Virus record (IMG/VR): IMGVR_UViG_3300034691_000013
Location: 1 to 24,920 of that record
From: a virus
Length of the DNA: 24,920 nucleotides
Strand: one strand, 5' to 3'
This document shows positions 1 through 24,920 of the stretch, piece by piece. Under the pieces are notes generated by a model. The model was not told the origin of the DNA. It ran no database searches and saw only the letters and a program-made list of their open reading frames with translations. The number at the start of each line of letters is the position of its first letter. Position 1 is the first letter of the stretch. A program made the position numbers and the translations under genes.

Positions 1-1514
1 AAGTAATCGTACTGCGCCGTATAGCCGTATTTGTTTTCCGCACCCGCTGGTTCAAGCGGAACAGTGATTGGGTTATCTTTTTCGACGTTCAATCGACCGC
101 CACCCAGGCCCAGCAATGGAATATCGAAAATGAAGCCGGAATTGTCACGCGCAAAGATGATGTTAAACGACACATCGGCGTTATTGCGAACGGCCCGCAC
201 GGCTTCGACTGTGGTAAAGAGCGCGGTAATGTCGCCACCCACTTCGAAGTTACCAACCGAAATGTCTACTGAACCGAGAACGCCCACCGCTTTAATCGGT
301 GAAGCATTGTTGTTGATCGAAATGGAAGCTTCCGTTACATAACCGAACAGTGAACCTGGGTTACTGTTGATTGGGTCGAGGATCGCCATTTTCATTCGGT
401 ACACATCAGAAGATGTGTTGAAGGCCGAAGCGTTACCGGTCAACGGAACACGCGAGCCGGTACGAAGCGAATCACCCGCTTTGCCGGTAACGTAGTTGTT
501 TTCACAAGCAACGTAAGACATATCGACGTTAAGTTTATCACCTTGCGGGATATTCAACGTCAGTTCGTTCGCCACAGCGCCATCCAAGTATTCGGCCTGT
601 GTACCTTCTTCGCCTTCACCCAAGGTGCGTTCAAGCGAATAAGAACGTCGTTTGATCAACGCTGGCAATTTTTCGTTACGAATAACAATGCCTGTGAAAA
701 ATCGAATCGAACCCGCCGCTGATTCGTTAGCTGGTTGCCAAGTCACATCATCAAAAATCAAAGCATGCGCTTGAATCACACTGATTCGTGCGAAGCCTCG
801 GTTGTTTACGAAAGCAGAACCAGCGCTATCGCCGCCAAGATAAATCCATTTGCCAGGGATCAAGCCTGGAACAGTGGTGAAGTCGCTTGTAACGCTAACA
901 AGCGAAGCAACCCCGTTAACCACTGCGACCGACACGTCACCGGCCGGGAACAGCCCGCCTGTGCGGTTAAGGAAGGCCGTGACAGGCGGAACCTCGGTAA
1001 CGAGTGCTTCGACAACGGTAACCGCCCCTGACGTCGCGCTAGCTACCGTCTTGAGCCCGTTGTTAGCGGCATTAACGAAGCCTTCGGCGTAAATCAGTTG
1101 ACCCGCTGCCAAGGCGCCAGCACCTGCAAAGGTGTAGGTTTTCGCCGCGCCGTCAACAGCGGTAATCGCAACTTGAACAGCGTTCATCGGTTTGGTTGTG
1201 AATGGTTCGCGGGCATCCGAAAAGAAAAAGCCTTGCAAATGCTTATTCAAGTTGGTTCGGGTCATGTCGATATTGAAGCCGCCCGAAGCGTCCATATCAA
1301 CAACGGTGCCTTTTTTATTCTGACGCGACGGGTCAATGGGGCTTCGCGCCATTGTGGTCAATTCGCCGCCGAAATCAGAATAGCTGTTGGGGTCCAAACG
1401 AATCCATTCGGGAACGTCAGGGAGTTGTTTAAGGCATTCTTCTTCGGCAATCGACAGGCCCGTAATGTTACTGTCAATCTTTACAATTTCGCAGCCACGG
1501 TTATCGACGGCCAT
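1..1514 (-). CDS. Phage tail tube (major tail) protein, 3' end outside window
   Basis: The reading frame starts at ATG 1514-1512 and stays open to base 1, giving 504 complete codons with no stop, so the C-terminus lies outside the window. The start has a strong Shine-Dalgarno GAGGTG seven bases upstream. The protein has a conserved N-terminal stretch, a central Ala/Val/Gly-rich beta region and a block containing KRRSYSLERTLGEGEEGTQA followed by the phrases AEYLDGAVANELTLNIP and GDKLNVDMSYVACEN. This resembles Phage_tube_2-type tail tube proteins, which polymerise into the inner tube of long tails. It follows the tail terminator gene directly, the usual position for a siphovirus tail tube. Family assignment is by recall, not by search. 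A length above 500 residues is long for a tube subunit and suggests an added domain, perhaps Ig-like and surface exposed. Confidence 0.72.
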   Translation of the reverse strand, partial: MAVDNRGCEIVKIDSNITGLSIAEEECLKQLPDVPEWIRLDPNSYSDFGGELTTMARSPIDPSRQNKKGTVVDMDASGGFNIDMTRTNLNKHLQGFFFSDAREPFTTKPMNAVQVAITAVDGAAKTYTFAGAGALAAGQLIYAEGFVNAANNGLKTVASATSGAVTVVEALVTEVPPVTAFLNRTGGLFPAGDVSVAVVNGVASLVSVTSDFTTVPGLIPGKWIYLGGDSAGSAFVNNRGFARISVIQAHALIFDDVTWQPANESAAGSIRFFTGIVIRNEKLPALIKRRSYSLERTLGEGEEGTQAEYLDGAVANELTLNIPQGDKLNVDMSYVACENNYVTGKAGDSLRTGSRVPLTGNASAFNTSSDVYRMKMAILDPINSNPGSLFGYVTEASISINNNASPIKAVGVLGSVDISVGNFEVGGDITALFTTVEAVRAVRNNADVSFNIIFARDNSGFIFDIPLLGLGGGRLNVEKDNPITVPLEPAGAENKYGYTAQYDY

Positions 1515-1528
1515 AAGGGTTCACCTCT

Positions 1529-1993
1529 TTAAATGATTTCATCGCGTTCGTAATCGCAAATGACGTTTACACGTTGGAAAAGGTTTTCAGCATTCAAGTT
1601 CGCATCAATGCGCGCATTCCGAAACCAAATACCGCTATCGGTCTTAGTACCGCGCAAACGGTTCTGAACTAGTTGCGCGAGCTTTTTCAGTTTCTCGCTT
1701 ACATCAGGCCCGGTACGCGGCCCGAAAAGCTGAACAACCACGCGCCCGTTGTCGCGATAACGCCGAGTGTACGCCACCGTCGAGCAAGTCGAAAGCGTGG
1801 CCTGTTGATCAGTCAGCGACATTACAGAAAGACGCGCCCAAAATGTGGGCACTGACGGCGGATCATTTGTTTCTACACCCTGAAACCTCATTTCAGGAAT
1901 GTAACCAACACCTGCAATTTGTTGCGCTTGATCCAACCACCGCGAATAAATAAACTTCCGAATTTCGTTTTCACCGCCGACATAATCAATCAT
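1529..1993 (-). CDS. Tail terminator / tail completion protein
   Basis: This 154-residue protein probably caps the tail tube and joins it to the head connector. It has an N-terminal helix, a stretch with aromatic and PxVPTFWARLS sequence typical of phage tail terminator proteins of the gpU-like fold, a central RRYRDNGRVVVQLFGP strand pair, a helix, and a C-terminal strand ending NVICDYERDEII. Its length and position, just before the tail tube gene, fit a tail terminator. The start ATG overlaps the stop of the preceding connector gene as ATGA, so the two are likely translationally coupled. Function is inferred from gene order and overall pattern rather than from a diagnostic motif. Confidence 0.6.
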   Translation of the reverse strand: MIDYVGGENEIRKFIYSRWLDQAQQIAGVGYIPEMRFQGVETNDPPSVPTFWARLSVMSLTDQQATLSTCSTVAYTRRYRDNGRVVVQLFGPRTGPDVSEKLKKLAQLVQNRLRGTKTDSGIWFRNARIDANLNAENLFQRVNVICDYERDEII

Positions 1994-2361
1994 GAACCCA
2001 ACACCATTGTATAAAGAATGGGTCTGCCGTTCGGTGCCAGTTTATCCATGTAATACATGGCCCAGGTCTTACCCTCATGTACGACAGTAGTTGTCAAATC
2101 TACGTCAAAAGTAACAGCGCCCATATAAGCCAGAACCGCACCTTTCGGTACTTCTGTACCCGGAATCATAGAAAGAGTTTTAAGCGTTCCTGAATCCAAA
2201 GGTAAAAAGCAAATCTTTACCGTATTAGTTTCAGTGACTTCGGTAGTCTTCCACGGCTCTAGATCATTTTTAACTATGCGCTTATTTGTGACCGGAACAG
2301 AAACACCGTACTTGGAAATTAAGCGTTTTGCGGTTTTAATCTGTCGATCATAAATAGCCAT
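1990..2361 (-). CDS. Head closure / head-tail joining protein
   Basis: A 123-residue protein opening with an amphipathic helix (AIYDRQIKTAKRLISKYG), then beta-rich sequence including a PGTEVPKGAVLAYMG segment and a KTWAMYYMDKLAPNGRPILY ending. This layout, a helix with an LI.KYG phrase followed by a small beta barrel, is common in head-closure proteins of the SPP1 gp16 / HK97 gp7-like group, which seal the connector after DNA packaging. It lies between the adaptor-like gene and the tail terminator gene, the expected slot. It overlaps the next gene by four bases. The assignment is by pattern and context. Confidence 0.55.
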   Translation of the reverse strand: MAIYDRQIKTAKRLISKYGVSVPVTNKRIVKNDLEPWKTTEVTETNTVKICFLPLDSGTLKTLSMIPGTEVPKGAVLAYMGAVTFDVDLTTTVVHEGKTWAMYYMDKLAPNGRPILYTMVLGS

Positions 2362-2583
2362 TTATTCGGACTCTTTCTTTTCAAACTTGGGTTGCTTTAC
2401 TTTATATTTTTCAGCGTATGGTTCGGGAACCAAACCCATAACGCCGTCGCACTTTTCAAGCGGTTCATTTTCATCGAAAAGCTGAACATTGCGGAAAAGA
2501 ACTTGGCCTTCAATCTTCGCGGCGTCTTTCATGTCTTCGCCGGTAGGCGCAAAACCATTTACAAAAAATAAAATCTTTTTCAT
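2362..2583 (-). CDS. Small hypothetical protein in connector module
   Basis: A 73-residue protein I do not recognise. The N-terminus (KKILFFVNGFAPTGEDM) is hydrophobic but too short and polar for a clear signal peptide. The C-terminus is Lys/Glu rich. The start ATG follows the stop of the upstream adaptor gene by one base and has no good Shine-Dalgarno, which suggests translational coupling. Its stop abuts the start of the next gene. Its place between adaptor and head-closure genes makes a virion or assembly role plausible but unproven. Confidence 0.6.
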   Translation of the reverse strand: MKKILFFVNGFAPTGEDMKDAAKIEGQVLFRNVQLFDENEPLEKCDGVMGLVPEPYAEKYKVKQPKFEKKESE

Positions 2584-2584
2584 G

Positions 2585-3088
2585 TTATCGACTCAACAGG
2601 AAATTGACAGAAAAGGGAATAAACAATGGTTCTAGAATCGCCTCGATTTGTGCAAGGTACGGGTTATCAATACCTGTTGCAATAATCGCTTCGGCGTATT
2701 CAATTTCAATAGGGCCGACCTTTTCACGGGTCACACCTTCGTTAACAGGGGTTGCCCACACATCAATCCCTGATTCGAGAAATCCAGCCAATACAACTTG
2801 GGCCAATTTCAATTCTTTCGGAATCTTGTTGTCAGGGTAAATCTTACAAAATCGAGTGGAACGACTACGCGGGTAACTTAAACCTTGATCAGCCGTCGAA
2901 CGTTCACCAGTAAATCGGCTTTCGTACGAACCCAGGCGATCAGCAGACACGACCAGTTGGGGTGTAAGTTCGGTATCTTCTACGGAAAGAGTTATGCCGC
3001 GCATTGCTGCGATTTCGCGGGCTTCTGCCAAACCAATATAAGTATTGGCGTCTTCAATCCCGGTCCCGTCTTCAACAATGAGCGGCAT
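2585..3088 (-). CDS. Head-tail connector / adaptor protein, DnaT-like family
   Basis: This 167-residue protein begins MPLIVEDGTGIEDANTYIGL, the signature opening of the phage family labelled putative DnaT-like ssDNA-binding protein. These proteins occur in head-connector modules and have the all-helical fold of HK97 gp6/SPP1 gp15-type adaptors. The central GLSYPRSRS phrase and the helix KIPKELKLAQVVLAGFL also fit that family. The adaptor ring would sit below the portal and recruit the head-closure protein, encoded two genes downstream. AAGGGG lies six bases upstream of the ATG. The DnaT name should not be read as a replication function. Confidence 0.68.
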   Translation of the reverse strand: MPLIVEDGTGIEDANTYIGLAEAREIAAMRGITLSVEDTELTPQLVVSADRLGSYESRFTGERSTADQGLSYPRSRSTRFCKIYPDNKIPKELKLAQVVLAGFLESGIDVWATPVNEGVTREKVGPIEIEYAEAIIATGIDNPYLAQIEAILEPLFIPFSVNFLLSR

Positions 3089-3098
3089 AACTTACCCC

Positions 3099-3395
3099 TT
3101 AATTACCGGCTTTCCAGCCACCGCCTTTATTCTTGTCTTCGTCGGATTCAGCAGCTTTGAAAGCGGCCAGATTCTTTACGAATTCCAGAATGTCGGCTTT
3201 GACGGTTTTTTCTTTCGGAACTTCGGTGCCCAGTTCGGTAGCGGCTGCGCGAAGTTGGTCGATAGTCAGGGTATCGTATTTGTCCGGTTCGGCTTCACCT
3301 TCTTGGACAATACCGGTATCTTGGTTCGGCATGTCTGCCAGTGCGGCAGCACGCGATTCAGCGCGTTGTTTTCTGCGTTCAGCAAGCGATTTCAT
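3099..3395 (-). CDS. Small protein with C-terminal HeH/SAP-like fold
   Basis: A 98-residue protein. Residues 1-25 are Arg/Ala/Glu rich and probably helical. Residues about 42-75 (DTLTIDQLRAAATELG followed by EVPKEKTVKADILEFVK) resemble a short HeH/LEM/SAP-like helix-extended-helix motif, with the usual Lys-x-Asp-Ile-Leu-x-Phe second helix. The tail is Lys/Gly rich. Such proteins are frequent just after the phage capsid gene and are sometimes annotated as head-associated or as Rho-N-like; nucleic acid contact is possible. Start ATG is preceded by GAGGTG with five bases spacing. Role in this phage is unknown. Confidence 0.6.
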   Translation of the reverse strand: MKSLAERRKQRAESRAAALADMPNQDTGIVQEGEAEPDKYDTLTIDQLRAAATELGTEVPKEKTVKADILEFVKNLAAFKAAESDEDKNKGGGWKAGN

Positions 3396-3404
3396 TTTGT
3401 CACC

Positions 3405-3614
3405 TCAAGCTTTCAGGGCGGCAATGATTTGATTAATCTTCGCCTTGTTGGCGTTAGCCAGGGTTTGTGTGGTGGCGGCGTCGGAACCGTCAGGCGTTGT
3501 GATTGCGGTAAGCGCGATGATTTGCGCTTTCTGTGCAACCGGTTGTGCGGCCAGAACTTTTGCGTCAAAAGCCCAAGCATCTTTAACAAACTTCAACCAA
3601 CGAGGGGCATTCAT
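3405..3614 (-). CDS. Small hypothetical protein downstream of capsid gene
   Basis: A 69-residue Ala-rich protein I do not recognise. It opens with a Trp/Lys helix (RWLKFVKDAWAFDAKVLA) and continues with low-complexity Ala/Thr/Gln sequence. It has a Shine-Dalgarno AGGAG nine bases before ATG. It is separated from the capsid gene by a strong hairpin terminator at 3635-3652, so its level is probably lower than capsid. Position would fit a minor head protein, but there is no motif to support this. Confidence 0.6.
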   Translation of the reverse strand: MNAPRWLKFVKDAWAFDAKVLAAQPVAQKAQIIALTAITTPDGSDAATTQTLANANKAKINQIIAALKA

Positions 3615-3634
3615 CTTTCGAATCTCCTACAGTG

Positions 3635-3652
3635 AAAAGGGGCCGAAGCCCC
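3635..3652 (-). terminator. Intrinsic terminator after the capsid gene
   Basis: Read on the minus strand the sequence is GGGGC-TTCG-GCCCC followed by TTTTC. A five-pair G/C stem closes a UUCG tetraloop, an exceptionally stable hairpin, with a short U tract. It lies 14 bases after the capsid stop and about 20 bases before the next start codon. There is no room for a full promoter between it and the next gene, so it probably attenuates rather than blocks transcription. Confidence 0.72.
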
Positions 3653-3665
3653 AATTCATTTTGGC

Positions 3666-4715
3666 TTATGCTTTCGAAATAACGAAAGCAATCGGCGCTT
3701 GTTTACGATCAACCACACGATTCCATGGCGCGGCTTTGGCAAGGTCGGTCAGCACAGGGCTGAACTCGGTAAGCGCGTCGGCGCCAGTTGGATCAGTCCA
3801 CGACCAGCCGTAAGGGTGCAGGATGGTAGTCTTGCGTTCCCAAATGGTTTCCATGCCACCGCCGTTACCAGCAGCCGGCGTACGATCAACTTCAACCGGC
3901 GTCATTGGAACGCCTTCGCCAGCGGCGAAGCACGAACCGATTTCGGAACCGAAGCCAAAGAAGCCAGTTCCGATCAGAACCGACATATACAGACGGTCAG
4001 GACCAGCAGCACCCGAATAGACCAACGCATCGTCAACGATAACGCGCATACCTTTGTAGGTCTGAATGGTCAACTTGCCTTCGGCGTCAGCGATATAAAT
4101 AATATCCTGATCCTTAACCATTTTGGTACGGATAGCCGAATGCACAGCGATTGCGCCGAAACCGTTTGCGTCCAGGGCATCGCCCATAGTCGCGGCGGCA
4201 TCGATTGCAGCGGTGGAGTTGAATCGAGCCAGTTCACCAGCTTGCGCACTGATGTTCACAACCATGTCGCCGCCATCGTTCGCGATGTTGTCGGCAAGAA
4301 TGCCTTTCAGCGAAGCAATCAAACGGCGTTGATATTGGCGCGCCCAGTAGGTGCCGAAACGGTTACGGATATGTTGCAGCGGTTCCGAACCGGAAAGTTC
4401 ACCGATAAGGTCCATCGAACTGTAACCTTGGTTCATGAACGCTTTACGAGCGGTCATGATACCGGTCCCGACTTTATTCGGAACGGCCAAGTCAGTTGGG
4501 TCATCGTTGGACATGTTCGGTTCGATAGACGAATCCAAGTCTTTCCAGAAAGGCAAAGTTACTTGTTTACCGCCAGTACGGGCGATAGTGTCCATCAGTT
4601 CGGTACGAACTACCAAACCCGCTTGCCAGAAAGCGGTCAGTTCGGGAGTGTTCAGGGCTTGATAGCCCAAGTACACTTCGGGAATTACAACGTCAGATAG
4701 GCGGACGACTGCCAT
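3666..4715 (-). CDS. Major capsid protein
   Basis: A 349-residue protein, the main shell subunit. The opening (VVIPEVYLGYQALNTPELTA), the phrase GGKQVTLPFWKDL, the helix with ARKAFMNQGYSSMDL and the segment TYWARQYQRRLIASLKG are typical of phage coat proteins of the Gp13-like/HK97-fold group, where the long spine helix carries the paired Arg residues. Later parts include the DALDANGFGAIAVHSAIRT segment and the IIYIADAEGKLTIQTYKG strand pair. The gene directly follows the scaffold gene and precedes connectors, as expected. Start: GAGGTG four bases before ATG. No N-terminal protease or cleavage signal is evident, consistent with the separate scaffold gene. Confidence 0.88.
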   Translation of the reverse strand: MAVVRLSDVVIPEVYLGYQALNTPELTAFWQAGLVVRTELMDTIARTGGKQVTLPFWKDLDSSIEPNMSNDDPTDLAVPNKVGTGIMTARKAFMNQGYSSMDLIGELSGSEPLQHIRNRFGTYWARQYQRRLIASLKGILADNIANDGGDMVVNISAQAGELARFNSTAAIDAAATMGDALDANGFGAIAVHSAIRTKMVKDQDIIYIADAEGKLTIQTYKGMRVIVDDALVYSGAAGPDRLYMSVLIGTGFFGFGSEIGSCFAAGEGVPMTPVEVDRTPAAGNGGGMETIWERKTTILHPYGWSWTDPTGADALTEFSPVLTDLAKAAPWNRVVDRKQAPIAFVISKA

Positions 4716-4725
4716 TTTTCACCTC

Positions 4726-5433
4726 TTAATTTTTTACCGGAAACAAACGATCATATTCAGCACGGTTCGTATTGAACAAATCGATTCGTTCTTGTTGGGA
4801 GTATTCTTCTGGTTTTTTGGAAGCATTGCCCCCATTTTTCCGGCCAGCACCGCCGCCCGATGAATCAACGCCTTTGATAATAGAAGCGAAGGCGGAATTG
4901 TTCAAGAACTCTTTCTTCAAATCTTCAATAGTGAGCGTGGAAGGCTGACCATCGGCGGCGATAACTTTGCAGGCCGGAACATCAGAGTCCAAGTCTGCAA
5001 CCAAACGGCTTTGAATGTGGGGAAGCATAACCAACCAAGCATCGCCCGAAAGTTCACGGGCCAACGCCGCAGCACGATCCTGAACCAGAACACGCGAAAG
5101 TTGTTGTGTACGGCGATCAATTACAACGTCTTTTTCACGGCGCAAACTTTCACGTTCTTCGGTCAATCGACGTTCAAGTTCGGTAGTGTTACCCGAATCG
5201 CGAAGTTCTTGACGAATACGTTCTTCGGCTTGACGAAGGCGTTCGGCTTCTTGTTCACGTTGAACGCGAAGTTCTTCTTTGACACGGGTATGTGCAGCAA
5301 CTAGCGCCGCCGTGTCTTGGTTCTGAACATCGGTGTCCAAAACATAACCCGCCCCGTCGCCTTTGTATTCGGCTTGAATCAACGGGTCAAGCGCATCGTA
5401 TTCTTCTTTAGTAATTTTGAACTTCAAAGCCAT
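4726..5433 (-). CDS. Capsid scaffold protein
   Basis: A 235-residue protein expected to guide capsid assembly from inside the procapsid and then leave. It begins MALKFKITKEEYDALDPLIQ, a common opening of phage scaffolds. Residues about 45-115 are a long charged coiled coil (RVKEELRVQREQEAERLRQA and continuing). The C-terminal half has an ELSGDAWLVMLPHIQSRL segment and a basic/asparagine-rich linker before a final helix. ATG 5433 is chosen because AGGCGG lies eight bases upstream; an in-frame GTG at 5442 is part of that ribosome-binding stretch. It sits immediately upstream of the capsid gene. Confidence 0.82.
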   Translation of the reverse strand: MALKFKITKEEYDALDPLIQAEYKGDGAGYVLDTDVQNQDTAALVAAHTRVKEELRVQREQEAERLRQAEERIRQELRDSGNTTELERRLTEERESLRREKDVVIDRRTQQLSRVLVQDRAAALARELSGDAWLVMLPHIQSRLVADLDSDVPACKVIAADGQPSTLTIEDLKKEFLNNSAFASIIKGVDSSGGGAGRKNGGNASKKPEEYSQQERIDLFNTNRAEYDRLFPVKN

Positions 5434-5449
5434 GATAAGCACCGCCTAT

Positions 5450-6613
5450 TTATTTACCAGCATCGCCGGATTTAAAAAGATCATCAGTTTTATTTGCAAA
5501 TTCGTCAACCGTAATAGGTCGAACCGAGTTTACCACGTTTTCATCCCCTGGCGGTCTATTGCCTTCCGCCAAAGTTGAAGCGATTCTATTCGAAAAGGTG
5601 CCCACAATAAAGGCCCGTGATTGACGAAACAGCCAAGCGATTAATTCAGGTGGGGTGAAATCACTTTCGGTACCGATTCGAGGCATTGTGTGCGAGCGAC
5701 AGTGTGGATGCGCAGGCGGCAACGGCCCTTCACCATAACGAAACCATTTGCGGTTTAAGTATTTGCAAATGGCACTAGTTCGGGAATCCATTACAGCTAA
5801 CCATTCGTAACCCTTGAACACAATGCTATTCACAGCAGCCGCCGAAACTTGCGATGTGTGCTGAACAATAGTGGCTGTTACGGCATTCGTTGTGTTTCGA
5901 ATTTTAGTTAGTTCACTAGCTTTAGAACCGCCTGGCAAATTCGGGTTGCCTTCGCCTGTTGCTTTCGAACCTAGTACCTGTGCTGCGACTTCGGCAACCG
6001 AAAGCTTATTAACCCAACCGGTCATCACCGCTTGGCTCACACGCATCATATTGGAAGCAAGCGTAGTGTTAACGTAGTTCAGCAGTAGCGCCCCACCTGT
6101 GGGCATGGGGGCGTTCTTGACCGTGGCCCAAAGCTTACCCAGCATCGCAGCACCGGCCAGAACACCCAGGCCGTAAAGGGGTGACGAATCACCCGTGTCA
6201 TATTCTTTCAGAATCAGATTTCGCGAACGTTGCAACCCAATTGGGACAATAAAGAATTCTTCGTCGTCTTCATTATTTTCAATTGCCGATAGATACGAAC
6301 CGCCGATAATCAAGTTTTGGTTAACAACCGCTTCTGTAAACTTTTGCAGCCGTGCCAAAAGCTGACGTTGGTAAGTGCTGTAAATAACTGTTTGTGAAGC
6401 GCGCAGAACTTTAATAAAATTCTGAACTTGCGCTTTACTCAGTTCTCCTAAATTTTCGTAAGAAATCTTATTCAAGTTTTTACGAAAATCTGTTTCGATT
6501 GCTTGTAAAACATCATTGAACAATAAGGCTTCGTTAACCTTAACTTGTTCAATGAATATTGCTTGACGTGTAAAAATATCAAACAATTTGTTTTGCGCGA
6601 TTAAATTATTCAT
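5450..6613 (-). CDS. MuF-like minor head / head morphogenesis protein
   Basis: A 387-residue protein. The C-terminal region carries the Phage_Mu_F signature: DSRTS at residues 276-280, Cys283, and PPAHPHCRSH at about 299-308. In SPP1 gp7 and Mu gpF relatives this domain lies in a minor capsid protein that binds the portal and is packaged inside the head, where it may affect DNA ejection. The N-terminal 100 residues are helical and charged. The start overlaps the portal stop as TAATG, so the two are coupled, in line with the physical partnership known for SPP1. No fused toxin or ADP-ribosyltransferase domain is visible after the MuF motif; about 70 residues follow it. Confidence 0.85.
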   Translation of the reverse strand: MNNLIAQNKLFDIFTRQAIFIEQVKVNEALLFNDVLQAIETDFRKNLNKISYENLGELSKAQVQNFIKVLRASQTVIYSTYQRQLLARLQKFTEAVVNQNLIIGGSYLSAIENNEDDEEFFIVPIGLQRSRNLILKEYDTGDSSPLYGLGVLAGAAMLGKLWATVKNAPMPTGGALLLNYVNTTLASNMMRVSQAVMTGWVNKLSVAEVAAQVLGSKATGEGNPNLPGGSKASELTKIRNTTNAVTATIVQHTSQVSAAAVNSIVFKGYEWLAVMDSRTSAICKYLNRKWFRYGEGPLPPAHPHCRSHTMPRIGTESDFTPPELIAWLFRQSRAFIVGTFSNRIASTLAEGNRPPGDENVVNSVRPITVDEFANKTDDLFKSGDAGK

Positions 6614-8106
6614 TATTGCACAGTCCCTGGCGCTACATCAGGATTAGCAATTGCAAATTCAGCAGCAGTTCGTGCAAGTTCAGCAGCTTGTTTTTGTTCA
6701 ATCTCGCTTTTAACCTTGGCGTCGTCTTCGGTGGCAATACCGGCTTTGTGCAAAGCGCTACGGTACTCAGTCCAGCTAATAACGTCAGCCTGGAACTCTT
6801 TAAGCAATTGAGCGCGTTGTGATTCGGTCATACGAACCAAATCGAATTCGCTGTTCAATTTGAACATTACGCTTGTTTCGGCTTCGCCTTGGAAAACAGC
6901 ACACCACTCAAGCGCGAATTGGAACGCGGCACTAACGTTTTTGGCCGCGTTGGAAATAGCAGACGTGCGGGCACTGTCATTAATAGCCGCTTCGGTGGCT
7001 GTCTTTTGGGTAGACGTTTCGCGAAGAAATTCGGCGCCCATTGAAGCAAGTTGTTCTTTCTTCGAATCCATGCCTTCCTTAGCCATGGTATTTTGTTCGG
7101 CTTGCAAAATCTGTGCGGTCGCATCTTTGTTCAAAACTACACCGTTTCGGCTACCGAAACGCAAAACTTTGCACATGACTTTTTCCCACCACTGTTCCGT
7201 AATTCCCGAAACTACAAAGGTGGGTTGTCCGATATAGAAAATACTTTCTTCATAATCGGCGCTGTTACGATAGTGTCCAATGTTGATTTTGGCCATGTCA
7301 TACATTGGTGGCATATCTGGCTTCGAATCGTTATTGATTGCCCCAATAAAAGTAAACGGGATTTCGTAAAGCTGTTTACCGTTAGCTTTGGGTTGGGATT
7401 CTTCATCATCCACCCAACCATTATGGTCGCCTTCGCGCCATACACGTTGGCGGTAAACGCCTTTGCCATCTTCGCCCATATCCAAAACACGAAATTGGTC
7501 ACACGTATTTAGCGAACCATCTGTTCCGCGATAATCGTGAACCTCTTTCAACACGACAAAACAAAGAACCCATTTAGCGCCGACTTTCTTGAAATCCCAA
7601 TCTATAATCTGTTCCGCTTTATACGGAAGGATTACGGGCCGTGCTAAACCTTCGGTAACTTCGGCTTTAGTGAACGCACGTTCTGACTTGGGGTAGTCAA
7701 CGAGTAAACCGAATCTACCCACACTAAGCGCTTCGGCGCACGCCTCTTTAGCCAGTTGTTCCAGGGTCAGGCCGTCGCCGGTCACGTCCTTAACCAAGGC
7801 GTCAAGCGTGGTTGGAACTTTTAGTTCGATTTCGCGGCTAAAGATTTGACCGATGAACCCAACAAGCGTTCGCGCAACGAAGTTATAGAAAATGGCACGA
7901 ATGACATAATTTCGATAACGAATATTTTCTTCTTCGGTTCTGTCATTTTTAGGTTTACCGCTAGGGCACGGCAAATAGCACTCGCCCAAATCTTCGACGT
8001 TCTGTTCGATAACGTCACGAATGATTTTATAGCGGGGAAGCAGCTTGGAAACTTCCGGGCGCGGTGTACTGATAGAAGCGGGGGCGCTAGCAACAATTTG
8101 AACCAT
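6613..8106 (-). CDS. Portal protein (DUF4055 type)
   Basis: A 497-residue protein forming the dodecameric DNA gate at one capsid vertex. The sequence has the DUF4055 portal pattern: an N-terminal LLPRYKIIRDVIEQN helix, then the FVARTLVGFIGQIFSREIEL clip/wing region, EACAEALSVGRFGLLVDYP, and a C-terminal region rich in QTATEA-like and Ser/Ala helix sequence. It lies between the terminase and MuF genes, the classical portal position. ATG 8106 is chosen because AGGTG lies six bases upstream; an in-frame GTG at 8115 overlaps that site. The C-terminus is Ala/Glu rich (EQKQAAELARTAAEFAI), probably the crown helix. Confidence 0.87.
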   Translation of the reverse strand: MVQIVASAPASISTPRPEVSKLLPRYKIIRDVIEQNVEDLGECYLPCPSGKPKNDRTEEENIRYRNYVIRAIFYNFVARTLVGFIGQIFSREIELKVPTTLDALVKDVTGDGLTLEQLAKEACAEALSVGRFGLLVDYPKSERAFTKAEVTEGLARPVILPYKAEQIIDWDFKKVGAKWVLCFVVLKEVHDYRGTDGSLNTCDQFRVLDMGEDGKGVYRQRVWREGDHNGWVDDEESQPKANGKQLYEIPFTFIGAINNDSKPDMPPMYDMAKINIGHYRNSADYEESIFYIGQPTFVVSGITEQWWEKVMCKVLRFGSRNGVVLNKDATAQILQAEQNTMAKEGMDSKKEQLASMGAEFLRETSTQKTATEAAINDSARTSAISNAAKNVSAAFQFALEWCAVFQGEAETSVMFKLNSEFDLVRMTESQRAQLLKEFQADVISWTEYRSALHKAGIATEDDAKVKSEIEQKQAAELARTAAEFAIANPDVAPGTVQ

Positions 8107-8115
8107 TTTGTACAC

Positions 8116-9630
8116 CTATACGCTAGTGACTTGAATGTTTTTGGCAAACCGATTAGGACTGGCTAGCATTCGATATCTAATGCCGTCCCAAGGGTGGTCT
8201 TCTTGTTTCGTGTCAATGTCTTCGGGTTTATCTTTATCCCGTTGCAACACTGGAAAAATATCAATAGTGGCTTCGCAATTTTCCATCACGTAGAAGCCTG
8301 GACCGTCGCAGTCTATCACAGCTTCCAGGCGGTCGCGTGCGAGCTGAAAACCGTTTAAACGGGAATCTTTGCTCTTGTCCGATTTGGTCCAATGGATACC
8401 GACATTTTGCATCATTTGGGCAATGCTTTCGGTGTCGGCTTCCATATCGTTGTTAATTTGGTTATCCGCTGGTCCGGCTTCCGGTTGGGTTTTAATAAAG
8501 CCGGATTCCATCATTGCGATTTCACGGTCTCGAATACCTTCGGCAATTTTCTTAGCCGACATTTTCAAACCCTTGTTGGTGCCGACTTCTTCTGTGCCGT
8601 ACCATTCTTTAATCAGAATCAAAGAACCGGCATGTGGACAAAACATTTTGATTTCGCCAGTGGCTTTATTGAACGTTAATACTTCTTCGCCATTAGCTTC
8701 GGCAAACCAACCGCACCAAAATGGATGGGTCGAACCCCAGTCAAATGCCCTATCAATGCGCCACGACTTCGGAATGTTAAATACCGGAACAACGTGACGG
8801 CGCTTTGACCACAAGTCATCGAAGGCGCCACCGCTTACAATATCCCAATCACCCAGCAACCAAGCGCGCCGCAAAAGCGGGTCACGGTTCGACATAAGCG
8901 TTTGAATATATTGTGGGGATAGATAAATATTTTCGCGCCATGTTCCAAAGATAGCAACTTGCGAACGTGTTATAGGTTCTTCTTTTTTAGTTCGCGGGTT
9001 GAATACCATGTCGGTATATCGAATAACTTTACCGTATCCATGGTTAATGAAACGCTTGCGAACCCAGTTGTGGCCGGGACCGCTACTGTTAGTCGTGCTG
9101 AAAACTTCAAGTGGCATTTCTGGCAAATAATACATGTTCCCGTTTTCATCCCATTGTGGATGATCTTCGGGAACGAATGACGAACGGTTACAACTCATCA
9201 TTAAGTCATAACAGTCGCACGTAGGCCATTTGGTAAGTTCGTTCCAACCGATATAAGCGTACTCTTGACCATGATATTTTTGGTACGACTTATGGTCTTT
9301 CATTTCACGAAACAAAAGTTCTTCGCCAGTAGGCCACACCCATTTATAATCTTTACTGTTGGACATGAAACGCGCACCGCATTTCATTGCATCAATCATT
9401 CGTTTAGATTTCAAAACGATATCGTCAAGGCCGCTGTATTGCTGATCGAATATAACGCCTTTCCAGAATGAGCCGTAGCCCATGCCCACACGACGCACGA
9501 AGCGGGCAATCTGGCAATCCGTCTTGCCTGGGCCACGCGTGCCGGTGAACACCGTTTCAGTACAGCGGGTATCAAGGGCTAGCTCTTGAGACGAACCGGG
9601 GATTGGTTCCCAAACCTTTTTAATCTTCAA
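8116..9630 (-). CDS. terL: Terminase large subunit
   Basis: A 504-residue packaging motor and headful/cos nuclease. Walker A is GTRGPGKT at residues 30-37, Walker B is YAYIGWNE at 124-131, and the coupling motif STTN is at 178-181. The nuclease domain starts at the FDWGSTHPFW segment with Asp297. The proposed start is TTG 9630, giving MKIKKVWEPIPGSSQ, because GGCGGTG lies four bases upstream, matching the spacing at the capsid gene. A second in-frame TTG at 9645 would add five residues. It overlaps the preceding gene by 11 bases, so translation is likely coupled. ATPase and nuclease motifs both look intact. Confidence 0.92.
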   Translation of the reverse strand: MKIKKVWEPIPGSSQELALDTRCTETVFTGTRGPGKTDCQIARFVRRVGMGYGSFWKGVIFDQQYSGLDDIVLKSKRMIDAMKCGARFMSNSKDYKWVWPTGEELLFREMKDHKSYQKYHGQEYAYIGWNELTKWPTCDCYDLMMSCNRSSFVPEDHPQWDENGNMYYLPEMPLEVFSTTNSSGPGHNWVRKRFINHGYGKVIRYTDMVFNPRTKKEEPITRSQVAIFGTWRENIYLSPQYIQTLMSNRDPLLRRAWLLGDWDIVSGGAFDDLWSKRRHVVPVFNIPKSWRIDRAFDWGSTHPFWCGWFAEANGEEVLTFNKATGEIKMFCPHAGSLILIKEWYGTEEVGTNKGLKMSAKKIAEGIRDREIAMMESGFIKTQPEAGPADNQINNDMEADTESIAQMMQNVGIHWTKSDKSKDSRLNGFQLARDRLEAVIDCDGPGFYVMENCEATIDIFPVLQRDKDKPEDIDTKQEDHPWDGIRYRMLASPNRFAKNIQVTSV

Positions 9631-10132
9631 GACGCACCGCCGCAATTTCTTTCAAACCGTCTTCTTGAAGTTGGTTCTGATTAGATACAAGTTTGCGTTC
9701 CCAATCGGAAGCTTCCCCATGATCAGTATAAGCCAGTACGTGACGGACTGTATGCCCTGAACTTCCGGGGTCACTTGGTTTCTTGATCATGCCTTGAACT
9801 TCGGCATACAACTTTGCCAATTTAACGAAAGCGTCAGGATCGTTACAATCCTGCATCTTTAACCAAATCGTTCTGGCTAAATCGTTCTGTGTCGGAAGTG
9901 TGTTAACTACTTCGTTCTGTTGATTGCGAAGACGGGAAAGTTCTTCAATGACTAGAGGGTCAGCGCGCCAGTGACCGCCAACAAGAACAGCACGGTTTGG
10001 GTTTTGCGGGAACATTTCGAAAGCAATGTTGTAGGCGTCAGCGGTCGGACCCGCTTCAAACATCAGGCGCGCAAATTCCAGCTTTTGCACACGGTCAGTG
10101 TGTCGCTGTTCATCGTTTGCGTGATTGCTCAT
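9620..10132 (-). CDS. Terminase small subunit (probable)
   Basis: A 170-residue mostly helical, charged protein immediately upstream of the large terminase and overlapping it by 11 bases. Small terminase subunits recognise the packaging site and load the motor. The N-terminus (KLEFARLMFEAGPTADAYNI followed by AFEMFPQNPNRAVLVGGHW) looks like a helix-turn-helix-type segment. The middle (PDAFVKLAKLYAEVQGMIKK) is a likely oligomerisation helix, and the C-terminus is acidic and polar. ATG 10132 is preferred over the in-frame TTG at 10135. There is no clear Shine-Dalgarno, because the hairpin terminator ends only a few bases upstream. Assignment rests on context and general architecture. Confidence 0.65.
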   Translation of the reverse strand: MSNHANDEQRHTDRVQKLEFARLMFEAGPTADAYNIAFEMFPQNPNRAVLVGGHWRADPLVIEELSRLRNQQNEVVNTLPTQNDLARTIWLKMQDCNDPDAFVKLAKLYAEVQGMIKKPSDPGSSGHTVRHVLAYTDHGEASDWERKLVSNQNQLQEDGLKEIAAVRLED

Positions 10133-10135
10133 CAA

Positions 10136-10183
10136 TAAAAAGGCCCGATCAATATTCGTAATGAAGCGAATATATATCAGGCC
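10136..10183 (-). terminator. Intrinsic terminator between lysis genes and terminase
   Basis: On the minus strand a 17-base arm (10183-10167) pairs with 10158-10142 at 14 of 17 positions, closing an eight-base loop, and is followed directly by TTTTTATT. It ends at the start codon of the small terminase gene, so RNA terminated here would stop before the terminase reading frame. It probably ends lysis transcripts, with read-through or antitermination feeding the head genes. Confidence 0.75.
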
Positions 10184-10193
10184 GGTTTACTTG

Positions 10194-10430
10194 TCACTTG
10201 CAACGAGCGGAAACTTTGCGATTGTGGGCTATGATTTGGCGGGCTGTTGTAGGTGTTACGGAATCTTGGCTATTGACAGTAATCAGTTTTACCCAACTGC
10301 AAGCCGTGTCAATGATTACTGGATTACTTTTTATCACCGTTGTCATTGTTGGTTGTGGTTCCCCAACGGTCGTGCAACTCGTTAAGAACATCAATATCAG
10401 ACATGCGGTTAACATCTTGGTCAATTTCAT
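10194..10430 (-). CDS. o-spanin (Rz1-like outer-membrane lipoprotein)
   Basis: A 78-residue lipoprotein beginning MKLTKMLTACLILMFLTSC. The hydrophobic signal and lipobox LTSC place the lipidated cysteine at residue 19. The mature part is short and includes the polar TTVGEPQPTMTTVIK stretch. Outer-membrane spanins bind the i-spanin across the periplasm and fuse the membranes at the last step of lysis. ATG 10430 is chosen because it begins the signal peptide; longer in-frame extensions upstream lack one. The gene starts inside the i-spanin gene in another frame and runs 130 bases past its end, a typical overlapping Rz/Rz1 arrangement. The mature domain is not unusually proline rich. Confidence 0.82.
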   Translation of the reverse strand: MKLTKMLTACLILMFLTSCTTVGEPQPTMTTVIKSNPVIIDTACSWVKLITVNSQDSVTPTTARQIIAHNRKVSARCK

Positions 10431-10641
10431 TTGCGCTAACCACCGTTTTATTTTGTTCAGCAATAGCCGATTGATTATTTTTAACAACCTGAACGGCCAA
10501 TGCTTCGTTGTCTTTGGCCTTCTGTTCGGTTGATTCAACTACAGCTTCCGACTTGCCTTTGGCTTTGGCTGCAAACCAACCCGCGATCAATGCGCCCAGG
10601 ATACCAAGCGCGCCCAGGACTGGCCCCCACACGCCGCTCAT
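10324..10641 (-). CDS. i-spanin (Rz-like inner-membrane protein)
   Basis: A 105-residue type II membrane protein. Residues about 5-25 (WGPVLGALGILGALIAGWFA) form one N-terminal transmembrane segment, followed by a Lys/Glu/Gln-rich periplasmic coiled-coil region. This is the Rz layout, though shorter than lambda Rz. It partners the o-spanin encoded in the overlapping frame. ATG 10641 overlaps the endolysin stop as ATGA and has AGGGG seven bases upstream; an in-frame TTG two codons earlier is less likely. No catalytic motif is expected. Confidence 0.78.
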   Translation of the reverse strand: MSGVWGPVLGALGILGALIAGWFAAKAKGKSEAVVESTEQKAKDNEALAVQVVKNNQSAIAEQNKTVVSANEIDQDVNRMSDIDVLNELHDRWGTTTNNDNGDKK

Positions 10642-11075
10642 TGCCAAACCCCTGTGCGCATCTGCTCAGCTAAGCGCTCAGCCCGTTCCGGTGTTTGGCG
10701 AGCCCATAGGCTGTCTAGCATACCCACACTAGCCGCCGTGTATTGACGGGCCTTGATAGAAGCCAAAGTGTTCTTGAACTTCAACAGACCATCAACACCC
10801 ATTTGATAAGCCATGTTCAACAACACACCTTGGCGCACTTCGTCCAGTTCTTCGAACCATGGTAATTCTTTACGCAAACGACCTTTCAAAATACGCACAC
10901 GGTTCTGAAAGATGAACGAACTTTCTTCGGGAAGTAAACCGCCGCCTTTGCGTTGGTCAATAAGAATGCCAATACCGATGGTCCAAAAGCCTTCACTGTC
11001 TTTATATGCATAAAGCTTTTCGCCTTCGTCTTCGCGAAGCTGACTTTCAACGTCTTTAACTTTTGGGCGCGTCAT
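10638..11075 (-). CDS. Endolysin, T4-type lysozyme (GH24)
   Basis: A 145-residue muramidase that cleaves the glycan strands of peptidoglycan. The GH24 catalytic triad is visible as Glu17 (in REDEGEKLYAY), Asp26 (in KDSEG) and Thr32 (in WTIGIG), with the same spacings as T4 lysozyme (9 and 6 residues). The remaining helices (VRQGVLLNMAYQMGVDGLL and a C-terminal WARQTPERAERLAEQ region) match the family. There is no signal peptide or SAR segment, so release should depend on the holin encoded upstream. The length is near the usual size. It overlaps the holin gene by 20 bases and the i-spanin gene by four. Confidence 0.92.
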   Translation of the reverse strand: MTRPKVKDVESQLREDEGEKLYAYKDSEGFWTIGIGILIDQRKGGGLLPEESSFIFQNRVRILKGRLRKELPWFEELDEVRQGVLLNMAYQMGVDGLLKFKNTLASIKARQYTAASVGMLDSLWARQTPERAERLAEQMRTGVWQ

Positions 11076-11331
11076 CTGTGCTTACCTGTGGTAACTTGTT
11101 CTGTTTAACGACACGGGCAAAAGTCCCCGCGACCAAAATAAAAATAGGAATGAACTTCACAACATCGGGCGGAAGAACGTCTTTCAGTTCTTGTGGAAGC
11201 ATCAACCAAACGTTTAGGAACGCGTCAGGTGAAGCCATAAACCAACCGGCGAGCAATGTACCGATTGCAGTAAGTCGGACAGACCAAAGTTTATACCACA
11301 CTCGCCAACTCGCTATTAATTCAAATTTCAT
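11056..11331 (-). CDS. Holin, two transmembrane segments (probable)
   Basis: A 91-residue membrane protein. It opens with SWRVWYKLWSVRLTAIGTLL, a Trp/Arg-rich pattern I recognise from a family of phage holins. Transmembrane segment one is at about residues 20-36 and segment two at about 57-75 (VKFIPIFILVAGTFARVV), separated by a proline-rich loop. The C-terminus is polar. It lies directly before the endolysin gene, which lacks its own export signal. Start ATG overlaps the preceding stop as ATGA. It would form holes in the inner membrane to release the lysozyme. Confidence 0.78.
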   Translation of the reverse strand: MKFELIASWRVWYKLWSVRLTAIGTLLAGWFMASPDAFLNVWLMLPQELKDVLPPDVVKFIPIFILVAGTFARVVKQNKLPQVSTDDAPKS

Positions 11332-11660
11332 TTAGGCGCCCATGTTTGTTTGCGCTTCATTTCTTCAATATCGCGTTTAACTTCTACAATGTCAGCCGCA
11401 CTTCTGTCGATTTTGGCATCTTGCGTACGCTGATCGCCTTGCAAGGCAATAATGGTCTGTGCCATTACATTACTTCGTTCATCACGGATATCTGTTTTTG
11501 TTTCTATTTTTGCAACGGTTGCGGCAACAGAATTAATCTGTACGAATACACCGCCTAGACAAAACACAATAGTTGCTGAACAACCGATAAGCCACGGTAG
11601 GGGAAATTTGGCGTCTATCACGGTATGGGAACCTTTATCCACATCGGTTTGTACGATCAT
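11328..11660 (-). CDS. Membrane-anchored coiled-coil protein of the lysis cassette
   Basis: A 110-residue protein with one strong transmembrane segment at about residues 22-45 (PLPWLIGCSATIVFCLGGVF) and a long C-terminal coiled coil (AKIETKTDIRDERSNVMAQT and SAADIVEVKRDIEEMKRKQT). It is first in the lysis cassette and overlaps the holin start by four bases. The layout is similar to XhlA-type or DUF2730-like lysis accessory proteins, so it could be an antiholin, a second holin or a lysis timing factor. No diagnostic motif is visible. The Shine-Dalgarno is weak. There is a terminator (11740-11768) upstream. Confidence 0.55.
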   Translation of the reverse strand: MIVQTDVDKGSHTVIDAKFPLPWLIGCSATIVFCLGGVFVQINSVAATVAKIETKTDIRDERSNVMAQTIIALQGDQRTQDAKIDRSAADIVEVKRDIEEMKRKQTWAPK

Positions 11661-11739
11661 GGCAGTTTGCCTGTATGGGGTTTATTGATCAAGCATAAAC
11701 CAGACGACAGGCAAGCGCCACGGTAGTTCCGACAGACGT
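11661..11739 (-). promoter_or_regulatory. Short leader region of the lysis cassette, no clear promoter
   Basis: This 79-base stretch lies between the terminator and the first lysis gene and holds no gene. On the minus strand I see TATGCT as a possible -10, but no convincing -35 at 16-18 bases. A late promoter requiring a phage or host activator could lie here, or lysis may depend on read-through. Evidence is only positional. Confidence 0.25.
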
Positions 11740-11768
11740 AAAAAACCCCGAACAATGTCGGGGTTTTT
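11740..11768. terminator. Bidirectional intrinsic terminator before lysis cassette
   Basis: An 11-base arm AAAAACCCCGA at 11741-11751 pairs perfectly with TCGGGGTTTTT at 11758-11768 around a six-base loop. Each strand ends in a T tract, so it can terminate in both directions. It follows the small secreted-protein gene by about 20 bases. A larger nine-base inverted repeat (11712-11720 and 11770-11778) encloses it. Confidence 0.88.
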
Positions 11769-11790
11769 CTGGCGCTTGGCGCAATATGAT

Positions 11791-12090
11791 TTACACGTTT
11801 TGGGCGTGACGCCAACCGACTTCGATTGGTAGGCCGGAAGCCTTGAACAAGTTCGCCATGCGAAAGCCATTCGATTCGGTCAAAAGTCCGTTTGCGCGGC
11901 CCGCTTCGGTTGTTCGTTCACCGAAAGCGAAAGCCATTTCGGCTTTGAATTTGGTTACGGCTTTGCCGTAGCCTTCGTATTGGTCCGCGATACGGCAAAC
12001 GACACGTTCGCAAACGTCAATCGCATAAGCGAATGGCGCGCAAACTGCAATTACCATAGCGAACAGGGTGGAACAAACCCATTTACGCAT
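11791..12090 (-). CDS. Small secreted (periplasmic) protein of unknown function
   Basis: A 99-residue protein with a clear Sec signal peptide: basic start MRKW, hydrophobic core to about residue 19 and a cleavage site after AYA near residue 23. The mature part begins IDVCERVVCRIADQYEGYGK, with two cysteines five residues apart that could form a disulfide. The rest is amphipathic and Ala/Gly rich. I do not recognise the family. AAAGGGG precedes ATG by seven bases. It is bracketed by terminators on both sides (12116-12138 and 11740-11768), so it is a nearly isolated unit. A role at the host envelope, such as lysis support or superinfection exclusion, is speculation. Confidence 0.75.
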   Translation of the reverse strand: MRKWVCSTLFAMVIAVCAPFAYAIDVCERVVCRIADQYEGYGKAVTKFKAEMAFAFGERTTEAGRANGLLTESNGFRMANLFKASGLPIEVGWRHAQNV

Positions 12091-12115
12091 TATGAAACCC
12101 CTTTCAGGATGGAAG

Positions 12116-12138
12116 AAAAAGGCGCCTTTCGACGCCTT
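12116..12138 (-). terminator. Intrinsic terminator upstream of secreted-protein gene
   Basis: On the minus strand AAGGCG (12138-12133) pairs with CGCCTT (12124-12119) around an eight-base loop and runs into TTTTTCTT. It lies 19 bases after the stop of the gene at 12158-12802 and 26 bases before the next start, leaving no space for a promoter in between. It is likely a leaky terminator. Confidence 0.68.
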
Positions 12139-12157
12139 AACCTTTGTAGCTTATGCC

Positions 12158-12802
12158 TTACTCGGCGTCAAGGGCAACGCGGAAGACACGGGCGCCTTCG
12201 ACTGGACCGGCTTCGGTTTGTTTCACGTCAGCACGGACGATGAACTGGCGCAGTTGCTTGGTAACTGGAACTTCGCGTTTTTTGCGGTTCAGCTTGGTTT
12301 CGCCTTCGATCACTTCCGAATGTTGCTTGTTGGCGTTGTTCACGGTCGAAGCCAGGGATTTTGCAGCATCACCGGACTTGAAGTTATCGTTCGGAACAAA
12401 GAACGATTGGCCGATTTCCAGGGCGTCGAATGGGAACGCGCTTTTGCGAGTACCACGGGTTTTGGTTGGCAGCGGAATGTTTGCTTCGATTTCGAATTTG
12501 GACACGGTTGGAACCCCTTTTGGCTTGGCTTCGGCGTTATCGCCGGATTGGTTGCCATTGTCATTGGAATTCGAACCCGTGTCAACACCCGGTTCCAAAT
12601 CTTTCAGATATTCGCGACCGGCGACACTGATACGGATTTGAGTTTGGTCACCTTCAACAGGATTACCCAGTTCGACAACGCCCAGTTTGTCGAACTTGAC
12701 CGCGTCTTTTGTAGGCCACACTGTGCCACCTTCACCGAAGGTATACAGGGATTTCAGTTCCAGGATTTGGTTTTTGTTCAGTTTAATTGCTGTGCTGGTC
12801 AT
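12158..12802 (-). CDS. Two-domain protein: winged-helix-like N-terminus plus DUF7303-like C-terminus
   Basis: A 214-residue protein. Residues 5-68 look like a winged helix: helices around ILELKSLY and TKDAVKFDKLGVVEL, then a QTQIRISVAGREYLK wing and helix. Residues 70-98 are a flexible Asn/Gly/Asp linker. Residues 103-210 contain IEANIPLPTK, FPFDALEIGQSFFVP, a helix ending TVNNANKQ, and QFIVRADVK with ARVFRVA. This second part matches a small domain common in phages that I recall as DUF7303. Nucleic acid binding is plausible but not shown. AGAGGCG precedes the start by five bases. The 54 bases upstream contain no gene. A terminator follows. Confidence 0.75.
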   Translation of the reverse strand: MTSTAIKLNKNQILELKSLYTFGEGGTVWPTKDAVKFDKLGVVELGNPVEGDQTQIRISVAGREYLKDLEPGVDTGSNSNDNGNQSGDNAEAKPKGVPTVSKFEIEANIPLPTKTRGTRKSAFPFDALEIGQSFFVPNDNFKSGDAAKSLASTVNNANKQHSEVIEGETKLNRKKREVPVTKQLRQFIVRADVKQTEAGPVEGARVFRVALDAE

Positions 12803-12856
12803 GTTAACGCCTCTTGTTTCGTGGTTGGGATAAAAAGTTTGTCGCTTTAGGAGGTT

Positions 12857-13084
12857 TCAGTTTACCGATTTATTCTGTTCGGTCAACCATTCTTTGCAAC
12901 TTTTTTCGAAAGTTTTCTTGTAGTCAGGATAAGTCTGTTCCTGAACGGCCTTGCAATATGCGTTCTGTTCATCGGTCAAATCAGTGGCGGTCATTTTGCC
13001 CACAATAAAGAAGGCGCCCAAAACATTAACCAGACAAACGGCGCAAAGGATTGTTACTAGATTGCGAGTCAGAAAGTCTTTCAT
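12857..13084 (-). CDS. Small single-pass membrane protein
   Basis: A 75-residue protein with one transmembrane segment at about residues 9-30 (LVTILCAVCLVNVLGAFFIV) and a charged C-terminal domain with two cysteines (AYCKAVQ and KSCKEWL) that could pair in the periplasm. It starts with an ATGA overlap on the preceding gene. Function is unknown; no family recognised. Confidence 0.7.
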   Translation of the reverse strand: MKDFLTRNLVTILCAVCLVNVLGAFFIVGKMTATDLTDEQNAYCKAVQEQTYPDYKKTFEKSCKEWLTEQNKSVN

Positions 13085-13383
13085 TTGGTCGCCTTCTTTA
13101 TCATTTCGTCAACGTTGGCGCCCATCAAATAGCCTTGCTGTGCAAAAGCCATCACAGTTTCAACTGACGCCAGGACTTCGGGGTCTTTGATCGTGGCTTT
13201 CAGAAAGGCAAGCATTTGATACATAGCGGGCGCCGCTGTAATGAGGTTGGGGTAGACTTCGGGGTCCATGCACATAATGCCGTCAGCTTGCACGCCTACA
13301 CGCTTAACGGTGCCGTCAGGCATGACCATAGGGCGAAAGGTCAGCCCCATGTAGACCATGTGGGGACTTACTTCGCTAGCCAT
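13081..13383 (-). CDS. Conserved-looking hypothetical protein
   Basis: A 100-residue protein of unknown function, rich in Met. The middle segment (PEVYPNLITAAPAMYQMLAF followed by LKATIKDPE) contains the ITAAPAMYQML phrase that recurs in many small phage proteins of unknown role. AGAGGTG lies eight bases before ATG, which overlaps the end of the previous gene by 16 bases. No enzymatic motif is visible. Confidence 0.72.
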   Translation of the reverse strand: MASEVSPHMVYMGLTFRPMVMPDGTVKRVGVQADGIMCMDPEVYPNLITAAPAMYQMLAFLKATIKDPEVLASVETVMAFAQQGYLMGANVDEMIKKATK

Positions 13384-13610
13384 TCTTTAGCCACCTCTTT
13401 ATTGATTTGGGTTCGATGGTGTAATGCGGTTCGATACGCATCACGCGCCCAGGCCGGAACACCCGTTTCAACAATCGAACCGTCGATTTTAACGAAGTCT
13501 TCGTAATCGCTTTCCGTGTCAATTGCGAGCATTTCGACAACCACTTCTTTTCCGTCTTCTGGACGAATAGCGGCTGAACGGCCTAGCAAGTAAAGCGTAC
13601 CGAGCAACAT
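13368..13610 (-). CDS. Hypothetical protein
   Basis: An 80-residue protein starting MLLGTLYLLGRSAAIRPEDG. ATG 13610 is chosen because GAGGTG precedes it by four bases, the same arrangement as the capsid gene; upstream in-frame codons run through the previous gene. The sequence contains an acidic segment (AIDTESDYEDFVKIDGS) and a C-terminal helix. Unknown function. Confidence 0.68.
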   Translation of the reverse strand: MLLGTLYLLGRSAAIRPEDGKEVVVEMLAIDTESDYEDFVKIDGSIVETGVPAWARDAYRTALHHRTQINKEVAKEWLAK

Positions 13611-13611
13611 T

Positions 13612-13806
13612 TCACACCTCAATAGGTTTTCCGAACAAATCACCGATTCGGTTAGCATCAATCTTATCGGTTCGGGATTGCTTTGTAAACACCCAATCGT
13701 CGAAATACGCATTTAAAGCTGTAATTCGCTTAGACACGGTGTAACCGGAATTAGAATTCTGTTTATCGAATTCGCGAATCTCAAGCATTTCCTGTTGAAT
13801 TGACAT
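13612..13806 (-). CDS. Small hypothetical protein
   Basis: A 64-residue protein starting MSIQQEMLEIREFDKQNSN. AAGAGG lies nine bases upstream of ATG 13806. The stop is one base before the next start. It is helical and charged with a TVSKRITALNAYFDDWVF core. I do not recognise it. It overlaps the end of the preceding gene by 26 bases. Confidence 0.6.
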   Translation of the reverse strand: MSIQQEMLEIREFDKQNSNSGYTVSKRITALNAYFDDWVFTKQSRTDKIDANRIGDLFGKPIEV

Positions 13807-14014
13807 ATGTGTAAACCTCTTTCGGTGTGTATGGCGCAACGGTATTGCGTTGCATTATGGTCATGGAATCAACCGAGTCAACCCGAACGAAGAATCGTTC
13901 AGGCCAACGATAATCCATTTCCAGCATGATCGAATCAATATCGAAATCGTTCATAGCTTGACGTGTTTCACAAAGAAGCTTTGCCCGTTTCAGTTCGCAT
14001 TGTGAACAGGACAT
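13781..14014 (-). CDS. Small protein with N-terminal CxxC
   Basis: A 77-residue protein starting MSCSQCELKRAKLLCETRQA. Cys3 and Cys6 form a CxxC pair and Cys15 is nearby, which could bind a metal. The rest (MLEMDYRWPERFFVRVDSVD) is beta-like. ATG 14014 is taken because GGGGGT lies eight bases upstream; the codons further upstream are inside the nuclease gene. It overlaps both neighbours by about 25 bases. Unknown function. Confidence 0.6.
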   Translation of the reverse strand: MSCSQCELKRAKLLCETRQAMNDFDIDSIMLEMDYRWPERFFVRVDSVDSMTIMQRNTVAPYTPKEVYTYVNSTGNA

Positions 14015-14526
14015 TCGATTATACCCCCGGACATATACAATTGAACCCAACGCGCTGCGTCTTCCCAATTGTCAGCTACAGCGCAAGCGTAACCAGCCGC
14101 AATCATAGCAATGCTGAACGACTTTTGTTCTAGCGAACGTTTTTTGATTTCACCTGGCTTTTTCATTTCCAGCCATAGCCCGTGACGAACGAATGTTCGG
14201 CCCAAAGGACTAGACGGCCAGGGTAAGAAGGTATCGTAAACACCCGCCTTCACACCTTCGGCTTTCTTCTGTGCGCCGCGAATCTGTTGTGACTGTTTAG
14301 AGTCACCCAGGCTACCGCCGTTCGGTGTGGCGTGAAACCACTTCAAAGGCCAACATGCGTTAGCTGTTCCGTATGTCGATTCGGCGTATTCTTTGCCGCC
14401 CGCTTCATATGTCTGCTTATCCCATGCTGCGTCAAACCCGTATTGTTCGGCAATCTTCGACCATGCGAACAAAGCCCTTTGGTGGCCGTGTTCAGTTCCG
14501 CCTTTGCACAATTCCCAAGGTGACAT
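13990..14526 (-). CDS. VRR-NUC-type PD-(D/E)XK nuclease
   Basis: A 178-residue protein with the pattern of phage VRR-NUC nucleases. Visible elements are the N-terminal HQRALFAWSK helix (15-24), FHATPNGG (64-71), a basic QIRGAQKKAEGVKAGVYD run with Asp98, then GLWLEMKKP with Glu120 and Lys122 as the E-x-K pair, and Gln134 in SLEQKSFSIAMIAAGY. Relatives cut branched or structured DNA and may work in recombination, replication fork processing or packaging. The catalytic set looks complete. Start has AGAGGT five bases upstream of ATG. Substrate is inferred from the family only. Confidence 0.8.
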   Translation of the reverse strand: MSPWELCKGGTEHGHQRALFAWSKIAEQYGFDAAWDKQTYEAGGKEYAESTYGTANACWPLKWFHATPNGGSLGDSKQSQQIRGAQKKAEGVKAGVYDTFLPWPSSPLGRTFVRHGLWLEMKKPGEIKKRSLEQKSFSIAMIAAGYACAVADNWEDAARWVQLYMSGGIIECPVHNAN

Positions 14527-14527
14527 A

Positions 14528-14767
14528 TCATACCTCTTTCTGTTTGCGTTTCCATTCCCGCTGACGTTCCTTAGCGGCTTCCTGTTCGGCTTGGATAATA
14601 TTATTTAATCGACACGCCAATGCGTGCGCATCATCCCAACGGTCGAAAATTCGCTTCGTCCATAGTCGCTTATGATCGTAAGGGCTAACCCGCCACAAAC
14701 CTTCCATTTTTACAATATGAGGTTTGTATTTACTAACCGGAATAATGACCTGATTTGAAAAGCCCAT
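14528..14767 (-). CDS. Hypothetical protein
   Basis: A 79-residue protein starting MGFSNQVIIPVSKYKPHIVK. CAGGGG six bases upstream of ATG 14767 fixes the start, and in-frame codons upstream belong to the preceding small gene. The first half contains GLWRVSPYDHKRLWTKRIFD with several aromatic residues. The C-terminus is a strongly basic helix (EAAKERQREWKRKQKEV) that may contact nucleic acid. No family recognised. Confidence 0.68.
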   Translation of the reverse strand: MGFSNQVIIPVSKYKPHIVKMEGLWRVSPYDHKRLWTKRIFDRWDDAHALACRLNNIIQAEQEAAKERQREWKRKQKEV

Positions 14768-14768
14768 A

Positions 14769-14930
14769 TCAAACCCCTGAACCTGGAATGTTAGTAAACT
14801 GTTCCCAATCATAAGCATCGCCACCATAACCCGCTTTACAATTGCGAACAAGTTTCCAGACTGTCCCGTCATCGCAAAGGGCAATAAGAATTTCGCTTTT
14901 AGTGATTAGCTGAATAATTTTACGCGACAT
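14769..14930 (-). CDS. 53-residue hypothetical protein
   Basis: The frame encodes 53 residues starting MSRKIIQLITKSEILIALCD and continuing with a DGTVWKLVR phrase. That phrase resembles the small beta-rich DDGTVW..... domain often seen in short phage proteins. Its stop is followed by the next start with one base between codons, so coupling is likely. GGGG lies eight bases before ATG and is also part of the terminator hairpin 14934-14961. It is the first gene after the promoter at 14964-14991. Function unknown. Confidence 0.68.
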   Translation of the reverse strand: MSRKIIQLITKSEILIALCDDGTVWKLVRNCKAGYGGDAYDWEQFTNIPGSGV

Positions 14931-14933
14931 AAC

Positions 14934-14961
14934 AAAAACCCCGTTCGGTTAAGATACGGGG
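14934..14961 (-). terminator. Intrinsic terminator overlapping a leader and ribosome-binding site
   Basis: On the minus strand CCCCGT (14961-14956) pairs with ACGGGG (14944-14939) across an 11-base loop, followed by TTTTTG. It lies 34 bases after the stop of the upstream gene. The GGGG of its second arm and the T tract also form the ribosome-binding region of the next gene. Confidence 0.68.
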
Positions 14962-14963
14962 TA

Positions 14964-14991
14964 AGTATGGCATACGGTTTCGGTTTGTCAA
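14964..14991 (-). promoter_or_regulatory. Sigma70-like promoter
   Basis: On the minus strand the -35 box is a perfect TTGACA (14991-14986), the spacer is 16 bases, and the -10 is CATACT (14969-14964, four of six). The predicted transcription start is about 14957, inside the terminator hairpin. RNA starting here would lack most of the first arm and escape termination, whereas RNA from upstream would form the hairpin. Confidence 0.6.
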
Positions 14992-14994
14992 CCG

Positions 14995-15219
14995 TCAAAG
15001 CAACGGTTTCTGACCTTCTGTCAGCGGCCAATGGATTTCGGCTTTGCAATCGGCGCAACTTTTAATGTTAATCGAGCGAAGCAAAACAAAATCAGTGCAA
15101 CCACAAAATACACACTGCTTTGTCGAACCTCCGACCACTTTGATATTCGAACGGTTTGAATTCAGATAATCTGTGTACGCCCGTGGTGGTTCCGTAAGAA
15201 ACGAAATATCGACTTGCAT
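14995..15219 (-). CDS. Small zinc-ribbon protein
   Basis: A 74-residue protein starting MQVDISFLTEPPRAYTDYLN. The C-terminal half has CVFCGC and, after about 15 residues, CADC, a typical four-cysteine zinc ribbon. ATG 15219 has an almost perfect Shine-Dalgarno AGGAGGT only three bases upstream. An alternative in-frame ATG at 15291 overlaps the previous stop (TGATG) and would add 24 residues with four more cysteines (CRKSPFCACAAC). Both starts may be used. Role unknown; small zinc ribbons in phages often bind nucleic acid or host proteins. Confidence 0.68.
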   Translation of the reverse strand: MQVDISFLTEPPRAYTDYLNSNRSNIKVVGGSTKQCVFCGCTDFVLLRSINIKSCADCKAEIHWPLTEGQKPLL

Positions 15220-15290
15220 ATAACCTCCTTCACGATCCAATGCGCAAGCCGCACAGGCACAGAATGGCGACTTACGACACTGGCCCACCA

Positions 15291-15878
15291 TCAGTCGAAC
15301 ACGGGCGGCTTGTAGCCTGGAGCTTTCAACAGCTTACCCCGTGGCCTTTCCGGGTCACTGTCATCAGCCGAAACGAATGCCCACACACTAACATCCATGT
15401 GCCCAACCGAACGGCCTTTGTCCAAAGGTTCTAGTGACACATCCCCCGAATATCGCCGTTCAACCTTAATACCAAGGCTTTGCGTAAGTGCATGTTCAAC
15501 CGACATTGCTTGCGCTTCCGTGCCCTCAAAGAACTTCGACATGTTGGATTCGCTGACGGCTTTCATATCTTTGTCAGCGTCAATGCCCATTCTGTGGGCA
15601 AGGCCATATGTAGTCACCAACACATCCGCAATACCGTCACGGATTTGGTTCTTGGCTTCTTCGAAATCGTCAATGTCGGCTTGATCGCTTACGCCTTCCG
15701 GCCACCCATCGAGAACTTTAGAAGCCAATTCGAAATCAACGATGGCTAAATCTAATTCTTGCATTTCTGATTGAATCAAATCGTATTGCTTACGAAGTTT
15801 CTTAGCGTCGATACGCGCATCGCCTTGCGCGTTACCAATCAGCTCATTGAACGCGGATACATCTTTGAAATTTGTCAT
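15291..15878 (-). CDS. MazG-like all-alpha NTP pyrophosphohydrolase
   Basis: A 195-residue protein with the helical all-alpha NTP-PPase pattern. Residues 30-46 (KQYDLIQSEMQELDLAI) supply Glu38 and Glu41 as an ExxE pair, and residues 79-88 (IRDGIADVLV) supply Asp81 and Asp85. A helix with YGLAHRMGIDADKDMKAV and SNMSKF follows, which is common to phage members. The family hydrolyses NTPs or dNTPs to monophosphate and pyrophosphate with magnesium. In phages it may adjust nucleotide pools or lower host ppGpp signalling. AAGGGG is six bases before ATG. The C-terminal 75 residues are less clear and extend beyond the core domain. Confidence 0.8.
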   Translation of the reverse strand: MTNFKDVSAFNELIGNAQGDARIDAKKLRKQYDLIQSEMQELDLAIVDFELASKVLDGWPEGVSDQADIDDFEEAKNQIRDGIADVLVTTYGLAHRMGIDADKDMKAVSESNMSKFFEGTEAQAMSVEHALTQSLGIKVERRYSGDVSLEPLDKGRSVGHMDVSVWAFVSADDSDPERPRGKLLKAPGYKPPVFD

Positions 15879-15910
15879 GTGAAACCCCTTATTTATGAAC
15901 GGTCAGCTTA

Positions 15911-16105
15911 TCACAAACCGTATTCTTTTACAAATTCTGCGTATTCGTCGGCGCTTATGATTGCTTGCTTTCGAGCATCATTCACACAAGCGATAACACC
16001 TTTGGTTCGGCCAATATTGTATTGACCGCGTAAAGCACGGCGCAAACCGGCTTTGCTTTCGAATCGGCAGTTACGCCAAACCCAAGGGAATTTAGAGTTT
16101 TGCAT
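15911..16105 (-). CDS. Small basic hypothetical protein
   Basis: A 64-residue basic protein starting MQNSKFPWVWRNCRFESKAG, followed by LRRALRGQYNIGRTKGVIAC. The Arg-rich middle suggests nucleic acid contact but no family is recognised. It overlaps the previous gene by 14 bases with AGGG seven bases before ATG. The 32 bases after its stop hold only the ribosome-binding leader of no other gene. Confidence 0.62.
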   Translation of the reverse strand: MQNSKFPWVWRNCRFESKAGLRRALRGQYNIGRTKGVIACVNDARKQAIISADEYAEFVKEYGL

Positions 16106-16451
16106 ATACCATCCCTGATGGAAATTGTATATCCATTTCGATTTTGTTTACGTAACCACCCGGCGAAAAACCAACAAAGGGGAAGCGTTCGGCTCGTTTT
16201 GCCTTATCGATGTAGGGTAACCCTTTGCATTTCCAAGGCGTGCGGTTTCTTCGCCCGCAAACCAAAGCAAAATATAAAGGGTTACTTTCTTTTCCAGGGT
16301 TGGCGCGATCAACACATTTAAGCAACTTCCACATTTTTCGTTGCGACGACGATTTAACCAGTTTCGAACCGATACGGTATGGCGTTTGCATTGCGCTCAT
16401 TTTAAGAACATGACGGCGCAATTCTTCAACTATGCGTTCAAGATATGTCAT
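16092..16451 (-). CDS. Hypothetical protein
   Basis: A 119-residue basic protein. The N-terminal helix (YLERIVEELRRHVLKMSAMQ) precedes a region with the KMWKLLKCVDRANPG phrase and several Lys/Arg-rich turns (CGRRNRTPWKCKGLPYIDKA). The C-terminus is beta-like. ATG overlaps the previous stop as ATGA. I do not recognise the family. Confidence 0.65.
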   Translation of the reverse strand: MTYLERIVEELRRHVLKMSAMQTPYRIGSKLVKSSSQRKMWKLLKCVDRANPGKESNPLYFALVCGRRNRTPWKCKGLPYIDKAKRAERFPFVGFSPGGYVNKIEMDIQFPSGMVYAKL

Positions 16452-16639
16452 GACTTCACCATGTTAAGAGTTTGCACGGTGGTGTGCGCGTGAAGCGCAG
16501 CAATAAGCAAACCGAGCGGAATACCGTTGGCTTTGGCTTCATCAATCGCTTTTGCAATTGAAGCATCGAATGCGTAAACAACCGATTGAACTTCTTTGCT
16601 TATTGGTAAAGGCTTTCGAATGTCGGTCACCTTCCCCAT
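16448..16639 (-). CDS. Small hypothetical protein
   Basis: A 63-residue protein starting MGKVTDIRKPLPISKEVQSV and ending in a hydrophobic helix (GIPLGLLIAALHAHTTVQTL). ATG 16639 lies two bases after the stop of the preceding gene, so coupling is likely; upstream in-frame codons run inside that gene. The Shine-Dalgarno is weak (AAGAAG). The layout resembles short host-interaction or regulator proteins, but nothing specific can be claimed. Confidence 0.62.
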   Translation of the reverse strand: MGKVTDIRKPLPISKEVQSVVYAFDASIAKAIDEAKANGIPLGLLIAALHAHTTVQTLNMVKS

Positions 16640-16640
16640 T

Positions 16641-16925
16641 TTATTCAATCTTCTTTTCGAATGGTGTAACATGACCTGGGCCGGTTCCGGTCGCATTCAC
16701 AATACCGGCTTCAATCAACATGCACGCCATGTCAACGTTTGCGAATGCAACGGCCATCATGAACGTTTGCCCGGTCTTCGGGTCAGCAAGCGAAACTTGT
16801 AGTGAACGAATCATGTTAACGCAAAGTGTTCGCTCTTGAAGCGACATTGAATTGATAATTTTTTGAATATTATCGCGTTCGATTTGCGACTTGTTCAGGT
16901 TGTCCGGCGTAAGATCAGTAATCAT
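16641..16925 (-). CDS. Hypothetical protein
   Basis: A 94-residue protein with an N-terminal polar helix region (NLNKSQIERDNIQKIINSMS), a hydrophobic middle (TFMMAVAFANVDMACMLIEA) and a Gly/Thr-rich tail. It starts with an ATGA overlap after GGGGTTACGCA. No family recognised. The cysteines are isolated and not arranged as a metal site. Confidence 0.65.
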   Translation of the reverse strand: MITDLTPDNLNKSQIERDNIQKIINSMSLQERTLCVNMIRSLQVSLADPKTGQTFMMAVAFANVDMACMLIEAGIVNATGTGPGHVTPFEKKIE

Positions 16926-17161
16926 TGCGTAACCCCTTTTTCGTGAGCGCTCACTTTATCATCGTTTTCGTGAATTAGCCAGGACAATGCAGCGCCGTAA
17001 CGTTGCTGGCCGGTGAAGCCCTGGCGTTCGCAGATGCGATCAAGCGCAGCCATCGTGCCGCCGTAGGCGATGAACTTCATACGCCGACCACCATACCGCC
17101 GAAGGGCTTCGTTTTCCCTGGCGGTCTGTGCGGCCTTGCGTTCGCGTGGTAGTAGGGCCAT
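16922..17161 (-). CDS. Small basic hypothetical protein
   Basis: A 79-residue protein starting MALLPRERKAAQTARENEAL. It is very Arg/Ala rich in its first helix and continues with RRYGGRRMKFIAYGGTMAAL and DRICERQGFTGQQRYGAAL. The pattern of a basic helix followed by a compact helical domain is compatible with a small DNA-binding repressor, but this is a guess. ATG 17161 overlaps the preceding stop as TAATG. An in-frame ATG at 17191 would add ten residues and overlap the previous gene by 31 bases. Confidence 0.58.
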   Translation of the reverse strand: MALLPRERKAAQTARENEALRRYGGRRMKFIAYGGTMAALDRICERQGFTGQQRYGAALSWLIHENDDKVSAHEKGVTQ

Positions 17162-17352
17162 TACATCAGCTTCGCGTGACAGCCGAACCATTCAAACCAA
17201 TCACCCAAGGGCACCGTTTGCTCGCCTTTCATAAAAGGTTGCATATCTACATCTTGATATGAATGGGTTTCAAATTCTTCAATCTTTTCCAACATATAAG
17301 ATTTGAATTGCTCGAAATTCATTGCATCTAAATCGCGTTCGCAATAGCTCAT
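17161..17352 (-). CDS. Small acidic hypothetical protein
   Basis: A 63-residue acidic protein starting MSYCERDLDAMNFEQFKSYM, with Trp/Phe-rich C-terminus (LGDWFEWFGCHAKLM). ATG 17352 overlaps the stop of the previous gene as ATGA. An in-frame ATG at 17367 would add five residues. Small acidic proteins of this kind in phage early regions are often host-enzyme inhibitors, but no such evidence is visible here. Confidence 0.6.
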   Translation of the reverse strand: MSYCERDLDAMNFEQFKSYMLEKIEEFETHSYQDVDMQPFMKGEQTVPLGDWFEWFGCHAKLM

Positions 17353-17633
17353 TTGACTTTTCCCCATCGGTCGCGTGGACCTGGATTATTTTTAATTTTG
17401 ATAACTTGGTTTTCGCGAATATTTGCGATAGCTTGCTTTATTACTTCGCGTTGATATTCGCGACATTCATCGTATACAACAACCGAACGAAAATCAATCG
17501 CACGGCTTCGACGTTCTTGAACTTCTTTGGGCGTTTCGTAAACAATTTCATGACCTTGACGCAACAAAAGATCAATCATCAGTTGGCCGCGACGTGATGG
17601 TGTGGTGAAGCCGCCGATAATCAAAACCTTCAT
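17349..17633 (-). CDS. Hypothetical protein with Rossmann-like start
   Basis: A 94-residue protein starting MKVLIIGGFTTPSRRGQLMI followed by DLLLRQGHEIVYETP. The opening hydrophobic strand, Gly turn, helix and second strand resemble the first beta-alpha-beta unit of a Rossmann-type fold, although GFTTPSRRG is not a normal dinucleotide loop. A VVVYDECREYQREVIKQAIA segment follows. The C-terminus is basic. ATGA overlap with the previous 42-residue gene. Unknown function. Confidence 0.65.
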   Translation of the reverse strand: MKVLIIGGFTTPSRRGQLMIDLLLRQGHEIVYETPKEVQERRSRAIDFRSVVVYDECREYQREVIKQAIANIRENQVIKIKNNPGPRDRWGKVK

Positions 17634-17758
17634 TTCCGTTTACCTTTCATTTGAGGTTGACCCTTTGGATACATTTTATACCATCCAACGAGATATTGAA
17701 AGCTTTCGCTTTTCGGATTGAACAGTTTTTGCTTAACGCTTGGTTTATCGACTTTCAT
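17630..17758 (-). CDS. 42-residue basic hypothetical protein
   Basis: A 42-residue protein starting MKVDKPSVKQKLFNPKSESF, with a QYLVGWYKMYPKG core and basic end. Both its start and its stop lie in ATGA overlaps with neighbours, which strongly supports it as a real gene even though it is very short. No family recognised. Confidence 0.65.
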   Translation of the reverse strand: MKVDKPSVKQKLFNPKSESFQYLVGWYKMYPKGQPQMKGKRK

Positions 17759-17886
17759 AGCATGCCCACATTAACAAACACAAATGAGCCGCAATGCTCG
17801 CACCCGAGACGCCAAACAAGGTTCTTGGTATCCCATTTGCGTTTTGGCGTTGATTGTTTAAGACAGCGAAAGCAAATTCTTTTCAT
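17755..17886 (-). CDS. 43-residue zinc-ribbon protein
   Basis: A 43-residue protein starting MKRICFRCLKQSTPKRKWDT. Cys5/Cys8 and Cys29/Cys32 (in GCEHCG) form a classical two-knuckle zinc ribbon with a basic loop between. It begins in a TAATG overlap and ends in an ATGA overlap with neighbours. The fold suggests nucleic acid or protein binding. The target is unknown. Confidence 0.7.
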   Translation of the reverse strand: MKRICFRCLKQSTPKRKWDTKNLVWRLGCEHCGSFVFVNVGML

Positions 17887-18119
17887 TAAATGAGTCCGCG
17901 CCAATCAATCAACGGCTGATCGAATAAGCAGTTCTTCAAATAGCGCTTATCTATCGGCGCTGCGTAACCTGATTTAAAAGGCATTGGCTTAACCTTTGGA
18001 CGGCCAGCCCAAAGCTTTACTAAGTCTTCGTTCTTCATTGCAAAACCCGGTTTCAAAGCATCTTGCCATGCCCATTCCAAACTTCGCAATCGTAGTAATG
18101 CTAAAACAATATCATTCAT
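17886..18119 (-). CDS. Hypothetical protein
   Basis: A 77-residue protein starting MNDIVLALLRLRSLEWAWQD. The first helix has regular Leu and Trp; the C-terminus is basic and aromatic (YAAPIDKRYLKNCLFDQPLI). It overlaps the previous gene by eight bases. No family recognised. Confidence 0.65.
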   Translation of the reverse strand: MNDIVLALLRLRSLEWAWQDALKPGFAMKNEDLVKLWAGRPKVKPMPFKSGYAAPIDKRYLKNCLFDQPLIDWRGLI

Positions 18120-18306
18120 TGTCTTGTACCTGGGTTAACCAATCGGCCACGATATCCCGAATCAATTCGGGGTCAACGTCTGTAATCGCAATTCTACCTG
18201 TTGCCAAACCTTCTGCCAATGAAACAGGCAAAACGTGTACTTTTTGTTTTTGACCGACTAACGAAATATGCGGTCGATGGTCTTCCAAGTTTGTGACATT
18301 GCTCAT
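18112..18306 (-). CDS. Small hypothetical protein
   Basis: A 64-residue protein starting MSNVTNLEDHRPHISLVGQK. The first ten residues resemble the short NVTxLxDHRPH opening seen in several small phage proteins. The rest has a hydrophobic strand and an acidic helix (ITDVDPELIRDIVADWLTQV). It starts with an ATGA overlap. Unknown function. Confidence 0.65.
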   Translation of the reverse strand: MSNVTNLEDHRPHISLVGQKQKVHVLPVSLAEGLATGRIAITDVDPELIRDIVADWLTQVQDNE

Positions 18307-18557
18307 TTTGAATCATCCTGTTCGGCGGTATCACCGATTTCAAAGAATTCGTTAAGAGTTTGTACGGCTGTCAAATGCAGATTGGCCGCATCCGCGTAAG
18401 TCTTGATACATGACTTCAAAGACGAACCGCCATGTCTAAGTTTTAGTTCTGTCAACTCGTTTTCAGCTTTGCGGTGTTTCATTGCCATTTGCCAATGCCA
18501 AAGGCGCAGCCCTCGCAAGCGGTCACGCAAAATCGGTTCAACATAAGTTGGGCTCAT
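18303..18557 (-). CDS. Hypothetical helical protein
   Basis: An 84-residue, mainly helical protein starting MSPTYVEPILRDRLRGLRLW. Charged helices (HRKAENELTELKLRHGG) suggest a coiled coil. It ends in an acidic tail. ATGA overlaps at both ends. No family recognised. Confidence 0.65.
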   Translation of the reverse strand: MSPTYVEPILRDRLRGLRLWHWQMAMKHRKAENELTELKLRHGGSSLKSCIKTYADAANLHLTAVQTLNEFFEIGDTAEQDDSK

Positions 18558-18868
18558 TTTTTCACCTTTACATTAATAGTTGGGCGTTTGGCATACAACG
18601 CACTAAACAACGGGTTAACGTCTTCAACCATTTTCATAGCCGCTTTCGGTGACTTAGCCATAACACGGCGGTAAGTCTGTTCGCCAGTATGGTCAAGATA
18701 CGTCACGCGATACAGTTTGTTTTGCGATGGGTCATTCTGACCTTTACGTGCAAGGTGTGCCCGACCTAGGAAACCATGCAATTGCGCTTCCTGGCACAAG
18801 TCAGGATTTCCGTATACCTTGAACCACTTTTCGAACTTGTTTCGTTCTACTTCGTTAAAGTCATTCAT
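18554..18868 (-). CDS. Hypothetical protein with phage-type YRVTY domain
   Basis: A 104-residue protein. The N-terminal half (RNKFEKWFKVYGNPDLCQEA) contains a short conserved-looking helix, and the C-terminal half (KLYRVTYLDHTGEQTYRRVM followed by AKSPKAAMKMVEDVNP) matches a small alpha/beta domain that I have seen in many phage proteins of unknown function. It overlaps the previous gene by eight bases and the next by four. Confidence 0.66.
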   Translation of the reverse strand: MNDFNEVERNKFEKWFKVYGNPDLCQEAQLHGFLGRAHLARKGQNDPSQNKLYRVTYLDHTGEQTYRRVMAKSPKAAMKMVEDVNPLFSALYAKRPTINVKVKK

Positions 18869-19196
18869 CGTTTAATACTCGGTAGCCCTGATCAATTGCA
18901 AATTCAATTGCACGATCTTTTGACGGTAAGGTGAGCCAATATTTATGGGTTATGTCTTGCACACCCCAACCACCATTATAAGGTTCAGGCTTAAATGTAG
19001 GTTTTGCCATTTCAATGGCATGTTCTTTTGCCTGAATCCAAACGAGAAACATACGGTTTGCGTGTTCAGAAACGACACGTTGCCATTCTGAATTAAATCG
19101 TGGCTTATACGTCTTACCGTCAAAATCAACAGTAGCTGCGTTCGGGTACGATAATTCTTCAAACGCAACGCGTTCTTCTTCAATATTAATTGACAT
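18861..19196 (-). CDS. Hypothetical protein
   Basis: A 111-residue protein starting MSINIEEERVAFEELSYPNA. The segments KTYKPRFNSEWQRVVSEHAN and AKEHAIEMAKPTFKPEPYNG are followed by a terminal EFAIDQGYRVLNDE. GAGG precedes ATG 19196 by six bases. An in-frame ATG at 19208 would add four residues. It overlaps the previous gene by 11 bases. No family recognised. Confidence 0.65.
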   Translation of the reverse strand: MSINIEEERVAFEELSYPNAATVDFDGKTYKPRFNSEWQRVVSEHANRMFLVWIQAKEHAIEMAKPTFKPEPYNGGWGVQDITHKYWLTLPSKDRAIEFAIDQGYRVLNDE

Positions 19197-19467
19197 TTGG
19201 TGCCTCATAATTTCTATGATTTATAGTATAGCCTATTTCCAGGCCATCCGAATTATAAACAACTTGGATAGAAATAAGTTCTTTCTGATCCAAGTATATC
19301 AAATTGCCATGCGGAATTATATCACTTGTCATTCGATTTATAAACTTCCAACAGTCCACATTCACTAAACCTAGACGTTTAGTGATTGCATCATTTATAA
19401 GCGCTTCTGTTTCGCGTGCCAACCTAGCAGATAGCACGGAAAAAGCGGCTCGCATAACATCTGTCAT
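19186..19467 (-). CDS. Hypothetical protein
   Basis: A 93-residue protein with an N-terminal helix (RAAFSVLSARLARETEALIN) and C-terminal beta strands (YLDQKELISIQVVYNSDGLE). It starts in an ATGA overlap with the CsrA-like gene, so its translation is likely tied to that gene. It is not recognised. Base composition is more AT rich than the head genes. Confidence 0.65.
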   Translation of the reverse strand: MTDVMRAAFSVLSARLARETEALINDAITKRLGLVNVDCWKFINRMTSDIIPHGNLIYLDQKELISIQVVYNSDGLEIGYTINHRNYEAPNVN

Positions 19468-19748
19468 TTGATCAATTCCTTACGAACAACGCTGATATCG
19501 CGTGGAAAGTCAAACAACATTTTCACTTGCATGTTGCTTTTGCGCTGCATTTCTATGTGGCCCGCACTCATTAATTGCGGAACATTAAACAAGATTTTTG
19601 CAGTGTTCGAATTACCGTTATGGGAAATAGTCAGCAACACACCATCTTGACCAATGTTCATCAACTCGATTTCATAGAAGCGGGTCTTCGCAGCGTTGTA
19701 CACGCGAACTACGTCACCTACTTTTCGAATCAAAACTAGACTGCCCAT
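19464..19748 (-). CDS. CsrA/RsmN-like RNA-binding regulator with large insertion
   Basis: A 94-residue protein. The start MGSLVLIRKVGDVVRV aligns with the CsrA/RsmA opening (LxLxRRxGE) and even more closely with the register of Pseudomonas RsmN. The end, MQVKMLFDFPRDISVVRKEL at residues 73-92, aligns with the CsrA segment QVRIGVNAPKEVSVHREEI. RNA-contact positions match: Leu6, Arg8 and Lys9 for CsrA Leu4, Arg6, Arg7, and Arg89 for CsrA Arg44. Between them residues about 30-72 form an insertion (NGNSNTAKILFNVPQLMSAG and on). CsrA proteins bind GGA motifs in leaders and block ribosomes. ATG 19748 has AAGAAGGTG seven bases upstream; the extended frame lacks a good start. This is my reading of the sequence, not a search hit. 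Confidence 0.6.
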   Translation of the reverse strand: MGSLVLIRKVGDVVRVYNAAKTRFYEIELMNIGQDGVLLTISHNGNSNTAKILFNVPQLMSAGHIEMQRKSNMQVKMLFDFPRDISVVRKELIK

Positions 19749-19749
19749 T

Positions 19750-19899
19750 TCAATACACCTTCTTCGGAATGCAGATTGCGCGACTAACGCCGTATTCTTT
19801 TTCGATTTGAACAATTGCATTTTTGCAAGCAATTTCAGAATCAAATTCCATTGCGATAGGTTTATTACTGAACAACGTCAGTAAAAGAATAAAAGTCAT
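19750..19899 (-). CDS. 49-residue secreted microprotein, DUF1482-like
   Basis: A 49-residue protein starting MTFILLLTLFSNKPIAMEFD, with two cysteines in EIACKNAIV and RAICIPK. A hydrophobic start followed by FDSxxxC and a final C-I-P resembles the small DUF1482-type phage proteins, which appear to be exported or membrane-anchored with one disulfide. AAAAGGATG lies upstream of ATG 19899 and contains a GGA triplet. Its stop is one base before the CsrA-like start. Function unknown. Confidence 0.62.
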   Translation of the reverse strand: MTFILLLTLFSNKPIAMEFDSEIACKNAIVQIEKEYGVSRAICIPKKVY

Positions 19900-19931
19900 G
19901 GTCTACATCCTTTTCAGTTTGGTTTCGTGAA

Positions 19932-20426
19932 TTATATATCGAATAGTTTATCGAAGCAAACGTTAAATACACGAATACATTCGTCTTCGTCAAGCATACT
20001 GAAATGGCAAAGCAACGGCGGAATACCTGTCGCTTGCGAAAGCCAGGCGTATGCCGCGTTTCGGTCTTTGAAGTGTGCGCGGGTTAGCGTGCCGAATGGT
20101 GCCTTGGCTGCTTTGCGTGCGCTTCGGGTTGACGCGTCGGCCAGGAAGCCCAAAGGTAGGTCAGTGAAAGGATGTAATCCAACATATGCACCGCAACCCC
20201 TGCATAGATAGCAGTAAGGCCACTCGCCAAAGGTTCGACCACCATACACTTCCGAATTTTCTACCGGTTCGACAACGCCGTCACAGATATGGCATTCGGT
20301 CGGAATCGGCAAGTAATGCCGAACCTTCATTAAACGCTTTCTGGATACGAACGGCAAAACCCCATTGCCTTCGATCTTTGGACCGAAGGAACGGGGATCA
20401 ATGCCCTGGATTGGGGTTGGTTTCAT
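19932..20426 (-). CDS. DUF3268 zinc-finger protein
   Basis: A 164-residue protein. Residues 41-110 match DUF3268: TECHICDGVVEPVENSEVYG, then EWPYCYLCRGCGAYVGLHPF and TDLPLGFLADASTRSARKAA. Cys45/Cys48 and Cys72/Cys75/Cys78 form the probable metal site. The C-terminal part (DRNAAYAWLSQATGIPP and CHFSMLDEDECIRVF) is the usual extension. The family is widespread in phages and plasmids; nucleic acid binding is suspected but not established. The start ATG overlaps the preceding stop as TAATG. A second in-frame ATG at 20330 also precedes the metal domain. Confidence 0.82.
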   Translation of the reverse strand: MKPTPIQGIDPRSFGPKIEGNGVLPFVSRKRLMKVRHYLPIPTECHICDGVVEPVENSEVYGGRTFGEWPYCYLCRGCGAYVGLHPFTDLPLGFLADASTRSARKAAKAPFGTLTRAHFKDRNAAYAWLSQATGIPPLLCHFSMLDEDECIRVFNVCFDKLFDI

Positions 20427-20656
20427 TAAAACGGGTCCGAATAACCAAGTTGCTGCAAACCGTCACGAACGCCACGGTCATAGGCCCGATTGTAATCGGT
20501 ATCACCGAAACCACCTGATGCAAGTTCATAAAGTTCTTTGGCTTTCATTTTCGGTTGCGTAGTGCCTGCGATTTCGTTTCGAGCACAAGCAAGGCCATTT
20601 GCGTACGATTCGTCAACAGTTGTGCCTTTGAAAAATTTCTTGATTGCGTTAAGCAT
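20426..20656 (-). CDS. Small hypothetical protein
   Basis: A 76-residue protein starting MLNAIKKFFKGTTVDESYAN. The second half has a Gly/Tyr/Asp-rich repeat-like pattern (NRAYDRGVRDGLQQLGYSD), similar to the A/Y-x-x-G-x-x-D-G phrases seen in small phage proteins. AGGA lies nine bases before ATG. Unknown function. Confidence 0.66.
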   Translation of the reverse strand: MLNAIKKFFKGTTVDESYANGLACARNEIAGTTQPKMKAKELYELASGGFGDTDYNRAYDRGVRDGLQQLGYSDPF

Positions 20657-20686
20657 GTTCTGAATTCCTATTCGGTTGTACTGGCG

Positions 20687-20706
20687 AAGCCCCAGTTAAG
20701 GGGCTT
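20687..20706. terminator. Stem-loop, possible weak terminator
   Basis: AAGCCCC (20687-20693) pairs perfectly with GGGGCTT (20700-20706) around a six-base loop. The minus-strand continuation is CGCCAG, so there is no U tract, and the plus strand gives only TTT. It may be an RNA processing, pausing or Rho-linked site between two genes, rather than a normal intrinsic terminator. Confidence 0.4.
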
Positions 20707-20723
20707 TAGGTGGGCGGGGCTGG

Positions 20724-20876
20724 TTATGCTTCGGTGAATTCCAAGTCCCAAGCAGATGGCGCGTACTGATGATGGCTCGCCTCAAGCTGTTTAAGTTCGT
20801 CATGGGTGACGCCCGCGTAGCTAACCATTACTTCCCCTGTGCGCCAGTTCTTGATTACTACGTCGAAGGTTTTCAT
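20724..20876 (-). CDS. Small hypothetical protein, first gene after a promoter
   Basis: A 50-residue protein starting MKTFDVVIKNWRTGEVMVSY followed by AGVTHDELKQLEASHH. GGAG lies nine bases before ATG 20876. In-frame ATG codons at 20912 and 20939 overlap the proposed promoter boxes, so they are not used. The opening strand and NWRTGE turn resemble small beta-grasp-like phage proteins but no family is assigned. Confidence 0.66.
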   Translation of the reverse strand: MKTFDVVIKNWRTGEVMVSYAGVTHDELKQLEASHHQYAPSAWDLEFTEA

Positions 20877-20910
20877 CTTGTCTTGCTCCGTTGTTCGTTT
20901 CGATGGGTTC

Positions 20911-20939
20911 ATTATTGCAAACCTGATTCGGAACATCAA
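20911..20939 (-). promoter_or_regulatory. Sigma70-like promoter
   Basis: On the minus strand -35 TTGATG (20939-20934, four of six) and -10 AATAAT (20916-20911, five of six) are separated by 17 bases. The predicted transcription start is about 20904, giving a 28-base leader to the gene at 20876. It lies in the 91 bases between two coding regions and follows the end of a long overlapping gene chain. Confidence 0.58.
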
Positions 20940-20967
20940 CCGATTTATCTATTCGGGCGACGAACGG

Positions 20968-21198
20968 TTAGACTTTATGAAACCCATAAGACAAAACACA
21001 AATGCCTTCCGGTAAACCATAACCCCTTTGGATATGGCTAATCATTCGGTTTGTTTTACGGTTTCCACCATTTTCAATCAACATGACCCAATCGCCGACT
21101 TCAAAACCTCTATCGTCATTACGAACTTCACAAGTCTTCGCACCCGATTGTAAAGCCTCAAACGGTTCTTTATCTATTTTTAGTTTATGGACTGTCAC
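20968..21198 (-). CDS. DUF3850 (ASCH-like) protein
   Basis: A 76-residue protein beginning VHKLKIDKEPFEALQSGAKT, with the typical TCEVRNDDRGFEVGD phrase and a C-terminal GICVLSYGF strand. These are the hallmarks of the DUF3850 branch of the ASCH/PUA-like fold, thought to bind RNA or modified nucleotides. The start is GTG 21198 in a GTGA overlap with the previous stop. The gene ends 29 bases before the promoter at 20939. Length is normal for the family. Confidence 0.82.
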   Translation of the reverse strand: MTVHKLKIDKEPFEALQSGAKTCEVRNDDRGFEVGDWVMLIENGGNRKTNRMISHIQRGYGLPEGICVLSYGFHKV

Positions 21199-21383
21199 GA
21201 TTTAATCCCCCATTCCTGTTCAAGCAACAGTTTAGCCCGCGTAACGATGCATTCGGGTGTGTGTTGCAATACGCCGTGATTGTTAAGCCAGCTTTCGCAA
21301 TGCGAACACCATTGACCGTAAGCTTCGGTATGTGCTTTCACAACCGCTTCGGCCAACTCTTTCGTAATTAGTAGCATGCTCAT
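21195..21383 (-). CDS. Small hypothetical protein with Cys/His cluster
   Basis: A 62-residue protein starting MSMLLITKELAEAVVKAHTE. Its middle has CSHCESWLNNHG and HTPECIVTRAK, so Cys26, Cys29, a His and Cys45 could bind zinc. GAGGG lies seven bases upstream of ATG. Overlaps on both sides are four bases. No family is assigned. Confidence 0.66.
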   Translation of the reverse strand: MSMLLITKELAEAVVKAHTEAYGQWCSHCESWLNNHGVLQHTPECIVTRAKLLLEQEWGIKS

Positions 21384-21556
21384 TTCTGGACCCTCTTACC
21401 TTTGTGACCCATGATCACACCGAACGCATAAGGTGCGAATGGCATTGGCTTACGAATCAATTCAAAGCAATTCCAAATGCAAGCAAGAACAAACCCCCAT
21501 GGCGTGAACTTCCAAAACTTAATAACGGGCCAAATGAATCGTTTTGGTTTACTCAT
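21380..21556 (-). CDS. 58-residue membrane-associated protein
   Basis: A 58-residue protein starting MSKPKRFIWPVIKFWKFTPW. Residues 7-33 are strongly hydrophobic with many Trp and Phe, then ELIRKPMPFAPYAFGVIMG and a basic end. It probably lies in or on the inner membrane. Both ends have ATGA overlaps and AAGGGGTG is five bases before the start, so the gene is very likely real. Unknown function. Confidence 0.68.
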   Translation of the reverse strand: MSKPKRFIWPVIKFWKFTPWGFVLACIWNCFELIRKPMPFAPYAFGVIMGHKGKRVQK

Positions 21557-21801
21557 GTCAACACCCCTTTGAACGATTCATGGGCGTAACCTGGACCTTT
21601 ACGCCAGGAACGTTCTATTTTGTAAGTGGCAAGAGTAACCGTCATATCGCCAGGATGTGGATTACGGATATCCCAATCTTCGAAAGGCTTAGGCGCCGCA
21701 TTCAAATGCGTTTGCGCCCTTGGCAGGTTTCGGCATTGGCCGTCAAGCGGACCACCAACAAATTCAACCCAAACCATTTCAATTTCATTATCGTCGTTCA
21801 T
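21553..21801 (-). CDS. Conserved phage hypothetical protein (GGPLDGQ type)
   Basis: An 82-residue protein. The phrase VWVEFVGGPLDGQCRNLP followed by a TLATYKIER strand and a C-terminal GYAHESF matches a short beta-rich family common in phages, with GGPxDG at its start and a Tyr-x-His near the end. Function is unknown. It starts by an ATGA overlap with the membrane-protein gene and ends with another. Confidence 0.7.
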   Translation of the reverse strand: MNDDNEIEMVWVEFVGGPLDGQCRNLPRAQTHLNAAPKPFEDWDIRNPHPGDMTVTLATYKIERSWRKGPGYAHESFKGVLT

Positions 21802-21980
21802 AACCTAACCTTTTTCTGAGTTTTTTTAGCCTTATTGTAAACACCAAACCCAAACAACACAAGGGCCGCAAGCGGAATGAAATATTCGGCATATTTCATA
21901 AGCAATGCGAGCAAAGCAAAAATTACCAGAAGAATAAGCCATTCTGAAAGTTCGCTGAATATCGCTTTCAAGATAATCAT
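21798..21980 (-). CDS. Small membrane protein with two transmembrane segments
   Basis: A 60-residue protein. Two hydrophobic segments are at about residues 12-28 (SEWLILLVIFALLALLM) and 34-48 (FIPLAALVLFGFGVY), with a very basic C-terminus (NKAKKTQKKVRL). Small two-pass proteins in early phage regions may act at the host membrane, for example in exclusion, but there is no specific motif. TAATG overlap with the preceding gene. Confidence 0.72.
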   Translation of the reverse strand: MIILKAIFSELSEWLILLVIFALLALLMKYAEYFIPLAALVLFGFGVYNKAKKTQKKVRL

Positions 21981-22249
21981 TATTTCACCCTTGCCACTTC
22001 ATAGCAACCAAATTCGGTATGCTTAACCACAATGAATTTGCGTTCGTCTTTCGCGTTCTGAACAGCAACCCGATTACGCAATGTCTTTTCGTTCTTGCCT
22101 TCGAACGGCAACGTGAAGCACTGACCTACAAGCATAGCCACGAATGGATATCCTGTTTCCGGCGCGGCCTGGATGCCCACATTAGCCGGTTCGTTCCCGA
22201 TAGTGCGCGCCAGGGCTTTAGGCGAGCATTGTTGAATTTGGTAAGTCAT
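21980..22249 (-). CDS. DUF7303-like small protein
   Basis: An 89-residue protein whose core YPFVAMLVGQCFTLPFEG (34-51), then LRNRVAVQNAKDERKFIVVK and a final CYEVARV, aligns with the C-terminal domain of the 214-residue protein at 12158-12802 (FPFDALEIGQSFFVP, TVNNANK, QFIVR, ARVFRV). It is probably the stand-alone form of the same domain. Function is unknown. ATGA overlap at its start and TAATG at its end. Confidence 0.68.
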   Translation of the reverse strand: MTYQIQQCSPKALARTIGNEPANVGIQAAPETGYPFVAMLVGQCFTLPFEGKNEKTLRNRVAVQNAKDERKFIVVKHTEFGCYEVARVK

Positions 22250-22503
22250 ACAGAATAAACCTTTATGTGTTTGGCCGAACCAGCGAACGGCACGCCTGTT
22301 GCTAGTCGAACACCACGAATCTTGCCTTCGTCTTCCAATTCTTTCAGATGCTTCATAGCTTTCTTCATCGAAAGGTTATCAAGCTTCGTTTCAATGAATT
22401 CTTCGAAGTCATATGACATACAATCGGCTGTTCGTGGGTGACCTTGCAAATCTGGTTCACGAAGCCATTGCAAAATAAGTTTGCGGCGTTCGGCTGGTTT
22501 CAT
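22246..22503 (-). CDS. Small protein with winged-helix-like pattern
   Basis: An 85-residue protein starting MKPAERRKLILQWLREPDLQ. Helices around FEEFIETKLDNLSMKKAMKH and LKELEDEGKIRGVRLATG fit a winged helix-turn-helix, with GKIRGVRL as the wing strand. This would suggest DNA binding, perhaps regulation of the phage operon. The family is not identified. TAATG start overlap and ATGA end overlap. Confidence 0.64.
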   Translation of the reverse strand: MKPAERRKLILQWLREPDLQGHPRTADCMSYDFEEFIETKLDNLSMKKAMKHLKELEDEGKIRGVRLATGVPFAGSAKHIKVYSV

Positions 22504-22898
22504 TACGAACTACTCCCCATCATATCGTCGCCACCGCATTCGCCGTTACAATCACAGTTGCCGCATTCAGCACAGCGATGGGCGAAACGATCCAAACCCG
22601 GAATCTTTCCAAATGTAGAATTCATTCGCAACTTATTAACAGCTTTTGCCGTCTGCGTGTACTCAGCGTGACGTTGCTCAAGCGATTTAGCTTCCGGCAC
22701 TGGATCAGGACCGACCTGTTCAATTGTGCAATTGTCGTCGCCCCAGGCTTCGATAAAAGCAATGCCTGTATCCGAACGATTACCGTCCGCATCGAAACAG
22801 TTCGTGTCTGACCCCTTGCGCACTTCGTAAGCTAATTGAGAATCGACAGTCGCAAAGCCTTCGGTTTTGGATTCGTTCCAAACGATGTAATAAGTCAT
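22503..22898 (-). CDS. Hypothetical protein with Cys-rich C-terminus
   Basis: A 131-residue protein. The N-terminal part (YYIVWNESKTEGFATVDSQL) and middle (GIAFIEAWGDDNCTIEQV) are beta-like. Residues about 108-122 hold CAECGNCDCNGECG, a dense cysteine cluster that could bind zinc or an iron-sulfur centre. It ends DDMMGSSS. Overlaps on both sides support translational coupling. No family recognised. Confidence 0.67.
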   Translation of the reverse strand: MTYYIVWNESKTEGFATVDSQLAYEVRKGSDTNCFDADGNRSDTGIAFIEAWGDDNCTIEQVGPDPVPEAKSLEQRHAEYTQTAKAVNKLRMNSTFGKIPGLDRFAHRCAECGNCDCNGECGGDDMMGSSS

Positions 22899-23209
22899 TC
22901 CGAATCACCTTTTGGCGCCGGTCGCAACCATGGACTAACTTGTTTCGGCTGGCATTCCGGTTCAGGTTCAACGTATAGTTCAACGGAATAACCAACTTCA
23001 CACATGGCGACAGCTTCGTCTAAATCAAGTTGCCCGCTTTCAACCAAAAATGCAGCAAGCTTACCCAACAACTTTGAATTCTTTTCAGCCAAATCTAAAG
23101 CGCGTTCGGCTACACCATCGCGTGCATAAGGTGAAAGACACGGTTCAAGCGCTTCGCTCAATTCCATAAGACGCGGTTTCAATTCGTACACATCAACAGA
23201 TACTTTCAT
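22895..23209 (-). CDS. Hypothetical helical protein
   Basis: A 104-residue, mainly helical protein starting MKVSVDVYELKPRLMELSEA. ATG 23209 overlaps the previous stop as ATGA; an extension of six residues (from 23227) has no better signal. The segment LDLAEKNSKLLGKLAAFLVE and the acidic EPEPE run are notable. The C-terminus is Pro/Lys rich. Unknown function. Confidence 0.65.
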   Translation of the reverse strand: MKVSVDVYELKPRLMELSEALEPCLSPYARDGVAERALDLAEKNSKLLGKLAAFLVESGQLDLDEAVAMCEVGYSVELYVEPEPECQPKQVSPWLRPAPKGDSE

Positions 23210-23415
23210 TTCCAGCGCTCCCACCATGTACCGTCTTTATAGTCGAGTTTACTAGCGTAGATAAGTGCTTTATCTCGCTCACCAATCTTTACGCCAGGAC
23301 AATCGCTAGGTAATTCACCTTCTGAACAACCACACACGTTACATGTGAAAAGGTTGCATGTGTTGCACGATGGATTATCACAATCCGGTTTGCATTCGGT
23401 TTTGATATGAATCAT
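23206..23415 (-). CDS. Small Cys-rich zinc-binding-like protein
   Basis: A 69-residue protein with cysteines in DCDNPSCNTCNLFTCNVCGC and in SDCPG. The EGELPSDCPGVKIG phrase and final LDYKDGTWWERW match a small phage protein type I have seen, though its function is unknown. Probably binds zinc. The start has GGTGGG eight bases before ATG; the end overlaps the next gene by four bases. Confidence 0.7.
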   Translation of the reverse strand: MIHIKTECKPDCDNPSCNTCNLFTCNVCGCSEGELPSDCPGVKIGERDKALIYASKLDYKDGTWWERWK

Positions 23416-23429
23416 TTCAGTTGCCCACC

Positions 23430-23588
23430 TTATTCGCCATCATTTTGGTCTAAATCGGCGTCACCATAACCTTCAAGATAATCGCCATATTCTTCGGTGT
23501 TATCTTCGTATGGGTTGACATATGAACGGCCCGCTTCTGAATCAGCGTAGCCGCGAGCGTAAGCTACTGTATCAAATTGGTTCGACAT
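23430..23588 (-). CDS. 52-residue acidic hypothetical protein
   Basis: A very acidic 52-residue protein starting MSNQFDTVAYARGYADSEAG, rich in Tyr, Gly, Asp and Glu (YEDNTEEYGDYLEGYGDADL). ATG 23588 has an ACGGGAT stretch eight bases upstream that overlaps one TATCCCG-family repeat. It is the first gene after the proposed promoter at 23627-23656. Its acidic, DNA-mimic-like composition is notable but proves nothing about function. Confidence 0.66.
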   Translation of the reverse strand: MSNQFDTVAYARGYADSEAGRSYVNPYEDNTEEYGDYLEGYGDADLDQNDGE

Positions 23589-23626
23589 GATTCGATATCC
23601 CGTTCGGTTTCTGTTTCGGTATGTGA

Positions 23627-23656
23627 ATGATAGCATATGTCGGGATAGTCGGGATA
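23627..23656 (-). promoter_or_regulatory. Extended -10 promoter with heptamers at -35
   Basis: On the minus strand TGCTATCAT (-10 TATCAT at 23632-23627 with an upstream TG, five of six) is an extended -10 box. No TTGACA-like -35 exists; two TATCCCG heptamers (23656-23650 and 23647-23641) occupy that region instead. Predicted start is near 23620. The heptamers could be operators for a repressor or sites for an activator. The first gene starts at 23588. Confidence 0.5.
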
Positions 23657-23712
23657 CCGTTCGTCGGAACTATCCCGATTCGCCTTATATTTATCCCATT
23701 GTATAAGTGGGG

Positions 23713-23989
23713 CTAATACGGACCAAACCCCCGGCCCTGTTGCTCTATATCTATATATAAGAAGAATATATTATTTTATTAAATAATTATTTATTGAAAA
23801 ACGGGGGGTACTGTTTCTGCGAACGTAAATTACACACTCTAGGATATCCCGTATCCCGATGGGATATCACGAACGAAATGGGATATCCCGACCCCCTGGG
23901 TCACCCCTAGTACCCTAATATTTTTAATATGCCTAATATCTCAATAGAATCAGGCACTTAGCCCTAATACCTGACTAATACGCCTAATA
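23713..23989 (+). repeat. CTAATA hexamer repeat family
   Basis: CTAATA occurs at 23713, 23915, 23933, 23964, 23975 and 23984, all in the same orientation, usually preceded by C or CC (CCTAATA or CCCTAATA). Five copies fall in 75 bases. This looks like an iteron-like or transcription-factor cluster separate from the TATCCCG family. Confidence 0.72.
23743..23801. other. AT-rich tract, possible DNA unwinding element
   Basis: About 59 bases that are nearly all A and T (including TATATCTATATATAAG and TTATTTTATTAAATAATTAT), bordered by G/C-rich sequence (CCCCCGG and CGGGGGG). It sits inside the repeat region between the two heptamer groups. This is a typical melting region for replication initiation, although it could also be an A/T-rich promoter element. 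Confidence 0.5.
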
Positions 23990-24026
23990 TAGTATTCAAA
24001 CCCGACCAATGGTATCCCGAATGCAC

Positions 24027-24046
24027 AAAAAACCCGCCGAAGCGGG
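24027..24046 (-). terminator. Intrinsic terminator after 71-residue gene
   Basis: On the minus strand CCCGC-TTCG-GCGGG followed by TTTTTT: a five-pair stem, UUCG tetraloop and clean U tract. It lies 20 bases after the stop of the gene at 24067 and seals that transcript from the repeat region downstream. Confidence 0.88.
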
Positions 24047-24066
24047 TAAGGGTTGGGAATTGGTAT

Positions 24067-24282
24067 TCAGGCTTTCATTTCGATACTGAAACCGACCATA
24101 GCGTAACGACCGACCATTTGTTCAGCTTCTGACCGGTCATCTTCGTTCTGAACGATAAGGTTAATTTTGCGTGTGCATTCATCAATCAATCGAATAGAAC
24201 CGCCATAACCGAAATCGCCAGCGATGCTATGAAGCAAGCCATGGTTGTTGCAGTTGACATTGCCGATGATCAAAGTAAACAT
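24067..24282 (-). CDS. Small hypothetical protein, single-gene unit
   Basis: A 71-residue protein starting MFTLIIGNVNCNNHGLLHSI. It continues GDFGYGGSIRLIDECTRKIN and ends with a strand/helix (AEQMVGRYAMVGFSIEMKA). AAAGGGG lies six bases before ATG. It has its own promoter (24328-24355) and terminator (24027-24046), so it is transcribed alone. No family recognised. Its isolation suggests independent control, often seen for early takeover or regulatory genes. Confidence 0.74.
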   Translation of the reverse strand: MFTLIIGNVNCNNHGLLHSIAGDFGYGGSIRLIDECTRKINLIVQNEDDRSEAEQMVGRYAMVGFSIEMKA

Positions 24283-24327
24283 TTGAATCCCCTTTCTGTT
24301 TAGTGGTTGTGTCTGTCTATGGGTTTG

Positions 24328-24355
24328 ATTCTATATGATTCGATTCGGTTTGCAA
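24328..24355 (-). promoter_or_regulatory. Sigma70-like promoter
   Basis: On the minus strand -35 TTGCAA (24355-24350, four of six) and -10 TAGAAT (24333-24328, five of six) are 16 bases apart. Predicted start is near 24321, giving a leader of about 40 bases to the gene at 24282. It begins just after the terminator at 24376-24405. Confidence 0.6.
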
Positions 24356-24375
24356 CTACCATTCGTCAGCACAAT

Positions 24376-24405
24376 AAAAAACCCCAAACATTTCTGAATG
24401 GGGTT
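24376..24405 (-). terminator. Intrinsic terminator
   Basis: On the minus strand AACCCCA (24405-24399) pairs with TGGGGTT (24386-24380) across a 12-base loop and runs into TTTTTTATT. It follows the stop at 24424 by about 18 bases and separates that gene from the next promoter. Confidence 0.82.
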
Positions 24406-24423
24406 TCGGTTTAGCTTATATGT

Positions 24424-24920
24424 TTAACGTTCGGTGTAGTAAACCGGTTTGTCACTTTCGAGGTCTGCGCAGTAAACCCAATTACTGACAGAAACCAAAT
24501 CACCGTTATTGAATATTACCCAGTGGTCGCCCTTAAGAATCGAACCGTCAATAAGGCTATGTTCTTTGAAATGGCCTCTTACTTCGTCACGCAAGCTGTT
24601 CAGCGTATCGAATGCCCCATAATTGTGGGCATCTGGTTTCGGGGCGCCGGTTTCGCATGCTTTCTCGTTTAGTATTACGTTAAGGTCGGGGCAGTCCGAA
24701 CGGTTAAACCAAGCTTCACCAATGACTTCTGCCTTCGGCCAAAGACCTTGGTTGTCGCTATAAGCGGTTTCGGTTTCATACACTCGGCTGTAACTTTTAA
24801 GCCAGCTATTACGCCCATCATGATCGTGTGGCAGTTGGCGAATTAATCCTTCGGCCCATTTCACACGGGTTACTTTCGATTGTAATTCGGCCTTTGTAAG
24901 AATGATGGTTTTGGCCTGAA
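24424..24920 (-). CDS. Conserved phage hypothetical protein, 5' end outside window
   Basis: The frame is open from base 24920, so the N-terminus is outside the window. At least 164 codons are visible. The visible start includes QAKTIILTKAELQSKVTRV followed by KWAEGLIRQLPHDHDGRNSW, an opening that I recognise from phage proteins of unknown function. Later segments include EAWFNRSDCPDLNVILNEKA and a C-terminal GDHWVIFNNGDLVSVSNWVY. An in-frame GTG at 24864 is probably not the start, since the conserved-looking sequence continues upstream. A terminator follows 18 bases after its stop. Confidence 0.7.
   Translation of the reverse strand, partial: QAKTIILTKAELQSKVTRVKWAEGLIRQLPHDHDGRNSWLKSYSRVYETETAYSDNQGLWPKAEVIGEAWFNRSDCPDLNVILNEKACETGAPKPDAHNYGAFDTLNSLRDEVRGHFKEHSLIDGSILKGDHWVIFNNGDLVSVSNWVYCADLESDKPVYYTER

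Follow-up and report, generated by a model that had tools for sequence, protein, structure and literature searches.

The locus at positions 23589–24026 raises the question of whether a repeat-rich, gene-free stretch of phage DNA serves as a replication origin or as a master control site, the two functions named in the original prediction. It lies in a 24,920 bp record of a siphophage-like virus, the whole of which is here called the window, with the terminase gene at 8116–9645 on the - strand. For most phages, to our knowledge, it is not known where replication starts.

Repeat words and AT-rich tract

Eleven TATCCC(G/A) words are present in the region (8 TATCCCG and 3 TATCCCA; 7 on the + and 4 on the - strand), bearing out the expectation of at least eleven copies in both orientations, together with six CTAATA words, all on the + strand and thus in one orientation as predicted. 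Outside the region TATCCC occurs nine times in the remaining 24.5 kb of the window and CTAATA twice, and neither word forms clusters in any other intergenic stretch of the window or of its close relative, G001. In the whole window TATCCCG occurs 11 times against 2.13 expected from shuffles, with none of 100 shuffles reaching 11. In 2000 dinucleotide shuffles of the region itself the mean count was 1.3 for TATCCC (largest 8, observed 11) and 0.7 for CTAATA (largest 5, observed 6); the best count of any 6-mer was matched in 2 of the 2000, and that of any 7-mer in 31. The claimed word density above chance is thus upheld, and clearly so, by the comparison with shuffled controls that had been proposed as a check.

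Iteron-type origins with an AT-rich melting element are known, for example, from phage lambda (ori) and from iteron plasmids. Of the features of such an origin, same-strand, clustered, noncoding short repeats are present as six TATTAG words on the - strand, and an AT-rich candidate unwinding element adjoins the repeats at 23744–23801. This tract had been described as 59 bases of AT between G/C runs; the tract and its flanks (CCCCCGGCCC and CGGGGGG) are as described, but it measures 58 bp and is not pure A/T.

The region is flanked by a gene start at about 23588 (-) on one side and a gene end at 24067 (-) on the other. It is gene-free as claimed, except that an ORF at 23430–23636 (-) would extend into it if translated from an ATG at 23636; the small gene most likely starts at the inner ATG at 23588, since this coincides with the edge of the block conserved in G001. 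The features are as follows (window coordinates).

23589–24035, - (strand of the primase gene in relatives): whole putative origin; block 92.4% identical in G001 between non-homologous genes; profile match E 5e-11 with terminator masked
23744–23801, no strand: AT-rich tract, proposed DNA unwinding element; 57/57 bases the same in G001; the homologous tract is the genome AT maximum in relatives
23713–23718, +: CTAATA (iteron TATTAG on -), single copy across the AT tract from the others
23915–23920, +: CTAATA (iteron TATTAG on -)
23933–23938, +: CTAATA (iteron TATTAG on -)
23964–23969, +: CTAATA (iteron TATTAG on -)
23975–23980, +: CTAATA (iteron TATTAG on -)
23984–23989, +: CTAATA (iteron TATTAG on -), sole copy altered in G001
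23948–23964, -: arm GGGCTAAGTGCCTGATT, corresponding to CTAAGTNNTTGATT of the family (G001 has the family arm intact; the window differs at two bases)
23596–23602, +: TATCCCG box
23641–23647, -: TATCCCG box
23650–23656, -: TATCCCG box
23671–23677, +: TATCCCG box
23692–23698, +: TATCCCA box (TATCCCG in G001)
23845–23851, +: TATCCCG box
23852–23858, +: TATCCCG box
23860–23866, -: TATCCCA box
23879–23885, -: TATCCCA box
23884–23890, +: TATCCCG box
24013–24019, +: TATCCCG box
23430–23588, -: small gene reading away from the putative origin, probable start 23588 (from the ORF list and conserved-block edge)
24424–24918, -: open-ended gene in the place of the G001 352-aa ORF (primase–origin interval); 24376–24444 aligns with G001 29691–29759

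Conservation in a near relative

G001 (IMG/VR, 48,262 bp; terminase 96% identical) is the one close relative found that covers the region, and it alone in IMG/VR contained an exact match to a 22-base segment of the AT tract. Window 23591–24035 is 92.4% identical to G001 29254–29699, and the genes on either side do not align. All 11 TATCCC(G/A) words are kept in the same order and nearly the same register, with extra TATCCCG sites added, so that the proposed check on conservation of repeat spacing was clearly positive. Identity extends to 64/64 bases in the TATCCC words, 57/57 in the AT tract and 35/36 in CTAATA, against 256/288 in everything else (features versus rest of region, p = 6e-6). Only 0.16% of the record's 440-bp intervals are equally conserved, the others being located at 4321–4621, inside the gene at 3666–4715. 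On these alignments the region is a conserved noncoding element.

In G001 the stretch comes after a 352-aa ORF and a 783-aa primase on the same strand. The primase belongs to phrog_3022 (E 3e-246), carries the NrS-1 polymerase HBD domain PF22763 and is similar in its N-terminal part to solved NrS-1-type primases (prim/pol domain, E 3.6e-27). On the opposite strand are genes for a Sak4-like annealing protein, SSB, a Cas4-type exonuclease, a helicase, a clamp-like factor and DNA polymerase. A strongly repetitive coding stretch is found in or beside the SSB gene (G001 35129–35738; L019 30469–31008; L020 35644–36070; L021 6631–6974; L022 30884–31284), with words such as GGTCAAC, CAACGGC and CCGCAGG; it is probably a low-complexity tail.

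The window ends before the place where the primase would be, and the position is shared with G001 only for the ORF next to the region. The same gene order is expected in the window because its segment 24376–24444 can be aligned to the site that the ORF adjoining the stretch occupies in G001. Between the putative origin and this next gene lies a small gene of unknown function (24067–24282, -; PHROG 1585) with its own terminator at 24032–24047, which looks like cargo inserted beside the putative origin, as it is absent at that place in G001.

A family of related regions

Regions of this kind are located 0.1–3.4 kb downstream of an NrS-1-like primase gene in G001 and in many cultured phages, among them Septimatrevirus, Kilunavirus, Lokivirus, Titanvirus and Paracoccus phage R3. 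A plain blastn search of 50,697 phage records with the region as query yielded nothing beyond short, weak matches, and an Rfam search gave nothing near threshold. A DNA profile built from the stretches of 12 cultured or metagenomic relatives, with the window and G001 left out, had one match in each of these two records, at 24054–23744 (-) in the window (E 6.5e-12) and with E 3.8e-8 in G001. With terminators masked the values were E 5e-11 (34.7 bits) and E 2.5e-8, respectively, and 60 in-place shuffles reached 6.2 bits at most. A match of a Septimatrevirus-only profile (E 0.005) was rejected, as it was due to a shared terminator and was gone once this was masked; the match of the wider profile stayed.

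Read in the sense of the primase gene, the recurring layout consists of same-strand short words, a CTAAGTNNTTGATT-like arm, the AT tract, an inverted copy of the arm (TTTTCAAGGACTTAG) and one more word. The iteron words are GTATAA(C/T)G in phage 73, Kaya and BAPIC_0004, GTATAAGG in Halfdan and Pavpe01, and AGTATAATG in R3; the words of VPv64 are CTATCCCC, and those of the window and G001 are TATTAGG plus TATCCCG. From this comparison across relatives CTAATA is read as the family iteron and TATCCCG as an added set. The two classes are unequal: CTAATA is the form that the family-wide iteron takes in this lineage, and TATCCCG is largely lineage-specific. Counted around the AT tract in 15 genomes or loci, the pattern [AG]TAT[AT][AG][CGT]G occurs 42 times in the primase sense and 4 times antisense, where 1.4 would be expected in either sense; the count is descriptive because the pattern was chosen from the same sequences. 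One copy usually lies at +50 to +84. The pattern is absent in VPv64, Kimi and Kmi2C.

Kmi2C, Pavpe01, LPPA15, M39 and BcepGomr were examined as fresh genomes, with predictions fixed beforehand. In the three in-family genomes the AT maximum fell at the region in 3/3 and the skew minimum in 1/3. Iterons were clear in Pavpe01 (4 sense, one of them at +64; 1 antisense), mixed in LPPA15 and absent in Kmi2C; arms were found in LPPA15 only, where both copies in the genome fall inside the region. The layout is not shown by the phages with distant primases (AB_SZL7, GottfriedDienst, Iggy, M39 and BcepGomr), and no such region is present in the partial locus of Erwinia phage AH03, whose primase is 49% identical.

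Three further observations were made in these genomes. In VPv64 of Variovorax (L023 9481–9830) and Stenotrophomonas ply2008005c (L032 6649–7032) the CTATCCCC repeats are mirrored about an AT-rich core, and resemble the TATCCCG boxes of the window more than the family iteron. Nearly all relatives have, directly upstream of the primase gene, a gene for a small HTH-like protein, a possible regulator or loader (L013 7365–7736 (-); L019, L020, L022, L028–L033, L036); this protein might still be the reader of the words, although its sequence similarity does not follow word or iteron type. In BcepGomr, which has a different replicative helicase, the AT maximum (L047, about 47414) is in a noncoding stretch just after the helicase gene (end 47261), and for this reason an origin after the helicase may be a more general arrangement.

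AT maximum and GC skew

The most AT-rich 60-mer of the genome is inside the stretch in 15/15 genomes tested whole (12/12, then Kmi2C, Pavpe01 and LPPA15). The window itself is a fragment, and the GC-skew check that had been proposed was made on the genomes tested whole; the cumulative minimum is at the region in G001 and most relatives, though not in all. It lies at most 0.6 kb away in 9 of the 15, namely G001 (394 bp), phage 73 (404), Halfdan (103), KL1 (531), VCLv11 (19), BAPIC_0004 (91), FtMidnight (307), RcHartney (458) and LPPA15 (197). In the other six it is farther off (KP1 1.5 kb, Kimi 2.7, Pavpe01 3.1, Kmi2C 3.8, R3 6.5 and VPv64 21).

For the five genomes added after the first seven the combined p for skew proximity is about 2e-6 if they are independent, the real value being weaker because the phages are related. 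Gene direction does not produce the minimum, as in the five genomes measured (G001, 73, Halfdan, KL1 and KP1) it is 2.8–3.9 kb from the switch in gene direction. When the stretch was masked, the minimum was still within 0.75 kb in G001, 73, KL1, VCLv11, FtMidnight and RcHartney, and moved away in Halfdan and BAPIC_0004.

Origin, control hub or other element

Taken together, the region is very likely to be an origin of bidirectional DNA replication of the siphophage, of the iteron type. We infer this activity from the sequence features, their conservation and homology, the position after the primase gene, the AT maximum and the skew. The prediction of a replication origin or master control site is therefore supported, with the origin favoured. 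A control hub, in which the repeats would be operators of a phage regulator for the genes starting at 23588 and replication would start elsewhere, is unlikely. It would account for a TTGAC-N17-19-TANNNT (sigma-70-type) site, found on the sense strand directly past the AT tract and shortly before the next gene in 10 of 18 related stretches (0.5 expected), and for the small HTH protein encoded beside the primase in most relatives. However, it predicts neither the genome AT maximum nor a skew minimum lying off the strand switch; the similarity of the HTH proteins does not go with word type, and the words form no clusters in the other intergenic stretches of the window and G001. The promoter is, moreover, absent from the window and G001, and a sigma-70 promoter scan of the window's end gave no more than chance. 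From the 10/18 count, origin and promoter probably share the site in many relatives, so that both predicted functions may be combined there.

A structured or antisense RNA, or a large stem-loop origin like that of pRN1, is a poorer candidate still and has little probability. The + strand of 23589–24035, a transcript of which would be antisense to the neighbouring genes, does fold much better than shuffles as RNA (z -4.1), but because of the inverted TATCCCG words, which are lineage-specific, whereas the family keeps same-strand words. For the - strand z is only -1.7 (RNA) and -2.0 (DNA), the DNA centroid shows no single long stem, and no Rfam family was matched. Least probable of all, and very much so, is a site of packaging, recombination or module exchange, a conserved noncoding junction where flanking genes swap. 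The sharp loss of homology at both edges between the window and G001 would fit such a junction, yet some 13.5 kb separate the region from the window's terminase genes, the regions of relatives adjoin the primase and not the terminase, and neither the AT maximum nor the skew minimum is predicted.

Proposed mechanism

In the proposed iteron origin, same-strand iterons (TATTAG in the window; family-wide, approximately RTAT[A/T][A/G]NG) and a CTAAGTNNTTGA-like arm beside the AT-rich tract would be bound by a phage initiator. The AT tract would open first, after which the primase-helicase would load and prime a pair of diverging forks. A second, lineage-specific set of binding sites would be formed by the TATCCCG boxes, which occur in either orientation; they may serve a regulator or act as a further set of initiator sites.

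The most likely candidate for the initiator is the NrS-1-like primase with its helicase-like C-terminal part, an assignment for which the helicase portion rests on PHROG annotation; an AlphaFold model of the primase (two sequences) had pLDDT 31 and was discarded. Two points favour the primase. In the relatives with the layout its gene precedes the stretch, an arrangement also seen at the pRN1 origin, and the priming of NrS-1 polymerase, which includes a ring-shaped helicase part, depends on sequence. More tentatively, and with some doubt, these regions could represent a so far undescribed family of origins, shared by phages of Pseudomonas, Burkholderia, Variovorax, Rhodobacter, Paracoccus and enterobacteria. 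Here an archaeo-eukaryotic-type (AEP) primase with a helicase part would itself be the initiator, reading short iterons that vary between genera (TATAACG, TATAAGG, TATTAGG) in a layout that is kept, and the second, lineage-specific set of TATCCCG boxes would take over part of recognition or control.

Comparison with known systems

No origin was found described in the freely searchable literature on KL1, DLP1/2 or phages of Rhodobacter, Achromobacter, Sphingomonas or Pseudomonas, and a search on Septimatrevirus or phage 73 with origin terms found nothing. The element appears to be of a known kind, an iteron origin, in a family that seems undescribed. If this is true, the origin would be located at once in many sequenced phages, some of them common ones that infect Pseudomonas aeruginosa and Stenotrophomonas. 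The diverged words and primases would then offer a natural series in which to study origin recognition by a PrimPol-type primase, a question still open for NrS-1 polymerase (PMC7102993).

NrS-1 polymerase combines sequence-dependent priming with a ring-shaped helicase part (PMC7102993), and the G001 primase is like it in having a related prim/pol domain and the HBD domain. Unlike the NrS-1 system, with its two copies of one 8-nt site (PMC7102993), the present regions contain many clustered words, and these phages also encode DNA polymerase, a clamp-like factor and SSB. The plasmid pRN1 has its origin just after the AEP-helicase replication gene (PMC4234260), which resembles the noncoding stretch right after a gene for an archaeo-eukaryotic-type primase with a helicase part. 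The pRN1 origin needs a 100-base stem-loop (PMC4234260), whereas the region has repeats and an AT tract and no comparable stem. In comparison with lambda ori and iteron plasmids, the words are short, at only 6–8 bases, and vary from genus to genus, the initiator would be an NrS-1-like primase and not of the Rep or lambda O type, and there is an extra box set in two orientations. As in those origins, clustered same-strand short words lie by an AT-rich tract, near replication genes and, in most relatives though not in all, at the skew minimum.
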